Below, piece after piece: positions 1 to 64,000 of a stretch of 64,000 nt of DNA. Location: NCBI RefSeq assembly GCF_013114835.1, contig NZ_JAAVLW010000005.1, positions 372,001-436,000 on the forward strand. Reading direction: 5' to 3'. The stretch's first letter is position 1; each line of letters opens with the position of its first letter. A program made the translations under genes and the position numbers. The DNA is from Bradyrhizobium archetypum. Its GTDB lineage: Bacteria; Pseudomonadota; Alphaproteobacteria; Rhizobiales; Xanthobacteraceae. The notes under the pieces were generated by a model. That model searched no databases, was not told the origin of the DNA, and worked only from the letters and a program-made list of their open reading frames with translations.

Positions 1-1
1 C

Positions 2-34
2 GCGCCGCTGCTCCTTAAGCTGAACAAGCGGTAA
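2..34 (+). other. possible 3' end of an upstream gene
   Basis: One forward frame is open from the window edge to a TAA at 32-34 and would encode a hydrophobic-to-basic tail of eleven codons. It is too short to identify. From 35 to 277 I see no gene, only the region in front of the SDR gene. Confidence 0.2.
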
Positions 35-277
35 ACCGTGATCCGGCAAACCCATGACAAATCCCCCTGCCTTTTGTTGGTATCGGCTTTGTAGCGAACG
101 GAGTCTGCAAACGGCTTACAGAACTCCGGCAAATTTTATCGATTTTGCCCCACGCACCCGGCGCAGATGCGGCAATTTGGGCTCACCGGGCTCGCTCATG
201 CAGAAATTCGCCGCATTACGATTGAAAAACTCCTGATAAGGTGCGCTTCCTTTATCCCCGCGATGCGGAGGCCCTTC

Positions 278-958
278 ATGGACGGAAAAGTCATTGTCGT
301 GACGGGTGCGCTGGGAGCGCTCGGCCGGGTGGTCGTAGACGAAGCGCTGGCGCGGGGCGACCGGATTGCCAGCGTCGATCATGCGCCGACGCAAGCCCCG
401 GCCACGGCTGATCTGTTCGAACTCGGCGGCGTCGACCTCACCGACGCAGCGGCAGCCAAAAAAGCGATCGACGCCGCGGCCTCGCATTTCGGCCGGCTCG
501 ACGCGCTGATCAACATCGCCGGTGGATTTCTCTTTGAGACGGTGGCGGATGGCGATCCCAAAACATGGCAGCGGATGTACGCGCTCAATGTCATGACGGC
601 GCTGAACGCGTCGCGCGCCGCGATCCCGCACCTTACCGCATCGGGCAACGGGCGCATCGTCAATCTCGGCGCGATGGGCGCGCTGCAGGCCGGTCCAGGC
701 ATGGGCGCCTATGCCGCCTCCAAGGCCGGCGTGCACCGCCTCACGGAGGCACTCGCCGCCGAGCTCAAGGGCAAGATCACCGTCAACGCCGTGCTGCCGT
801 CGATCATCGACACCGCAGCCAATCGTGCGAGCATGCCGAAAGCCGATTTCGAAAAATGGGTGACGCCGAAAGAATTGGCCGACGTGATCCTGTTCCTGGC
901 CAGCGACGCGGCGAGTGCGGTGACCGGCGCGCTGCTGCCGGTGAACGGAAGGGTTTAG
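278..958 (+). CDS. SDR family NAD(P)-dependent oxidoreductase, catalytic Ser replaced
   Basis: This is a Rossmann-fold short-chain dehydrogenase of 226 residues. The nucleotide-binding glycine motif TGALGALG lies at residues 9-16, NIAGG at 79-83, and the YxxxK pair is Y145 and K149. The ATG at 278 is chosen because GGAGG at 267-271 sits six bases upstream; an in-frame ATG at 263 would overlap that site. The serine normally 13 residues before the catalytic Tyr is Ala132, and its neighbour is Gly, so the usual Ser-Tyr-Lys triad is incomplete. It ends with the usual VTGALLPVNG-type C-terminus. The substrate cannot be inferred. It stands alone on the strand, 74 bases before the DUF2161 gene. Confidence 0.85.
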   Translation: MDGKVIVVTGALGALGRVVVDEALARGDRIASVDHAPTQAPATADLFELGGVDLTDAAAAKKAIDAAASHFGRLDALINIAGGFLFETVADGDPKTWQRMYALNVMTALNASRAAIPHLTASGNGRIVNLGAMGALQAGPGMGAYAASKAGVHRLTEALAAELKGKITVNAVLPSIIDTAANRASMPKADFEKWVTPKELADVILFLASDAASAVTGALLPVNGRV

Positions 959-1032
959 TGATCAAACGCCTCGCCGAAATTCGGCTAGAATCCGGGCACT
1001 GAGTCGCGGCCGCTGCGCCGCCGGAGCCTGCC

Positions 1033-1719
1033 TTGGAAACTGCGCTTTATCTCCCCGTCAAACGCTTCCTCGAAAAGCTCGGCTTCACCGTCAAGGGCGA
1101 GGTCGGTGGCTGTGATCTGGTGGCGTTGAGCGGCGACGACCCGCCGATCGTCGTGATCGGTGAACTGAAGCTGTCCTTCAACCTGGAACTGATCCTGCAG
1201 GCGGTGGACCGCGCCGGCGCCGCCGACGAGGTTTGGATTGCTGCCAAATTATCCGTGCGCGGCAAGGGCCGCGAAAGCGACGCGCGTTACCGCAATCTCT
1301 GCCGCCGGCTTGGCTTTGGCATGCTCGCCGTCACCAACACCGGCGATGTCGAAGTTCTCGTCAAGCCGCCGACATCAGCGCCCCGCCGCGACCCCAAAAA
1401 GCGCTCGCGGCTGATCGCGGAGCACCAGAAGCGCAAGGGCGATCCGGTCCTGGGCGGATCGACGCGCGCGCCGATCATGACGGCCTACCGGCAGCAGGCG
1501 CTGGCCTGCGCCTCCGCGCTGTCTGGCGGGCCGCGGCGTGTCAGGGATTTGCGGCTGGAGATTCCCGATGCCGGCAAGATCCTCCTGCACAACGTCTACG
1601 GCTGGTTCGACCGCGCCGAGCGCGGCATCTATGTGCTGACCGATGCGGGCCACGCTGCGCTGAAACGCTGGCCGCAGCGGCCGCCGGACCTGACCGCCGC
1701 CGGCAATTCCGCGCTGTAA
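1033..1719 (+). CDS. DUF2161-type protein with PD-(D/E)XK-like fold
   Basis: The 228-residue product resembles the DUF2161 family, annotated as putative PD-(D/E)XK-type phosphodiesterases. The N-terminal half carries a conserved Asp in GGCDLVAL (about residues 26-32) followed by a GELKLSF segment, which would supply the E-x-K of a nuclease-like core. A basic linker rich in Arg and Lys follows at about 117-145. The C-terminal segment (about 165-215) looks like a small winged-helix module. The start is TTG at 1033. No partner gene is next to it and the substrate is unknown. The family assignment is from recall of its signature, not from a search. Confidence 0.75.
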   Translation: METALYLPVKRFLEKLGFTVKGEVGGCDLVALSGDDPPIVVIGELKLSFNLELILQAVDRAGAADEVWIAAKLSVRGKGRESDARYRNLCRRLGFGMLAVTNTGDVEVLVKPPTSAPRRDPKKRSRLIAEHQKRKGDPVLGGSTRAPIMTAYRQQALACASALSGGPRRVRDLRLEIPDAGKILLHNVYGWFDRAERGIYVLTDAGHAALKRWPQRPPDLTAAGNSAL

Positions 1720-1847
1720 CCGCCGAACCACATGACGCCATCAGACTTGAGGGGTTGGAGATGCATGGCTGTATTGCCATGTGAAATTCATATTGCAATG
1801 CAACATGTGGGCACCTACGTATCTGCGCAATCAAATGCGAGGCCCCT

Positions 1848-2150
1848 ATGAGCGAAGACTGGAACACGAAATACGGCACACGACGCGTCCGGCGGGATCC
1901 GCCGACGCTGGAGGAGGCAATCTTCGCCGCGGTCGGGATCACCGATGATCAGCAGCAGCAGGCGGAAATCGCGGCTGCGCTGATGGGCCTGCCCTATGAG
2001 GAAGTGCTGGCCGAAGTGAAGAAGACGGGTCGCGCCCTGGCGCGCTCGGCGACCCGCGTTATCGCCGGTGAACAAGGCGCGCAGCGCGCCGTGGTGGTCG
2101 AGCGCCGCGTCGTCAGGCGTTTTGGCAACGATAAGCGCACCGGCACCTGA
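1848..2150 (+). CDS. conserved hypothetical protein, small soluble
   Basis: The 100-residue protein starts at an ATG preceded by GAGG and is followed by a strong intrinsic terminator, which supports expression as a single gene. It has an acidic helical middle (TLEEAIFAAVGITDD, then a run of four Gln) and a strongly basic C-terminal third ending VERRVVRRFGND. No signal peptide or membrane segment is visible. The Arg-rich tail and helical body could suit nucleic-acid binding, but that is only an inference. I do not recognise the family. Confidence 0.65.
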   Translation: MSEDWNTKYGTRRVRRDPPTLEEAIFAAVGITDDQQQQAEIAAALMGLPYEEVLAEVKKTGRALARSATRVIAGEQGAQRAVVVERRVVRRFGNDKRTGT

Positions 2151-2181
2151 GCAGCCGCCCGCTTACCCGAATTGCTCAAGA

Positions 2182-2215
2182 AAATGCCCAAGGCCGCGAG
2201 ACCTTGGGCATTTTT
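2182..2215 (+). terminator. rho-independent terminator
   Basis: A perfect 12-base stem (2182-2193 with 2202-2213) closes an eight-base loop and runs into five T residues. It lies 32 bases after the stop at 2150. An A-run on the other side means it could also end transcription of the convergent GNAT gene (stop at 2239). Confidence 0.9.
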
Positions 2216-2238
2216 GCGTGATCAAACCTGTGAATGCG

Positions 2239-2871
2239 CTACGAGGCACCCCACTCTGAGGGGGCAGCCCCAGCCATGCCGAGCAGCATTCGCCGATATG
2301 CTCGGTTGAATGCCACGACCGCGCGTATCGCATTCAGCGTGCTCTCGACCCAGGATGTGGTGAATTCGGCCTGATCATATTTCGTCAAGTCGATGGTGCC
2401 GGTGGATTCGCCGTGGCGGAACACAAGCTGCGCACCGAACTTGCGGGCAAGGGCCCGCATCGCTTCGTTCTGCGCGCCGGTGGTGATCCGCAGGCTATCG
2501 TACCCCTTGGCGCGGGCTTCCTTGATCAGCTTGCGAAACAAGATGCTGCCGACGCCCCGCCGCCGCACCGGTGCTTCGACGCTGAAGGCGACCTCGGGGA
2601 GCGAATCCGGCGACTGGTCCGGCGGATGCAGTTCGGCTGCGCCCCTGACCACACCGTTTTCAAAGAAGGCGATGATCGTCGTTCCATCATTGGCGCATTT
2701 CTCGGCGTAGCGCTCGACGAAGCTGTCGTCCATGAAGCCGTGGAAACGATCGCGGCGGCTGTTGCGGTCGAGCCGCAGCAGGTGATCGCGCAACAACGGC
2801 AACTCTTCCTGCTGGCTCAGCGTGCGCACGCTGGAATCGGCGAGCGCAGCCGCAATAACGGTGAGGTACAT
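2239..2871 (-). CDS. GNAT family N-acetyltransferase
   Basis: The 210-residue protein has the GNAT acetyl-CoA-binding motif A: VEAPVRRRGVGSILFRKLI at about residues 98-116, of the R/Q-x-x-G-x-G/A type. A short strand-helix segment (about 120-145) follows it. The N-terminal part (DRNSRRDRFHGFM) resembles the entry segment of alphaproteobacterial stand-alone GNATs. The ATG at 2871 has GAGGAG about nine bases upstream. The acceptor substrate is unknown. It is divergent from the AraC gene at 3132. Confidence 0.85.
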   Translation of the reverse strand: MYLTVIAAALADSSVRTLSQQEELPLLRDHLLRLDRNSRRDRFHGFMDDSFVERYAEKCANDGTTIIAFFENGVVRGAAELHPPDQSPDSLPEVAFSVEAPVRRRGVGSILFRKLIKEARAKGYDSLRITTGAQNEAMRALARKFGAQLVFRHGESTGTIDLTKYDQAEFTTSWVESTLNAIRAVVAFNRAYRRMLLGMAGAAPSEWGAS

Positions 2872-3131
2872 AGTCCAAAACTCCTCTCAGAAAGGCCCTT
2901 CGAGGAGGCGTCCGAATCCCTAGGCCACCTATATTGTGCGTTGCAGCATCGAATTCAAGGCCGGATTACTCCGTCCACTGCCTTAAATGAGAGCAATGTT
3001 TGCAGGGATTTAGCTGGCCCGCCATTAACCAATTGTTAAGACTGATGGCCCGGCGCAAAGTGGAGACTGGGCCGGTTTTTTGAGTGGCCAAGCCCAAGCA
3101 ACAGACTCCGGATGGTGCGTGGAGATTCGTC

Positions 3132-4085
3132 GTGGCTATCGTGCTCGACACGAGTTCTTGCCGTCCGGAGCGCCGGCTCGCGCTGTGGCAAGACATCGTC
3201 TGCGACACCTTCGTCGGCCTCGACTGCAAATCCGATATGCGCAGCGCGTTCTGGGGCTCGGTCTCGCAATCCAGGGTCGGAGCAGTATCGCTCACCCAAG
3301 TCGATTCCACCGCACAGCGGGTGTTCCGCACGCCGTCGCGAATAGCCCGCGCCAGCGAGGATTTCGTGCTGATGGCGCTTGGCAATAACGGCGTGAACAG
3401 CGTCTTCCAGGACGGCCGCGAGGCAATCGTGTCTGCGGGTCAGTTCGTCATCTATGACACCACCCGCCCCTACGAGCTGCGCTTCGACGACAGTTTTTCA
3501 CAGACGATCTTTCAGATGCCGCGCAAGCTGCTGCAACAACGCGTCGGCGCGTTCGACAGTTTGACCGCGACGACGTTTGCAGCCGATCGTCCGCTCGAAC
3601 GGCTGACCTATGATTTCGCGCTCAATGTGAGCAAGACAATCGAATTGGTCGAGCCCGCAGCCGCACGCCGGTTGCTCGACCAGACGCTCGATTTGCTCGC
3701 GATGACGCTTGCCGACAGGCTGCACGCACGCTTGCCGGACCAATCGGCCCACCGCTCGGCGCTGCTCTATCGATTCAAGAATCATATCCTGACGCACCTC
3801 GCCGATCCCGAGCTATCGCTGCCGCGCGCCGCGGCGGCGACAGGAATCTCGCCGCGTTACGCCAGCGATCTGATGGCGGCCGAACGGACCTCGTTCCGCA
3901 GCTACGTGCAGGCGCAGCGGCTCGAGCGGTGCAAGCGTGATCTTGCCGATCCCGCCCACCAGGCCCGGCACATCGGCGAGATCGCCTTCGCCTGGGGCTT
4001 CAACGATCTCGCCCATTTCAGCCGCATCTTCAAGCAGCGCTTCGGCGTCTCGCCGCGCGAATGGCGCGAACGCGCGGGCAAATAG
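3132..4085 (+). CDS. AraC family regulator of the aldoxime/nitrile cassette
   Basis: The N-terminal half (about residues 1-190) resembles the AraC-binding-like domain of FeaR-type regulators. The C-terminal 100 residues hold two HTH motifs, including IGEIAFAWGFNDLAHFSRIFKQRFG, the classic AraC signature written here only in part: IGEIAFAWGF then FKQRFGVSPREWR. GTG at 3132 is preferred because GGAGA at 3121-3125 sits six bases upstream; an alternative GTG at 3084 adds 16 residues. It lies directly upstream of, and in the same direction as, the nitrilase and aldoxime dehydratase genes. AraC-type regulators accompany such genes elsewhere, so it probably activates them in response to an aldoxime or nitrile. 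Confidence 0.85.
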   Translation: MAIVLDTSSCRPERRLALWQDIVCDTFVGLDCKSDMRSAFWGSVSQSRVGAVSLTQVDSTAQRVFRTPSRIARASEDFVLMALGNNGVNSVFQDGREAIVSAGQFVIYDTTRPYELRFDDSFSQTIFQMPRKLLQQRVGAFDSLTATTFAADRPLERLTYDFALNVSKTIELVEPAAARRLLDQTLDLLAMTLADRLHARLPDQSAHRSALLYRFKNHILTHLADPELSLPRAAAATGISPRYASDLMAAERTSFRSYVQAQRLERCKRDLADPAHQARHIGEIAFAWGFNDLAHFSRIFKQRFGVSPREWRERAGK

Positions 4086-4238
4086 CGTTCTCCTTCCCGT
4101 CACGTCGCACGCGCCTGACGCTGCTTCGCGCTGACCACCTGCCGGTTAAGACAAGTTTTCGTTCCGCCGCGGACAAGCGGCGCGCGCCGCCGTGGCGGTA
4201 GGCTCGGTATCGGCAAGCGTCAGTCATCAAATGCGGGG

Positions 4239-5261
4239 ATGGATGCGATGGGTCTGGTTCATCAGAAATATAAGGTGGCGGTGGTTCAGGCGGCGCCTGT
4301 TTTTCTCGACCTCGACGCCACCGTGGACAAGGCCATCGCGCTGATCGGGGAAGCGTCCGCAAAAGGCGCCAAGCTGATCGCGTTTCCCGAAACCTTCATT
4401 CCCGGATATCCGTGGCAGATCTGGCTTGGCGCGCCTGCCTGGGCGATCGGCCGCGGCTTTGTGCAGCGCTACTTCGACAATTCGCTGGCCTACGATAGCC
4501 CGCAAGCGGAAAGGATCCGCAATGCCGTAAAGCGCGCTAGGCTCACCGCCGTGCTCGGACTGTCCGAGCGCGACGGCGGAAGCCTCTACATCGCGCAATG
4601 GCTGATCGGCCCCGACGGCGAGAACATCGCCAAGCGCCGGAAGCTGCGTCCGACCCATGCCGAACGCACCGTATTCGGCGAGGGCGACGGCAGCGACCTC
4701 GCGGTCCATGATCGCGCCGACATCGGACGGCTCGGCGCGCTGTGCTGCTGGGAGCATCTGCAGCCGCTGTCGAAATACGCGATGTACGCCCAGAACGAAC
4801 AGGTGCATGTCGGCGCCTGGCCGAGCTTTTCGCTGTACGATCCGTTCGCGCATGCGCTTGGCCATGAGGTCAACAACGCCGCCAGCAAGGTCTATGCGGT
4901 CGAAGGCTCGTGCTTCTTCCTCGGCCCCTGCGCGGTCGTCTCGCAGGCGATGATCGACGAGCTGTGCGATTCCCCTGAAAAACATGCATTCCTGCACGTC
5001 GGCGGCGGCCACGCCGTGATCTACGGGCCGGACGGCGCTTCACTGGCGGAGAAACTGCCGCCCGACCAGGAAGGCATTCTGTATGCCGATATCGATCTCG
5101 GCATGATCGGGGTGGCGAAGAACGCCGCCGATCCGGCCGGACATTATTCGCGACCCGACGTCACGCGGCTATTGCTCAACAACAAGCGTGCCAACCGCGT
5201 CGAACATTTCTCGATTCCCGTCGATGCCGAGGTCATGAGCGAGATCAGGCTGCAGGCCTGA
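4239..5261 (+). CDS. nitrilase (aliphatic/arylacetonitrilase type)
   Basis: This enzyme of the nitrilase superfamily hydrolyses nitriles to carboxylic acids and ammonia in the cytoplasm. All catalytic residues are present: Glu51 in FPETFIPGYP, Lys135 in RRKLRPTHAER, and Cys170 in CCWEH; a second conserved Glu follows at 142. At 340 residues it has normal nitrilase length and the extended C-terminal region that follows the Cys motif in true nitrilases. ATG codons at 4239 and 4248 are both possible starts, with a GGGG run just upstream. The aldoxime dehydratase gene begins 27 bases after its stop, so the two very likely form an operon in which this enzyme removes the nitrile made by its partner. 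Confidence 0.93.
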   Translation: MDAMGLVHQKYKVAVVQAAPVFLDLDATVDKAIALIGEASAKGAKLIAFPETFIPGYPWQIWLGAPAWAIGRGFVQRYFDNSLAYDSPQAERIRNAVKRARLTAVLGLSERDGGSLYIAQWLIGPDGENIAKRRKLRPTHAERTVFGEGDGSDLAVHDRADIGRLGALCCWEHLQPLSKYAMYAQNEQVHVGAWPSFSLYDPFAHALGHEVNNAASKVYAVEGSCFFLGPCAVVSQAMIDELCDSPEKHAFLHVGGGHAVIYGPDGASLAEKLPPDQEGILYADIDLGMIGVAKNAADPAGHYSRPDVTRLLLNNKRANRVEHFSIPVDAEVMSEIRLQA

Positions 5262-5288
5262 TACATCATTCTGACAAGGAGCAGGCCG

Positions 5289-6335
5289 ATGGAATCCGCG
5301 ATCCCTGCGCATCTGCGAACTGAACGCACGCGTCACCGCCGTGTCGGAGACGATTATGCGCCGCCCTACCCCTCTTTCGTGGCGCGGCACAAACCAAGTG
5401 TGACGCGGGTCGTGATGGCTTATTTCGGCATCCAGTCCCGCGGCGCGCTCAACGCCGCCGCAGAACTGGCGTTGGCTCGGCTCACCTCAGCGTTCACTGC
5501 AGCCGACGGTCCCACGCACTGGGACCGCGCAAGCTATGTCGACGAGGCCGCCTTTACCAACATCGTCACGGTTGCCTATTGGGACCACCGGCAGAAGTTC
5601 GATCGCTGGTTTGCGGCTGCACGCGAGAGCTGGACCGGCGACCAGCGGACGAATGACGGATTCGGCACCTTCATCGAGGCGCTCTACCCTTCGGTGGAAG
5701 GCTATGAGACCCTGTTTTCTTCCCTCGGGAGACCCGAAGGCGTCGCTGTCCTTGCCGACGGCATGAGCGGCGAGGTCCTGGAGCACGCCTATTGGGGCGG
5801 CATGCGCGATCGCATCCCGCTATCCCAAACCAGCGAGATGGCGCCTTCAGGCGCGGCCCGCGCGATCCGCGACGGCGGACGGATCCGGATCATTCCGCAT
5901 GACAATGTCTGCCTGATCCGGTCGGGGCAGGATTGGGCTGATACCGAGGCCACCGAGCGCAAGATGTATCTCGGCGAGGTCGAGCCGGTGCTGCGCGAAG
6001 GCATGGATTTCCTTCGCGACCAGGGGCGTTCGATCGGCTGCTACGCCAACCGTTACATGACGGTCTTAGGCCCCAACGGCGCGAGAGCCGAAAAGTCCTA
6101 CGGCATGAGCTGGTGGAAAAGCCTATCGGAGCTGGAACGCTGGGCTGAATCGCACCCGACCCATATCAGGATTTTCGGCGCCGCCATGAAATACCTGTCG
6201 ACGCTCGGCCCGGCCGCAAAACTACGGCTCTACCACGAGGTCACGGTCGCCCGCGCCGACGAACAACTCTTCGAATATGTGGATTGTCATCCGCAAACCG
6301 GGATGCTGAACGCCGTGCAAGTGGTGGATGGCTAA
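5289..6335 (+). CDS. oxd: aldoxime dehydratase (haem-dependent)
   Basis: The 348-residue protein matches the Oxd family, haem enzymes that dehydrate aldoximes to nitriles. By position, His292 (in SHPTHIRIFG) would be the proximal haem ligand, and Arg173 (YWGGMRDRIP), Ser212 (CLIRSGQDW) and His316 (RLYHEV) the distal catalytic residues; these correspond to Arg178, Ser219, His299 and His320 of Rhodococcus OxdRE. A three-residue insertion lies between the two histidines. ATG at 5289 follows AAGGAGCAGG at an ideal distance. It is translationally close to the nitrilase gene, and its stop overlaps the stop of the convergent thioesterase gene by four bases. Confidence 0.93.
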   Translation: MESAIPAHLRTERTRHRRVGDDYAPPYPSFVARHKPSVTRVVMAYFGIQSRGALNAAAELALARLTSAFTAADGPTHWDRASYVDEAAFTNIVTVAYWDHRQKFDRWFAAARESWTGDQRTNDGFGTFIEALYPSVEGYETLFSSLGRPEGVAVLADGMSGEVLEHAYWGGMRDRIPLSQTSEMAPSGAARAIRDGGRIRIIPHDNVCLIRSGQDWADTEATERKMYLGEVEPVLREGMDFLRDQGRSIGCYANRYMTVLGPNGARAEKSYGMSWWKSLSELERWAESHPTHIRIFGAAMKYLSTLGPAAKLRLYHEVTVARADEQLFEYVDCHPQTGMLNAVQVVDG

Positions 6336-6730
6336 AGCACCATCTGCGTCTGCGTCACAATCGCCACCAGCTTGCCGTCCTCGGTCTCGAGCCGGGTCTG
6401 CCAGACTTGCGTGCGCCGTCCCCGATGCACCGGGGTGGCGGTGGCGATCACCGTCGAGCCTTCCTTGGCGCCGCCGATGAAATTGGTCTTGCTCTCGATT
6501 GTTGTGGTGCCGTTGGCATCCTCTGGCAGGTTGATGACGGTCGCTGCAGCGCCAACCGAATCCGCAAAGGCCATGATCGCGCCGCCGTGAATCGTGTTCC
6601 GCAGCGTGCAGAGATCCGACCTCACCACCATCTTCGCGACCACCCGATCCATGTCGGCTTCCGTGAAGGTCACCCCCTTCAGTTCCGCGAACGGCATCTT
6701 CATCGACTGGATCTTTTCGAGCGGCGTCAT
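6332..6730 (-). CDS. PaaI family hotdog thioesterase
   Basis: The 132-residue protein has the PaaI/YbgC-type hotdog core. The signature TLRNTIHGGAIMAFADSVG (about residues 41-59) contains the HGG turn and an Asp-bearing helix that supply the acyl-CoA thioesterase active site. The start is at 6730 because GGAGG lies just upstream; the frame extends further but without support. Members hydrolyse aromatic or medium-chain acyl-CoA esters in the cytosol. It is convergent with the aldoxime dehydratase gene, so it is not part of that operon, although a shared arylacetate context is conceivable. Confidence 0.85.
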   Translation of the reverse strand: MTPLEKIQSMKMPFAELKGVTFTEADMDRVVAKMVVRSDLCTLRNTIHGGAIMAFADSVGAAATVINLPEDANGTTTIESKTNFIGGAKEGSTVIATATPVHRGRRTQVWQTRLETEDGKLVAIVTQTQMVL

Positions 6731-6854
6731 TCGTCCTCCGGCAGTTCCTTGAAGTGATTTCCTGGACAGCATGGAGGCTGCCGGTAAATCAGGCAATGAC
6801 CTCCCAGGTAATGGCTGCCGTGACATGCGGCCAGGAATTCGGCATATCGTCGGC

Positions 6855-7643
6855 ATGCGCCAGTTTCCGCCCCGCCGAATCGTCTGTCTGACCGAAGAGA
6901 CCGTGGAGACGCTCTATCTGCTCGGCGAGCAGGAGCGCATCGTCGGCGTCTCCGGCTATGCCGTGCGGCCGCCGCAGGTTCGCCGCGAAAAGCCGCGGGT
7001 CGCCGCCTTCATTTCCGCGGACATTCCGAAAATCCTCGCACTCGAGCCTGATCTCGTGCTCGCCTTCTCCGACCTGCAGGCCGGCATCGTCGCCGATCTG
7101 GTGCGCGCCGGCGTCGCCATCCACGTCTTCAACCAGCGCGACATTGCCGGCATCCTCGCCATGATCCGCACGCTCGGCGCTATCGTTGGCGCCGCCGAGC
7201 GCGCCGATCAACTGGCCAGAAGTTTTGAGGAGCGCCTCGCCCGCATCGCGGCGACGCCCCGGCCCGGACCGAAGCCAAAAGTCTATTTCGAAGAGTGGGA
7301 CGATCCGCTGATCTCCGGCATCGGCTGGGTCTCCGAACTGATCGAGATCGCCGGCGGCGAGGACACGCTGCCAAACTTACGGTTTCAGCAGGCCGCCAAG
7401 GACCGGATCATTTCGTCCGAAATGGTGCGCGACGCCGCCCCCGATGTCATCCTCGCCTCCTGGTGCGGCAAGAAGGTGGTGCCCGATCGCATCCGGCAGC
7501 GTCCGGGCTGGAGCGAAATTCCGGCCGTACGCAACAACCGCATTGTCGAGATCAAGTCGACGATCATCCTGCAGCCGGGACCGGCGGCGCTGACGGATGG
7601 ACTCGATGCGATCGCGAAGGCGTTGTGGGGTAAGAGCCCGTAA
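6855..7643 (+). CDS. BtuF-like cobalamin/siderophore-binding domain protein, no signal peptide
   Basis: The 262-residue protein has the class III periplasmic-binding fold used by BtuF and FhuD: a first lobe opening with RRIVCLTEETVETLYLLG, an ALEPDLVLAF segment at about residue 70, and the usual tail with an NNRIVEI strand. The start at 6855 is inferred from the conserved domain edge. No start in this frame adds a recognisable signal peptide; upstream extensions are polar. Either it acts in the cytoplasm or its export signal is absent. No permease or ATPase gene lies beside it. Confidence 0.75.
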   Translation: MRQFPPRRIVCLTEETVETLYLLGEQERIVGVSGYAVRPPQVRREKPRVAAFISADIPKILALEPDLVLAFSDLQAGIVADLVRAGVAIHVFNQRDIAGILAMIRTLGAIVGAAERADQLARSFEERLARIAATPRPGPKPKVYFEEWDDPLISGIGWVSELIEIAGGEDTLPNLRFQQAAKDRIISSEMVRDAAPDVILASWCGKKVVPDRIRQRPGWSEIPAVRNNRIVEIKSTIILQPGPAALTDGLDAIAKALWGKSP

Positions 7644-7654
7644 GGCCTCCGCAT

Positions 7655-7740
7655 CGTCATTGCGAGCGAAGCGAAGCAATCCATCTGTCCGCGTACGCGG
7701 AAGCATGGATTGCTTCGTCGCTGCGCTCCTCGCAATGACG
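7655..7740. repeat. REP-like palindromic element, possible bidirectional terminator
   Basis: An 86-base imperfect palindrome with outer arms 7655-7666 and 7729-7740 (12 of 12 paired) and inner arms 7672-7684 and 7705-7717 (13 of 13 paired). The centre contains the small palindrome CCGCGTACGCGG. This sequence type recurs through Bradyrhizobium and Rhodopseudomonas genomes. It fills the gap between two convergent genes. Confidence 0.85.
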
Positions 7741-7752
7741 CAGAAAGAGTGC

Positions 7753-9030
7753 CTAGACCCGTTCCACTCCGCACCACTCCGCAATGAACAGCGCAGTCGC
7801 TTTCGTCGACTTCCGCAGCGAGTCCAGTTCGACATATTCGTTGAACCCATGCATCGCCGCACCCTTCGCGCCGAAGCACAGGCTCGGGATGTTGTAATTC
7901 AATCCATAAAAGCGGGTATCGGTCAGCGCGGTGAACGCCCGATCCGGCACCACGCCGCCATAGACCGCGTCGAACGCTTTTGCGAATGCGGCTTCCGGCT
8001 CGGCCGCATCAACCAATTCATAGCCCTCCGACAGAAAGCCCGACCATTCCACTTGCGGCGGGTTATTGGAGAGGAATCGGTGGTCGCGCGCGGCGGCCGA
8101 GACGCAGGCCAGAATCTCCTTCTGGCATTCGGCGATCGACCAGCCCGGCAGGATGGCGATGCGGCAATCGACGTCGCACCAGGCCGGCACGCTGGAGGCC
8201 CAGTCGCCGCCCTTGATGATGCCGGGATTGAAGTTGAGCGGATGGCTGACCGCCTTGAAATGGCGGTCCGCCTTGGCGCGCTCGTTCCAGTCGGCCTCGA
8301 GCTCCTGCAGTGCGTGGATCAGATGATACGCCGCCATGATCGCATTGGCGCCGGCGCCGGCTTCGAACACATGCACCGGGAAGCCGCGCACCTTCAGACG
8401 AAACCAGATCACGCCGACCTGCGAACGCACCATCATCTCCCCGGTCGGCTCCGGGATGAAGCAGGCGTCGGCCCGGTAGCCGCGTTGCAACGTGGAGAGC
8501 GCTCCGACGCCGGTCGATTCCTCCTCGATGACGGATTGAAAATGGATACGTGCGGTCGGCTTCAGCCCCGCGGCCTTGATCGCATCCAGCGCATAGAGCG
8601 CACCGATGGTGCCGGATTTCATGTCGCAGGCGCCGCGGCCGTACATTTTGCCGTCCTTGATGGCGGGCGAGAACGGCGGCGTTTCCCACATGTCGAGGGG
8701 ACCCGCCGGAACGACGTCGCAGTGGCCCTGCAGAATCAGCGATTTGCCTGAATTGTTCGATGGCCGGTACGTGCCGACCACCGTGCGCGCCTTGGAAAAA
8801 TCATGCTCGATCGGACCGAAGCCGCGCAGATCCCTGAGATCCTCGACATCGATATGCCAGTCGTCGATCTCGTAGCCGCGCTGGCGCAGGAGGTCGCCGA
8901 TCATATCCTGGCACGGCCCTTCGGCACCGCGGGTCGATGGGATCGCAACGAAATCCTTCGTCGTCGCCAGTTGCGCGTCAAAACCGGCGTCGACGGCGTC
9001 CAGGATTCTCTGTTGCGTATCGGTCGTCAT
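7753..9030 (-). CDS. M20 family metallopeptidase / ArgE-DapE type deacylase
   Basis: The 425-residue enzyme carries the dinuclear zinc signature of M20 amidohydrolases: LILQGHCDVVPAG (His and Asp, with catalytic Asp two residues after His), GRGACDMKSG (bridging Asp), and IEEESTG (catalytic Glu plus ligand Glu). A dimerisation domain occupies the middle. The family removes acyl groups from amino acids or dipeptides. The start at 9030 (MTTDTQQRILDAV) fits the family; the frame runs 14 codons further without support. The PPOX gene lies 54 bases upstream on the same strand and may be cotranscribed. The substrate is not determined. Confidence 0.9.
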   Translation of the reverse strand: MTTDTQQRILDAVDAGFDAQLATTKDFVAIPSTRGAEGPCQDMIGDLLRQRGYEIDDWHIDVEDLRDLRGFGPIEHDFSKARTVVGTYRPSNNSGKSLILQGHCDVVPAGPLDMWETPPFSPAIKDGKMYGRGACDMKSGTIGALYALDAIKAAGLKPTARIHFQSVIEEESTGVGALSTLQRGYRADACFIPEPTGEMMVRSQVGVIWFRLKVRGFPVHVFEAGAGANAIMAAYHLIHALQELEADWNERAKADRHFKAVSHPLNFNPGIIKGGDWASSVPAWCDVDCRIAILPGWSIAECQKEILACVSAAARDHRFLSNNPPQVEWSGFLSEGYELVDAAEPEAAFAKAFDAVYGGVVPDRAFTALTDTRFYGLNYNIPSLCFGAKGAAMHGFNEYVELDSLRKSTKATALFIAEWCGVERV

Positions 9031-9084
9031 GCGGCAGCTCCAAGCGGAATTCCAGAAAGGCGGGAGCGCCACCCTACCCCGATC

Positions 9085-9810
9085 TCATCCGCCCGCGTAA
9101 TGCGCAAAATGCGCATCCCGCAATGCATCTTCGAGCAGGCGGCCCTCCGAATAACCGCTCAGCGACGCCGGCCGCTCGACGCCGTCGAGCAGCCGGGGAC
9201 AAGGTTCCGGCCGGCCCAGTACCGTGCGCACCGGGATGCGCTCGGCATAAACAGGCAATTCGTAGTCCTCGTCATCGTCGGCGACGCCCTTCGACCTGAT
9301 CTTGGCGGACGCCTGCTCGATTTCCATCGCGATGACCGACGTCGCCTTGATCTCCTGCGCCGTGCTTTGCCGCAAACTCGCGGTCCGGTCGGGAAAGAAC
9401 CGGTCGACCATGGAAACGAGTGCCCGCTCCTTCTCCTCCGGATCGGTGACGAGATAAGCGGTGCCGAAGGCCATCACGGCGCGGTAGTCCGCCGAATGGT
9501 TGAAGCCGCAGCGCGCCAGCACCAGGCTGTCGAGATGCGCAACCGTGAGGCAGACCTTTTGGCCTTCGGATTGATTTCTCAGCATCCGGCTGGCGCTAGA
9601 GCCGTGCCAATATAGCCTGCTTCCCTCCCGCCAGAAGAACGTCGGCGTGCAATAGGGCTGCCCGTCGATCACATAAGAGACGTGGCACAGCATCGAGGCG
9701 TCGAGCAGGCCGTGGACCGTGGCATGGTCGTAGAAGCCGCGATCGTGCCGCCGCTTCACCTGGTTTCGCGGCGTTAGCGGATACGCATCGGCGGTCATGG
9801 CGTCGGTCAC
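9085..9810 (-). CDS. pyridoxamine 5'-phosphate oxidase family protein (NimA-like)
   Basis: The 241-residue protein has an FMN-binding split barrel: LLDASMLCHVSYVIDGQPYCTPTFF is the typical first strand pair (shortened reference: VSYVIDGQPYCTPTFF at about residues 40-55), then the YWHGSSASRMLRN loop and the NHSADYRAVMAFG segment. Such proteins bind flavin and resemble NimA and HugZ-type reductases more than true PdxH. GTG at 9810 is chosen because AGGAG sits five bases upstream; an ATG lies four codons inside. The long frame beyond it is antisense to the MocR gene. It is divergent from that MocR gene, which often signals regulation by it. Confidence 0.85.
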   Translation of the reverse strand: MTDAMTADAYPLTPRNQVKRRHDRGFYDHATVHGLLDASMLCHVSYVIDGQPYCTPTFFWREGSRLYWHGSSASRMLRNQSEGQKVCLTVAHLDSLVLARCGFNHSADYRAVMAFGTAYLVTDPEEKERALVSMVDRFFPDRTASLRQSTAQEIKATSVIAMEIEQASAKIRSKGVADDDEDYELPVYAERIPVRTVLGRPEPCPRLLDGVERPASLSGYSEGRLLEDALRDAHFAHYAGG

Positions 9811-9885
9811 GGCAGCTCCTGATCGGATGATGTGCGGTTGTTGAGAGTTGTACCGGCGAATTTGGTCTGCGATAGTGCCAATTCC

Positions 9886-11439
9886 ATGCGAAAAATTCCG
9901 ACCAATTCCCCGCCGGCACGCCGCAAGCCAGAACTGGCGCTCGATCTTTCCGGCCCTCATGTGATGCCGGGTGCCTCCTCCCAGCACCGGCTCTATCAGG
10001 CGCTGTGCCACGCCATCACCGGCGGGATCGCAAGACCCGGCGAGGCGCTGCCGCCCTCGCGCACGCTGGCCAAGCAGACCGGTTTTCGCCGCAACGCCGT
10101 CACCTCGGCCTATGAGCGGCTGATCGCGGACGGCTTTGCCGTCGCAACCGTCGGCTCCGGAACGTTCGTTGCCGCGCGCATTCCCACCCGCGCCGATGAC
10201 GCGCGCAAGGCCAAGATCGCGATCGAGCCGCCGCAGCAAGGCCCGCTCGCGCTCGGCTGCACCCATATCGACGCGCGGGCGCTGCAGCGCTTCAGGGCAT
10301 TTGTCGGCCGGCGCATGCGGGCCTTCGGCAACGAGCACCTTCACTATGGCGACCCGCGCGGCAGCCGCGAACTTCGCGCCGCGATTACCGATCATTTGCT
10401 GTCGGCGCGCGGGCTGCGCTGCGATCCCGACCAGATCATGCTGACGTCGGGAACGCAGCATGCATTGCGGGTCGTGCTGGGCGCGATCCTCAAGCCTGGC
10501 AATCAAATCTGGTGCGAGGACCCCGGCTATCCCGCCGCCCGCAAGGCGATCGAACATTGCAGTCTGCGCCCCGTCGCGGTGCCGGTCGATACTTCAGGAT
10601 TGATCGTAACGAAGGGACGCTCCCTCGCGCCGTCGGCGGGCGCGGCTTATGTGACGCCATCGCACCAGTTTCCGCTGGGCGTGCAGATGTCGATGCCCCG
10701 GCGGCTGGAACTGCTCGATTGGGCAAGGGAGGCCGGCGCCTTCGTGATCGAGGACGACTACGACAGCGAATTCCGTTACGACGGCGCGCCATTGCTGTCG
10801 CTTGCCGGCATCGATCACCTTTCACGGGTCATCTACATGGGCACGTTTGCCAAGACACTGTTTCCGGGCTTGCGCATCGGCTATTGCGCGCTGCCCGAGC
10901 GGCTCGTCGGACCGGTGGCGGCGGCCCGCGCAGCGCTGGACCGCTTTCCCGGCACGCTGCTCGAAGGGGCGGTGGCGGACATGCTCAATTCCGGCGCATT
11001 CGCCGCCAACCTGCGCAGGGTGCGCGGGATCTATCGCGAAGCGCGTGACGTACTGGCCTCGACACTATCGACCGCGTCGAAGGGAGAACTATCGGTGCCG
11101 GTGCCCTCGCAGGGCCTGCATCTGGTCGCACGGTTCGATCCCTCGACGGATCCGCAGGTTGCCGCAACGGCCAAGGCCGACGCCGACGTCGCTGGTTGGC
11201 TGCTGGCGGAAACCTATTTTCGCGCGCGGCCGTTGCCGGGCTTCGTCCTCGGCTTTGCGGGCCATCCGCTGCCACAACTGATCGCGTCAGCCGAGCGGCT
11301 GGCGAAGGCATCGCTGGCCGCGTTGCAGGCCAATCGCAAGCCGAGCAAGGGTGGAACCGGCAAGGCTAAACCGCAGAAAGCCGCCAGCGGACCGCCCTCG
11401 CCGGCCGCCGCTCTATCAGAATCGCATCCACGTCACTAA
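9886..11439 (+). CDS. MocR/PdxR family regulator (GntR HTH fused to aminotransferase domain)
   Basis: Residues 35-100 form a GntR winged helix (PPSRTLAKQTGFRRNAVTSAYERL). Residues 120-500 form a fold-type I aminotransferase domain with EDDYDSEFR at 289-297 and the PLP lysine K323 in GTFAKTLFPGLR. The family binds PLP or a related amine and controls adjacent divergent genes. The C-terminus carries a Lys/Pro/Ala-rich extension. ATG at 9886 is chosen; a GTG at 9832 would reach into the PPOX control region. The likely target is the PPOX gene 75 bases away. Confidence 0.9.
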   Translation: MRKIPTNSPPARRKPELALDLSGPHVMPGASSQHRLYQALCHAITGGIARPGEALPPSRTLAKQTGFRRNAVTSAYERLIADGFAVATVGSGTFVAARIPTRADDARKAKIAIEPPQQGPLALGCTHIDARALQRFRAFVGRRMRAFGNEHLHYGDPRGSRELRAAITDHLLSARGLRCDPDQIMLTSGTQHALRVVLGAILKPGNQIWCEDPGYPAARKAIEHCSLRPVAVPVDTSGLIVTKGRSLAPSAGAAYVTPSHQFPLGVQMSMPRRLELLDWAREAGAFVIEDDYDSEFRYDGAPLLSLAGIDHLSRVIYMGTFAKTLFPGLRIGYCALPERLVGPVAAARAALDRFPGTLLEGAVADMLNSGAFAANLRRVRGIYREARDVLASTLSTASKGELSVPVPSQGLHLVARFDPSTDPQVAATAKADADVAGWLLAETYFRARPLPGFVLGFAGHPLPQLIASAERLAKASLAALQANRKPSKGGTGKAKPQKAASGPPSPAAALSESHPRH

Positions 11440-11461
11440 GCTTTACGCCGGATTCAAGATC

Positions 11462-11629
11462 ATGCGGAAACACCGGATGCCCGCCAATCGCAACGTTCTG
11501 TATCTCGTCATCGGCGTGTTGATCGTCGCGGTCGGCGTGCTCAGCTACAATCTCTACAAAGCCAAGCAGGAACCCGACGGCCTGCAAATCAATGTCGGGC
11601 CGGGCGGACTGAAGATCCAGAGCAAGTAA
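11462..11629 (+). CDS. small single-pass membrane protein
   Basis: A 55-residue protein with one transmembrane helix (about residues 10-28, VLYLVIGVLIVAVGVLSY) and a short exposed tail containing LQINVGPGGLKIQ. The start is at 11462; an ATG five codons further is also possible. Proteins with this helix and an INxGP tail seem common in Bradyrhizobium, but no function is known to me. Eleven bases separate it from the next gene, suggesting cotranscription. Confidence 0.6.
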   Translation: MRKHRMPANRNVLYLVIGVLIVAVGVLSYNLYKAKQEPDGLQINVGPGGLKIQSK

Positions 11630-11640
11630 GGAAGATCGTT

Positions 11641-11901
11641 TTGACGCTCAAGAAGGTCGTAACCCGCTGCTTCGCCCTGCCCGCCAGCCTCGCCTTTTGG
11701 CTGGCCACAACGGCCGCTTTCGCGCAGACAGTCTCGCGCGAGCAGGACATCGTCGACCTCAGGCTCGGCCAGCGCGTCATGGTCGATGATGGATCGTGCC
11801 CGGCGGGACAAATCAAGGAAGTGCAGGGCTCGCAAATGACGGCAGAAGGCGTGCTCCGCACCCGCAAATGCATTCCGCGGCTGGGGACCAAGAAGCGCTA
11901 G
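11641..11901 (+). CDS. DUF6719-like small secreted protein
   Basis: The 86-residue product starts at TTG with an AAGGAAG site upstream. A signal peptide (about residues 1-28, ending TTAAFAQ) precedes a compact domain with two cysteines, in DGSCPAGQIKEV and RKCIP, that could form a disulphide. This matches my recollection of the DUF6719 family in Bradyrhizobium. It probably resides in the periplasm. It follows the small membrane protein gene by 11 bases. Function unknown. Confidence 0.6.
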   Translation: MTLKKVVTRCFALPASLAFWLATTAAFAQTVSREQDIVDLRLGQRVMVDDGSCPAGQIKEVQGSQMTAEGVLRTRKCIPRLGTKKR

Positions 11902-11952
11902 CCGCGATCCTCTGGGCCTAGCCGTTATTGTGAAGACTAAGTAACGCCGGCG

Positions 11953-12369
11953 CTACTGGTTTGTCGCCGGATCGAACATGCATTGCAGCGTCGGTTTGGC
12001 GATCTTGGTGAAGGTCGGACCGATCTCGGATTGCTTCGATGGCGGCACCCACGCCGTCTCGATCGTCGGCACGCCGGTCTCGCTGATGCCGCGCAAGAGC
12101 GCCTCGCGCAGATCGGCATCCTCCACGGTCGCGGCGGCGTGATCATGCAGGCAGCCGCAAACGCTTTCGGGATGCGCCCAGCGGCCAACCATATGAGGCG
12201 CGCAAAGCCGCACGAATTCGCCGCGCGGATCAGGGACCTTGAACAGGGAACGGAGCGAGGTCTGCGGCGGCTGAAACTGAACTTGAGCTTGGGCTTGGGC
12301 TTGGGCCTGCACCGCGCCGCTGAGAAGGAAAGAAGAAAGGATTACCGCGGAGCAGATGCGTACCAGCAT
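11953..12369 (-). CDS. secreted hypothetical protein with Gln-Ala repeat
   Basis: The 138-residue protein has a signal peptide (MLVRICSAVILSSFLLSGAVQA) followed immediately by a QAQAQAQAQ tract encoded by hexanucleotide repeats at 12283-12306. The mature part holds four cysteines, in RLCAPHMV, SVCGCLHDH and LQCMFDP, and probably forms disulphides in the periplasm. I do not recognise a domain. It is convergent with the DUF6719-like gene and downstream of the 50-residue secreted protein on the same strand. Confidence 0.6.
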   Translation of the reverse strand: MLVRICSAVILSSFLLSGAVQAQAQAQAQVQFQPPQTSLRSLFKVPDPRGEFVRLCAPHMVGRWAHPESVCGCLHDHAAATVEDADLREALLRGISETGVPTIETAWVPPSKQSEIGPTFTKIAKPTLQCMFDPATNQ

Positions 12370-12413
12370 GCAGGGCCTTTATCGGCGAACTTCTGTCAAA
12401 GGATCCGCCCCCC

Positions 12414-12566
12414 TCACTTGGCAGCTAGGACCATCGTCTGGGCCGCAACCGGCGATCCGTTATAAGTGAAGGTGCCGACGCCCGGCAGGCTCTGGTCGGA
12501 CGAACCAGCCATCGAGGGACCAGCCAGGACGAAAGCGAAGGCGAGGATGAAGCTGATGGTCCGCAT
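12414..12566 (-). CDS. very small secreted protein
   Basis: The 50-residue product starts at 12566 with GGAGA nine bases upstream. A signal peptide (MRTISFILAFAFVLAGPSMA) leaves a mature peptide of about 30 residues (GSSDQSLPGVGTFTYN then a hydrophobic end). The good ribosome site and signal peptide argue for a real gene. No family is recognised. It lies upstream of the Gln-Ala repeat protein on the same strand, and a repeat block at 12667-12713 sits in its likely promoter region. Confidence 0.5.
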   Translation of the reverse strand: MRTISFILAFAFVLAGPSMAGSSDQSLPGVGTFTYNGSPVAAQTMVLAAK

Positions 12567-12666
12567 CTGACTGTCTCCGGTTGCCGGTAGCGGTATCGCC
12601 CGCCGTCTCGTTGGCGACCTGATAGCAATCGGCCGTTTCCGCACATCTGCGCCAAAACGGAAAATG

Positions 12667-12713
12667 GTTTCGTCGCACGGAAGAATTGTTTCGTCGGCGC
12701 CATCGGACGAAAC
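12667..12713. promoter_or_regulatory. direct and inverted GTTTCGTC repeats, possible operator
   Basis: GTTTCGTCG occurs at 12667-12675 and again at 12688-12696, a 21-base period of two helical turns. The reverse complement GACGAAAC occurs at 12706-12713, ten bases after the second copy. The block lies about 100-150 bases upstream of the small secreted gene on the minus strand. It could bind a dimeric regulator; this is inferred from pattern alone. Confidence 0.35.
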
Positions 12714-12731
12714 ATTGGCGGGAAAAGCCCA

Positions 12732-13253
12732 ATGAATTCAGCGGCACTGCTATCAATTGCAACAACCAGGCTGAACACCTTGGGTCTTCCATCGGGACCG
12801 CTTTGGCGCTCGTCCAATGAACGAGACGGCCTCGTTCCTGGCAGATTGGCTGAACCGAAGCCCCGGTCCTGCCGACTCAGTCGAACACCGCGCAACTTTG
12901 CGCGGGCTCATGCGTTGCGTTCCCTTCTTCAACAAAGGACAGCCGTCGTGGGCAATGGCAACACCGATGTTGGCAATGACACCCCGACCCGCAAATCCGG
13001 CCAGCCGCTGGTTGAAAATTTGTCTGGGAATCACGGCTCCGAACCGCGGATCGATCCTTCACTGAAAACAGTGCGCGGAGGAAAACCCTCAGAGCATCCT
13101 GCGAGCGTTTGTGGCGCGATGTCGCAGCAAGGCGGCGACTTTCGCGGCAATGTTTCGGCGCCGCAAAAATTCGTGCATCTGGTCGGCTGTCGCGACCGCA
13201 AGATCGCGGCGGGAGTGGAGGCCCGCCAATATTCCAATCCGGTCAAACGGTAA
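12732..13253 (+). CDS. doubtful ORF in a gene-poor stretch
   Basis: The stretch 12567-13325 holds no gene I can support firmly. The longest frame here gives 173 residues, of low complexity and with no known motif; a shorter version from GTG at 12948 has an AAAGGA site upstream and would give 101 residues beginning VGNGNTDVGNDTPTRKSG. The base composition looks less GC-rich than its surroundings. It may be non-coding or the remains of a lost gene. A small repeat of GGATCCGATC (13274-13303 region) follows it. Confidence 0.2.
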   Translation: MNSAALLSIATTRLNTLGLPSGPLWRSSNERDGLVPGRLAEPKPRSCRLSRTPRNFARAHALRSLLQQRTAVVGNGNTDVGNDTPTRKSGQPLVENLSGNHGSEPRIDPSLKTVRGGKPSEHPASVCGAMSQQGGDFRGNVSAPQKFVHLVGCRDRKIAAGVEARQYSNPVKR

Positions 13254-13325
13254 GCTTGAGGCTCTCATCCCGGGATCCGATCTTTCGGATTCCGGATCCG
13301 ATCACAGATCCCGAGGGCGTCGGAC

Positions 13326-13874
13326 CTACTGGATGAATTCACCGCATTTCTGAACTGCGGCGTCGGCCGTGCCCCACGGCATGATCGGTACCGAGGACGT
13401 TGAGTTTTTGGGTGAACCTTCGATCAGCTTGTCCGAATAGACCATGTATACCAGCACGTTGCGTTTGGCATCGCAGCCGCGAACGATCTGCATCTTCTTG
13501 AAGAACAGCGAGCGGCGCTGCCGGAACATGTCGTCGCCCTGCTCCAGCTTGTGCTTGAACTTGATCGGGCCGATCTGGCGGCACGCCAGTGAAATGTCCG
13601 AGACCTCTTCGGCAAGGCCAAGCCAGCCTTTGAAGCCGCCCTTTTCCGGTACCGTGAAGTGGCAGGCCACCCCGTCTACCTCGGGGTCGTCGAGCGCATA
13701 GGTGGCGAGCTTGTCGTTGGGGCTCAGCCATTTGAAGACAGTCGAGCGGCGAAAGATCAGGTCGGGCTCGTCCGCGGCTGACGCCTGACCTGCCTGCCAC
13801 ATTGTCAGTGCCAGCGCCACCAAGGCCACACTTCTCCACTTCTTGTCACACTTAACGACGGCCTTGGATGTCAT
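13326..13874 (-). CDS. creA: CreA family periplasmic protein
   Basis: The 182-residue protein matches the CreA family, secreted proteins of about 160 residues and unknown function. A signal peptide with a long basic N-region ends near ASAADEP (about residue 35). The conserved core includes DDPEVDGVACHFTVPEKGG (about 62-80, shown in part), LACRQIGPI, and the C-terminal KNSTSSVPIMPWG typical of the family. Two cysteines (ACHF and ACRQ) probably form a disulphide. It stands alone. The family assignment is firm; the role is not. Confidence 0.88.
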   Translation of the reverse strand: MTSKAVVKCDKKWRSVALVALALTMWQAGQASAADEPDLIFRRSTVFKWLSPNDKLATYALDDPEVDGVACHFTVPEKGGFKGWLGLAEEVSDISLACRQIGPIKFKHKLEQGDDMFRQRRSLFFKKMQIVRGCDAKRNVLVYMVYSDKLIEGSPKNSTSSVPIMPWGTADAAVQKCGEFIQ

Positions 13875-14131
13875 TGATATCTCCGCTGAAGGGCTCTCAG
13901 CCTATGTAGTGGCAGAAAACCGCACAGGAAGGTTAGGAAGGTCGTCGTACCGCCTTATGAAGGGCGTCCAGATTGGGCCGTCGCTCGTTAACGGAATGTG
14001 AGGCTTTTTTGCTACGATCGGAGCGAAAAGTGCTGAGATTAGAAGGCCTACGCTGGTGAACGCTTTTCGCCTCTGCGACAACAAATGAATTGGCAGGACG
14101 GTAGATTCGAGAGTAGCTGGATTTGAGGATC

Positions 14132-15721
14132 ATGCGCGTGAGCGGGCATCGGTTTTTCAGTGCGAGTATTGCGGGCGCGACGATTTCGAAGCAGCGATTT
14201 TGGCAGATTGCGATGTTGACCGCGGCCGGCTCCGTTGCCGCAACATTCCAGGCGGATGCTGCCGCCATGTTCTACTGGCAAGATTCCGACCCGAGCTATT
14301 ACCGGCCGATGCCGACGGTGCAGCCGCGCAAGCCAAAAATACGCCGCCCTTCAGCCAAGATTGAAGGCGCCATCAAGGAAACCAACGCCAAGCCGCAGGG
14401 GCCGCTGATCATCGCGATCTCGATCGAGCAGCAGAAAGTCCGCGTCTACGACGCCAATGGATTGTTTGCCGAAAGTCCGGTGTCGACGGGCATGAAGGGT
14501 CATCCGACCCCGATGGGCGTGTTCAGCGTCATCCAGAAGCACAAGATGCATCGCTCGAATATCTACAGCGACGCGCCGATGCCCTACATGCAGCGCATCA
14601 CCTGGTCGGGCGTCGCCCTGCATGCCGGCGTATTGCCCGGCTATCCGGCATCGCACGGCTGCATCCGCATGCCGATGCCCTTTGCCGTGAAGATGTGGAA
14701 CTGGACCCGGATGGGAGCCCGCGTCATTATTACGCCCGGCCAGATCACGCCGGCCAGCTTCTCTCACCCATTGCTGGTGGCGCAGAAGGTCGTTCCGCAG
14801 CCCCTGCTCGCCGACGATCCGACGACCGACGCGCCGGCGGTGAAGGGCGACAAGGGCGCGGACGCAGGCCGCGCAATAAAGGCTGACAATTCGCAGGCCG
14901 GTCTCGATCTTCGACCGACCGTCGGGCACGCCGCTCTGCTGCGCGAACAGACCCACACCGCCGATGCCAGTAGCGCGCTGCCGGCGACGATGTCGGATGC
15001 GGCCCCGGCGGTCAGAACCCCATCTGCGAGCGACGTGCCGGCTGACGATGTCAAATCGGTCGAGCCCAAGGACAAGCCCGACGAGGCGACGGTCGAGAAG
15101 GCCAAGGGTTCCGCGCCCAACGCCACGGAAACCAGAGCTGATGAATCGAAGGCCGCCGAAAAGCCCACTGAGTCCACTCCGGCGATCATCGTTGCGCCGG
15201 CCGATCTGAAGAAGGACCCGGCACGCCTGCCCGGCGCGGCCGCCAAGGCCGAAGCGCCCAGGCGTCCCGGCCAGATCGCCGTGTTCGTCAGCCGCAAGGA
15301 CTCCAAGCTGTACGTTCGCGAGAGCTTCAAGCCGCAGTTCGAAGTGCCGGTAGCGATCACGCCCAGTGACCGCCCGCTCGGCACACATGTCTTCACCGCC
15401 ACAGCCGACAAAACCGATCCCAACCTGTTGCGCTGGTCGGTAGTCTCATTGCCGGTCAGCGCGCGCAGCGCCGCGGCTCGGGCGGACGAAGACAACCGCA
15501 TAGCCGGCCGCCGCAAGATGGCTGCGCCTGCTGACGCCAAGGCATCGCTATCACCGAACAGCCCGGCCGAAGCGCTGGACCGCATCAGCGTCGCGCCGGA
15601 AGCAATGGCGCGGATTGCCGAGGTGCTGACCACCGGCGGGTCGATCATCGTGTCCGATCTCGGCATTAGCCAGGGCGGCGAAACCGGCGAAGGCACCGAC
15701 TTCATCGTCCCGCTGCGGTGA
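14132..15721 (+). CDS. L,D-transpeptidase (YkuD domain), long C-terminal extension
   Basis: The YkuD catalytic domain (about residues 88-200) cross-links peptidoglycan through meso-DAP. The motif HAGVLPGYPASHGCIRMP gives His164, His175, catalytic Cys177 and Arg179. An N-terminal hydrophobic segment directs export. After the domain comes a roughly 160-residue linker rich in Ala, Asp, Lys and Pro, then a second globular region (about 375-529, from RPGQIAVFVSRKDSKLYVRE) that looks like a partial, Cys-less repeat of the YkuD fold start. ATG at 14132 follows GAGG; a TTG nine bases earlier is possible. The 529-residue length exceeds the simple family form. Confidence 0.88.
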   Translation: MRVSGHRFFSASIAGATISKQRFWQIAMLTAAGSVAATFQADAAAMFYWQDSDPSYYRPMPTVQPRKPKIRRPSAKIEGAIKETNAKPQGPLIIAISIEQQKVRVYDANGLFAESPVSTGMKGHPTPMGVFSVIQKHKMHRSNIYSDAPMPYMQRITWSGVALHAGVLPGYPASHGCIRMPMPFAVKMWNWTRMGARVIITPGQITPASFSHPLLVAQKVVPQPLLADDPTTDAPAVKGDKGADAGRAIKADNSQAGLDLRPTVGHAALLREQTHTADASSALPATMSDAAPAVRTPSASDVPADDVKSVEPKDKPDEATVEKAKGSAPNATETRADESKAAEKPTESTPAIIVAPADLKKDPARLPGAAAKAEAPRRPGQIAVFVSRKDSKLYVRESFKPQFEVPVAITPSDRPLGTHVFTATADKTDPNLLRWSVVSLPVSARSAAARADEDNRIAGRRKMAAPADAKASLSPNSPAEALDRISVAPEAMARIAEVLTTGGSIIVSDLGISQGGETGEGTDFIVPLR

Positions 15722-15802
15722 TCTCATAACGCCTTGTTGAGCGGTTGCCGCCCGCGCTCTGCGCTATGCTTTGCGCTGTCGAACCGTAGCCCGAGGCTTT
15801 TC

Positions 15803-16375
15803 ATGATGGACCGCAGAAGCGTGATGACGGCAGCGCTGGCCACGATCGCTGCCGTCAGTTCGAACAGGCAATCGCTGGCGCAGGCCGGCATGAGTCGGAT
15901 CACGGCGTACGCGTTTTCATTTCCGGGATTGGCCGGCGGCGACATCAGGCTTTCCGAATTTGCCGGCCGCCCGATCCTGATCGTCAACACCGCTTCGCTT
16001 TGTGGCTACACGCCGCAATATGGCGGACTGCAGCAACTGTGGACCGAGTTCGGTAGCGGCGGCCTGATGATCATCGGCGTCCCCTCCAACGATTTCGGCG
16101 GCCAGGAACCAGGCGGCGCGACCGAAATCACGGCGACCGCGCAAACCCATCACGTCACCTTTCCGATCGCCGCAAAGGCTGTCGTCAGGGGACCCAACGC
16201 GCATCCGTTCTACAAATGGGCGGCGGAAGCTCGACCGAAGGATGTTCCACGCTGGAACTTCCACAAATACCTGATCGGCCGCGACGGCTACATCGCCGAG
16301 GTCTTCCCGGAATCGGTCGACCCCGTAGATACACGGGTGAAGACCGCGATCGCACGGGCGCTGGCTGCGTCCTGA
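15803..16375 (+). CDS. glutathione peroxidase family protein, exported
   Basis: The 190-residue protein has the GPx catalytic set: Cys67 in NTASLCGYTPQYGGL, Gln101 in GVPSNDFGGQEPG, and Trp151-Asn152 in RWNFHKYL. The N-terminus MMDRRSVMTAALATIAAV resembles a twin-arginine signal, so it probably reduces peroxides in the periplasm using thioredoxin- or glutathione-like donors. Cysteine, not selenocysteine, is encoded. The start at 15803 precedes the Arg pair; GAGG lies upstream. Periplasmic GPx proteins are common in rhizobia. Confidence 0.9.
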   Translation: MMDRRSVMTAALATIAAVSSNRQSLAQAGMSRITAYAFSFPGLAGGDIRLSEFAGRPILIVNTASLCGYTPQYGGLQQLWTEFGSGGLMIIGVPSNDFGGQEPGGATEITATAQTHHVTFPIAAKAVVRGPNAHPFYKWAAEARPKDVPRWNFHKYLIGRDGYIAEVFPESVDPVDTRVKTAIARALAAS

Positions 16376-16532
16376 ATTAATCTGTCCGGTGACAAGTCGG
16401 CTCAGCGTAGACGCAGCGGTTGCGTTGGCGCGCCTGCTCCAACTAGGCTATTATGTGCTTCGGGGAATGGAGGCAGACCGGACGACGGCTGCGCCGCGAC
16501 CGGGTGCGGGATTCAAATTTAGGGAAAACAAG

Positions 16533-17483
16533 ATGCGTATTGCGGCAGGGATGATCTTTGCAGGCGCTGTTTCGCTGTTGGCATCGAGCACGGCATGGGC
16601 GCAGGTACCACCCGCGAAAGGCGTGGCTGCTCCTCCACAAGCCGCGCCGGCTCCTACCCCTGCTCCGGCGGCCGCGCCCGCCCCGACGCGCCCGCCCTGC
16701 AACAATCCGAACGCGCTCGGCATCGGCCGCACGGTCGAGATCGACACCACCGGCGGCCCCGGTTTCGGCTTCGAACATTTCAAGGAGCTCGACTTCCTTC
16801 GGGACAAGGAGGTCGTGCTGACCTTCGACGACGGCCCGTGGCCGGTGAATACGCCTGCGGTCCTGAAGACGCTTGCGGAAGAGTGCACCACCGGCATCTT
16901 CTTCCCGATTGGCAAGCACGCCACCTATTATCCTGAGATCCTCAAGCAGGTGATGGCGGCCGGCCACTCGATCGGATCGCACACCTGGTCGCATGCCGCG
17001 CTCGTCAACAAGAAGCTGACCGAGCAGCAGCGCAAGGATGAAATCGAAAAGGGTTTCAGCGCCGTGAAATGGGCGCTCGGCGGCAAGTCCCCTGCACCGT
17101 TCTTCCGCTTCCCGGCGCTGCAGCACCCGCCGGAGATGGTCACCTATCTCGGCGAGCGCAACATCGGGATCTTCTCCTGCGACCTTGATTCCTTCGACTT
17201 CAAGGCAAGCAAAGCGCAAACCATCATCGACAATGTGATGCGCAAGGTCGAAAAGAACGGCAAGGGCATCATCCTGATGCACGATTTCCAGAAGCACACC
17301 GCGGAAGCCCTCCCCGAACTTCTCAAGAAGCTGAAGGCCGGCGGTTACAAGGTGGTTGCGATGCGTGCCAAGACGCCGGTGCAGACCCTCGCGCAGTATG
17401 ACGAAGAGATCGTCAAGGATCTCAAGCTGCCGACAGTAAGCTCGCGACCGGTTTCCAGCGTCGTGCACACGATCTCGGAATAA
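16533..17483 (+). CDS. polysaccharide deacetylase (NodB domain), secreted
   Basis: The 316-residue protein has a signal peptide (MRIAAGMIFAGAVSLLAS to AWAQ), an Ala/Pro-rich linker (about 25-54), and a NodB domain from residue 93. The motifs are TFDDGP (catalytic base Asp99, metal ligand Asp100), GHSIGSHTWSH (ligands His150 and His154), FFRFPALQHP, and the final IILMHDF. Zinc-dependent removal of acetyl groups from a cell-envelope glycan is expected. The frame opens at GTG 16389, but the signal peptide and spacing favour 16533. The next gene starts 17 bases after its stop. Confidence 0.9.
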   Translation: MRIAAGMIFAGAVSLLASSTAWAQVPPAKGVAAPPQAAPAPTPAPAAAPAPTRPPCNNPNALGIGRTVEIDTTGGPGFGFEHFKELDFLRDKEVVLTFDDGPWPVNTPAVLKTLAEECTTGIFFPIGKHATYYPEILKQVMAAGHSIGSHTWSHAALVNKKLTEQQRKDEIEKGFSAVKWALGGKSPAPFFRFPALQHPPEMVTYLGERNIGIFSCDLDSFDFKASKAQTIIDNVMRKVEKNGKGIILMHDFQKHTAEALPELLKKLKAGGYKVVAMRAKTPVQTLAQYDEEIVKDLKLPTVSSRPVSSVVHTISE

Positions 17484-17500
17484 CGCGGCGCGACGCACAA

Positions 17501-18055
17501 GTGGCGCTGCGCATCGAAGGTTACGTCATCATTTCCGCCGACGGCATGCTGGCGGATGCGCGCAACGTCATGCCGGACGAATTGAAGTTCGAGGGCGACA
17601 AGGCGTTTTTCACCGCCGCTCTCGACCGCGTCGATTTGGTCGTGCACGGCCGCAATTCCTACGAGGACCAGCCGAATTCGCCGCGGCGCAGGCGGATCGT
17701 CCTGACGCGGAAGGTCGATGCGATCGCGCCCGATCCGGGCAATCCGAAAGCTACGCTGTGGAATCCCGCGGGCGTTTCGTTTGAAGCCGCGTGCAGCCAT
17801 GCCGGCGTCGGTACCGGCACCGTCGCGGTGATCGGCGGTCCCGGCGTGTTCGGCATGTTCATGGACCGCTACGACGAGTTCTGGCTGTCGATGGCGCCGC
17901 GTGTCCGCCTTCCCGGCGGCGAACCTTGCTTCCCCGGCGTCCCCGCGCGTTCGCCGCAGGACATCCTGGCCGCGCATGGCCTGCGCGCCGGCGCGCCGAA
18001 AATGCTCGATGCCGCGCACGAGGTCACCGTCACACCGTGGCGGCGCGGCGGCTAA
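17501..18055 (+). CDS. dihydrofolate reductase / RibD C-terminal-like protein
   Basis: The 184-residue protein follows the RibD C-terminal/DHFR-like pattern: IEGYVIISADGMLAD at the N-terminus, VVHGRNSYEDQPN (about 47-59), and the nucleotide-site strand VAVIGGPGVFGMFM (about 109-122). The family reduces pyrimidine-type substrates with NADPH. It starts with GTG at 17501, without a clear ribosome site. The product lacks the length of a complete RibD, so riboflavin synthesis should not be assumed. It may be cotranscribed with the deacetylase. Confidence 0.75.
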   Translation: MALRIEGYVIISADGMLADARNVMPDELKFEGDKAFFTAALDRVDLVVHGRNSYEDQPNSPRRRRIVLTRKVDAIAPDPGNPKATLWNPAGVSFEAACSHAGVGTGTVAVIGGPGVFGMFMDRYDEFWLSMAPRVRLPGGEPCFPGVPARSPQDILAAHGLRAGAPKMLDAAHEVTVTPWRRGG

Positions 18056-18108
18056 GCCGTCATCCTTTCGTCCAATCAACCTCCCCGTAAGCCACCTGCG
18101 GCCAGAGA

Positions 18109-18126
18109 CCGCTTGACAGCAAGCGG
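18109..18126. promoter_or_regulatory. inverted repeat over a TTGACA hexamer, possible operator
   Basis: CCGCTT (18109-18114) and AAGCGG (18121-18126) form a perfect six-base inverted repeat with a six-base spacer. TTGACA at 18113-18118 lies inside it and could be a -35 element for the TRAP operon starting at 18183. No good -10 is evident at 17 bases, so only the operator idea is offered. Confidence 0.3.
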
Positions 18127-18182
18127 ACACGGTTCCACCCTGAAAAGAAAAAAACACATATCATCATCGGGAGGACCACAAC

Positions 18183-19304
18183 ATGTTGAGGTACGCTTCA
18201 ACTATGCTTGCAGCGGTGACTCTTGGAATGGTCACCATCTTTGCGCAGCCGGTTCAGGCTCAAACCACTGAAAAGCCGCTGGTGCTGAAGGGTCAGTCGA
18301 CCCACCCTGCATCCTCGAACTTCCATCTTATCTTTAAGCTTTGGGCCGAGACCGTCGAGAAGATGACAGCCGGACGCCTGAAGATCGAAACGCTTCCGGC
18401 AGGAGCGATCGTGCCGCCGTTCGAGGTGTTCGACGCCACTTCCAAGAATGTTCTCGATGTCGGCATGGGACCATTCGGCTACATCCTCGGCCGCAACACC
18501 GCAACGATACCGATGTCGCACGGTCCGCTGTACGGCATGGACGGTTCGGACTACTGGGCCTGGTATTATGACGGTGGCGGCATGAAGCTGCTCGAAGAGT
18601 TCTATCGCGACGTCCTCAAACTGAACGTCGTCGGCTTCCCGATCCCGACCGACTACCCGCAGGGAATGGGCTGGTTCAAGAAGGAGATCAATAGCCTCAG
18701 CGATCTCAAGGGCATGAAGTACCGGATCTACGGCATCGGTGCGGAAACCTATGGCAGGCTCGGCGTGTCGGTCGTCACCATTCCCGGCGGCGAGATCGTG
18801 CCGGCGATGGAGCGCGGCGTGATCGAGGGCGCCGAGTGGATCAACTGCGAGGAAGACAAGAAGCTCGGCCTTCATCAGGTCGCCAAGCATTACTACACGC
18901 CGGGCATGCACGAGCCCGTCACCGGCGGGCAGTTGATGATCAACGGCGACGTCTGGAAGAAGCTCACGCCGGACCTGCAGGAAATCATCAAGGTGGCGAG
19001 CGTCTATGCAACGACGCAGCGCAACTTCGCCTTCAACCGCGAGACGGCGCAAGCCTGCCAGGATCTGATCAAGGCGGGCGTTCAGATGCATCGCACACCC
19101 GACGAGATCCTGAAGAACTTCCTCGACGAATGGGAGAAGATCCAGACCGAGCACGCGGCGAAGAATCCCTTCTACAGGAAGGTGATCGACAGCCAGAAGG
19201 CTTACGCCGAACAGATCGTGCCGTTCAAGCTGTCCTGGTTCCCGCCGTACAATTTTGCCGGCGAGTATTACTGGAAGAACAAGATCTACCTGACCAAGAA
19301 GTGA
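18183..19304 (+). CDS. dctP: TRAP transporter substrate-binding protein (DctP/TakP type), system 1
   Basis: The 373-residue periplasmic receptor has a signal peptide ending FAQPVQAQ (about residue 27). The DctP fold is recognised by TAGRLKIETLPAGAIVPPFEV, DLKGMKYRIYG (the substrate-carboxylate Arg region) and IPGGEIVPAMERGVIEGAEWIN. The EW pair in the last motif is typical of the TakP and mannitol/chloroaromatic subgroup, whose ligands are usually 2-oxo or hydroxy acids. GGGAGG lies nine bases before the ATG. It heads a dctP-dctQ-dctM operon. Confidence 0.93.
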   Translation: MLRYASTMLAAVTLGMVTIFAQPVQAQTTEKPLVLKGQSTHPASSNFHLIFKLWAETVEKMTAGRLKIETLPAGAIVPPFEVFDATSKNVLDVGMGPFGYILGRNTATIPMSHGPLYGMDGSDYWAWYYDGGGMKLLEEFYRDVLKLNVVGFPIPTDYPQGMGWFKKEINSLSDLKGMKYRIYGIGAETYGRLGVSVVTIPGGEIVPAMERGVIEGAEWINCEEDKKLGLHQVAKHYYTPGMHEPVTGGQLMINGDVWKKLTPDLQEIIKVASVYATTQRNFAFNRETAQACQDLIKAGVQMHRTPDEILKNFLDEWEKIQTEHAAKNPFYRKVIDSQKAYAEQIVPFKLSWFPPYNFAGEYYWKNKIYLTKK

Positions 19305-19376
19305 TCTCTCTTCGCATCTAGCGGAGCGGCTGGCGTCCCGCGAAGGGACGCCGGCACTGCCTGAAGAGGTTTGATC

Positions 19377-19970
19377 ATGTCGTCAGACACCACGAATGCT
19401 TCGGTCACCGGCAATTCGGGCGGCGAATTCCCGCGCGCCTTTTACGCGACAATACGCCTGGTCGACGGCTTCACCGATATTACCGGCAAGCTCATTGCGC
19501 TGTCGATGTTGTTTCTGGTCGTGACGATCTCCTACGAGGTCGTCATGCGCTACGGGTTCGGCGCGCCGACGATCTGGGTCTACGAATCGAGCTTCATGGT
19601 CAACGGCGCGGCCTTCATGCTGGGCGCTGGATACGCGCTGCTGAAAGGCGCGCACGTTCGCACTGACATTTATTGGGAGAATTACTCGGAGCGGACGAAG
19701 GGCATCGTCGATCTGGTGTCCTACCTGCTCCTTTTCTATCCGGCCATGATCATTTTCATGCTGATCAGCATCGACGATGCCTGGCATTCCTACGAGACCG
19801 GCGAAAGATCGCAGGAAAGCGTGTGGCGCGCGATCATGTGGCCGTTCCGCGCCACGATTCCGCTGGCGGCCATTCTGCTCATGATCCAGGGCGTCTCCGA
19901 GGTCCTGAAGTGCTGGTACCAGGTCCAGTTCGGCCGCGAGTTCGTACATAGGGAAAAGATCGAGATATGA
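19377..19970 (+). CDS. dctQ: TRAP transporter small permease (DctQ), system 1
   Basis: A 197-residue membrane protein with four predicted helices (about 31-53, 70-90, 115-135, 155-178). The DctQ hallmark TISYEVVMRYGFGAPTIWVYE and the GAGYALLKGAHVRTD segment are present. It links the DctP receptor to the large permease. ATG at 19377 follows AGAGG; a TTG two codons earlier is less likely. Its stop overlaps the dctM start by four bases. Confidence 0.92.
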   Translation: MSSDTTNASVTGNSGGEFPRAFYATIRLVDGFTDITGKLIALSMLFLVVTISYEVVMRYGFGAPTIWVYESSFMVNGAAFMLGAGYALLKGAHVRTDIYWENYSERTKGIVDLVSYLLLFYPAMIIFMLISIDDAWHSYETGERSQESVWRAIMWPFRATIPLAAILLMIQGVSEVLKCWYQVQFGREFVHREKIEI

Positions 19971-21385
19971 CCGGAGTCGAGCTTCTCGGACTTGTCATGC
20001 TCCTGGTGATGCTGGGAGCGATCTTTATCGGTCTGCCGATCAGCTTCACGCTGCTCTTCCTGGCGCTGATGTTCGGCTATGTCGGCATGGGGGAGCGCGT
20101 CTTCAACCTCGCCTACCTGCAGACCATCGGCCTGATGAAGCAGGACGAACTGGTCGCGGTGCCGATGTTCGTTCTGATGGGCTTCATCTGCGACCAGGCT
20201 GGACTGATGGAGCGGCTGTTCAAGGCGTTCCGCGATCTGTTCGCGCCGCTCAAGGGCGCGCTCTACGTGGTCGTGATTCTCACGGCGACATTGTTCGGGA
20301 TCGCTGCCGGAACCGTCGGCGCAACCGTCGCCCTGCTCGGCATCATGGCCGGACCGATGATGATCCGCTCGGGCTACGATGTGCGGATGTCGGCCGGCGC
20401 CATTGCCGCCGGCGGCACGCTCGGCATCCTGATCCCACCGTCGGTGATGCTGGTCGTAATGGCGCCCGTGCTCGATATCTCGATCATCGATCTCTATGCG
20501 GCCGCGTTCGGCCCGGGCTTCCTGCTGTCCGCGATGTTCATCGCCTACACCCTGATCCGCTGCCATTTCAATCCGAAGCTCGGCCCGCCGGTGCCGGTCG
20601 AGGAGCGGCAGGCTTCGATGCGGATCGTGCTGTGGGAATGCCTGGTCGGCCTGGTGCCCGTGACCGTGCTGACGATCGTGACGCTTGGCGCCATTCTTGC
20701 CGGCATCACGACGGCCGCGGAGGCGGCGGCTTTCGGTGCGCTTGGCGCGATCCTGCTCGTTGTCGCCTATGGCAAATTCACATGGCGCGGCCTGCTCGAC
20801 GCCTGTTACGCCACGCTGGCGACGACCAGCATGGTGCTGCTGCTCGCGGTCGCCTCCAACGTGTTCGGCGCCGTGTTCGCATGGCTCGGCACGGCGACCT
20901 GGATGACCAAGGCGCTGCTCGCCTCACCATTGCCGCCCTGGGGCACGATGTCGCTATTGCTGACGCTGATATTCCTGCTCGGCTGGCCGTTCGAATGGCC
21001 CGCGATCGTCTTCATCTTTCTGCCGATGCTCGCGCCCGTGGCCAAGGGCCTCGGCTACGACATGGTCTGGTTCGGCTGCATCGTCGCGGTTGTGCTGCAG
21101 ACCGCCTTCCTGTCTCCGCCGGTCGCCATGTCGGCCTATTATCTCAAACAGGTCGTCAAGGAATGGAATTTGCGGCTGATCTACCGCGGCATGGCCGACT
21201 TCATGGTCATCCAGTGCGTCTGCGTGGCGCTGGTATTGATCTTCCCGGCAATTGCGATGTGGTTCCCGCAATGGCTGCAAGCGCGCCGGGTCGCGGCGCG
21301 CACCGCGCAGATCGAGTACGTCGCGCCGCCGCAGAGTGCTGCTGCGACGCTTGATGGCCCACGCGTGGCAATCCGGAATTTCTGA
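19967..21385 (+). CDS. dctM: TRAP transporter large permease (DctM), system 1
   Basis: The 472-residue protein has about 12 hydrophobic segments and DctM landmarks: MLGAIFIGLPISFTLLF near the start, GGTLGILIPPSVMLVV at about 145-160, and LGWPFEWPAIVFIF and LSPPVAMSAYYLKQVV near the end. It uses the sodium gradient to import a carboxylate handed over by DctP. The ATG overlaps the dctQ stop (ATGA). The C-terminal 25 residues are soluble. It is a clear homologue of the system 2 DctM at 46577-48001. Confidence 0.93.
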   Translation: MTGVELLGLVMLLVMLGAIFIGLPISFTLLFLALMFGYVGMGERVFNLAYLQTIGLMKQDELVAVPMFVLMGFICDQAGLMERLFKAFRDLFAPLKGALYVVVILTATLFGIAAGTVGATVALLGIMAGPMMIRSGYDVRMSAGAIAAGGTLGILIPPSVMLVVMAPVLDISIIDLYAAAFGPGFLLSAMFIAYTLIRCHFNPKLGPPVPVEERQASMRIVLWECLVGLVPVTVLTIVTLGAILAGITTAAEAAAFGALGAILLVVAYGKFTWRGLLDACYATLATTSMVLLLAVASNVFGAVFAWLGTATWMTKALLASPLPPWGTMSLLLTLIFLLGWPFEWPAIVFIFLPMLAPVAKGLGYDMVWFGCIVAVVLQTAFLSPPVAMSAYYLKQVVKEWNLRLIYRGMADFMVIQCVCVALVLIFPAIAMWFPQWLQARRVAARTAQIEYVAPPQSAAATLDGPRVAIRNF

Positions 21386-21391
21386 CTCGCC

Positions 21392-21414
21392 TGAATCCGC
21401 CGCTACCGGATTCA
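21392..21414. terminator. bidirectional terminator candidate
   Basis: TGAATCCG (21392-21399) and CGGATTCA (21407-21414) form a perfect eight-base stem with a seven-base loop, followed by AAATTT. It fills the gap between convergent dctM and doxX and includes the doxX stop codon. The T-run is weak. Confidence 0.4.
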
Positions 21415-21864
21415 AATTTCTCCATAAGCCGGCTCGTTCGGCCGCGGCCCTTTGCCGTAGCCCGCGATCATGAACAGGGCGCCGATGATCGACAGGTTCT
21501 TCAGGGCTTCGATCAGCGTCTTGGCGTTCTCGGGCGCCGGCTGATTCCAGAAATCATGGAAGTAGAAGGTCGCGGCGAGCACGAAAAAGATCAGCAGGAT
21601 CGCAAAGAAACGCGCGCCGAAATTGACTGCGATCATCAGGCCGGCGAGGATTTCAAAGCCGCCGGCGCCTACCGCCAGCAATTGCGATATCGGCATGCCG
21701 GTCATGGTCTCGAGCTGGGAGGTATAGGGCGCAAGCATCGCCGGAATAGCCACCTTGGATGCGATGAAGTCCGCCGTCTGCTGTAGCGCGAAGAGCTTGG
21801 TCGCTCCCGTGTACATGAAGAGGACGGCGAACAGGACTCGCCCGAAGGTCACTAACGCTGGCAT
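21412..21864 (-). CDS. DoxX family membrane protein
   Basis: A 150-residue protein with four helices and the DoxX pattern: GRVLFAVLFMYTGATKLFAL at the N-terminus and GAGGFEILAGLMIAVNFGARFFAILL in the middle (shown as GAGGFEILAGLMIAV and ARFFAILLI). DoxX-like proteins are implicated in redox or thiosulphate and quinone metabolism but many have no proven role. The start at 21864 is chosen for GAGG eight bases upstream; an ATG at 21888 lacks one. It lies downstream of maeB on the same strand, separated by a structured repeat. Confidence 0.85.
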   Translation of the reverse strand: MPALVTFGRVLFAVLFMYTGATKLFALQQTADFIASKVAIPAMLAPYTSQLETMTGMPISQLLAVGAGGFEILAGLMIAVNFGARFFAILLIFFVLAATFYFHDFWNQPAPENAKTLIEALKNLSIIGALFMIAGYGKGPRPNEPAYGEI

Positions 21865-22018
21865 GGGATCGGCCTCACTGAATGGCATGCAAAATTAGCA
21901 GGCGGCGCGAAACGATTATGGGCGTTTCGTCTCCGCTTTTCAAACGCTCAAAATCGAAACCATCCGCGCAGCAGCCTGCGCGCCCCCAACCAGACCTCCT
22001 GATAGAAGCAGAACCAAG

Positions 22019-22093
22019 GCGCTTTCTTGATCATAGCTTTTCAAGCGCCCCGGACTCCCCGGGGCGCGGTAGCCGCGCGTATCAAGAAAGCGC
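22019..22093. repeat. nested inverted repeat downstream of maeB
   Basis: Perfect 13-base outer arms (22019-22031 and 22081-22093) enclose a 9-base inner hairpin (22045-22053 with 22059-22067, loop of five) and an overlapping alternative 6-base hairpin (22064-22069 with 22073-22078). On the minus strand it begins 50 bases after the maeB stop and ends about 155 bases before the DoxX start. It has no T-run typical of a simple terminator. It could be a three-way-junction RNA, a small non-autonomous repeat or an mRNA stabiliser. The forward frame crossing it (21882-22124) has no coding support. Confidence 0.7.
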
Positions 22094-22142
22094 GCCAGAA
22101 CAAAAGGCTGGACGCCGGTTTTGAATCGGTCTGAACCCGGAT

Positions 22143-24452
<2,310 letters not shown>

Positions 24453-24710
24453 ACACTCCCCCCACGGGCTTCAACGACCCCGAATACGTGCCGAGGCCGG
24501 TCTTGATGCGAACCGTCAGTTTTGCGGCAGATTGAGCCGGATGTGAAGCACGGGCACCCACTTGGATGCAACATCCGCCAGCTTTCCCATCAACAGGGCC
24601 ATCGACGCAAGGCAGCAAAGCCGGTAGCATATTTTCCTCCCTACCCCGTCCCTTGACCGACAATGTGGCAAATTCGCCTCCCGCAAATGTCGGTGTCCGG
24701 AGCACAACTA

Positions 24711-26693
24711 ATGGTAAAGATACTGGTGGGCTTGGTCGCCGCGGTCGTGATCGCGGCGGGCGGCTTCTTCGGCTTCGAATTTTACACCCAGCATCGGATC
24801 ACGCGCGAGGTCGAGGCCGCGTTCGAGCAGATCAGAGCCACGGGCGGCAAGGCCAGCCACGGCAAGGTGTCGTTCGACCTGAAGAGCCGCACGCTCAGGA
24901 TCGCGGACATTGCCACGGAATCGGCGTCGCAGCCGCCGGTAAGCGTCAAGATCGCCAGCATCACAGCCTCTGGTGTCGGTCAGCCGGATGCGACGCGCTT
25001 CTCGGCTGAAGCCATCGAGGCGAGCGACCTCGAACTCAATACCAGAATGCCTGCAGGAGCGGATTGGCAGGTCACCTACAAGGTGCCGCGGATTACCGCG
25101 AAGGATTTCTCCGGACCGGCAAGCCTGCCGCGGCCACCGGCATCCTCGTCAGTGATCGATCTCTATCGACAGCTTATCGAACAGCTTGGGGCGCTCACCG
25201 CCTCCTCGATCACGGCGCCCAGCGTTGCCGGCACCATGAACTCCGGAAACCCGGCGCTGGGGAACGGGGAATTCGCCTATTCCAATCTTGCGCTGCGCGA
25301 CATCAAGGCCGGCAAGATCGCCGCCGTCACCGTCGATCGAATGACGTTCACGGCGACCTCGCAACCGAAGGGCAAGCCCCAGAAGGTCACCGGCGACCTG
25401 GCCAATCTCGCCGCGCAGGACGTCGACACGGCAGCCGCCGCAGCGATCCTCGATCCGCAGCGCGCTAATGACGACCAATACTACCGTGTCTACCGGCAGA
25501 TCAGCGCCGGCGCCTATACGCTCACCTCAGGGCAAGGGCCGACGGTGCGTATCGAGGGGCTGACGGCCGACGATATCGGGGCGCGGCCCTCGCGGCTGCA
25601 ACTGGCTGCGCTCTTGGCAGCGATACCGTCCGGCACGGCGCAGCCGACGCCGGCACAGGCGCGCGAAATGATGGAGCGGGTGGCCAAGATCTACGAGGGC
25701 GTGCGCATTGGAAGCGCCGAGATGCGCGGCTTTTCGATGGATATGCCGGAAGGCGGCTTCAAGCTCGCCTCGATGCGCTTCAGCCTGGAGAACGGAAAGA
25801 CCGGCGAATTTGCGGTCGAGGGCTTTGACGGCCGGACGCCGCAGGGTCCGATCAAGCTCACCCGCTTTGCGCTGAAGGGGTTGGATATCGCCGGCCTGTT
25901 GCGCATGACCGCGCTGTTCTCGAACCCGGCGCAACCACCGCCGCCCGACCAGGCGCTCGGCATGATCGCCCTGCTCGAGGGCGCCGAGCTCAAGGGCTTC
26001 GCTGCGCCCTACAAGAACACCGGCAGGCCGATCAACGTCGACCTCGTCAGCCTGGACTGGGGACAGTTCGTCGGACCTGTCCCGAGCAAGGCGCGGCTGA
26101 TCGCGAAGATGTCCGGTCCGCTTGACGCTGGTCATCCCGGCCAGCGAATGCTGATTGCCGCGGGCCTCGACAAGATGGCGATCAATCTCGATCTCGGCAC
26201 CGCGTGGACCGAAGCATCACGTTCATTCGTGCTGGAGCCGGCGGCGGTCGAACTTGGCAGCATGCTGAAGGCATCCGCAAAAATTTCGCTCGCCAACGTT
26301 CCGCGCGAGGTGTTCTCGATCAATCCGCTTCAGGCAGCGGTCATGGCCGCGCAAATCGAGGCCGGCGCAATCGAGCTCACGGTGCGTGATCTCGGTATCG
26401 TCGATCTCGCGGTTACCCACTATGCAAGGACGCAGAACGTCAGCCGCGACGCGGCGCGGCTTGCGATCGTCGACGACGTCAGGGAGAGCGGCGCCAAGGC
26501 GGCGACCGGCAACCCCGATGCAGCGGCGGCCGTGGATTCGCTGGCGCGCTTCATCGAGACGCCGGGGACGACGCTTACGATCAAGCTTACACCGCTCGGC
26601 AAGGTGCCGGCGATGGAGCTTTTTCAGATGTTGAAGTCCGATCCGCTGATCGCGCTGGCGCAATTCCGGATTGAGGCTTCGACGGGGCTGTGA
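24711..26693 (+). CDS. large membrane-anchored protein of unknown function
   Basis: A 660-residue protein with one N-terminal transmembrane anchor (MVKILVGLVAAVVIAAGGFFGF) and a long predicted periplasmic body without cysteine-rich or enzymatic motifs. The body alternates beta-strand-like stretches such as GKASHGKVSFDLKSRTLRI, GVRIGSAEMRGFSMDMPEGG and TGEFAVEGFDGRTPQGPIKL, a pattern reminiscent of AsmA-like or lipid-chute proteins, but I cannot place it in a family. ATG at 24711 is chosen at the anchor; 16 upstream codons are unsupported. It is divergent from maeB, and its stop lies one base from the convergent aspS stop. Confidence 0.8.
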   Translation: MVKILVGLVAAVVIAAGGFFGFEFYTQHRITREVEAAFEQIRATGGKASHGKVSFDLKSRTLRIADIATESASQPPVSVKIASITASGVGQPDATRFSAEAIEASDLELNTRMPAGADWQVTYKVPRITAKDFSGPASLPRPPASSSVIDLYRQLIEQLGALTASSITAPSVAGTMNSGNPALGNGEFAYSNLALRDIKAGKIAAVTVDRMTFTATSQPKGKPQKVTGDLANLAAQDVDTAAAAAILDPQRANDDQYYRVYRQISAGAYTLTSGQGPTVRIEGLTADDIGARPSRLQLAALLAAIPSGTAQPTPAQAREMMERVAKIYEGVRIGSAEMRGFSMDMPEGGFKLASMRFSLENGKTGEFAVEGFDGRTPQGPIKLTRFALKGLDIAGLLRMTALFSNPAQPPPPDQALGMIALLEGAELKGFAAPYKNTGRPINVDLVSLDWGQFVGPVPSKARLIAKMSGPLDAGHPGQRMLIAAGLDKMAINLDLGTAWTEASRSFVLEPAAVELGSMLKASAKISLANVPREVFSINPLQAAVMAAQIEAGAIELTVRDLGIVDLAVTHYARTQNVSRDAARLAIVDDVRESGAKAATGNPDAAAAVDSLARFIETPGTTLTIKLTPLGKVPAMELFQMLKSDPLIALAQFRIEASTGL

Positions 26694-26694
26694 G

Positions 26695-28470
26695 CTAACC
26701 CTTAGCCGGCAGGTTGAGCCGGATGTGGAGCTCGCGGAGCTGCTTGGTCGTGACTTCCGACGGCGCGCCCATCAAGAGGTCGACGGCCTGCTGGTTCATC
26801 GGGAACAGCGAGATCTCGCGCAGATTCGTGGTGCCGCAGAGCAGCATCACGATGCGGTCGACACCCGCCGCCATGCCGCCATGCGGCGGGGCACCATACT
26901 GGAACGCGCGATACATGCCGCCGAAACGCTCGACGACATCCTTCTCGCCATAGCCCGCGATCTCGAACGCCTTCACCATCGCTTCCGGCTTGTGGTTGCG
27001 AATGCCACCGGAGGCGATCTCGTAGCCGTTGCAGGTGATGTCGTACTGGAACGCCTTGATGGTCAGCGGGTCCATCGTCTTCAGCGCTTCAAGCCCGCCC
27101 TGCGGCATCGAGAACGGGTTATGCGAGAAGTCGACCTTCTTGTCGTCCTCGTTGTACTCGTACATCGGGAAGTCGACGATCCAGGCGAGCTCGAACCGGT
27201 CCTTGTCGACCAGGTTCAATTCCTCGGCCACCCTGCTGCGGGCGAGCCCTGAGAACTTCCAGAATTTTTCCGGATCGCCCGCCACGAAGAACGCGGCGTC
27301 GCCCTCCTTCATGCCGAGCTGGTCGCGGATCGCGGCCGTCCGTTCTGCGCCGATGTTGTTGGCCAAGGGGCCGGCGCCCTCGCCGCCCTCGCGCCACATG
27401 ATGTAGCCGAGACCGGGCTGGCCTTCGCCCTGTGCCCACGAGTTCATGCGGTCGCAGAAAGCGCGTGAACCGCCGCCCTTGCCCGGGATCGCCCAGACCT
27501 GGTTCTTCGGGTCTTCCAGCATCCGCGCGAACACCTTGAAGCCGGAGCCCCGGAAATGCTCGGAGACATCCTGCATCACGATCGGGTTGCGCAGGTCCGG
27601 CTTGTCGGTGCCGTATTTGCGCAGCGCTTCCGCAAACGGAATCCGCGGCCAGCCTTTGGTGACCGGCTTGCCCTTGGCGAACTCCTCGAACACTCCGGTG
27701 ACAACCGGCTCCATCGCCGCAAAGACGTCTTCCTGCGTGACGAAGCTCATCTCAACATCGAGCTGATAGAACTCGCCCGGCAGACGATCGGCGCGCGGGT
27801 CCTCGTCGCGGAAGCACGGCGCGATCTGGAAGTAGCGATCGAAGCCGCTCATCATCAGGAGCTGCTTGTACTGCTGCGGCGCCTGCGGCAGCGCGTAGAA
27901 CTTGCCGGGATGGATGCGCGACGGCACCAGGAAGTCGCGCGCGCCCTCCGGCGACGATGCCGTCAGGATCGGGGTCTGAAATTCGAAAAAACCCTGCTCC
28001 TTCATCCGCCGGCGCATCGAATCCACTATGGCGCCGCGGGTCATGATGTTCTGGTGCAGCTTCTCGCGACGGAGATCGAGGAACCGGTACTTGAGCCGGA
28101 TATCTTCGGGATATTCCTGCTCGCCGAACACCGGCAGCGGCAATTCGCCGGCCGGGCCCAGCACCTCGATCTCGCTGACGTAAACCTCGACCCTGCCAGT
28201 CGGCAGTTCCGGGTTGTCGGTGCCCTCGGGTCGCCGGCGCACCTTGCCGTCGATCCGCACCACCCATTCCGAGCGGAACTTTTCCACTTCCTTGAATGCC
28301 GGCGAATCCGGGTCGGCCACGCACTGGGTGATGCCGTAATGATCGCGCAGGTCGATGAACAGCACGCCGCCGTGATCCCGGATGCGATGGCACCAGCCGG
28401 AAAGACGGGCGATTTGCCCGATGTCGCTCTCGCGGAGCGCGCCGCATGTATGTGACCGGTAGCGATGCAT
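26695..28470 (-). CDS. aspS: aspartyl-tRNA synthetase
   Basis: The 591-residue enzyme charges tRNA with aspartate. The N-terminal OB fold (about 1-110) binds the anticodon. The class II core has motif 2, [19 protein letters not shown], and motif 3, [11 protein letters not shown], and the bacterial GAD insertion lies between (about 290-410). Length fits the bacterial type. Many alphaproteobacteria lack AsnRS and use a non-discriminating AspRS with GatCAB; the sequence alone does not settle this here. The start at 28470 ([12 protein letters not shown]) matches the family. Confidence 0.97.
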
Positions 28471-28661
28471 GGAAGTCCCAAAAAACAGATGTCGGAGGCC
28501 AGAATCTGGGGCCAAAGCCCGCGCGAATTGCGGGAGGGTTTACCCGACGCGGCCGGGGGCGGCAACCAATGGTGGGGCCTGTTTTGCGCTCTGAAAGCGA
28601 GATTCCGCCCTCCAGCGGCCGAACCGTTTGCCTATTCCGGGGGCGCGCCTATCTTTAGGCC

Positions 28662-30134
28662 ATGACTGTCCATTTCCCGTTCCAGCACACCTACGCGGCC
28701 CTGCCGGCGAACTTTTTCGCCCGCGTGGCGCCGACGCCCGTGGCCGCCCCCCGGCTGATCAAGCTGAACCGGGCCCTGGCGGTCCATCTCGGCCTCGATC
28801 CGGACGTGCTGGAGAGCCCGGAAGGGGCGGAAATCCTCGCCGGAAAGCGCCTGCCTGAAGGCGCCGATCCGATCGCGATGGCCTATGCCGGCCACCAGTT
28901 CGGTCAATTCGTGCCCCAGCTCGGCGACGGCCGCGCCATCCTGCTTGGCGAAGTCATCGACAAGGACGGCATCCGCCGCGACATCCAACTCAAGGGAAGC
29001 GGCCCTACGCCGTTCTCGCGCCGGGGCGACGGCCGCGCCGCGCTCGGCCCGGTCTTGCGGGAATACATCGTCAGCGAGGCGATGTTTGCGCTCGGCATCC
29101 CCACCACACGCTCGCTCGCCGCCGTGGTCACCGGCGAGGGCGTGATGCGCGAGACCATGCTGCCCGGCGCAGTGCTCACGCGCGTCGCTGCCAGCCATGT
29201 CCGCGTCGGCACCTTCCAGTTTTTCGCGGCGCGTGGCGACACCGACGGCGTGCGCGCGCTCGCCGACCACGTCATCGCCAGGCACTATCCTGATGTGGCA
29301 AGGGCCGAGCGACCCTATCACGCGCTGCTCGAAGGCGTCGTCGCCCGCCAGGCCGACCTCGTCGCCCGCTGGCTTCTGGTCGGCTTCATCCATGGCGTGA
29401 TGAACACCGACAACACCTCGATCTCGGGCGAGACCATCGACTACGGCCCCTGCGCCTTCATGGATGAGTACAATCCGGCGCAGGTGTTCTCCTCGATCGA
29501 CGAGTTTGGCCGCTACGCCTATGCCAACCAGCCGCGCATCGCGCTGTGGAATCTGACGCGGCTCGCCGAATGCCTGCTGCCGCTGTTCTCCGACGAGCAG
29601 GACAGTGCGATCGAACAGGCGCAATTCATCCTCGGCGAATTCGCCGACAAATTTACCGCGGCTTATCAGGCAGGGCTGCGCAAGAAGATCGGCCTGTTCA
29701 CCACGCGCGACGGCGACGAAGCTTTGATCCAGGATCTGCTCGACGCCATGGCGAAGAACACGGCCGACTTCACCCTCACCTTCCGCCGCCTTTCCGACGC
29801 TGCTGGCGATGGCGCCGACGACAAGGTGCGAGATCAGTTCACCGATCCCGCAGCATATGACGAATGGGCCACGCGATGGCGCAAGCGCCTCGCCGACGAG
29901 CCGCAGTCCGCCGCCGAGCGGCAGGCCATGATGCGCGCGGTCAATCCGGCCTTCATTCCACGTAACCACCGCGTCGAAGCTGTGATCGCCGCGGCCGTGA
30001 ACAACGACTACGCGCCGTTCGAGGAATTGCTGAGGGTGCTGGCGAAGCCGTACGAGGATCACCCGGCCTATGCGGCCTATACCGAGCCGCCACTGCCGGA
30101 CCAGCGCGTGCTGCGAACGTTCTGCGGGACGTGA
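28662..30134 (+). CDS. selO: SelO family protein adenylyltransferase (YdiU)
   Basis: The 490-residue protein has the SelO pseudokinase fold, which transfers AMP to protein hydroxyl groups under oxidative stress. Landmarks are [57 protein letters not shown] and [26 protein letters not shown], the latter holding the metal-binding Asn and Asp. It ends RTFCGT followed by TGA; in eukaryotic SelO a C-x-x-Sec motif occupies this position, so the stop codon falls where Sec would be. It diverges from aspS, with 191 bases between the starts. Confidence 0.95.
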
Positions 30135-30320
30135 GAGACGGGTGGAGCGGAAGCGAAGCCGCCAAGTCCTGGCAGAGAAATGATGGGTGCACTGCCGTTA
30201 ACCTCACTCCTTAAGAGTCCGTCCACCATCCACCGACCCAATCCATCCGAGGGTTCCACAAATTAAGAAACGGTCAACGCGCTCCCCGCAAATCTACTGG
30301 TTTATTGTGGGAGAATTGCC
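30135..30320. other. non-coding stretch after selO
   Basis: The interval from selO to rnd (30135-30824) is 690 bases long. Apart from the 35-codon reading frame at 30321-30428, I see no gene, RNA or strong terminator in it. The last 60 bases before rnd contain a TTGACA (30771-30776) without a convincing -10 partner. Confidence 0.5.
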
Positions 30321-30428
30321 ATGGACGCCTTTGCTTTCGCATTCATGGGAATGGTGATGGTTGCGCTCTGTCTCGCCGTGCTCGCGTTGCCGTCGGGCCG
30401 ACGCCGATCGCGACACATTCGCTACTAG
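30321..30428 (+). CDS. 35-residue single-helix membrane protein (putative)
   Basis: A short frame starts at an ATG preceded by GGGAG seven bases upstream. It encodes MDAFAFAFMGMVMVALCLAV followed by LALPSG and a strongly basic end (RRRSRH). One helix with a positive C-terminal tail predicts a small inner-membrane protein with its C-terminus in the cytoplasm. The ribosome site, hydrophobic run and charge placement support it, but its size makes it uncertain. It stands alone in a long intergenic region. Confidence 0.45.
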   Translation: MDAFAFAFMGMVMVALCLAVLALPSGRRRSRHIRY

Positions 30429-30824
30429 AGGGCGATGAGATTCGGTTCAGTCGATCGCCTGCTGCGCCGGCGTTGACGGCTACTTTGCATGGGGTTGTTT
30501 TCGATATTTTGTTTGGCCTCAATGCAGCAGCGGGCCGAACCTGATCTCATCATGCTCTAGTGACGTCTTTCGGATATCGACCGTATCCCGACCGTGTGAT
30601 CACCAGACGCGTGGCGATGCCCGAATCGAAAGGCATTTCTGGTCTCATGAGGCAGGCTGCACGGCACAGGCGTTGGTCCGGAATCACAAACTGCGCCATT
30701 CCGCCCGCCAAACGACGCAAAAAAGCCGTGTTCAGGCTCAAATGCAGGGCTCAAATCCCCTGCGACGCCCTTGACATATCAGCGTTTTCGGCAGAACGCC
30801 TGTCGGAAGCGTCATGGATAGTTC

Positions 30825-31973
30825 ATGGATCTGATTACCACCACTTCCGACCTCGCCGCGGCCTGCTCGCGGCTCGCCCAGCACAAGGTCATCACGGTCG
30901 ATACCGAGTTTCTGCGGGAGACGACCTACTACCCCCTGCTCTGCGTCGTACAGATGGCGAGCCCCGACGAGGCCGTCGTGATCGACACGCTGGCGCCCGG
31001 CATCGACCTCAAGCCGTTCTTCGAACTGATGGGAAACGAGGCGGTGCTGAAGGTGTTTCACGCCGCCCGCCAGGACATCGAGATCGTCTGGCACCAGTCC
31101 GGCACCATTCCGCACCCGATCTTCGATACGCAGGTCGCCGCCATGGTGCTCGGCTATGGCGACAGCATCGCCTATGATCAGCTCGTCGAGCGCGTCACTG
31201 GCCACCGGCCCGACAAGACCCACCGCTTCACCGACTGGTCGCGGCGGCCGCTGACGCCCGAGCAGATGCATTACGCGGTCTCCGACGTCACCCACCTGCG
31301 CGATGTCTTTGCAGCGCTCGACGCCGATTTGAAAAAGCGCGGCCGCAGCGACTGGGTCAGCGAAGAGATGGAAGTCCTGACCTCGCCAAGGACCTACGAT
31401 TTCCACCCCGAGCGCGCCTGGGAGCGGCTCAAGACGCGGGTACGCAAGCCGAAGGAGCTTGCCGTGCTGATGGAGGTCGCAGCCTGGCGCGAGCAGGAAG
31501 CGCAAAGCCGCGACGTGCCGCGCTCGCGCGTGTTGAAGGACGATGCGGTCGGCGACATCGCCACCCACGCGCCGACCACCCTGGAGCGCCTCGCCAGCCT
31601 GCGCTCGCTACCGAAGGGTTTTGACCGCTCGAAATGGGGCACCGACATCATCGCCGCCGTCCAGCGCGGCCTCGCCCGCGATCTGCACACGTTGCCGAAG
31701 ATCGAAAGGCCGCGCGGCAATTCGAACGGTGCGGCGACCGTCGAACTCCTGAAGGTGCTGCTGCGGATGACCTCGGAACGCCATGCCGTCGCGAGCAAGG
31801 TGATTGCCACCGTCGACGATCTCGACCAGATCGCGGCCGACGACCACGCCGACGTTCCCGCCCTGCACGGCTGGCGCCGTGAACTGTTCGGTGAAGCCGC
31901 GATTGCCCTGAAGCACGGGCGTCTCGCGCTCGCGATCGAAAAAGGCCGCGTCATCAGGGTTGATCGGACGTAA
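30825..31973 (+). CDS. rnd: ribonuclease D
   Basis: The 382-residue 3'-5' exoribonuclease takes part in tRNA 3' maturation. The DEDDy residues are visible: Asp26 and Glu28 in VDTEF, Asp84 in [10 protein letters not shown], and Tyr150 with Asp154 in YAVSDV. A single HRDC domain follows at about 210-290 ([14 protein letters not shown] and ALRSLPKGF-like segment), and a second poorly conserved HRDC-like region ends the protein. An upstream in-frame ATG three codons earlier is not in the same frame of the domain; ATG at 30825 gives the canonical N-terminus. Confidence 0.95.
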
Positions 31974-32041
31974 GGAACAGACAAGTTTCGTAGCCGCACT
32001 TCTGCGGCTCCGGGCCTGGAGCCTATCGCGATACGGCTACG

Positions 32042-33073
32042 TCATGAACCGGCCTTCGATAGCCCCTTGCTCTGCCGCCATGTGCCGGGCGGCGCGCCGA
32101 CGAGGCGGCTGAAGGCGCGATTGAAGGCGGCTTCGGATTCGTAGCCGACACGGGAAGCGATCTCGGCAAGGCTGAGGCTGCTGTCGCGAAGCAATCGCCT
32201 GGCGAGGTGCATCCGCCATCCGGCAAGGTACGTCATCGGCGCTTCGCCGACCAGCTCGACGAAGCGTTTGCCGAGCGCGGCGCGCGAGATTGCCGCGCGG
32301 TCTGCCAGCTCCTCGACGGTCCACGGCCGCGCCGGCTCGGCGTGAAGCAGCGTCAGCGCGCGACCGACATGGGGATCGTTGAGGCCCGCCAGCCAGCCGG
32401 GACGCCCCTGGGCGACATGGGTCAGCTGCCAGCGCACGACCTCCATAAAGAGCAGCTCGGACAAACGGGCGAGCATGGCGCGGTTTCCGGGACCTGGCCG
32501 CATCGCTTCGGCGACGAGCTGACCGATCGCAGCCCGCCACCAGCCAGCCTCCTGATCGAGCGTGACCGGCTCCGCATAGCGCTCCGTGTCAGAAAATGCA
32601 TCGAGGATGACCTTGCCGTTGCGCAGGCGGACGCAAATGAATGCCGGCATTGCGTCGAGGAGTGGCCCGAACCTTTGGTCGGAATGCAGGTAGCCGCACA
32701 CAAAGCGCGTCTCCTCCCCGCCCCCACCATGCTTGACCCAGGTGATCTGCTCGGCCGACGGCTTGGGGAAGATGCTGGCAATCGCGACGGGAGAAAGCCC
32801 GGGGTCGCTGGTCATGACGTGCTGATCGCCACGCGGGAACACCAGAACGTCACCGGCCTCTATCCTGATCGGTTCGAGCTTGCCGCATGTGATCCAGCAG
32901 CCGGCGTTCATTGCCAGATGAAACAGCGTGATCGCTTCCGCGCCCGGCATTAGCCGCGAAGCCAGCAGGTCCGGTGGGGAGGTCACGACCGACCATGGCC
33001 GCGTAAACTCGGCATTGAAATGAATGGCGCCCGACACACGGATGACGCGCAGAACCTCGGACAAAACGTCCAT
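32042..33073 (-). CDS. AraC family transcriptional regulator with cupin domain
   Basis: The 343-residue protein has a Cupin_6-type N-terminal domain (about 1-190; GDVLVFPRGDQHVM at about 72-85) and a C-terminal AraC DNA-binding pair of HTHs (about 235-335). The signature is LAEIASRVGYESEAAFNRAFSR, shown as SLAEIASRVGYESEAAFNR. Members respond to small metabolites and often control oxidoreductase or AhpD-like genes. It is divergent from the AhpD-like and rhodanese pair, which is its likely target. Confidence 0.9.
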   Translation of the reverse strand: MDVLSEVLRVIRVSGAIHFNAEFTRPWSVVTSPPDLLASRLMPGAEAITLFHLAMNAGCWITCGKLEPIRIEAGDVLVFPRGDQHVMTSDPGLSPVAIASIFPKPSAEQITWVKHGGGGEETRFVCGYLHSDQRFGPLLDAMPAFICVRLRNGKVILDAFSDTERYAEPVTLDQEAGWWRAAIGQLVAEAMRPGPGNRAMLARLSELLFMEVVRWQLTHVAQGRPGWLAGLNDPHVGRALTLLHAEPARPWTVEELADRAAISRAALGKRFVELVGEAPMTYLAGWRMHLARRLLRDSSLSLAEIASRVGYESEAAFNRAFSRLVGAPPGTWRQSKGLSKAGS

Positions 33074-33308
33074 TTGGCCTCCAGGGCTGGATCACTAAAC
33101 GGTGCGTAGCGTCTCGGCAAAGAATCTGAGCGCCACGATCATTGTGTCAACTCTGGCCCGGCCTTAGTTCACCGTCCGGTTCGGTTGAGCGAGCTTTCGC
33201 AGCCCGCCCGATGCGGTCGATCGGGCCATGGCCGATCCATCGCGGCAGAACCGGCCGAATTTTATGCGGCACTGGCCGCGAAAATTGTTTCACGAACGGA
33301 GATTTTGG

Positions 33309-33893
33309 ATGTTTCTCGAGACGATTGACGAAACTGAGGCGACAGGCCGCATCGCCGAGCTCTACGCGGCGCAGAAAGCCCAGAGCGGCTTCGTAATGTC
33401 CGCGACGCGCTGCTGGACCGCGCGGCCGGATCTTCTGCCGATCTACCAGGAGTTCGCCGACAAGATCCGCACCGGCTTCTCGCTAAGTCCGCGCGACTGG
33501 CGGCTGATCACATTCGTCGCCGCAAAGCAGGTGCCGTCCACCTACTGCTCGCACGTGTACGGCAAGCAGCTTCTCGCTGACCTCGGCTCGAAGGAAGCGG
33601 TTATTGCCGTGCGACGCAACTTCGCCTCGGCGCGACTAAGCGAACGGGACGTCGAAATGCTGCGCTATGCCGAAATGATCGCAAGCGACGCGTCCCGCGT
33701 GACAGCGAAAGACATCGAGCGGCTGCGGGCGGTGGGCTTCACCGACATCCAGATCTGCGACATCGCGTTCTGCGCCGCGTTCCGCTGTTTCGTCGCGCGG
33801 TTCTTCGATGCGGTCGGCGCCGGCCCGGAGCCGGCCTTCATCGACGCAGACGCCGATTTTCGCAAGGCGATGACGGTCGGCCGAGCGATCTGA
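33309..33893 (+). CDS. AhpD-like carboxymuconolactone decarboxylase-family protein
   Basis: The 194-residue protein resembles peroxidase-related AhpD-like enzymes, all-helical and cytoplasmic. In the active-site helix AAKQVPSTYCSHVYG the resolving CxxC of AhpD is reduced to Ser77-x-x-Cys80 with His82, so a dithiol cycle is unlikely unless a partner thiol is used. GGAG just before ATG 33309 fixes the start; 27 upstream codons are unsupported. A rhodanese gene follows 53 bases after its stop, and a cupin-AraC regulator is divergent. Confidence 0.85.
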   Translation: MFLETIDETEATGRIAELYAAQKAQSGFVMSATRCWTARPDLLPIYQEFADKIRTGFSLSPRDWRLITFVAAKQVPSTYCSHVYGKQLLADLGSKEAVIAVRRNFASARLSERDVEMLRYAEMIASDASRVTAKDIERLRAVGFTDIQICDIAFCAAFRCFVARFFDAVGAGPEPAFIDADADFRKAMTVGRAI

Positions 33894-33946
33894 TGAAGAG
33901 ATTTTTTCAACCCAGAACTTTCAACCGAGCATAAGAGGAGGTGACT

Positions 33947-34342
33947 ATGACCACTAACGTCAAACAGATGATGGAAGCCGCCAACGCAGCGGTGCCGCGC
34001 ATCACGCCCGCACAGGCCAAGGAGATGATTGCGAAAGGAAGCACCCTCGTCGTCGACGTGCGTGACGCGCCGGAAGTGGAGAAGAGCGGCAAGGTCGCAG
34101 GAGCCATCCATGTCTCCCGCGGCATGCTGGAGTTCCGCGCCGATCCGGAGACGCCCTATCACGACAAGAATTTTGCCAAGGACAAGACGGTCATCCTTTA
34201 TTGCGCGTCCGGCGGACGATCCGCGCTTGGCGGCAAGGTGCTCAAGGATATGGGGTACCCCAATGTCTACAATCTCGGCGCCTTCAAGGACTGGGCCGAG
34301 AGCGGCGAGGCGATCGATAAGCCGATAGAGCCTGACATGTGA
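33947..34342 (+). CDS. rhodanese-like sulphurtransferase
   Basis: A single rhodanese domain of 131 residues. The catalytic loop is CASGGRS with persulphide-forming Cys86, preceded by the TVILY strand; the N-terminal TLVVDVRDAPE motif is also typical. The loop has six residues after Cys, the length used for sulphur substrates. ATG at 33947 follows a perfect AGGAGG. It probably shares a transcript with the AhpD-like gene, suggesting sulphur or thiol chemistry. Confidence 0.92.
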   Translation: MTTNVKQMMEAANAAVPRITPAQAKEMIAKGSTLVVDVRDAPEVEKSGKVAGAIHVSRGMLEFRADPETPYHDKNFAKDKTVILYCASGGRSALGGKVLKDMGYPNVYNLGAFKDWAESGEAIDKPIEPDM

Positions 34343-34364
34343 TGACAATCGTAATCGTCATCAC
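34339..34364. repeat. inverted repeat after the rhodanese gene
   Basis: GTGATGAC (34339-34346) and GTCATCAC (34357-34364) pair perfectly over a ten-base loop. The left arm overlaps the rhodanese stop codon. No T-run follows, so it may be a weak terminator or an mRNA 3'-end stabiliser. Confidence 0.4.
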
Positions 34365-34449
34365 TTGAACGAGCGCGAAACATCCGAGCCGCCGCCCGAG
34401 TGGCGGGCCTAGCCGTGCATGACGCGGTGGGCCGAACTATTGCAGTTCG

Positions 34450-35598
34450 CTACCATTTCAATTCCAGCCCCAGCGTGCCCTGGTGCGACTGCATCGCGGC
34501 GCGGAGTTTGGCGTCGTAGTTGACGTAGAGGCGCGCGGTGTTGCTGAGGCTCAGCGAGGCCGAGGCGCCGGCATCGGCGCCATACCGGCTCTCGCCGATG
34601 CCCTGTAGCGTCAGGCTCTGACCGCCGAGGCTGACTGTGACGTCGGAGAAATTCTGCACAAGGTTGTCGACGAACTTGCCGTAGCCCGACAGGTCGAAAA
34701 TCTTGCCGTCGAAAATCCAGTAATGGCCGATCTCCGCGCCGAGCAGCACCCGCGCGCGCTGCACGGTGGCGCCCGTCGCCGATACCGGAGCGAGGCCGCC
34801 GATCTCCTGCAGCGCTCCGGTCTGGGCGCGGACATATTCGAACGCAGCCTTCGGCACAATGCGCCCCTGGTCCTTGGACCAGTAGTAGCTGATCTCGCTC
34901 AAGACGCCGTCGAGCCGCGCATCGTATCCGGCGGTCGCTGGTCCCAGTCCGGTGTCGCGGCGCGAATTGATGTTGCCGAAGCCTTGCACCACCGCGCTTG
35001 CCCAGGTCCACGGCCCGCTATCGACAGAGGCCGTGAACCCGAGCTGGGTCAGGTCGATCGTCGCCGATTGCAGCGCCAGCGGAATATCGATGGAGGATCG
35101 GCTCTGGTCAACCGAAAAGCCGATATTGATGCCCGGCGCCACCCGCGCGCCGATGCCGGCCACGCCGCCCCAGGTCTTTCTGTTATCGCCGACGAAATCG
35201 CCGATCGCGCCGTTCTTGGTCGCGTTCCCGTAGCCTTCGAACCAGGTCCGGTAGCGCGGCGCTTCGGTGCTCTCGGAGGCGCCGCCCCCACCCGGATTGG
35301 TTCGCTGCAGGCGGTTGAAGCCGTTGTTCGACTGATTACCCAGCCGCTCCAGGAAGTTGCTGCCGAGGTTGGTCAGCGCCGCGCCCGATGACGCCTTCGA
35401 ATTGATTACCGTGGGTGTCGGACTGGGCGTCGGCGAAGGCGTTGGTGTCGGTGTGGGAGTCGGCGTCGGCGATTGCGCGTGCGCCGCGGACATCAGGGCG
35501 ACGAGGACGAATGCAATCGCGGCCAGACGCGCCAGCGCGCACCCGGTTCCGAGTTGCCGTGCTCGCGAAGGCCGCCGAGAGCCGCGCATGCAATCCAT
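34450..35598 (-). CDS. autotransporter beta-domain outer-membrane protein without passenger
   Basis: A 382-residue protein with a long basic signal sequence (about 1-42), a Pro-Thr tract of 20 residues (PTPTPTPTPTPSPTPSPTPT) and then a 12-strand-like beta-barrel domain. It begins RYRTWFEGYGNATKNG and ends LGLELKW, with the terminal aromatic typical of outer-membrane barrels. The region before the barrel is only about 85 residues, so there is no passenger of normal size. ATG at 35598 or 35589 may be the start. The Pro-Thr tract is encoded by repetitive DNA at about 35407-35472. Confidence 0.82.
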   Translation of the reverse strand: MDCMRGSRRPSRARQLGTGCALARLAAIAFVLVALMSAAHAQSPTPTPTPTPTPSPTPSPTPTVINSKASSGAALTNLGSNFLERLGNQSNNGFNRLQRTNPGGGGASESTEAPRYRTWFEGYGNATKNGAIGDFVGDNRKTWGGVAGIGARVAPGINIGFSVDQSRSSIDIPLALQSATIDLTQLGFTASVDSGPWTWASAVVQGFGNINSRRDTGLGPATAGYDARLDGVLSEISYYWSKDQGRIVPKAAFEYVRAQTGALQEIGGLAPVSATGATVQRARVLLGAEIGHYWIFDGKIFDLSGYGKFVDNLVQNFSDVTVSLGGQSLTLQGIGESRYGADAGASASLSLSNTARLYVNYDAKLRAAMQSHQGTLGLELKW

Positions 35599-35940
35599 TC
35601 CAAAAGGGCGAAGCGCCAAGACTAAAATGCGCAAATGCCGATAAACCGCAACGATTTGCCCCCAGTTCGCGCAAAGGGTCAATCGGCGCGCGACCGAATA
35701 CGCGCTGATGTGGTTCGGCTGCCACAGGCGCCGACATCAGGATGAGTCGTGGGAGTTCGTCAGAACCTTGCGAACGCCCAAAATTCGTGTTGCAATCCGA
35801 GCTGCAATCGGATTCAGGCCGTTCGACTGTGCGTTTCGCGAGCAGGAAATCTAGCAGCTACCGGGAAGCCCGTTTGTGGCGTGGCACGTGGAAAACGTGG
35901 CCGCGTCTTTTTTGTATCTAGACCAACTTGGAGACAGGCG
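35599..35940 (+). promoter_or_regulatory. 5' region of the cold-shock gene
   Basis: This 342-base gap contains no gene. A hairpin (AATCCGA at 35794-35800 with TCGGATT at 35808-35814) and a T-run at about 35908-35915 lie in what is probably the long leader of the cspA-type mRNA. Such leaders act as temperature-responsive elements in the family; here that is inferred from position only. Confidence 0.35.
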
Positions 35941-36150
35941 ATGGCGATGCACAAGGGCACCGTCAAGTGGTTCAACCCCACCAAGGGGTATGGGTTCATC
36001 AAGCCGGCGGTCGGCGAGAAGGACGTGTTCGTCCACATCTCGGCCGTCGAGCGCGCGGGACTCACCACTCTCAACGAGAACCAGCACATCGAGTACGACC
36101 TTGTCGAAAACCGCGGCAAGACGTCCGCGGAAAACCTCAAGGTCACCTAG
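35941..36150 (+). CDS. cspA: cold-shock protein, CspA family
   Basis: A 69-residue RNA-chaperone fold. RNP1 is KGYGFI (residues 15-20) and RNP2 is VFVHI (30-34), both intact, with the opening KGTVKWFNPTKG. It binds single-stranded RNA and DNA and melts RNA structure. ATG at 35941 has GGAG eight bases upstream; the frame is open further upstream but is part of the leader. An intrinsic terminator follows 18 bases after the stop. Confidence 0.97.
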   Translation: MAMHKGTVKWFNPTKGYGFIKPAVGEKDVFVHISAVERAGLTTLNENQHIEYDLVENRGKTSAENLKVT

Positions 36151-36164
36151 ACTTCGTCGACATT

Positions 36165-36192
36165 AAAACCCCCGGCTTCGCCGGGGGCTTTT
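36165..36192 (+). terminator. rho-independent terminator of the cold-shock gene
   Basis: CCCCCGG (36169-36175) pairs with CCGGGGG (36181-36187) over a CTTCG loop, flanked by AAAA and TTTT. It can end transcription of the cold-shock gene and, from the other strand, of the convergent GST gene. Confidence 0.93.
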
Positions 36193-36212
36193 GTTGCGCC
36201 CTGCCCCGGAAT

Positions 36213-36944
36213 TCACGCCGCCGCTTCGCACCCCGCGAGTTCGCGGAGTTCGGGATAAAATCGTGCGGTCATTCGGCCGACATAGCGCCGCAAATTGTCG
36301 TGGCTTGCGGCCGCCCGCTGCAAGTCTGACTCGAACAGCGGACAGATCGCGCTGACCGCGAAGGCGAACATCGTGGCGTCGATACCAGCCGGCGCGCGGC
36401 CCATGAAGAACGGCTTGTCGCCGAGATAGGCCGCCATCGCGTCGATCGAACGGATGCCGATCGCGGTGATCTCGTCGGCAGAGTGGCGGCCGATGCCCTG
36501 GCCATGTAACGTCTTGCGCAGACGGCGGCGGATCATCGCGACCACGATGGGGCGGACCGGCGCAGGCACCCCCTTGAAGAAATTGACCGGGCCCTTGCGG
36601 AAATTGGCATCGATCATCCAGCGGAAGTAGACGCTGGCCCAATAAAGATTGTCCTCCGCCATCTTCTCGAATGCCCAGGAGATGGCGAGCTGCTCGGCGC
36701 TGAGACCCTGGTCGAAATCGATCCCGTACTTCTTCTCAAGGTGCCAGCGGATCAGCGTGGAGTCGCCGAGCAACTGGCCATCGTCCTCGATGTAGGGGAT
36801 CTTGCCCTTGGGCGCCTTCGAAAAGCTCATCAGCGCCTTTTCGAACGGCAGCTTCGACATCCGCAGCAAGGTCTCGGCCTTGGTCACGAATGGGCTTGCG
36901 TCAGGAAGGCCGAAATTGGGCCCGGAGCCATAGAGCGTGATCAT
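36213..36944 (-). CDS. glutathione S-transferase family protein (FAXC/metaxin-like)
   Basis: The 243-residue protein has a thioredoxin-like N-terminal domain (MITLYGSGPNFGLPDASPF to about residue 80, with the GKIPYIEDDG cis-Pro motif) and a helical C-terminal domain (about 95-235, with KPFFMGRAPAGIDATMFAF). The DASPFVTKAETLLRMSKLPFE stretch (abbreviated: SPFVTKAETLLRMSK) resembles FAXC and metaxin proteins rather than classical GSTs. No catalytic Tyr, Ser or Cys is evident in the usual place. The start at 36944 begins the fold; the open frame before it is unsupported. Confidence 0.82.
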   Translation of the reverse strand: MITLYGSGPNFGLPDASPFVTKAETLLRMSKLPFEKALMSFSKAPKGKIPYIEDDGQLLGDSTLIRWHLEKKYGIDFDQGLSAEQLAISWAFEKMAEDNLYWASVYFRWMIDANFRKGPVNFFKGVPAPVRPIVVAMIRRRLRKTLHGQGIGRHSADEITAIGIRSIDAMAAYLGDKPFFMGRAPAGIDATMFAFAVSAICPLFESDLQRAAASHDNLRRYVGRMTARFYPELRELAGCEAAA

Positions 36945-37008
36945 GGAAGCCTCAATGGATTTTTGCCGGGCGCGGTTCCGCACCCGCCCGTGCATACCAT
37001 CGATAATA

Positions 37009-37662
37009 TCAGATCGTCCGCGGCGAAATGAGGGTGCCGTCGCGGTCGGCACTGTCGGCAATTTTGCAGAGATCGCCTTCGAGGCGAAGCCGGCCGCTCG
37101 CAAGCAGGCGCAGCGCCTCGGGATAGATGCGATGCTCGATACCAAGAATACGCTGTGACAGCGTCTCCGCCGTGTCGTCATCGGCCACCGTCACCGCGCC
37201 CTGCATCACGATCGGGCCGGCGTCGGTTTCCGGAATCACGAAGTGCACGGTGGCACCCGAGATCTTCACCCCCGCCTGCAATGCCTGGCCATGCGGATCG
37301 AGGCCCGGAAACGACGGCAGCAGCGATGGATGGATGTTGAGCATTTTGCCGGACCAGCGCTGCACGAAATCGGCGGTGAACAGCCGCATGAAGCCGCCGA
37401 GGCAGATCAGTTCGACGCCCTGTTCCTCCAGCGCCCGCTGCAGGATGGCTTCGAAGCCGGCACGATCCTTGCCGAACGGCCTGCTCTCGATCACCCTCGT
37501 CGGAATGCCGCTCGCGGCGGCCTGCGCGAGCCCCGGCGCGTCGGTCCGGTTGGAAATCACGGTGACGATCTCGGCCGGAAAGTCCGCAGCCTTGGCCGCG
37601 TCGATCAGCGCGGCCATGTTCGACCCGCGCCCCGAAATCAGAATGGCGACCCGGCGTTTCAT
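37009..37662 (-). CDS. purN: phosphoribosylglycinamide formyltransferase
   Basis: The 217-residue enzyme performs the third step of purine synthesis with 10-formyl-tetrahydrofolate. Catalytic residues are Asn109 and His111 in [13 protein letters not shown] and Asp147 in PETDAGPIV; the phosphate loop is ISGRGSNM. The ATG overlaps the purM stop by four bases (ATGA), so the two are translationally coupled, as is usual for purM-purN. Confidence 0.96.
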
Positions 37663-38732
37663 TGCGTGAGATCGAGATGACCGTTGTAGACCACGCGATG
37701 CTCGCCCGTTGCCGGGATTACTTCCCCGAGCAGGGCGACGGTCTCGCCGCTTTCGGTCAACACTGCCGTCACCTGCTCGACCGCATCCGGCTTGACGATG
37801 GCGACCATGCCGATGCCGCAATTGAAGGTGCGCAGCAATTCGAGTTCGGCGATGCCGCCCTGCTCCGCCAGCCATTTGAACACCGGCAGCACCGGCAGCC
37901 GCGCCAGGTCGATGCCGACGCCGAGATGTTTTGGCAGCACGCGGGGAATGTTGTCGGTGAAGCCGCCGCCGGTGATGTGGGCAAGGCCCTTGATCGCACC
38001 GGTCTCGCGAATCGCGCGCAGGCAGGATTTCACATAGAGCCGCGTCGGCATCAGCAGCGCGCCGCCCAGCGTCATGACCGGGGAGAAAGGCGCCGGCGCG
38101 TCGAACGCCACGCGGGATTGTTCGACGATCTTGCGGACCAGCGAGAAGCCGTTGGAATGAACGCCTGATGAAGCGAGCCCGATCACGGCATCGCCCACGG
38201 CAATGTCCGCGCTCGGCAACAGCGTGCCGCGCTCGGCAGCCCCGACCGCAAAACCCGCAAGATCGTAGTCGCCGTCCTTATAGAGGCCTGGCATTTCCGC
38301 CGTCTCGCCGCCGATCAGGACGCAACCGGATTCGCGGCACCCCTCGGCTACGCCGGCCACGATGGCCGCCGCGGCCTCGGGATCGAGTTTGCCGCAGGCG
38401 AAATAATCGAGGAAGAACAACGGTTCCGCACCCTGCACGACGAGATCGTTGACCGACATCGCCACCAGGTCGATACCGATGCCGCCATGCAGGCCAGTCT
38501 CGATCGCGATCTTGACCTTGGTGCCGACGCCATCGGTCGCCGCCACCAGCACCGGGTCCTTGAAACCGGCCGCCTTGAGGTCGAACAGGCCGCCAAACCC
38601 GCCGATTTCGGCGTCGGCGCCGGCCCGGGCGGTGGCGCGGACCATCGGCTTGATCAAATCGACCAGGCGGTTGCCCGCATCGATATCGACGCCCGAATCC
38701 GCGTAAGTGAGCCCGTTTTTGCGGTCGTTCAT
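37659..38732 (-). CDS. purM: phosphoribosylformylglycinamidine cyclo-ligase (AIR synthetase)
   Basis: The 357-residue enzyme closes the imidazole ring in purine synthesis using ATP. The N-terminus has [16 protein letters not shown], then [19 protein letters not shown], and the conserved [11 protein letters not shown] and [13 protein letters not shown] loops. Length is normal. The start at 38732 ([12 protein letters not shown]) fits the family. It diverges from the pgsA-like gene 150 bases away. Confidence 0.97.
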
Positions 38733-38882
38733 GCCCAAATTCCAGTATGATGACGGCTGGTTACGAGGAATTCGGCGATCCTGCAATGGCTCGCAAGCGC
38801 TTGGCGCATATACTATGTAGATAAGAACCGGCTGAAACCCGCCAGAGGCCGGATCGAGGCCGGGAGCCGGGAAGCGACCGAG

Positions 38883-39425
38883 TTGAGTATTCCAAACATC
38901 ATTACGCTGGGCCGCATTATTCTGGTGCCGGTCATCGTCTGGGCGATCGTTTCCAGCCAGATGGAAATCGCCTTTGCGATCTTCGTCGTTGCCGGGGTGA
39001 GCGACGCCGTCGACGGCTTTCTCGCCAAGCGCTTCAACATGTCGAGTGAGCTGGGTGCCCTGCTCGACCCGCTCGCCGACAAGGCGCTCTTGGTTTCGAT
39101 CTTCGTGGCGCTCGGCATCTGGGGTGCGATGCCGCGCTGGCTTGTCATCCTCGTGGTGTCGCGCGACATCATGATCGTCACGGCGGTGATCGTATCATGG
39201 CTGTTCGACAAGCCCATTCCGATGAAACCGTTGATGGTCTCGAAGCTCAACACGGTGGCGCAGGTGGCGTTTGCGGCGCTGGTGCTGGCTTCGCTCGGTT
39301 TCAATTTCAAGCCGGCACCTTATGACGTGATCCTGATGGGATTCGTAACGGTCTTTACTTTGGTTTCCGTCTCGCTCTATCTCGTCGAGTGGGTGCGGCA
39401 CATGAGCACGATCGAAGCGCGCTAG
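38883..39425 (+). CDS. CDP-alcohol phosphatidyltransferase (PgsA/cardiolipin synthase-like)
   Basis: A 180-residue inner-membrane enzyme with about six helices. The CDP-alcohol motif is complete: Asp41, Asp44-Gly45, then Gly58, Asp62 and Asp66 in [12 protein letters not shown] and [12 protein letters not shown]. The Arg of the consensus D-x2-DG-x2-AR is Lys49. It transfers a phosphatidyl group to an alcohol such as glycerol-3-phosphate or phosphatidylglycerol. The start is TTG at 38883. A T-rich segment, without a hairpin, follows its stop. It probably shares a transcript with hdaA. Confidence 0.87.
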
Positions 39426-39526
39426 AATTTTCTTTTATTTTTTTGTTGCGTTTTCCTGAAGCGAACCGGTGGCCATTTCGCTTGAAAACGCTATGAAAGC
39501 CGTGGAATCCCGGCCTGGAGACTTGC

Positions 39527-40204
39527 GTGGCAGTTCGCGTTCAACCTCGTCAGCTTGCCTTTGCGCTGCCCCATGCGGAGAGCCTGACCCGCGACAATTT
39601 CCTGGAAGGGCCGGCCAATCAAGCCGCGCTCTCGCTGATCGAAAGCTGGCCGGACTGGCCGAACCGCATCATGCTGCTGGTAGGACCGGAGGGCTCCGGC
39701 AAGAGCCATCTCGCCGCGATCTGGGCCGAACAGGCGGGCGCGCGCTCGACATCGGCGCATGCGCTTAATCCCGCTGCCGTGCCCGGCGCGCTCGCCACCG
39801 GCGCACTTGTGGTCGAGGACCTCAAGCCTGGCGATTTCGATGAGCGCGCGCTGTTTCATCTCCTGAATCTGGCACGGGAGGATGCGGCCTACATTCTGAT
39901 CACGGCGCGCGTTCCGCCATCGGCCTACGAGATCGAGCTACGCGATCTCCGCTCCCGGCTGCGCGCCCTGCCCATGGTGTCGCTGTCACCGCCCGACGAT
40001 CTCTTGTTCCGCGGCCTGATCGTCAAGTTCTGCGCGGACCGCCAGTTGAGCATCGACGAGACGGTGGTGAGCTACCTGGCGACCCGGATCGAGCGCTCCT
40101 ATGCCGCCGCCCGCCAGGCGGTCGAGCTTCTGGATACCGAGGCGCTGCGCCTCGGCCGGCCGGTGACCCGGGCGCTGGCTGCGGAACTCCTGCGCAACGT
40201 CTGA
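39527..40204 (+). CDS. hdaA: DnaA-related regulatory protein Hda/HdaA
   Basis: The 225-residue AAA+ protein resembles DnaA domain III and promotes hydrolysis of DnaA-ATP after initiation. Walker A is GPEGSGKS (residues 53-60). The N-terminal QLAFALP (9-15) matches the Hda clamp-binding motif that docks on the DNA polymerase beta clamp. Sensor motifs lie at LITARVPP and RSLRALP-like region (DLRSRLRALPMV). The start is GTG at 39527 with GGAG upstream. It lies between the pgsA-like gene and ppk in the same direction. Confidence 0.92.
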   Translation: MAVRVQPRQLAFALPHAESLTRDNFLEGPANQAALSLIESWPDWPNRIMLLVGPEGSGKSHLAAIWAEQAGARSTSAHALNPAAVPGALATGALVVEDLKPGDFDERALFHLLNLAREDAAYILITARVPPSAYEIELRDLRSRLRALPMVSLSPPDDLLFRGLIVKFCADRQLSIDETVVSYLATRIERSYAAARQAVELLDTEALRLGRPVTRALAAELLRNV

Positions 40205-40257
40205 CCGGCAGGACGTGGCCTCCTGCCACCTTGACGGCGGCTGCGGGCGGAACATCA

Positions 40258-40275
40258 ATGTCATTGAAACGTCAT
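40258..40275 (+). promoter_or_regulatory. Pho-box-like direct repeat upstream of ppk
   Basis: ATGTCAT (40258-40264), four bases TGAA, and ACGTCAT (40269-40275) reproduce the 7-4-7 layout of the PhoB box with CTGTCAT repeats, with three mismatches over the 14 repeat bases. It ends 56 bases before the ppk ATG. TATCAC at 40281-40286 could be the -10. Phosphate control of ppk would fit; this is inference from sequence. Confidence 0.55.
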
Positions 40276-40331
40276 CGGCGTATCACATGGTGTGGGTCGC
40301 ATCCCCTTAAAATCGACCTGCCTCGCCCGAG

Positions 40332-42554
40332 ATGGATCAAAGCTTTATGGAATTGGCACAAGCTGTTGAAATAAAAGAAAAAGAACCGATTGCCGAGGCT
40401 CCGTCCACGATTGCCACGAGCCCCGAGCGCTTCATCAACCGCGAGCTATCTTGGCTGCATTTCAACCGCCGTGTGCTCGAGGAATCGGTCAATCCCGGCC
40501 ATCCCGTGCTCGAACGGGTTCGATTCCTGTCGATTTCCGCCAATAACCTTGACGAATTCTTCATGGTACGCGTCGCCGGTATCAAGGCGCAGGTCCGTGA
40601 AGGCATCGCCGAACGCAGCCCGGACGGCCTGACGCCGGCCGAGCAGCTTACGCTTATCAACAGGACGGTCTCGGAGCTCGCCTCGGACCAGCAGGCGATC
40701 TGGCGCGATCTGCGTACCACCCTGTCGGACGCAGGCATCAAGCTGGTCGACGGCCACGACTTCACCAAGGCGGAGCGGAGCTGGCTCGAGGATCATTTCC
40801 TCCACAACATCTTCCCGCTGCTGACGCCGCTGGCGATCGATCCTGCGCACCCCTTCCCGTTCATCCCGAGCCTCGGCTTCACCATCGCCCTGCAATTGTC
40901 GCGAACCTCCGACGGCAAGGCAATGAACGCGCTGATCCGCATGCCCGGCAAGATCGACCGTTTCATCCGCATGCCCGCCGGCAAGGACGGCACGGTGCAT
41001 CTGATCCCGCTGGAGCAGGCGACCGGCCTGTTCATCGGCCGTCTGTTCCCCGGCTACACGGTGAAGGGCCAGGGCGCCTTCCGCATCATCAGGGACTCTG
41101 AACTCGAAATCGAGGAAGAGGCCGAAGATCTGGTTCGCCTGTTCGAGACCGCGCTGAAGCGGCGCCGGCGCGGTTCGGTGATCCGGCTCGAGATGGAAGA
41201 CAAGATGCCGGAAGCGCTGTGCGGCTTCGTACGGCAGGCGCTTTCGGCGGCCGACGACGAGGTGTTTCTGGTCGATGGCGTGCTGGCGATGAACGAGCTC
41301 TCGCAGCTCACCCGGCTCGACCGGCCCGACCTCGAATTCATGCCCTATGTGCCACGCCATCCCGAGCGGGTGCGCGACCATGGCGGCGACATCTTTGCCG
41401 CGATCCGGCAAAAGGACCTCATCGTTCATCACCCCTACGAATCCTTCGACGTCGTCGTGCAATTCCTGCAGCAGGCGGCCCGCGATCCTGATGTCGTCGC
41501 CATCAAGCAGACGCTGTACCGCACCTCGAACAACTCGCCGATCGTGCGCGCATTGGCCGAGGCGGCGGAAGCCGGCAAATCGGTGACCGCGCTGATCGAA
41601 TTGAAGGCGCGGTTCGACGAGGAAGCCAATATCCGCTGGGCGCGCGATCTCGAACGCGCTGGCGTGCAGGTCGTGTACGGCTTTCTCGAACTGAAAACGC
41701 ACGCCAAGCTGTCGATGGTGGTGCGGCGCGAAGGCGGCAGCCTGACGACCTATGTTCACACCGGCACCGGCAATTATCATCCGGTCACCGCGCGCATCTA
41801 TACCGATCTTTCCTATTTCACTTCGGACCCGATCATCGGCCGCGATGCGGCGCGGGTGTTCAACTACATCACCGGCTATGCTGAACCCAGCGACATCGAG
41901 CGCATGGCGGTGTCGCCGTTGACGCTACGCAAGCGCATCATCGAACACATCAGGGGCGAGACCAATCACGCAAGGCACGGCAAGCCAGGCGCGATCTGGA
42001 TGAAGATGAATTCGCTGGTCGACCCCGACATCATCGACGCGTTGTACGAGGCTTCCCAAGCCGGCGTGTCCATCGAACTGGTGGTGCGCGGCATCTGCTG
42101 CCTGCGGCCCGGCCTGCCCGGGTTATCAGACAATATCCGCGTCAAATCGGTGATCGGCCGCTTCCTTGAGCATGGCCGAATCTACTGCTTTGGTATGGGG
42201 CAAGGCCTCCCAGGCCCGAAGGCGGCTGTGTATATCTCGTCCGCCGACATGATGCCGCGAAACCTCGACCGCCGGGTCGAAGTCCTCTGTCCATTGCAAA
42301 ATCCCACGGTACATCAGCAGGTTCTCGAACAGATCATGGTCGCGAACCTGAAGGATACCGAGCAGAGCTGGCAGTTATTGCCGGACGGGTCGTCAACGCG
42401 TATGAAGGCCGCGAAAGGCGAAGAGCCGTTCAATCTGCACAACTATTTCATGACGAATCCGAGCCTGTCTGGACGTGGAAAGTCTCTCAAGGAATCTTCG
42501 CCGCGCCGCCTCACGCGCCGTAACGAGCGTCAGCATCAGCCATCGTCATCATGA
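40332..42554 (+). CDS. ppk1: polyphosphate kinase 1
   Basis: The 740-residue enzyme makes polyphosphate from ATP at the membrane. It opens with [19 protein letters not shown] and contains [14 protein letters not shown]. The autophosphorylated His is in [11 protein letters not shown], and the second active-site His lies in [20 protein letters not shown] (shown as HTGTGNYHP). Four PPK1 domains in the normal order and length are apparent. ATG at 40332 follows a GA-rich segment; ATG at 40347 is also possible. ppx starts 12 bases after its stop, so the two are cotranscribed. Confidence 0.97.
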
Positions 42555-42566
42555 GGGAGCACCGCT

Positions 42567-44069
42567 GTGAAGCGGCCGCGCAAGCGCGCTTCCAGCGTCG
42601 CCGTCATCGACATCGGTTCGAACTCGGTTCGTCTCGTTGTTTATGAAACGATGGCGCGCAGCCTCGTCACCATCTTCAACGAAAAAGCGTTGTGTGGGCT
42701 CGGCCGCGAGGTGCAGAGCACCGGCCTTCTAGCCGAGGACGCGGTCACCAAAGCGCTGACGGCGCTACGGCGGTTCCGGGCGCTGTGCCGCATCCAGCAG
42801 GTGGGGCGCGTCTTCGCCATCGCCACCGCCGCGTGCCGCGACGCCAAGAACGGTCCCGACTTCATCGCCAAGGCGGAGCGCATCTGCGGCGCGCGCATTC
42901 AAATCCTGTCCGGACCGCGCGAGGCAAAACTTTCCGCGCTCGGTGTCGTCTCCGGCATCCACAATCCCGATGGCATTGTTGGCGATCTCGGCGGCGGTTC
43001 GCTCGAACTGATCGACGTGCAGAAGAACCGGGTCCTCAGCGGCGTCACGCTGCCGTTGGGAAGCCTGGCGCTGCAGGATCTCTCGGACAAATCCTTGAAG
43101 CGCGCCGAGCGCATCGTTCGCGACGACCTGTCCGACGTCGCCCAGCTCAAGGCTGGTCAAGGCCGCACCTTCTACGCCGTCGGCGGTACCTGGCGCGCAC
43201 TGGCGCGCATCCATATCGTGCAGAGCGGCTATCCGCTGCGCGTGATGCACGGCTATTCGATACCCGCCGCCGACGCACTCGATTTTGCGAGGCGCCTGCG
43301 CCGGCTGGCGGCCGCCAACATGCTCGCCGATATCGAAGTGGTCGCGGATGCACGGCGGCCGCTGCTGACCTATGCGGCGCTGGTGCTCGAATACATCATC
43401 CGCGTCGGTCAGCCGAAGACGATCGTGTTCTCGACCTTCGGCGTTCGCGAAGGCCTGCTCTACGAGATGTTGCCGACGCAGGAGCGCGCCAAGGACGGCT
43501 TTATCTGCGCCGCGCAGACCCTGAACGGGCTATTGTCGCGCTCAGCACGCCACGCCGAAGAGCTGGTCGCATGGACCGACCGGCTGGTGCGAGTGGTCAA
43601 GCTGCGCGAAACCGACGAAGATCGAAGGCTGCGCCATGCCGCCTGCCTGCTCTCAGATATCGGCTGGCGGGTGCATCCCGACCACCGCGGCGAGGAAACG
43701 CTGAGCCTGATCACCAACGGCAATTTCGGCTCGATCAGCCATCAGGGCCGCGCATTTGTCGCGCTGTCGGTGTTCTATCGCTATGCGGGCCTGAGCGAGG
43801 AAAACGAACCGCCGGAGCACATCCGCCAGTTGATCCCGCCGGCGATGGACGAGCGCGCCCGTCTTCTCGGCGCGGCCTTCCGTGTCGCACATCTGATCTC
43901 GGCGGCGCGGACCGGCGTGTTGCCGGCGACGCATTTCCGCACCCAGGGCCGCAAGCTGATGCTGGTGTTCGAGCACCGCATGGTCGATCTGGTGGCTGAC
44001 CGCGTCGGCAGCCGTTTCAAGCAACTGGCGCGGCTCGTCGGCCGCGCCGGCTCGATCGTGCGAAGCTGA
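42567..44069 (+). CDS. ppx: exopolyphosphatase, Ppx/GppA family
   Basis: The 500-residue protein removes terminal phosphates from polyphosphate, or converts pppGpp to ppGpp. The actin-like ATPase motifs are VIDIGSNSVRLVVYE at about 13-27 and GDLGGGSLELIDV at about 139-151. A C-terminal HD-like helical region follows (LSDIGWRVHPDHRGEE at about 368-383). It directly follows ppk, giving an operon that can both make and degrade polyphosphate. GTG 42567 is the start, preceded by GGGAG. Confidence 0.95.
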   Translation: MKRPRKRASSVAVIDIGSNSVRLVVYETMARSLVTIFNEKALCGLGREVQSTGLLAEDAVTKALTALRRFRALCRIQQVGRVFAIATAACRDAKNGPDFIAKAERICGARIQILSGPREAKLSALGVVSGIHNPDGIVGDLGGGSLELIDVQKNRVLSGVTLPLGSLALQDLSDKSLKRAERIVRDDLSDVAQLKAGQGRTFYAVGGTWRALARIHIVQSGYPLRVMHGYSIPAADALDFARRLRRLAAANMLADIEVVADARRPLLTYAALVLEYIIRVGQPKTIVFSTFGVREGLLYEMLPTQERAKDGFICAAQTLNGLLSRSARHAEELVAWTDRLVRVVKLRETDEDRRLRHAACLLSDIGWRVHPDHRGEETLSLITNGNFGSISHQGRAFVALSVFYRYAGLSEENEPPEHIRQLIPPAMDERARLLGAAFRVAHLISAARTGVLPATHFRTQGRKLMLVFEHRMVDLVADRVGSRFKQLARLVGRAGSIVRS

Positions 44070-44087
44070 CCCGCGCAAGCGCGCACG

Positions 44088-45041
44088 CTACAGCCCCCGT
44101 ACGAACGCTTCGAGGGCCGCGTTGGTCTCGTCTGGCGCTTCCTGCTGCACCCAATGTCCGATCCCGGAGACAATGGTGGAGCCGCGGAAATCGGCGCAGG
44201 CGATTCCGGGCTCGGCGTAAAGGTCCACACCTGGAACGAAGGCGCGTACGGGGTCGCGTTCACCGGCGATGAAGGCCGATGGCTGCATAATGCCGCGTCC
44301 GCTCAATTCAGCCAGATCGGCGAAATCGAGGGTCTGCGCGCGGTAGCGGTTGAGCGGGCCGCGAAAGCCGCTGGCCCTGAAGGCATCGACATAGACGGCC
44401 AGATCGCTCTCGTTCATCCAGTCCGGAAACGGCTGCGGGTCAACGAGCCCGTCCAATAGCCTTGCCTCCGGCGGCTTTGGCTCGAGCCATTTGTTGTGGG
44501 GCGCCGCCCCGGACAGCGCGAAGTATATTTTACGGAGAGCACCAGCGATGTCCGACTCCAGTTCAGCCTCCGCCACGCCCTCTTGCTGGAAGTAGATCTG
44601 ATAGAAGAAGCGCCCCTTGTAGACCGACCGCGCGAGCTCGATGAAGGGTACGGGTCCACGCGGGCGGAACGGCACGCTCAGACCGGCCACTGCCCTGATC
44701 TCGTCGGGGTGAAGCAGCGCTGTGTGCCACACGATCGGCGCGCCCCAGTCGTGGCCAAAAAGAACGGCCGGGCCACCTCCAATATGTTTGATCACGGCAA
44801 CGACGTCCGATGCGAGATGACGCAGCGTATAGGCCGCGATTTCTCTTGGCTTCGAGCTTCGCCCGTAGCCGCGCACGTCGAGCGCGGCTACCCGAAAGCC
44901 CCGTGCGGCGAAGTGCGCGATCTGGTGCCGCCAGGAGTACCAGAGCTCCGGGAAACCATGGACGCAGACAATCAACGGACCTGAGCCGCTGACCGCCACA
45001 CTGAGTTCCGTCGCTCCGTTTCGGACAGTGAAAAAGTCCAT
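44088..45041 (-). CDS. alpha/beta hydrolase, epoxide hydrolase-like
   Basis: The 317-residue protein has HGFPE (residues 28-32, oxyanion motif), nucleophile Asp98 in LFGHDWGAPIVW and the late GHWVQQE motif with the catalytic His. HGxP, an Asp nucleophile and two cap-domain Tyr candidates (FYQIYF) fit epoxide hydrolases; haloacetate or haloalkane dehalogenase activity is the main alternative. ATG at 45041 is preferred because GGGGG lies upstream; an ATG at 45056 lacks a site. It follows the FAD oxidoreductase gene by about 20 bases, so they are probably cotranscribed. Confidence 0.87.
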   Translation of the reverse strand: MDFFTVRNGATELSVAVSGSGPLIVCVHGFPELWYSWRHQIAHFAARGFRVAALDVRGYGRSSKPREIAAYTLRHLASDVVAVIKHIGGGPAVLFGHDWGAPIVWHTALLHPDEIRAVAGLSVPFRPRGPVPFIELARSVYKGRFFYQIYFQQEGVAEAELESDIAGALRKIYFALSGAAPHNKWLEPKPPEARLLDGLVDPQPFPDWMNESDLAVYVDAFRASGFRGPLNRYRAQTLDFADLAELSGRGIMQPSAFIAGERDPVRAFVPGVDLYAEPGIACADFRGSTIVSGIGHWVQQEAPDETNAALEAFVRGL

Positions 45042-45062
45042 CGCGCCCCCCTGCATGATCGA

Positions 45063-46388
45063 TCATATCAGTGACATTACGCGTGCCGCCAGCATCGGCT
45101 CGCGCAGCGCGGCTTGCGGCTTGACCAGCTGCGAGACTTCCACCGTCAGCCGATGCACCTCGGGATCCTGCGCGGCGAGCCTGGTCAAGGCCATGCCGTA
45201 TTGCAGGCGCTGCGCGAGATCGTCCGGCCGAACACCGCGCGTGGCCGGGTAGACGAAGTCGGTAACGGCAACGCCCCACGGCGTCGCGATGGTGTCCTGG
45301 ATGGCAGCGAAGAATTCACGCGCCAGGCGCTCCATGGGGACGTCTTTCGCCAACAACCGGTCCAAGATCACCGCTTCCTGCGCCGCCACTCTCATGCCCT
45401 GGCCGAAGACCGGATTGAAGCGGCAGAGCGCGTCGCCTGTCACGAGCAGGCCCGCGGGGAAAGTTTCAAGGCGCTCGAAATGTCGCCGTATGCTGCAAGG
45501 CATTTGGTAGCGAACGATATCAGTTAGCGGTCGCGCGTCGCTCACCGCATCATGGATGGTCGGGGTGCGCAGGCTCCTGACGAAGTCCATGAATCCGGCG
45601 CGGTCGCCCGGAGGCACATCGCCATGATTGCCTCCGATGGAAAGCAGCCACCGCCGCTTCTCGATCGGAAACAGGAACGCCCCGCGGCTGCTGGCGGGCG
45701 CCGACGGCAGCACGATATTGCCCAGCCAACCTTCGTTGTGATCGAGCGGCCGCTCGACGATCGTGCTCGCATACGCCTGATCAATGCCGATCTCGGTTTC
45801 TTCGGGCTTCTGCAGAGAAAGCTCTTCGAGCAGTTGCAGCGTCAGGCCACAGCGGCCGGAGGCTTCGACAACGAGATCGGCATCCAGGGTTGCACAACGA
45901 CCATCCTCGTCATCATAACGGACCGCCCTGATCCGCTTGGCATCGCGCGATGCGACAAGTGCGGTAACGCGCGAGCGCACGCAAATCGTGACGTTCGGCG
46001 TCTTTTGGACGCGTCGTCGCGTCAAGGTCTCAAGCAGTGGGCGCGACATGCAGAAAATATCGAAGCCGAGATCGCGAATGGGGAATGGATCGAAACCCGG
46101 GCGCTCCAGCCTGATATCCTTCCCGGTGCGGATCTTCACGGCGCCCGCTTCCGCCAGATCGTTTTCGAATCCCGGAAACAGGTTCTGCAGGGCCTGCAGC
46201 CCGCCCGCGAGCAGCATGTGCGCATGCTGGCATTGCGGCGTGCCGCTTCGCGGTGCGGCCTCGGCGGGAAGCACGTCGCGCTCGAGAACGGTGACTTTCC
46301 CGAAATGCCGGGAGATCGCCTGAGCGGCCGTAAGGCCGGCCATGCCGGCACCAATGACCACCGCGTGACTTTTTGCAAGATCTGGCAC
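45063..46388 (-). CDS. FAD-dependent monooxygenase-like oxidoreductase
   Basis: The 441-residue protein has the dinucleotide motif VVIGAGMAGLTAAQ (10-23) and the second FAD motif VTGDALCRFNPVFGQGMRVAAQEA (shown as GDALCRFNPVFGQG). It resembles the PHBH/geranylgeranyl reductase group with a short C-terminal region. Hydroxylation or epoxidation of a hydrophobic substrate is likely. Paired with the adjacent epoxide-hydrolase-like protein it could form an epoxidation-hydrolysis step; this is only inferred. Confidence 0.85.
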   Translation of the reverse strand: MPDLAKSHAVVIGAGMAGLTAAQAISRHFGKVTVLERDVLPAEAAPRSGTPQCQHAHMLLAGGLQALQNLFPGFENDLAEAGAVKIRTGKDIRLERPGFDPFPIRDLGFDIFCMSRPLLETLTRRRVQKTPNVTICVRSRVTALVASRDAKRIRAVRYDDEDGRCATLDADLVVEASGRCGLTLQLLEELSLQKPEETEIGIDQAYASTIVERPLDHNEGWLGNIVLPSAPASSRGAFLFPIEKRRWLLSIGGNHGDVPPGDRAGFMDFVRSLRTPTIHDAVSDARPLTDIVRYQMPCSIRRHFERLETFPAGLLVTGDALCRFNPVFGQGMRVAAQEAVILDRLLAKDVPMERLAREFFAAIQDTIATPWGVAVTDFVYPATRGVRPDDLAQRLQYGMALTRLAAQDPEVHRLTVEVSQLVKPQAALREPMLAARVMSLI

Positions 46389-46576
46389 GTGCTCCTCCTG
46401 GAAGGGAGTATGGATGATCGGAGTGGATCCGCGGCGGACCGTACGCCCGACGCAGCGGCTTCAGATAGGACCGAGCCTATCCGATCTCTTTTGTGGCCAT
46501 GGTGAAAGGCATCACAATTGAGGGTGCCGGCATCGCATCAAGGGTTTGGCTCCCAGGGTGAGCGCACAACGCGCGA

Positions 46577-48001
46577 CTACTTCTTCTTTGGTGTCAGCCA
46601 GTCCTCGTCTTCCAGGGACGGCGCCTGCTTTTGCTGCTCCAGGATTTTCTTGTACTCATCCGGGATGACTTGACTGCGAGATGCCTCGTGCAGCGTCTGC
46701 GGGAACCAGGTCGCAATACCGGGGAAGGCGATCATCAGCCCAACACAGATCACCTGCAGGATCATGAACTGGAACATGCCGGCGTAAATCGTCGCGAGAC
46801 TCCAGCCCTTCACCACCTGCTTGAGATAGTAGGCGGACATCGCGACCGGTGGCGACAGAAAGGCGGTCTGCAGCACGACCGCAACCAACGCTCCGAACCA
46901 GATGAGGTCGATGCTCAACCCCTTCACGACGGGATAGAAGATCGGCAGGAACACCAGGATGATGGCTGGCCACTCAAACGGCCAACCCAGCAGGAAAATG
47001 AGAAAGAGCACGACAATCAGCATAAGGCTGGGTGGCAACTGGAGACCGAGCATCGTGTCGGTGATCCAGTTTGCCGAACCGAGGCGGGCGAACACCGCAC
47101 CGAAAATGTTCGACGTGACCGCCAGCAGCAGGACCATGCTCGAGGTCGCCATCGTCGAGGTCAGCGCGCGCTGCAGTCCGCTGAGCGAGAACCTGCCATA
47201 AACGATCGCCAGCATCAGCGCGCCGACGCTGCCTATGCCGGCGGCCTCCGTCGGCGTCGCAAGCCCCCCGATGATCGAGCCGAGCGTCGCCGTGATGAGC
47301 CCGAGCAGAGGCAGCGTGCCGACGATCACCTCGCGCGCGATGTACGGCGCCGAGTAAATCCGCTCGTCCTTTGGCACCGGTGGCCCTAGTTTGGGGTTCA
47401 TGAAGGCACGGCCCATCAAATAGGCAATGTAGATGCCGGCCAGCAGGAAGCCCGGCCCAAAGGCTGCAGCATAGAGATCGGCGACGGACACCCCGAGCAC
47501 CGGCCCCATCACGATCAGCATGACCGATGGAGGAATGAGAATTCCGAGCGTGCCGCCCGCCGTGATGGTGCCCGCTGAAAGCTTGGGGTCATAACCCGCT
47601 TTCGTCATGATCGGCGAGGCCATGATGCCAAGGACGGTGACGGCTGCTCCGACGATGCCCGTCGCCATCGCGAACACGGTCGAGGTCAGGATGACGACGA
47701 GGAAGAGTGCACCGCGCACCGGCGCAAGCAGCATGCGGAACGCCGTAAACAGGCGCTCCATGAGTCCCGCCTGCTCGGTGATGAAGCCCATGAAAATGAA
47801 CAGCGGCACGGCGGCCAGCAGTTCCTCCTTCATCATGCCGATGGTCTGGAAGTAGCCTAGTTCGAAGACCGTTGAGCCCATGCCCCAGTAGCCGAACGAA
47901 AAGGCGAGAAACAGCAACGTGAACGAGATCGGCACGCCGATGAAGATCGCTCCAAGCAGGACCAGAAGCATGATGATGCCGATGAGCGCTTCCGCGGTCA
48001 T
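46577..48001 (-). CDS. dctM: TRAP transporter large permease (DctM), system 2
   Basis: A 474-residue permease with about 12 helices: MLLVLLGAIFIGVPISFTLLF at the start, GGTLGILIPPSVMLIVMGP in the middle, and LGWPFEWPAIILVFLP and LSPPVAMSAYYLKQVVKGW near the end. The cytoplasmic tail (EQQKQAPSLEDEDWLTPKKK) is more charged than in system 1. ATG at 48001 overlaps the dctQ stop by four bases; the longer frame up to 48469 only overlaps dctQ in another frame. It is clearly homologous to the DctM at 19967-21385. Confidence 0.93.
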   Translation of the reverse strand: MTAEALIGIIMLLVLLGAIFIGVPISFTLLFLAFSFGYWGMGSTVFELGYFQTIGMMKEELLAAVPLFIFMGFITEQAGLMERLFTAFRMLLAPVRGALFLVVILTSTVFAMATGIVGAAVTVLGIMASPIMTKAGYDPKLSAGTITAGGTLGILIPPSVMLIVMGPVLGVSVADLYAAAFGPGFLLAGIYIAYLMGRAFMNPKLGPPVPKDERIYSAPYIAREVIVGTLPLLGLITATLGSIIGGLATPTEAAGIGSVGALMLAIVYGRFSLSGLQRALTSTMATSSMVLLLAVTSNIFGAVFARLGSANWITDTMLGLQLPPSLMLIVVLFLIFLLGWPFEWPAIILVFLPIFYPVVKGLSIDLIWFGALVAVVLQTAFLSPPVAMSAYYLKQVVKGWSLATIYAGMFQFMILQVICVGLMIAFPGIATWFPQTLHEASRSQVIPDEYKKILEQQKQAPSLEDEDWLTPKKK

Positions 48002-48561
48002 ATCTCGACCTTCTCCTTGTGCTCGAGCTCGACGCCGGTGCGCCACATGTAGATGCTCTTGATCAGTTCGGACACGCCTTGGATCAGCAGCAGAAGGCAG
48101 GCGAACGGCACGACGAACTTGAACGGCCACAGCACGGGCCGCCACGGTGTCTGGTCCGAAGTCTCGTTGATCAGCCAGGCGTAGTGAAATTCGTTCCAGC
48201 TGATCAGGAACAGCATGATCAGGCTCGGGAAGAAAAAGACGATATAGGAGATCGTATCGATCCAGCCCTTCCTGGGGACGGAAAACTTCTCCCAGAAGAA
48301 ATCGGTGCGGATATGAGCACCCTTGTGCAAAGCGTAAGCGGCACCCAGCATGAACAGCGAGCCGTACAGCATGTAGGTTACGTCGTAGGCCCATATGGTC
48401 GGCGCATTGAACAGGTAACGCGCTGTAACCTCGTAGGCGACGGCGAGAACCAGCGGCACCGACAGCCACGAAATGATCGTGCCGGTCCGGTCCGTGAAGC
48501 CGTCGATGATCCTGATTATGGCCAGGAGCGCCGGCGGCTGCCTGCCTGTTGTATCAGCCAT
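47998..48561 (-). CDS. dctQ: TRAP transporter small permease (DctQ), system 2
   Basis: A 187-residue protein with four helices. AYEVTARYLFNAPTIWAYDVTY and GAAYALHKGAHIRTDFFWEKF (shown as GAAYALHKGAHIRTD) are the DctQ hallmarks. The start is at 48561 with GGAGGG upstream; the frame extends into dctP territory without support. It lies between dctP and dctM in the usual order. Confidence 0.92.
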   Translation of the reverse strand: MADTTGRQPPALLAIIRIIDGFTDRTGTIISWLSVPLVLAVAYEVTARYLFNAPTIWAYDVTYMLYGSLFMLGAAYALHKGAHIRTDFFWEKFSVPRKGWIDTISYIVFFFPSLIMLFLISWNEFHYAWLINETSDQTPWRPVLWPFKFVVPFACLLLLIQGVSELIKSIYMWRTGVELEHKEKVEI

Positions 48562-48671
48562 CCCTCCCCTTTCCGCCGACCGTTCGGGCGGCCGATTTGC
48601 CGCACGATGCAGGCCGGCCGCATGAGCCGCATCAATGGAGGGCGGCCGAACCGGTCGCCCCGGACGAAGCC

Positions 48672-49778
48672 CTATTTCTCGACGGGGAAGTAATAGTTCG
48701 CCATGAAGGAATACGGCGGAAAATAGGACCGCTTGTACGGCACCACAGCGCTGGCATAGGCCTTCTGCGAGTCGTGCACCTTCTTGAAGAACGGGTTCTT
48801 GGCGCCCTCCGCCGCCGCGATCTCGTCCCACTTCTTGATGAAGGCCAGCAGGATCTCGGTCGGCGTGCGCAGGATCTGTACGCCATGCTTCTGCTGCATC
48901 TCAATCAGCGCATCGGCATTCTGGCGCTGCCACTTGGTCCACCAGACGAGGAATGTCTCGTTTGCCGCCGACTTGATGATTTCCTGATGCTGCGCGCTGA
49001 GCTCCTTCCACACATCGCCGTTGATCACGATTTCGCCTACCGTCACGTTCTCATGCAGGCCGGGCGAATAGTGGTACTTCCAGACATTGTGGAAACCGAG
49101 CTGCAGGTCTTCGATGCCGCCGACCCATTCCGCGCAATCGATCACGCCGCGCTGCGCCGAGGGAATGATTTCGCCGCCCGGCATGTTGACCACCGTGAAG
49201 CCGAGCGCCTGCCAGACCTCGCCGGCCATGCCAGTCTGGCGGCATTTCATGCCTTTCATGTCCTCAATCGTCTGGATCGGCTTCTTGAACCAGCCGAACG
49301 CCTGCGGACCTGCAGGCAGGATGGGGAACACGACCACGTTGAGCTTGAGCTCCTTCTGATAGAACTCGTTGTAAAGGTCGAGGCCGCCGCCGTGATAGAG
49401 CCAGCCCATCACGTCCATGAAGTCCATGCCGAACGTGCCGCCGGGACCGCCGGTGAAAAGGATCGCAGTCTTGTTCTTGCCGGTCCAGTAGCCGGCCCAC
49501 GAATGCGCTCCGTCGAGCACCTTCTTATGGGTCGCATCCAGCACCTCGAACGCCGGCACCACCTGCCCGGCGGGCATGGCCTCGATCTTCAGCGCGCCGG
49601 CCGATAGCTTGTTCACCCGCTCGGCGAAGTAGGTGAAGTTGTCATAGAGCGTAAGCGACGCTGGCCATGTGGCCTGCATCTTCAGCACCTTCGTCTGCCC
49701 CATGACTGCCGTGGTGGATCCGACAAACGCCGATGCGATCAGGGCAACGGCGATTACTCCCAGAAACAAGCGTTTCAT
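48672..49778 (-). CDS. dctP: TRAP transporter substrate-binding protein (DctP/TakP type), system 2
   Basis: The 368-residue receptor has a signal peptide ending near TTAVMGQ (about residue 28). Conserved segments are LSAGALKIEAMPAGQVVPAFEVLDAT (shown as LKIEAMPAGQVVPAFEV), DMKGMKCRQTGMAGEV, and NMPGGEIIPSAQRGVIDCAEWVG, the EW pair again marking the TakP-like subgroup. It opens the dctPQM operon, 110 bases before dctQ. The ligand is probably a carboxylate such as a 2-oxoacid; substrate cannot be read from sequence. Confidence 0.93.
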   Translation of the reverse strand: MKRLFLGVIAVALIASAFVGSTTAVMGQTKVLKMQATWPASLTLYDNFTYFAERVNKLSAGALKIEAMPAGQVVPAFEVLDATHKKVLDGAHSWAGYWTGKNKTAILFTGGPGGTFGMDFMDVMGWLYHGGGLDLYNEFYQKELKLNVVVFPILPAGPQAFGWFKKPIQTIEDMKGMKCRQTGMAGEVWQALGFTVVNMPGGEIIPSAQRGVIDCAEWVGGIEDLQLGFHNVWKYHYSPGLHENVTVGEIVINGDVWKELSAQHQEIIKSAANETFLVWWTKWQRQNADALIEMQQKHGVQILRTPTEILLAFIKKWDEIAAAEGAKNPFFKKVHDSQKAYASAVVPYKRSYFPPYSFMANYYFPVEK

Positions 49779-50082
49779 GAGCCATCTCCTCCCTTGGACG
49801 ACGTGACGTCGGCGATCGCTTTTGTTCGTTTTTCTTAGCCGCCAGTCTTGAAATCACGTCTGCCACCATTCTGCCACCATCGCCTCACGTTGTCATCTTG
49901 CTTTCTGGCGTTGGCAAGCGCCGGCATGCGGCGTGCGAAGGCTTCGATCGTTGTGATGGCTCGATCGTGTTGAGCTGAGAATTTCGTCTGTCACGCTACG
50001 ATTCCCCGTCGCGCGAGCGCCTGCAACTTAAGGGATGCGGCACGGCGGCGCGATTATTACACAATGCCATGACGCAGTAAGA
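49779..50082. other. upstream region of TRAP operon 2
   Basis: These 304 bases contain no gene. They hold the leader and promoter of dctP (system 2) and the trailer of the methyltransferase gene. A perfect tandem duplication of TCTGCCACCAT lies at 49859-49880, and the palindrome-like GACGTGACGTC at about 49802-49812. Confidence 0.4.
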
Positions 50083-50694
50083 CTAGTTTGGACGGGCGCT
50101 GCCTTCGTACATGAAGGTCATCGCCTTCGGTCCAGGCATATAGCCGGTCTCCACCCGCTCAATCCGGAAGCCAGCCCCTTCGATCATCGCACTGATGGGC
50201 CGGTTGAGATGACAGCCGCCACTGATGCACTTCCAGGCAGGCGTCAGCCAGTCCTGCCATCGCCTCACATTCCTGTCCGGCGCCATGCCGTGCTCCACAA
50301 ACAGGAGCTTACCGCCTGGCTGAAGCACCCGGCGCATCTCGGTGAGCGCCATGGCGGCATCCGGAATGCTGCACAAGGTCCAGGTCGTGACAACGGTGTC
50401 AATGCTACGGTCATCGAGCGGAATCGCCTCCGCCGAAGCTTCGATGAAGTTGACCGGCGCTCCCGGCTGCGGTGCGTTCCGGGCCATCGCCGTAAGTTGA
50501 GGAGACCGCTCCAGCGCCAGCAGTTCTGTTACCGGTGAACGATAGAACGGCAAGTTCCGGCCCGACCCGATCCCGATCTCGAGCACGCGACCTTCGGCCG
50601 CGCCGATCACCCGCTCGCGATAGGGCTGCAGTTGCTTGTTTCGCATCGCGAAATCGCAGAGTCTCGGCAGGATAACGTCGCCATAGAAGCCCAT
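50083..50694 (-). CDS. class I SAM-dependent methyltransferase
   Basis: A 203-residue protein with the SAM motif VLEIGIGSGRNLPFY (about 37-51) and a DTVVTTWTLCSIPD acidic region (about 98-111). The N- and C-terminal parts (YGDVILPRLCDFAM; GYMPGPKAMTFMYEG) resemble TMT1/METTL7-type thiol methyltransferases. It starts 79 bases after the cusA stop on the same strand, so it may belong to the copper operon. A thiol or lipid substrate is a guess from family similarity. Confidence 0.85.
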   Translation of the reverse strand: MGFYGDVILPRLCDFAMRNKQLQPYRERVIGAAEGRVLEIGIGSGRNLPFYRSPVTELLALERSPQLTAMARNAPQPGAPVNFIEASAEAIPLDDRSIDTVVTTWTLCSIPDAAMALTEMRRVLQPGGKLLFVEHGMAPDRNVRRWQDWLTPAWKCISGGCHLNRPISAMIEGAGFRIERVETGYMPGPKAMTFMYEGSARPN

Positions 50695-50772
50695 GGTCCA
50701 TTCCTCCAGCCGCCCATCGGATGTAGCGACAGACGTATCAGCGAGCGACCACTAGGTAGGACATCATTGATC

Positions 50773-53700
50773 TCATTCAACCGGCTCCGCGGCGCGCTCC
50801 ACTCTCTTCGCATGCGTCGCAACTGCCGCGGCAGGCCGGCCTGCGTCGGGATCGCCGGGCAGTCCAAAGCCCTTGAGCAGGCCAAATACGGCCGGAATCA
50901 CGATCAGCGTCAGCAGTGTCGAGGAGATCATGCCGCCGATCATCGGGACCGCAATGCGCTGCATGATCTCCGAGCCGGTGCCGGTGCTCCACATGATCGG
51001 CAACAGGCCGGCCATGATGGCGACCACCGTCATCATCTTCGGCCGCACTCGTTCGACTGCGCCTTCCATGATGGCATCGTAGAGATCTCGGCGCGTCAGC
51101 GTGCCACCTTCGGCGGCTCTGCGCGCCCGCCGTTCATCCAGCGCATGATTGAGGTAGATGAGCATCACCACGCCGGTCTCGGCCGCAACGCCGGCCAGCG
51201 CAATAAAGCCGACCACGACGGCGACCGACAAATTGAAGCCGAGCCACCACATCAGCCAGAGCCCGCCGACCAGCGCGAACGGCAGCGACAGCATCACAAT
51301 CAGCGTTTCCGTCAGCGAGCGGAAATTGAGATAGAGCAGCAGGAAGATGATCGCGAGCGTCACCGGCACGACGATTTTCAGCCGCGCCGCCGCCCGCTCC
51401 AGATACTCGTACTGGCCGCTCCACACGAGGTAAGCGCCCGGCGGAACCTGAATGCTGGCCTTCACGGCGGCCTGCGCCTCGGCAACGTAACCGCCGATGT
51501 CGCGGTCCCTGATGTCGACATAGACGTACGTCGCGAGCTGCCCGTTCTCGGTCCGGATCGTGGTCGGGCCGCGCGCCGGCGCGACTTTCGTCACCTCGCC
51601 GAGTGGCACCGCCCCGCCCGCGGGCATCGTCACCAGAACCTCGCGCGCGATCGAGGCGGGATCGCTGCGCAGGTCTCTTGGATAGCGCATGTTGACGGAA
51701 AAGCGCTGGCGGCCCTCGACCGTCGTCGTCACCGTTTGCCCGCCGAGCGCGGTCGCGATCACGTCCTGCACGTCTTGGATCATGATGCCGTAACGTGCCA
51801 ATGCCGCACGGTCGGGAACGATTTCGAGATAATAGCCGCCGATGCCACGCTCGGCATAAGCCGACGAGGTGCCCGGCACCGCGCGCAACACCTGCTCGAC
51901 CTGCTTGGCCAGCCGGTCGATCTCGACGAGATCGGTGCCGATCACCTTGACTCCAATCGGCGTGCGGATGCCGGTCGAGAGCATGTCGATGCGCGCCTTG
52001 ATCGGCTGGGTCCAGGCATTGGAGACGCCGGGAAATTGCAGCGCCTTGTCCATTTCGGCCGTGAGGCTCTCGAGCGTCAGCCCGGCCCGCCATTCGGCCT
52101 TCGGTTTGAGATTGATGATGGTCTCAAACATCTCGGTCGGCGCCGGATCGGTTGCGGTCGCAGCACGGCCGGCCTTGCCGTAGACCGAGGCCACCTCGGG
52201 AAAGCTCCGGATAATCCGGTCCTGCACCTGCAACAACTCAGCCGCCTTGGTGACGGAAAGTCCGGGCAGCGTGGTCGGCATGTAGAGCAGCGTGCCCTCG
52301 TTCAGATTGGGCATGAACTCGGTGCCGAGCTGCCGCGCCGGCCACACCGTCGCCGCGAGAATGCCGAGTGCAATCAGGATCACCATGATCCTGGCGCGCA
52401 TCACCGCCTTGATGACCGGCCGGTAAATCCAGATCAGGAAGCGGTTGATCGGGTTCTTGTGCTCCGGAATGATCTTGCCGCGCACGAATACCACCATCAG
52501 CGCCGGCACCAGTGTCACCGACAACAGCGCCGCCGCCGCCATCGCAAACGTCTTGGTGAAGGCGAGCGGGCTGAACAGCCGACCCTCCTGCGCTTCCAGC
52601 GTGAAGATCGGCATGAAGGATACGGTGATGATCAGCAGGCTGAAGAACAGCGCCGGCCCGACCTCGGCTGCAGCCTCGATTAAGATCGCAAGCCGCGACT
52701 GTCCGGGCCTGGCCCTCTCGAGATGCTTGTGGGCGTTCTCGATCATGACGATGGCGGCATCGACCATCGCGCCGATCGCAATCGCAATGCCGCCGAGGCT
52801 CATGATGTTGGAGCCGATGCCCAATACCTTCATGGCCGCGAAGGCCATCAGCACGCCGACCGGCAGCATCAGGATCGCGACCAGCGCGCTGCGGACGTGC
52901 AGCAGGAACACGATGCACACCAATGCGACGATGATGCACTCCTCCAGCAACGTGTTTTTGAGCGTGGCAATGGCGGCATTGATGAGGTTGGACCGGTCAT
53001 AGACCGGCACGATCTCGACCGATTTCGGCAGGCTCGATGCAATGTCCGCAAAGCGCTTCTTGACGTTCTGAATGACGTCCAGCGCATTGACGCCAAAACG
53101 CTGCAGCACGATGCCGCTGGCGACCTCGCCCTCGCCGTTGAGTTCGGTAATGCCGCGACGCTCGTCCGGCCCGAGCTCGACGCGCGCAATGTCCCTGAGC
53201 AGCACTGGCGTGCCATTACTGGCCTTGAGCACGATGTTGCCGAGATCGTTGATGCCCTTCAGATAACCCTTGCCGCGGATGACATATTCGAATTCGGACA
53301 GTTCGACGGTGCGGCCGCCGACGTCGGCATTGCTGGCGCGGATCGCATCGCGCATCTTCTGCATGGTGATGCCGAGATCGCGCATGCGCTGCGGATCGAG
53401 CACGACGTTGTACTGGCGCACGAAGCCGCCGACGCTGGCGACCTCGGCGACGCCTTCCGCTTTCGCCAGCGCGAATTTCAGGTTCCAATCCTGGATGGCC
53501 CGGGTATCGGAAAGGTTCAGCTCCCTGGACATCACGGCATATTGGTAGACCCATCCGACGCCGGTGGCATCGGGACCGATTGTCGGAGTCACGCCGGCGG
53601 GCAGCCTCGAAGCCGCGCTGTTGAGGAATTCCAGCACGCGTGAGCGCGCCCAATAGATGTCGGTGCCGTCCTCGAAGATGACATAGACGAACGACACGCC

Positions 53701-53964
53701 GAAGAACGAGAAGCCGCGGACGACTTTCGATTTCGGAACGGTGAGCATCGCCGTGGTCAGGGGATAGGTGACCTGGTCTTCGATCACCTGTGGCGCCTGG
53801 CCGGGATACTCGGTGTAGACGATCACCTGGGTATCCGAGAGATCAGGAATGGCGTCGAGCGGCAGATGCGCTAGCGCATAGATGCCGGCCGCAGCGGCGA
53901 ACCCGCTCCCGAATAACACCAGCAGGAGGTTACGAGCCGACCAGGCGATCAAGCGCGCAATCAT
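50773..53964 (-). CDS. cusA: CusA/CzcA-type heavy-metal RND efflux pump
   Basis: The 1063-residue inner-membrane pump drives metal export by proton flow. The transmembrane proton-relay Asp is in GAMVDAAIVMIENAHKHLE. CusA-type Met residues are conserved at TEMFETIINL and IDMLSTGIRTPIGVKV (E. coli M573 and M623), but the third, in the RYGMTV segment of E. coli (M672), reads RYGIMIQ here: Ile with Met shifted by one. The final hydrophobic block ends FGLLKGFGLPGD. Its start overlaps the cusB stop by four bases. No outer-membrane channel gene is in the operon. Confidence 0.95.
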   Translation of the reverse strand: MIARLIAWSARNLLLVLFGSGFAAAAGIYALAHLPLDAIPDLSDTQVIVYTEYPGQAPQVIEDQVTYPLTTAMLTVPKSKVVRGFSFFGVSFVYVIFEDGTDIYWARSRVLEFLNSAASRLPAGVTPTIGPDATGVGWVYQYAVMSRELNLSDTRAIQDWNLKFALAKAEGVAEVASVGGFVRQYNVVLDPQRMRDLGITMQKMRDAIRASNADVGGRTVELSEFEYVIRGKGYLKGINDLGNIVLKASNGTPVLLRDIARVELGPDERRGITELNGEGEVASGIVLQRFGVNALDVIQNVKKRFADIASSLPKSVEIVPVYDRSNLINAAIATLKNTLLEECIIVALVCIVFLLHVRSALVAILMLPVGVLMAFAAMKVLGIGSNIMSLGGIAIAIGAMVDAAIVMIENAHKHLERARPGQSRLAILIEAAAEVGPALFFSLLIITVSFMPIFTLEAQEGRLFSPLAFTKTFAMAAAALLSVTLVPALMVVFVRGKIIPEHKNPINRFLIWIYRPVIKAVMRARIMVILIALGILAATVWPARQLGTEFMPNLNEGTLLYMPTTLPGLSVTKAAELLQVQDRIIRSFPEVASVYGKAGRAATATDPAPTEMFETIINLKPKAEWRAGLTLESLTAEMDKALQFPGVSNAWTQPIKARIDMLSTGIRTPIGVKVIGTDLVEIDRLAKQVEQVLRAVPGTSSAYAERGIGGYYLEIVPDRAALARYGIMIQDVQDVIATALGGQTVTTTVEGRQRFSVNMRYPRDLRSDPASIAREVLVTMPAGGAVPLGEVTKVAPARGPTTIRTENGQLATYVYVDIRDRDIGGYVAEAQAAVKASIQVPPGAYLVWSGQYEYLERAAARLKIVVPVTLAIIFLLLYLNFRSLTETLIVMLSLPFALVGGLWLMWWLGFNLSVAVVVGFIALAGVAAETGVVMLIYLNHALDERRARRAAEGGTLTRRDLYDAIMEGAVERVRPKMMTVVAIMAGLLPIMWSTGTGSEIMQRIAVPMIGGMISSTLLTLIVIPAVFGLLKGFGLPGDPDAGRPAAAVATHAKRVERAAEPVE

Positions 53965-55364
53965 GGCTGAGCTCCCTCGGCAAGCCCCTTAAGTGCCGCC
54001 TTCAGGTTGCTTTCCGCATCGATAAGAAAATTGGCCGAGATGACGACGGGCTCGCCGTCCTTCAGCCCGCCGCGGATTTCGATCAGTCCGTCCCCGCGAC
54101 GGCCGATCTTGACATCGCGGGGCTCGAATCGGCCCTCGCCCCTATCAACCAGAACCACTTGCCGGGACCCGGTATCAAGCACCGAACTGTCGGGAACTGC
54201 CAAAACCGGCTCCGCGCCGCCAATCTCGATATCCGCATCCACATACATGTCCGGCAGCAATGCGAGGTCCGGATTTGCGAGTTCGATCCGAACGCGGGCT
54301 GTCCGTGTCTCGCGGTTGACCTGGGGATAGATGACAGAGATCTTTCCCGAGAAGTCCCGCCCCGGGAAGCTGCGCGCGCGCACGGTTACGGGTTGTCCGA
54401 CCGCAAGCGAGCCGAGATCGCGCTCGGCTATGTCAATTATCGCCCAGACCACCGACGTGTCCGCAACGCGGAAAAGCACATCGCCCGGCTGAGCTCGCAT
54501 CCCCTGGACGGCGTTGCGTTCCAACACGATGCCGTCGCGTGGGGCCAGCCACTCGACAGTCACCGGAACGACCCGCGTTCTCTCGACCTCAGTGATCACT
54601 GCGTCAGGCACGTCAAGATTCGTCAACCGCTGCCGTGAACCGCGTCCGTAGGACGGTTCGCCCGCCGTAGTCTTGGACGTCAATGTCGTCACATACTCTG
54701 CGGCCGCACTGGAAACTGCCGGACTATAGACCTGCATCAAGGGCTGCCCCTTCTTGACAAAGGTGCCAGTCGTGACGTCAGCGACCGATTGCAAATAGGT
54801 TTCCGCGCGCATCGCGATGACCGAGATTCGACGCTCGTCGAGTTGGATCGTGCCTGGCGCCCGCACGACCGTCCGGACCGGTCGGAGGGCCGCCGGCTCC
54901 GATTTGACGCCGGTGCGCTGAATTTTTCCCGGCGAGACCTTGACCGATCCGTCGTCGTTGTCCTCACCTTCATAGACGGGGATGTAATCCATCCCCATCG
55001 AGTCCTTCTTGGGCGTTGGCGAGACGTCCGGCAGGCCCATGGGGTTGCGGTAATATTTGATCTTGCGGTCGGTCGGCGGAGGCGCCGCACTTTCCTGCGG
55101 TGAATTGTCGAAGCTGATATCGGCGTCTCGCGGAACCGCGCGGTAGTCGCGGCCGTCCGGCGTCTTTGTCGGTGTCAGCGAATAAAAAGGCCTGCCGTCG
55201 GGATCCTGATAGTAGATCGCAGCAGCCGGTTCGGCGCGTGCCTGCTCCATGACGTGCGCATGTTTCGTCTCTCCGCCCGGCCAGAGATATGGACGCGAAA
55301 GGACGCCAGCGACCGCGGCAGCCATGACAGCAGCGACGATCCCAACAACAACTGAGCGTTTCAT
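53961..55364 (-). CDS. cusB: efflux RND periplasmic adaptor CusB with metal-binding N-terminus
   Basis: The 467-residue membrane-fusion protein has an N-terminal anchor, then a heavy-metal-binding segment (KYYRNPMGLPDVSPTPKKD with MGMDYIPVYEGE, about residues 102-133). A degenerate first copy, IYYQDPDGRPFYSLTPTKTPDG, precedes it. The adaptor core runs from GTIQLDERRISV to ISANFLIDAESNLKAA. The two-copy metal segment suggests metal capture for CusA in the periplasm. Both ends overlap neighbouring genes by four bases, so the operon is tightly coupled. Confidence 0.94.
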   Translation of the reverse strand: MKRSVVVGIVAAVMAAAVAGVLSRPYLWPGGETKHAHVMEQARAEPAAAIYYQDPDGRPFYSLTPTKTPDGRDYRAVPRDADISFDNSPQESAAPPPTDRKIKYYRNPMGLPDVSPTPKKDSMGMDYIPVYEGEDNDDGSVKVSPGKIQRTGVKSEPAALRPVRTVVRAPGTIQLDERRISVIAMRAETYLQSVADVTTGTFVKKGQPLMQVYSPAVSSAAAEYVTTLTSKTTAGEPSYGRGSRQRLTNLDVPDAVITEVERTRVVPVTVEWLAPRDGIVLERNAVQGMRAQPGDVLFRVADTSVVWAIIDIAERDLGSLAVGQPVTVRARSFPGRDFSGKISVIYPQVNRETRTARVRIELANPDLALLPDMYVDADIEIGGAEPVLAVPDSSVLDTGSRQVVLVDRGEGRFEPRDVKIGRRGDGLIEIRGGLKDGEPVVISANFLIDAESNLKAALKGLAEGAQP

Positions 55365-55768
55365 TTGTCGGCCTGGATGACGAGTTTGCTTTCGACGGTG
55401 CCGGTTTCGCCCTGCACCTTGGCGCCAAGCGATAATTGCCAGCGGCCGGCCATGCTGAAGCTGGCCTTGAACCGGTAGGTGCCCGGCTCCGATCCCGCGA
55501 GCGGGGTGACCTTGGTGACCATCTCCTCCATGGCATCCGGAGCCATGTCGAGTCGCGTGGCGAAAATCACTGCATCCGGAACGGCTTTGCCCGTCGTTTT
55601 GTCGACGAGCTTCACGGCGATGATCTTGTCCGGACCCGTTTTTACGGTCGGTTCAACGAGTTTGAACTCGTAATTCCTGATATCGGCGAACGCGACAGGT
55701 GTGGCGCACATCAAGACAGCGCTGCTCAGCGCGACCCGCAGGCTGCGCGAAAATTGATTGGCCTTCAT
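55361..55768 (-). CDS. FixH/YtkA-like periplasmic protein of the copper operon
   Basis: A 135-residue protein with a signal peptide ending CATPVAFAD and a beta-sandwich-like domain matching the YtkA/FixH-type fold (KLVEPTVKTGPDKIIAVKLVDKTTG shown as TVKTGPDKIIAVKLVD; GTYRFKASFSMAGRWQLSL). Relatives occur beside cusAB operons in rhizobia, with a possible metal or assembly role. It overlaps the cusB start by four bases. Metal ligands are not obvious; Met and His residues in the strand MAPDAMEEM are candidates. Confidence 0.85.
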   Translation of the reverse strand: MKANQFSRSLRVALSSAVLMCATPVAFADIRNYEFKLVEPTVKTGPDKIIAVKLVDKTTGKAVPDAVIFATRLDMAPDAMEEMVTKVTPLAGSEPGTYRFKASFSMAGRWQLSLGAKVQGETGTVESKLVIQADK

Positions 55769-55851
55769 TGGGGATAACCCTCGATCTGCTGGTCAGCTGC
55801 GAACGCAGCATGGACGCGGACGCCACAAGGCGCCGCGCGCGATTGTCGGCG

Positions 55852-56223
55852 CTACGCCGAAACGACCAGGGACCGGGGAGGTTTTGGAGGGGGCGAGTAT
55901 CCGACGCTTTCCACTTCGGGATCGCTGCCAGGAAACGTTCGAAGCGTAACAGGCTGGATTTCGACAACACTCGCCGGCATCGGCGCCTGCAACGTCGCCG
56001 ACACGCAGAGCGCCATCAGCGGGCAATCGGCGCAATCGACGGGCGACGATTTCTCCGGGCAGCACGGCATGTCAGCCGCCGCGAACGCCGCTTCGTCGGC
56101 CAGGGAGGCCATGGCCGTCGATGCCGCCGAATCCACGTTCGCCCGCGCCGCAAGCGGGGCAAATACGAGGCCTGCGATCAAAAAGACCGCTATCAGCCGG
56201 CAAAGGTGGATCGAGCGTTTCAC
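55852..56223 (-). CDS. secreted Cys-rich protein at head of copper operon
   Basis: A 123-residue product with a signal peptide (VKRSIHLCRLIAVFLIAGL to ARA) and the Cys cluster MPCCPEKSSPVDC then ADCPLMALC, giving five cysteines in 22 residues. It is followed by a Pro-rich tail (GYSPPPKPPRS). GTG at 56223 is chosen because the signal peptide starts there; an ATG at 56271 adds a polar extension. No clear ribosome site is seen. I do not recognise the family; a copper-binding or copper-sensing role is inferred from content and from position ahead of the cus genes. Confidence 0.6.
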   Translation of the reverse strand: MKRSIHLCRLIAVFLIAGLVFAPLAARANVDSAASTAMASLADEAAFAAADMPCCPEKSSPVDCADCPLMALCVSATLQAPMPASVVEIQPVTLRTFPGSDPEVESVGYSPPPKPPRSLVVSA

Positions 56224-56449
56224 GGAGCGATTTTCGCATAGTTCGGCCCGTGATGGGAAGCCAGGTTCCATCACAAAGCCGCGGGTTTGCTTAATATAGC
56301 GCAAGTGCGACGCCCCTGATTGCGCTGGATCAATCCCGGAAGCCTGCCGCCTTTCCCTGTTCGGCCTGGCGCAGAACATTTTCGGCCGCTGCGGCTTGAG
56401 GTAGCGGCCGCACGACTTGCAGCCGGCACTTAAAGCAAGGAGCCCCGCC

Positions 56450-56854
56450 ATGCACGCCCGCGAAATGATCGGCACCCACCCGGCCGCCCAGGGCCAGATC
56501 AATGACGCCCTGATCCGTTGCATCGAAGAGTGCTATTCCTGCGCCCAGACCTGTACCTCCTGCGCCGACGCCTGCCTCTCGGAGCGCATGGTGCAGGATC
56601 TCACCCAGTGTATCCGCCTGGACCTGGATTGCGCCGACATCTGCAACATTACCGGCCGCATCATGACCCGCCGGACAGGTTACGACGACGAGGTGATGCG
56701 CCGCATGCTGAGCGTCTGCGCCGCCGCCTGCCGGCTTTGCGCGGAGGAGTGCCAGAGGCATGCAGCCCAGCACGAACATTGCCGTATCTGTGCGGAAAGC
56801 TGTCTCCGATGCATGGAGGCCTGTCAGGAAGTGTCACGCAGCATGGCGCAATAG
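56450..56854 (+). CDS. four-helix-bundle copper-storage protein, Csp3 type
   Basis: The 134-residue protein has 18 cysteines arranged every three to four residues along four helices: CIEECYSCAQTCTSCADAC, CIRLDLDCADIC, CAAACRLCAEEC, and CRICAESCLRCMEAC. Csp proteins of this pattern store up to about 20 Cu(I) ions in the bundle core. No signal peptide is present, so it is the cytosolic Csp3 kind. ATG at 56450 follows AAGGAG. It is divergent from the copper operon (226 bases between the starts), so a shared copper-responsive control region is likely. Confidence 0.93.
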   Translation: MHAREMIGTHPAAQGQINDALIRCIEECYSCAQTCTSCADACLSERMVQDLTQCIRLDLDCADICNITGRIMTRRTGYDDEVMRRMLSVCAAACRLCAEECQRHAAQHEHCRICAESCLRCMEACQEVSRSMAQ

Positions 56855-56862
56855 CGCAGGTA

Positions 56863-57498
56863 TCAGCCCTCGCGTCGAAAGATGCTGAATTGGAAAGCCT
56901 GTCGGGAGCCCCAGGGCGTCGCATGCTCGTGCCGCTGCGTGTGGACCGGCTTGAACGCGGCGCCGAGCGTCCGTCCCAGGCTCGCGCTGTCGTAGCGCGC
57001 GACCGGCAGGCCGCTGCATTTTTCGGGGCCGTCGGGCGCGAAGGTGGCGATGATGGCGTGCCCGCCAATTTTCAGGCCACGCTGAAGACGGGCAATGTAG
57101 GCGGCCCGATCGTTGGCATCGGTGAGAAAATGGAACGCCGCCCTGTCATGCCAGATGTCGTAAGACCTGGCCGGCTCCCAGCTCGTCGCGTCCGCAACGA
57201 TCCAGCTCACTTGCCTGGCGCTGGCGCCAAGGTGGCTCTCAAGGCGGCTTTTAGCGGCGGCCAACGCCGCAGTGGACAGGTCAAGCACGGTGACGTCCTG
57301 AAATCCCTGCTCCACGAGATGGTCGACCAGCCGCGACGCGCCGCCGCCGATATCGATGATGGTCGAGGTGCGGGTCGCCGCCGCCTGCACGATCAGATCG
57401 AGCGAAGGAGCCGGGCTTTCCTGATACCAGCTAACCTCGTTCTCGCGCTTCGTCGTGTAGACGTTCTCCCAATGGGCCTGACGGCTGACCTCTCCCAC
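56863..57498 (-). CDS. class I SAM-dependent methyltransferase
   Basis: A 211-residue protein with SAM motif TSTIIDIGGGASRLVDHLVE (about 46-65) and VLDLSTAALAAAKSRL (about 71-86). AHWENVYTTKRENEVSWYQ near the start is typical of a small group of methyltransferases. GTG at 57498 is chosen for a purine-rich GGAGAGGAGG site upstream. It ends eight bases after the Csp3 stop, convergently. Substrate unknown; the frame beyond the start is unsupported. Confidence 0.85.
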   Translation of the reverse strand: MGEVSRQAHWENVYTTKRENEVSWYQESPAPSLDLIVQAAATRTSTIIDIGGGASRLVDHLVEQGFQDVTVLDLSTAALAAAKSRLESHLGASARQVSWIVADATSWEPARSYDIWHDRAAFHFLTDANDRAAYIARLQRGLKIGGHAIIATFAPDGPEKCSGLPVARYDSASLGRTLGAAFKPVHTQRHEHATPWGSRQAFQFSIFRREG

Positions 57499-57569
57499 AG
57501 GGGCCCCTCCTCTCCTTGGTGCGGACGCTCGATATATGATCGCGGCTGCTACCCTCGACAATGACCCGG

Positions 57570-57598
57570 TTGACTAACCCATATCTCTCCGGTTATGG
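57570..57598 (+). promoter_or_regulatory. sigma-70-like promoter of the arsR operon
   Basis: TTGACT (57570-57575), 17 bases, then TTATGG (57593-57598) resemble a -35/-10 pair, with a weak -10. It precedes the ATG at 57632 and overlaps the operator half-sites. Confidence 0.5.
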
Positions 57599-57622
57599 AT
57601 TGATCAATAACCAACAGGTTAT
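57591..57622. promoter_or_regulatory. GGTTAT/ATAACC operator of the ArsR regulator
   Basis: Three half-sites alternate: GGTTAT (57591-57596), ATAACC (57607-57612) and GGTTAT (57617-57622). The first two form an inverted repeat with a ten-base spacer, the last two one with a four-base spacer. They lie 10-41 bases before the arsR ATG and over the -10, as expected for autorepression by an ArsR dimer. Confidence 0.6.
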
Positions 57623-57631
57623 CGATCTCAG

Positions 57632-57955
57632 ATGCCGAACGCTCGCGACGTACTCTTCAGGACCCTCGCCGATCCGACCCGTCGGGCAATCTTCGAGCGG
57701 CTCTGCCGCGAAGGCGAGCAGACGGTCGGGGCGCTGACGGCCCGGGCCGGGATCTCGCAACCGGCGGTTTCAAAACATCTTGGCGTTCTGAAGCAGGCCG
57801 GGCTGGTCCGCGATCGTCACGCAGGCCGCCAGACGCATTATAGCGCGCAGCTTGGCGCCCTGGCCCCGCTGATCGACTGGGCGAGCCAAATGCACGGCTT
57901 CTGGCAGAACCGGTTCGATAGCCTCGAAGACCTGCTCAAACGGATGGACCAATGA
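57632..57955 (+). CDS. ArsR family HTH regulator
   Basis: A 107-residue winged-helix protein: VLFRTLADPTRRAIFERLCREGE (shown from residue 5 as VLFRTLADPTRRAIFERL), then AGISQPAVSKHLGVLKQAGLVRDRHAGRQTHY, the recognition helix and wing. It has no ArsR-type CxC metal site, so it probably senses a non-metal signal. The following SRPBCC gene overlaps its stop by four bases, a common pairing in which the SRPBCC protein is coregulated. It likely represses its own operon through the half-sites just upstream. Confidence 0.94.
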   Translation: MPNARDVLFRTLADPTRRAIFERLCREGEQTVGALTARAGISQPAVSKHLGVLKQAGLVRDRHAGRQTHYSAQLGALAPLIDWASQMHGFWQNRFDSLEDLLKRMDQ

Positions 57956-58383
57956 CCAACTCCGCCACCGAAACACGCACCGTCGTCGTCGAACGCGAGA
58001 TGTCCTATCCGCCGGAAAAGCTCTGGCGCGCGCTCACGCAACCCCATTTGATCGAGGAGTGGCTAATGAAGAACGACTTCAAGCCCGTCGTGGGCCACCA
58101 TTTCAATCTTCGCGGCGACTGGGGCGGCGTACTCGACTGCGAGGTGCTCGCCATCGAGCCGAACAAGGCACTGTCCTACACCTGGAATTTCAAGCACGTG
58201 GATGCGGCCTTCAACCTGCAGAGCGTGGTGACGTTCACACTGACGCCAACGGCCTCGGGAACCCGCCTGCGCATGGAGCAAACCGGCTTCCGGCCGGATC
58301 AGAAGCAGGCCTATGGCGGCGCCCACGCCGGATGGCAGCAATTCTTCGCCAAGCTGGAAGAACTCGTAGCGCGGGTCGACTGA
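57952..58383 (+). CDS. SRPBCC (AHSA1-like) domain protein
   Basis: A 143-residue helix-grip fold protein opening TRTVVVEREMSYPPEKLWRAL, with LSYTWNF and the final AYGGAHAGWQQFFAKLEELV. Such proteins bind hydrophobic ligands or act as enzymes of unknown chemistry, and the pair with ArsR is widespread in Proteobacteria. The ATG overlaps the arsR stop (ATGA). It shares an operon with the next three genes. Confidence 0.92.
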   Translation: MTNSATETRTVVVEREMSYPPEKLWRALTQPHLIEEWLMKNDFKPVVGHHFNLRGDWGGVLDCEVLAIEPNKALSYTWNFKHVDAAFNLQSVVTFTLTPTASGTRLRMEQTGFRPDQKQAYGGAHAGWQQFFAKLEELVARVD

Positions 58384-58427
58384 AACCGCCGCATCGCGCC
58401 CCGTCTCGTCTTCAAAAGGAGGTCACA

Positions 58428-58634
58428 TTGAACTGGAACAAGTGGATACGACAGGTCCACCGTTGGCTAGCCCTTGCCTTCACGGTGGCCATTATCGCCA
58501 ATGTGGCTGCCATGGTGCAGGAGAAGCAAGCCGCCTGGGTGGGGTTGCTGGCGCTGCTGCCGCTGATCTTGCTCCTGCTCACGGGTCTGTACATGTTCAT
58601 GTTGCCCTATGCTGCCAAATGGCGCAGCGGCTGA
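58428..58634 (+). CDS. small two-helix membrane protein
   Basis: A 68-residue protein with two predicted helices (about 14-31 and 38-59; VAIIANVAAMVQEK and LLALLPLILLLLTGLYMFML). The start is TTG at 58428 behind a perfect AAGGAGGT. Its genomic place between the SRPBCC and DUF1801 genes suggests an accessory role in the operon. No conserved family is recognised. The longer frame upstream is unsupported. Confidence 0.75.
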   Translation: MNWNKWIRQVHRWLALAFTVAIIANVAAMVQEKQAAWVGLLALLPLILLLLTGLYMFMLPYAAKWRSG

Positions 58635-58655
58635 AGCAGCGCAGGAATCAACGCC

Positions 58656-59132
58656 ATGGCGCAAACGACGTCGAAGGCACCGCCGAAGGCAGCCAAGAAG
58701 CCCACCGCCAGACGGCCCGCCGCCAAACCGGTCGTCCTGCTCTCGGGCGGCAATCCGCAGGTTGCGAAAGCGGACGGCGACGCTCCCGTGCAGGCCTACA
58801 TCGCGGCCATGCCGGGATGGAAGCGCGACGTCGGCCGCATCCTTGACGCGCTCATCGTGCGCACCGTCCCCGGCGTGCGCAAGGCGGTCAAATGGAACAC
58901 GCCCTTTTACGGTGTCGAGGACCAGGGCGGCTGGTTCCTCAACTTTCATTGCTTCACCAAGTACGTCAAAGTGGCCTTCTTCCGCGGCACATCGCTGCGC
59001 CCTGTCCCGCCCGGCGAGTCCAAGCACAAGGAAGTGCGCTATCTCGACATCTATGAGGACGCTGCCCTTGACGAAGCCCAATTCGTCGCCTGGGTGAAGC
59101 AAGCGAGCCAATTGCCGGGCGAACGATTGTGA
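58656..59132 (+). CDS. DUF1801 domain protein (first copy)
   Basis: A 158-residue protein of the DUF1801 fold, with an N-terminal Lys/Ala/Pro-rich tail (about 1-30). The core runs VQAYIAAMPGWKRDVGRIL to VRKAVKWNTPFYGVEDQGG and WFLNFHCFTKYVKVAFFRG. The family is small, of unknown function, and often paired with ArsR-SRPBCC genes. It overlaps the next DUF1801 gene by four bases, so the two are translationally coupled paralogues. Confidence 0.9.
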   Translation: MAQTTSKAPPKAAKKPTARRPAAKPVVLLSGGNPQVAKADGDAPVQAYIAAMPGWKRDVGRILDALIVRTVPGVRKAVKWNTPFYGVEDQGGWFLNFHCFTKYVKVAFFRGTSLRPVPPGESKHKEVRYLDIYEDAALDEAQFVAWVKQASQLPGERL

Positions 59133-59617
59133 GCGAAATGACGACAGCAACGAAGAAAGCGGCGACAAGTATGAAGAAAAGCGGCGCGAACGAAGCAAAA
59201 GGCGGACGCTCGCCCTCCGAGCACATCGATGCCAGGATCAAGGAATTGGGCGACTGGCGCGGCGAGACGCTCGCGCGTATCCGCAGCATCATCAAGCAGG
59301 CCGACCCTGAAGTGGTCGAGGAATGGAAGTGGCGGGGCGTTCCGGTGTGGGAGCACGACGGAATCATCTGCACCGGCGAGACCTACAAGGCTGTCGTGAA
59401 AATGACCTTCGCCAAGGGCGCCTCGCTGGACGACCCATCAGGCCTCTTCAACTCCAGCCTGGAGGGCAATACCAGGCGCGCCATCGATATCCACGAGGGC
59501 GACAAGATCAACGAAAAAGCCTTGAAGGCGCTCATTCGCGCGGCCGTGGCATTGAACACGTCGAAACGGGCGGCCCCTCGTCCCGCCAGCGCCCGGAAGA
59601 AAGCAAAGACCGCTTGA
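59129..59617 (+). CDS. DUF1801 domain protein (second copy)
   Basis: A 162-residue protein with a Lys/Ala-rich N-terminus, then IDARIKELGDWRGETLARIR, WKWRGVPVWEHDGIICTGE and YKAVVKMTFAKGASLDDP, the DUF1801 signature (as in VVEEWKWRGVP). GTG at 59129 overlaps the previous stop; an ATG at 59138 is the alternative. The C-terminus is Lys/Arg/Ala-rich. It ends the operon. Confidence 0.88.
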   Translation: MSEMTTATKKAATSMKKSGANEAKGGRSPSEHIDARIKELGDWRGETLARIRSIIKQADPEVVEEWKWRGVPVWEHDGIICTGETYKAVVKMTFAKGASLDDPSGLFNSSLEGNTRRAIDIHEGDKINEKALKALIRAAVALNTSKRAAPRPASARKKAKTA

Positions 59618-59629
59618 CGATGGCGATGC

Positions 59630-59845
59630 CTACCTGGGAAAAAGCTGCAATTCCAGCAATGCGAGCCGCTGCAGGACAACCGGATCCCGCTCTCCGGCGT
59701 GGGCGCCGCGCAGGATAGCTTCCGCGATGTATTGAACGTGATGAGAGCTGACGGGCTCAGGAAGCGACGCGACGGTGGCTTCAAGCGCCTGCTCCATCAC
59801 CGAGATGACCTCGGGCGGGAACGATGCGTTTGCAAAGTCCTTCAT
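59630..59845 (-). CDS. small conserved hypothetical protein
   Basis: A 71-residue protein, FPPEVISVMEQALEATVASLP in the N-terminal half and HHVQYIAEAILRGAHAGERDPVVLQRLALLELQL after it. Amphipathic helices are evident, with no membrane segment. The pattern is familiar to me from Bradyrhizobium genomes, but no role is known. It is convergent with the DUF1801 operon, 12 bases from its stop. Confidence 0.6.
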   Translation of the reverse strand: MKDFANASFPPEVISVMEQALEATVASLPEPVSSHHVQYIAEAILRGAHAGERDPVVLQRLALLELQLFPR

Positions 59846-60029
59846 GGCGATGGCAGTGAAAAGGAAGCGGTTGCCAATGCAACGTTGAGGTCGGACCGGC
59901 AGCCGCTCAAGTCCATGTGTCTATCCCTGACACTATTGCATAATTTTCCCGAAATTGAATCGTTCCAACAAGGCGGACAAAATCCGATTCCATGAGGCCG
60001 GCGAGCCGCTGACGCGGCGGTCGGACGCT

Positions 60030-60761
60030 TCAGGCCGACGGGTCCTGGTGGAGATAGCGGTCGTCAAACTGCGCCAATTCCGCCAGCTTTGTTTCGTCGA
60101 GCACGTGGACGCGGCCCCTGCTGACGTCGACAATTCCGTCCTGGCGAAGCTGCTTGATGATGCGGTTTGCATGCACAGGCGTTATGCCCAGCGCTTCGCC
60201 GATTTGCTCCTGGGTCAGGGGAAATTCGAACACCGCAGGCTCGGCGCGCTCCGTGAGAGCAAGGCGCCGGCGAAGCTCAAGGACGGTGTGAGCCAGCCGG
60301 GCCGGCGCCGGCCGTTGTCCGACATTGACGATCCACTCCCGGAATATTGCGGCATCGATCAAGGTGTCGCGCCAAAACACTTCCGCGACGTTCGGCTGCG
60401 TATGCGTCAGGGCGCGCAGCGACGTGTGACTGATGAACCCCAGTGTCGACGGCACCAGCGTGATCAGATCATGATCCATCACCTGCAGGTGCAAACTCTG
60501 AAGATCGGGAATTTCCCCGGGGATGTGAATCGAGAGGATTTGCCGCCCACCCCGCTCGGTCGTCTTTGACCGGATGCAGAATCCTTCGATGATCAGGCAG
60601 CATTCTGTCGGACGCTCGCCATCGGATACGATGGCTCTCCCGCCCTCCCAGTGGCGAACCGCAACTGGAAGCGAACGGATTGCAGCGATGTCCGCCTGAT
60701 CGAGTTTCGAGACGGTATTGAGCCGCCGCAACAAGCTCGCCAACACCGTTTCCCGCTCCAA
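60030..60761 (-). CDS. Crp/Fnr family transcriptional regulator
   Basis: A 243-residue regulator. The N-terminal cyclic-nucleotide-type fold contains WEGGRAIVSDGERPTECCLI and FCIRSKTTERGGRQILSIHIPGEIPDLQSL (shown as GGRQILSIHIPGEIPD). The C-terminal HTH is FPLTQEQIGEALGITPVHANRIIKQL. The Cys pattern needed for an Fnr iron-sulphur cluster is absent, so the signal is unknown. TTG at 60761 is chosen for GGAGG seven bases upstream, in an A-rich tract. The small gene at 60901 is divergent from it. Confidence 0.9.
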   Translation of the reverse strand: MERETVLASLLRRLNTVSKLDQADIAAIRSLPVAVRHWEGGRAIVSDGERPTECCLIIEGFCIRSKTTERGGRQILSIHIPGEIPDLQSLHLQVMDHDLITLVPSTLGFISHTSLRALTHTQPNVAEVFWRDTLIDAAIFREWIVNVGQRPAPARLAHTVLELRRRLALTERAEPAVFEFPLTQEQIGEALGITPVHANRIIKQLRQDGIVDVSRGRVHVLDETKLAELAQFDDRYLHQDPSA

Positions 60762-60900
60762 CGGCTTGCCTCCTTTTTTGAGTGAATTGACCTGCTGCCT
60801 TTGAATGAAAACGAAAGCCGCCCGATACCAGTTCCCAACAAAGGTTAAGGATACGATCGTCAGAACATGAAAGGGTCTTGTCGACAAAGGAGATCCATCC

Positions 60901-61104
60901 ATGAAAAAGAAACGCAATCGCAGCCGGCCGGAGCTTTCTCTTCAGGAGCGGCTGAAACGAATTGCCTTTCGCGCCCGCGAAAAGGCCGAGGTGCTGCCGC
61001 CAGGACGCGAACGCGATCGCCTGATCATGGCGGCGGTCTCGACCGAGTCCGCGGCCGCCATCGAGCGTTGGCTGACATCGCGCGAATTGCAGGGTCCGAA
61101 ATAG
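60901..61104 (+). CDS. small basic hypothetical protein
   Basis: A 67-residue protein with a basic start (MKKKRNRSRPELSLQERLKR) and helical body (FRAREKAEVLPPGRERD, then MAAVSTESAAAIERWLTS). It begins at an ATG with AAGGAG eleven bases upstream and is divergent from the Crp/Fnr-type gene. It resembles small proteins common in Bradyrhizobium; function unknown. Size, start site and conservation of character support it moderately. Confidence 0.55.
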   Translation: MKKKRNRSRPELSLQERLKRIAFRAREKAEVLPPGRERDRLIMAAVSTESAAAIERWLTSRELQGPK

Positions 61105-61125
61105 TGCGGCGCGCCGTCTTACGTC

Positions 61126-61356
61126 TCACATCCGCCGGTCGGCGCAGACGCGGATGACGTACAGCGGATTTGCGAACTCGTCCGTGACCTCCATGCACCA
61201 GTCCTTGCCCGGACGCAGCCTTCCATCAAGGTCCTGGATGATCTGCCCCGCTGTCCTGGTTGCCTCGCGCCAGGCCGCTTGCACGTCGGGCAATTCCTCC
61301 CCTTCCTCGTCCAGTTCGGCCCGCTCGTGATACACATTAAAAAAATAGCGTGGCAT
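61126..61356 (-). CDS. DUF6894-like small protein
   Basis: A 76-residue protein matching the DUF6894 pattern: MPRYFFNVYHERAELDEEG, then ELPDVQAAWREATRTAGQII, DLDGRLRPGKDWCMEVTDE and a final strand (LYVIRV). The family is small, widespread in Bradyrhizobium and of unknown function. ATG at 61356 is preceded by an AAGGAAA site. It is convergent with the gene at 60901. Confidence 0.85.
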   Translation of the reverse strand: MPRYFFNVYHERAELDEEGEELPDVQAAWREATRTAGQIIQDLDGRLRPGKDWCMEVTDEFANPLYVIRVCADRRM

Positions 61357-61650
61357 GAGGGCTTTTCCTTTTTAACGGCGGGCAGCCTTTCCCGACCGAT
61401 ACGCCCTTGGACTATTCGCGGCGGCCCTTGTTCGAACTGACGTCGTCACGGCACGAACGCTGTGTCCGCCACAGGACATAGTAAGCAAGCTATGGCGCCG
61501 CTAAATGTTCCTCTGGCGACGAGCAACCTCGGGCGGGGATGCGGCGCCGGATTGCCGCCTGACCTCCTGCGCCCGTCGGTGTCCAGCGCGGCGAGGAACG
61601 AATCGAAGCGAGCCAGCTTGATTCGCTGTTCTGGAGTCCGGGAGTGCTTT

Positions 61651-62013
61651 ATGCGCACGGCTGAGTCGGTTCCGTCAATCGTGCCCCACATTGACGAGCA
61701 CGATGTCTACATCGTCGAGCACCATTCCTTCGAACACGGACGGATCTGGGGAGAAGTGAATTCGGAGACGCCCGGCTTCGAGCCGGTTGTCATGGATCTG
61801 CTCACCGGCCAGTACGTCAACCCGATACGGGTTGTTGCCTTCAACGTCGGCGAAGGATGGTGCCGTGACGCCTCGGCGGAGGTCGTACACGAACTGCGGC
61901 GACGTTGCGATCTCCAGCAGCGCGACATTCCATTTTTCCTGCAGGATTTTGTCGATCGCTACGAAGGCCGCTATCGGGACGTCCAGTTGCCGCTGCCGAT
62001 GCGGCTGTATTAG
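61651..62013 (+). CDS. conserved hypothetical protein
   Basis: The 120-residue protein starts at an ATG with GGGAG eight bases upstream; the open frame upstream is unsupported and gives low-complexity residues. It is acidic and Glu/His-rich at the start (VEHHSFEHGRIWGEVN), with FNVGEGWCRDASAEVVHELRR in the middle and FFLQDFVDRYEGRYRDVQL near the end. No domain is recognised. The preceding gap (61357-61650) contains no other gene. Confidence 0.6.
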   Translation: MRTAESVPSIVPHIDEHDVYIVEHHSFEHGRIWGEVNSETPGFEPVVMDLLTGQYVNPIRVVAFNVGEGWCRDASAEVVHELRRRCDLQQRDIPFFLQDFVDRYEGRYRDVQLPLPMRLY

Positions 62014-62025
62014 CCTGTCTACTCA

Positions 62026-62169
62026 TCAGAGCTGAACGGGCTCTGGCCAAGCTTTCCTGTTGGCCATCCCGCTGCCGGCTACGAGTTCGTGATGGCTGAC
62101 CGTCAGCCGGACCATGTCCTCGTATTCCTCGATCTCGAACGTCACCCGGCTGTAGGCGGATGGATCGAG
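62026..62169 (-). pseudogene. remnant of an AHSA1/SRPBCC-domain gene
   Basis: The minus-strand frame reads YSRVTFEIEEYEDMVRLTVSH, followed by ELVAGSGM and ending KAWPEPVQL. This matches the C-terminal strand pair and start of the last helix of an AHSA1 protein (like VTFEIEPxGDxVKLTVTHxEL). The rest of the domain is missing: upstream the frame runs into the molybdenum hydroxylase coding region, in another frame. It is probably a truncated gene, without a start of its own. Confidence 0.5.
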
Positions 62170-62180
62170 GCCTGCGTGGG

Positions 62181-64000
62181 TTACTGATCGGCGAACCTCG
62201 TGTCGGCGCGCTGACCCGATCGCGATTTTGCCGTCCTGATCGCGTGCCATATGCGGGCGGGCGTGGCGGGCATGTCGAGATGCTGCACGCCGAGCGGCGC
62301 CAGCGCGTTCATCACGGCATTCATGATGGTGGCGGGAGCCGCGATGGCCCCGGCCTGCCCGCTTCCTTTGACGCCGAGCCGGTTGGCGCGGCTCGGAAAG
62401 TCAGGCGTGAGACTGCCCTCGAACGCGGGCAGATCGTCCGCGCGCGGCAACGCGTAGTCCATCAGCGAGCCCGAAAGGATCTGTCCCGTCTCGGCATCGA
62501 ACAGCGCCTGCTCGAACAATGCCTGACCGATGCCTTGGGCCACGCCGCCATGGACCTGCCCCAGCGTCAGGCGGGGATCGAGCAGGCGGCCATAATCGTC
62601 GAAGATGACATAGCGGTCGAGCTTCACCTCGCCGGTTTCGGGATCGATCTCGACTTCAGCGACATGGCAGCCGTTGGGAAAGGTATAGCGGTCGCAGAGG
62701 TGGGTCGCCTGGTGCGCGAGCCCGGGTGCAATGTCGTCACCTGGCGTCTGATACGAGGCACGCGCCACCTCGTCGAGGCTGATCTCCTGCCCGGTTGCAG
62801 CCACGCGCAACATGCCGGCCTGGTACTGAATCCCATCCACGCTGGCCTGCAGCAGGCGCGCGGCAAGCCGGCGCGCGTTCTCGATCACGCCTTCGGCCGC
62901 CATCAGGAGCGCGGTGCCGCCCTGGTGCATGGAGCGCGCCCCGCCATGACCGCCACCGGCGTCGAGATCATCCGTGTCGCCTTGCAAAAACCGGAAGCGC
63001 TCGAGCGGCAAGCCGAACGCATCGGCGGCGATCTGGGCGAACGTCGTCTCATGCCCCTGACCATTGGAATGCGTGCCGACCTTCAGGTCGATCCGGCCGT
63101 CCGCGGCGAGAGCAACCTCCGCCACTTCATTGGGCTGACCGCGCGCCGTTTCGAGAAAGCAGGCATAGCCCAGGCCGCGCAGCCGGCCCCGGGCGCGCGA
63201 GTTCCGCCGGCGCACATTGAACCCTTCCGCGGCCGCGACCGCGTGATTGATTGCATGGGCAAAGCTGCCCTGCTCGACCGAAAGTCCCATCGCACTGCTG
63301 TAAGGAAAACGACGCATGATGTTCTTGCGCCGCAGCTTCAGCGCATCCATCCCGAGCTGGTGAGCTGCGATGTCGATGCAGCGCTCGATCAGATAGTTCG
63401 CCTCGGGCTTGCCGGCGCCGCGGTAGGCATCGATCGGCGTCGTGTTGCTGAATACGCCCCTCGTCTCGAATGCGATCAGCGGAATGTCGTAGACGCCGCC
63501 CATCGCACTCGCCATTGCCATGGTCGGCACGGCCGGCGCCACCGTCGAGACGTAGGCGCCAAGATTAGCGAAAACTTTGCTGTCGAGCGCCAGGAATCGG
63601 CCGTCGCGATCCAGGGCAAGGCGGGCCCGCACCAGGCTGTCGCGGCCATGCGCCGAGCCGGTGAAATCCTCGTTGCGGTCTCCGATCCATTTGACCGGAC
63701 GGCCGAGACGGCGCGCCGCCCACAGCACAAGCACCCATTCCGGATAGAGAACGTTCTTCATTCCGAAGCCACCGCCGACATCGGGAATGCTGACGCGGAG
63801 CTTGTCTTTCCCGATGCGGAAAACCGAGGTTGCCAGCAGGTCGCGGATCGCGTGCGCGCCGGCGGCCGAGGCGATCAGGTGCAGACGGCCGCGTTTCGCA
63901 TCGAACTCTCCCAACGCGCCGCGCGTCTCCAGCGGCGCGGCGACGACGCGGTTGTTGACCAGCTCGCATTCCACGACATGGGCGGCGTCGCGGATCGCCG
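62181..64000 (-). CDS. xanthine dehydrogenase/CO dehydrogenase-type molybdopterin large subunit (partial)
   Basis: The gene runs off the window end at 64000, and about 606 codons are visible. Motifs are VSIPDVGGGFGMKNVLYPE, PVKWIGDRNEDFTGSAHGRD, and PIDAYRGAGKPEANYLIER, which marks the form-II or aldehyde/xanthine type rather than the AYRCSFR loop of true CO dehydrogenase. Near the C-terminus, the motif normally holding the catalytic Glu (GxGExG) reads GVKGSGQAGAIAAP; the Gln codon is at 62355-62357. Small FAD and iron-sulphur subunits are not in the window. The substrate is unknown. Confidence 0.9.
   Translation of the reverse strand, partial: AIRDAAHVVECELVNNRVVAAPLETRGALGEFDAKRGRLHLIASAAGAHAIRDLLATSVFRIGKDKLRVSIPDVGGGFGMKNVLYPEWVLVLWAARRLGRPVKWIGDRNEDFTGSAHGRDSLVRARLALDRDGRFLALDSKVFANLGAYVSTVAPAVPTMAMASAMGGVYDIPLIAFETRGVFSNTTPIDAYRGAGKPEANYLIERCIDIAAHQLGMDALKLRRKNIMRRFPYSSAMGLSVEQGSFAHAINHAVAAAEGFNVRRRNSRARGRLRGLGYACFLETARGQPNEVAEVALAADGRIDLKVGTHSNGQGHETTFAQIAADAFGLPLERFRFLQGDTDDLDAGGGHGGARSMHQGGTALLMAAEGVIENARRLAARLLQASVDGIQYQAGMLRVAATGQEISLDEVARASYQTPGDDIAPGLAHQATHLCDRYTFPNGCHVAEVEIDPETGEVKLDRYVIFDDYGRLLDPRLTLGQVHGGVAQGIGQALFEQALFDAETGQILSGSLMDYALPRADDLPAFEGSLTPDFPSRANRLGVKGSGQAGAIAAPATIMNAVMNALAPLGVQHLDMPATPARIWHAIRTAKSRSGQRADTRFADQ

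Follow-up and report, generated by a model that had tools for sequence, protein, structure and literature searches.

A chromosomal aldoxime–nitrile cassette in Bradyrhizobium archetypum with a probable operator for its AraC-type regulator

The window analyzed here, a 64,000-nt stretch of Bradyrhizobium archetypum contig NZ_JAAVLW010000005.1, includes a chromosomal aldoxime–nitrile cassette composed of genes for an AraC-type regulator, a nitrilase (nit) and a haem aldoxime dehydratase (oxd). The explanation that best accounts for the data as a whole, and that we regard as very likely, is that nit and oxd form a unit activated through a direct repeat at positions 4150-4177 and that the cassette is a derived, co-directional form. 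The three-gene idea is not new. A trio of oxd, nitrilase and AraC-like regulator genes was published for Bacillus sp. OxB-1 (PMC4342420), and the passages of PMC8955678 that deal with these clusters describe the same grouping in Bradyrhizobium. What is new is the candidate operator and the rearranged, co-directional trio.

Gene layout and encoded proteins

The regulator gene (positions 3132-4085, 317 aa, GTG start), nit (4239-5261, 340 aa) and oxd (5289-6335, 348 aa) are all intact and lie on the + strand, with 153 bases between the regulator and nit and 27 bases between the nit stop and the oxd start. Coordinates and profile matches agree with the preliminary description, in which a regulator was followed in the same direction by a nitrilase and, 27 bases later, by a dehydratase. 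As in nit-oxd clusters of the nitrilase type, oxd and nit are adjacent on the same strand and an AraC-type gene is beside them. The borders, both outside the cassette and on the - strand, are a GNAT acetyltransferase gene on the left (2239-2871) and a hotdog-fold thioesterase gene on the right (6332-6742), the 3′ end of which overlaps that of oxd by 4 bases. A search of the 7.0-Mb genome found no second close copy of the trio, and the whole window gave no Rfam match at gathering scores.

The regulator is an AraC/XylS-type, NitR-like protein with an N-terminal AraC_binding_2 domain and HTH_18 (PF14525, 83 bits; PF12833, 70 bits; also PF00165), that is, the effector domain and C-terminal double HTH that characterize the AraC/XylS family. 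Its GTG start is aligned in 19/19 co-directional sequences, the window included. The protein reached the NCBI cut-off of none of the 21 listed AraC-type equivalogs, the best being FeaR (NF007243; 155.7 versus 199 bits). A search for NhpR with nitrile hydratase gave no literature match.

The dehydratase matches PF13816 over residues 44-339 (278 bits, cut-off 25) and the nitrilase matches PF00795 (171 bits). The best solved relatives of the dehydratase are 3w08 (339 bits) and 3a15 (328 bits); when the window dehydratase was used as the query, the phenylacetaldoxime dehydratase structure 7f2y, presumably that of the Bacillus OxB-1 enzyme, reached 176 bits against the 339 of 3w08. The nearest solved structure of the nitrilase by sequence is 6zby, NitA (423 bits). 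Glu51, Lys135 and Cys170 (in CCWEH) of the nitrilase, which we take to be its catalytic triad, are identical in 81/81 aligned sequences, as are Arg175, Ser212, His292 and His316 of the dehydratase. Read from the alignment columns, the latter four align with 3w08 positions 178, 219, 299 and 320, which we assume to be the catalytic residues Arg178, Ser219, His299 and His320 in OxdA numbering. The catalytic residues of both enzymes had been described as intact, and this holds. Family membership and conserved residues also favor the predicted class of chemistry, in which the haem enzyme would form a nitrile by dehydrating an aldoxime, and the nitrilase would hydrolyze that nitrile to a carboxylic acid and ammonia. 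The dehydratase did not reach the OxdA equivalog NF050090 (409 bits, cut-off 600), hence it is not named OxdA, and the nitrilase did not reach the Nit6803 equivalog TIGR04048 (223.7 bits, cut-off 502.6). Therefore, substrates cannot be transferred by name.

Distribution, orientation and genomic site

The PF13816 family is present in 166 of 242 same-genus genomes. This distribution bears on the proposal that the cassette is an auxin module converting plant indole-3-acetaldoxime or phenylacetaldoxime to IAA or phenylacetate and so influencing the host. PMC8955678 likens the substrate range of Bradyrhizobium OxdBr1 to those of OxdB and OxdRG, both of which act on indole-3-acetaldoxime; the nitriles preferred by a B. 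japonicum nitrilase homologue are, according to the same paper, mandelonitrile and phenylacetonitrile. However, presence in that many genomes is wider than would be expected of one host interaction, and we consider the proposal unlikely; the auxin-like arylacetates and host effect raised in the preliminary description are a possibility only. Across the class, PF13816 was found in 8 of 385 genomes, comprising two of the same genus, two strong matches outside the genus and four weak ones. The outgroup locus L140 carries nit and oxd together with an AraC-type gene in divergent orientation, and locus L139 has oxd alone, with 30% identity. A plasmid search matched 45 records, none of which had 80% of the cassette at a single location; the best of the 10 plasmid matches listed covered 30% of the cassette, a nitrilase gene alone.

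Eighty named loci were located via the dehydratase. The grouping of the trio is not due to chance, because nit and oxd are adjacent in 80/80 of them and an AraC-type gene is beside the pair in 79. That gene is missing in L044, which retains nit and oxd, and it is frameshifted in L088; in L088, L121 and L134 the match to the regulator is divided between reading frames. The regulator is divergent in 61/80 named loci and co-directional, as in the window, in 18/80. Three trees recover the co-directional forms as a single clade (one AraC sequence shorter than 300 aa was excluded from the tree), and the outgroup has the divergent arrangement. The GNAT–thioesterase pair is uninterrupted, an empty site, in 18/18 other genomes tested. 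The term "self-contained" used in the preliminary description is apt, since in one clade the trio is inserted between genes that are otherwise neighbors. The co-directional form located between these two genes was probably derived from the divergent form, which is the commoner of the two. In addition, three genes that flank the divergent-type site on its downstream side are present in the genome of the window, with no cassette in the 14 kb fetched there. This finding fits relocation or a separate gain and loss.

The candidate operator and the nit promoter

The candidate operator, GACAAGTTTTCGTTCCGCCGCGGACAAG (28 bp, positions 4150-4177, + strand), has two identical GACAAG half-sites 22 bp apart and ends 61 bp before nit. 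With up to 3 mismatches allowed, the 7.0-Mb genome has no other match, and the reversed control had 0. The box is found upstream of nit in 79/80 named loci, the remaining locus having a 39%-identical regulator and a different version of the repeat. In addition, 155 of the 242 same-genus genomes match the box within 2 mismatches, with one match each except G133, which has two; the reversed-control box had 1 match across all 242 at the same threshold. These counts come from relatives, which are non-independent samples and the same sequences from which the box pattern was built. PF13816 is present in 133 of the 155 box-bearing genomes. Among the 22 lacking it, 21 were fetched (all but G091), and in 20 of these the box lies with an AraC-type gene on one side and nit on the other. 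Conversely, 33 genomes with PF13816 had no match at 2 mismatches; of the 28 that were fetched (G037, G072, G103, G190 and G197 were left out), 27 have the box at 3 mismatches. The match in G126, which has neither an AraC-type gene nor nit beside it, and the second match in G133, which likewise adjoins neither, were taken as chance.

The half-sites vary with the form of the cassette. The GACAAG/GACAAG pair is found in 18/19 co-directional sequences, while the divergent ones have GTCGAG/GTCGAG (38/60), GTCGAA/GTCGAA (13/60) or mixed forms (9/60); GTCGAN is paired with GACGAG in L122, L130-L133 and L135. Two loci without the standard box (L061 and L186) encode a regulator that is 39% identical and have GCCAAC/GCCAAG, also 22 bp apart, instead. 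The half-site match at +22 averages 5.85 of 6, and the next best offset reaches 3.2. The background for a half-site repeat at 5 or more of 6 was 5/1199, none of them at 6 of 6, once shifted copies of the operator were removed, and 40/1236 with those copies included. Because the half-sites mostly covary and follow the type of regulator, 4150-4177 is, as judged from sequence, probably the operator of the cassette regulator. The AraC-type protein would bind this direct repeat as a dimer, with the half-sites two helical turns apart, and from a position just upstream of the nit promoter it would activate transcription when given a pathway compound. The preliminary description had assigned the cassette a regulator of its own, and the operator-like box, usually present once per genome and beside the regulator where examined, supports a dedicated regulator; binding and activation are predictions.

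Another protein could bind the box, or the AraC-type protein could be a repressor. The outgroup L140 has no clear repeat (3/6 half-site matches at +22, which does not exceed the value at +21), and L044 still has the box, with 2 mismatches, despite the absence of the regulator. However, the version of the box tracks that of the regulator in three groups, and genomes nearly always have just one box, which adjoins this regulator where examined. We consider both variants improbable and favor the AraC-type protein as the activator acting at this site.

A candidate -10 element of the nit promoter, TAGGCT (4199-4204, + strand), is located 21 bp after the operator. A -10-like hexamer, belonging to a set of six forms picked after the alignment was inspected, is found 21 bp past the box in 17/19 co-directional sequences and 20 bp past it in 2, as well as 25 bp past it in 52/60 divergent sequences. 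A sigma-70 scan of positions 2800-6500 found no promoter, and the terminator-like matches were two, both within nit, compared with 2.8 in shuffles. Since the three genes are on the same strand and the 153-bp gap has neither a terminator-like nor a sigma-70-like match, they could form a single operon transcribed from a promoter before the regulator, with none in the gap. We find this doubtful: the gap has a strongly conserved non-coding block with the -10-like hexamer at near-fixed spacing, and in the 61 divergent loci the promoter of the regulator cannot read nit. In the preferred reading, nit and oxd would be transcribed as a unit from a promoter of their own within the gap.

Related systems, the inducer and implications

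Published systems resemble the cassette in part. As reported in the portion of PMC8955678 that cites Radisch et al. 2018, Bradyrhizobium sp. LTSPM299 (OxdBr1) has, like the window, probable nitrilase and AraC-family NitR genes upstream of oxd; the likeness is to that published description, and the window is co-directional whereas 61/80 named relatives are divergent. Bacillus sp. OxB-1 also has Oxd, nitrilase and AraC-like regulator genes clustered, but its dehydratase is distant from that of the window, as the bit scores of 7f2y and 3w08 indicate. The solved dehydratases nearest in sequence, 3w08 and 3a15, belong to the Pseudomonas chlororaphis B23 and Rhodococcus clusters (organisms according to Table 1 of PMC8955678), which are described there with nitrile hydratase and amidase, whereas the window has a nitrilase. 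The NitR-PnitA systems of Alcaligenes faecalis and Rhodococcus rhodochrous J1 include an XylS/AraC-type activator of a nitrilase gene, as proposed here, but the passages on them in PMC6265244 name no oxd, and the putative NitR site is described there as palindromic, in contrast to the 22-bp direct repeat of the window.

At 17 loci that are not truncated by the end of a contig, the fetched stretch includes the regulator, the box and nit but lacks oxd (L125, L129 and L132, in which the contig stops at nit or shortly after it, were excluded). The genomes of the 17 loci have no PF13816, and 2 of the loci have a frameshifted regulator. Therefore, the switch may sense nitriles. In such a case, the core would be regulator, operator and nitrilase, serving nitrile-sensing detoxification or nitrogen scavenging, with oxd optional and a nitrile or acid as the inducer. 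The oxd-less state requires 11 changes on the nitrilase tree, with or without L132, as repeated loss predicts, and the passage of PMC6265244 on Rhodococcus rhodochrous J1 has NitR activated by isovaleronitrile or caprolactam. However, (Z)-phenylacetaldoxime induces expression in Bacillus OxB-1 (PMC4342420), an effect that could act via the nitrile formed. Also, the 17 loci were found via the box, a non-random sample, and are somewhat clustered (shuffled labels gave a mean of 16.1 changes and a minimum of 11), five of them being one clade. We view a nitrile-sensing core as a plausible alternative, although we lean against it. A fuller scenario is offered tentatively and as more speculative: a one-target switch sensing nitriles, the operator of which changed at least twice as the protein did (half-sites GTCGAR, GACAAG and GCCAAS), with repeated loss of oxd and, in the clade of the window, movement of the cassette and flipping of the regulator while the operator was kept close before nit.

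The role of the pathway in plant–bacterium relations is unsettled, and studies of the mechanisms of cross-talk are largely lacking, according to the discussion of these relations in PMC8955678. The cassette would likely be used to detoxify plant or soil aldoximes and nitriles or to exploit them as food. With a candidate operator that is almost always present as a single copy in genomes of the genus, the question of the inducer becomes testable by reporter, and the natural matched regulator–operator pairs are material for studying how the specificity of AraC-type proteins changes.

Genes, products and occurrence of the cassette

The cassette is genuine and an ordinary example of an already known type. 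The three genes, all on the plus strand, lie where the preliminary description had placed them: the AraC-type regulator at 3132-4085, the nitrilase gene nit at 4239-5261 and the haem aldoxime dehydratase gene oxd at 5289-6335. Their products scored well over the Pfam cut-offs (AraC_binding_2 and HTH_18, CN_hydrolase, and Dehydratase_hem, respectively). Among solved aldoxime dehydratases, 3w08 and 3a15 are nearest in sequence to the cassette enzyme and 7f2y is further off; by the same measure, the nearest solved relative of the nitrilase is NitA (6zby). The claim that the putative catalytic residues of both enzymes are intact was also confirmed, as the residues that we take to be catalytic are present and identical in 81/81 aligned sequences. 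The genome (7.0 Mb, 35 contigs) includes one dehydratase gene, one nitrilase of the cassette kind and no second close copy of the regulator, the next best match sharing 31% identity.

The dehydratase family, PF13816, was found in 166 of the 242 same-genus genomes compared to just 8 of 385 genomes sampled across the class (two of the eight from the same genus, four weak). The cassette is therefore a usual feature of the genus. Of 149 relatives detected, the best 80, all named loci, served for comparison; 76 carry the name Bradyrhizobium, three are MAGs and one is labelled Frankia. This last locus, L077 (Frankia sp. RB7), contains a cassette typical of the Bradyrhizobium divergent type, with 71% dehydratase identity and the same operator, making its label or assembly doubtful.

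A candidate operator upstream of nit

Alignment of the gap between the regulator gene and nit identified one block conserved in both architectures, i.e., with the regulator on the nit strand and pointing to nit (co-directional, as in the window) or facing away from it (divergent). This candidate operator, or box, occupies 4150-4177, with 61 bases separating it from the start of nit, and has two GACAAG half-sites 22 bp apart, the first followed by TTTTCGTTCCG. It is the only site in the window genome within three mismatches, and the reversed control gave none. A degenerate pattern with up to two mismatches matched in 155/242 same-genus genomes, once each except for two matches in G133, while its reversed control produced one match across all 242. 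Box and PF13816 occurred together in 133 genomes, the box only in 22, the dehydratase only in 33 and neither in 54. Twenty-one of the 22 box-only genomes were fetched; the box lies between an AraC-type gene and nit in 20, and neither gene was found beside it in G126. When 28 of the 33 dehydratase-only genomes were fetched, allowing three mismatches recovered the box in 27 but not in G189 (locus L186). The box is present in 79/80 named loci, always as a single copy that precedes nit on the same strand; since the pattern was derived from these loci, this presence is partly by construction, which does not apply to the whole-genome uniqueness.

The half-sites are GACAAG/GACAAG in 18/19 co-directional sequences and, in the 60 divergent ones, GTCGAG/GTCGAG (38), GTCGAA/GTCGAA (13) or mixed (9). 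Their agreement at +22 averages 5.85 of 6, the next best offset reaching 3.2 (offsets 6-60, both directions), and in a background of 1199 further six-base-plus-TTTT sites from the same loci, a match of 5 of 6 at +22 occurs five times and a full match never. The pairing of GTCGAN with GACGAG in six loci that lack oxd or are cut (L122, L130-L133 and L135) counts against strict half-site symmetry. L061 and L186, without the main box, have GCCAAC/GCCAAG 22 bp apart in the regulator-nit gap, and their regulators are 84% alike mutually and just 39% to that of the window. Thus, the version of the candidate operator tracks that of the regulator in three groups. The two main regulator groups show near-fixed differences, including Ser (19/19) versus Asn (57/59) at position 245 in the first helix-turn-helix, presumably a DNA-reading position by the MarA structure. 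The outgroup locus L140, which belongs to another family, has no clear repeat.

A TAGRCT-like hexamer follows the operator at 21 bp in 17/19 co-directional and at 25 bp in 52/60 divergent sequences, in one of six forms that were picked after inspection, TGATGT being included for one divergent subgroup. A consensus scan found no sigma-70 promoter. The hexamer spacing and the lack of a sigma-70 match are compatible with an activator-dependent promoter, without proving it.

Seventeen loci uncut by a contig end have an AraC-type gene, box and nit together, and neither oxd nor a remnant of it was found in the fetched stretches. The regulator match is split over two reading frames in three divergent-type loci, L088, L121 and L134 (the latter two among these 17), reflecting a frameshift in the gene or the assembly. 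The oxd-less nitrilases are scattered over a tree with low support inside some groups, needing 11 parsimony changes (shuffled labels: mean 16.1, minimum 11), a pattern to be anticipated if oxd had been lost repeatedly and the losses were partly clustered. These oxd-less loci make it a serious alternative that the switch senses the nitrile instead of the aldoxime. However, induction by (Z)-phenylacetaldoxime was reported for Bacillus OxB-1 (PMC4342420).

Insertion site and gene order

The cassette is bordered by two minus-strand genes, GNAT (2239-2871) and thioesterase (6332-6742). These are direct neighbours in 18/18 other genomes tested, hand-picked as dehydratase-bearing with a divergent-type box, nit-only, or without either, which indicates that the cassette entered between them in the window's clade. 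Three genes that flank the divergent-type site on its downstream side are found together in the window genome, without a cassette. Next to the GNAT gene, the same 18/18 genomes also retain two further genes, one for a DUF2161 putative PD-(D/E)XK phosphodiesterase (1033-1719), the other for a protein of 100 aa with no Pfam match (1848-2150). Upstream of the GNAT gene, the stretch 2872-2965, which includes the ATATTGTGC and TCGAGGAGGCGT blocks, is strongly conserved in 19/19 co-directional sequences and is probably the GNAT promoter or leader.

The order GNAT(-), regulator(+), nit(+), oxd(+), thioesterase(-) is shared by 18/80 named loci. The regulator is divergent in 61/80, and there the GNAT and thioesterase flanks are absent from the fetched stretches, some of which are short. 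In one locus, L044 (Bradyrhizobium sp. dw_411), nit and oxd (3935-6041 of that locus) adjoin the thioesterase gene, neither the regulator nor GNAT was found, and the upstream side is occupied by different genes, one of them DoxX-like; its operator has a mismatch in the first half-site and another in the core. In the co-directional loci L042 and L065, additional DNA of ~1.2 and ~1.4 kb, respectively, separates oxd from the thioesterase gene.

With L140 as root, the co-directional loci form a monophyletic group on the AraC, Nit and Oxd trees (support 0.996, 0.96 and 0.988, respectively), and L044 falls inside it on the Nit and Oxd trees. The regulator is divergent in L140 and in the first branch after it, namely L102 on the Oxd tree and L061 on the other two; on the Oxd tree, L061 adjoins the co-directional group (support 0.937). 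Since the group is monophyletic and both L140 and the first-branching locus are divergent, the co-directional arrangement of the window looks, and probably is, derived, the outgroups being few.

Relation to published work

According to PMC8955678, the two genes upstream of oxd in Bacillus and Bradyrhizobium probably encode a nitrilase and an AraC-family NitR, Bradyrhizobium ranks with the genera in which oxd is most abundant, and an involvement in plant interaction and IAA synthesis is possible but unproven. PMC11568032 lists OxdBr1 and OxdBr2 of Bradyrhizobium among the studied enzymes. Therefore, the interpretation in the preliminary description, a regulated aldoxime-to-acid route that may matter to the plant host, is mostly in print already. 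No published description of the operator was found in the portions of the literature searched, and its novelty is uncertain. The useful addition is the candidate operator itself, which is well supported.
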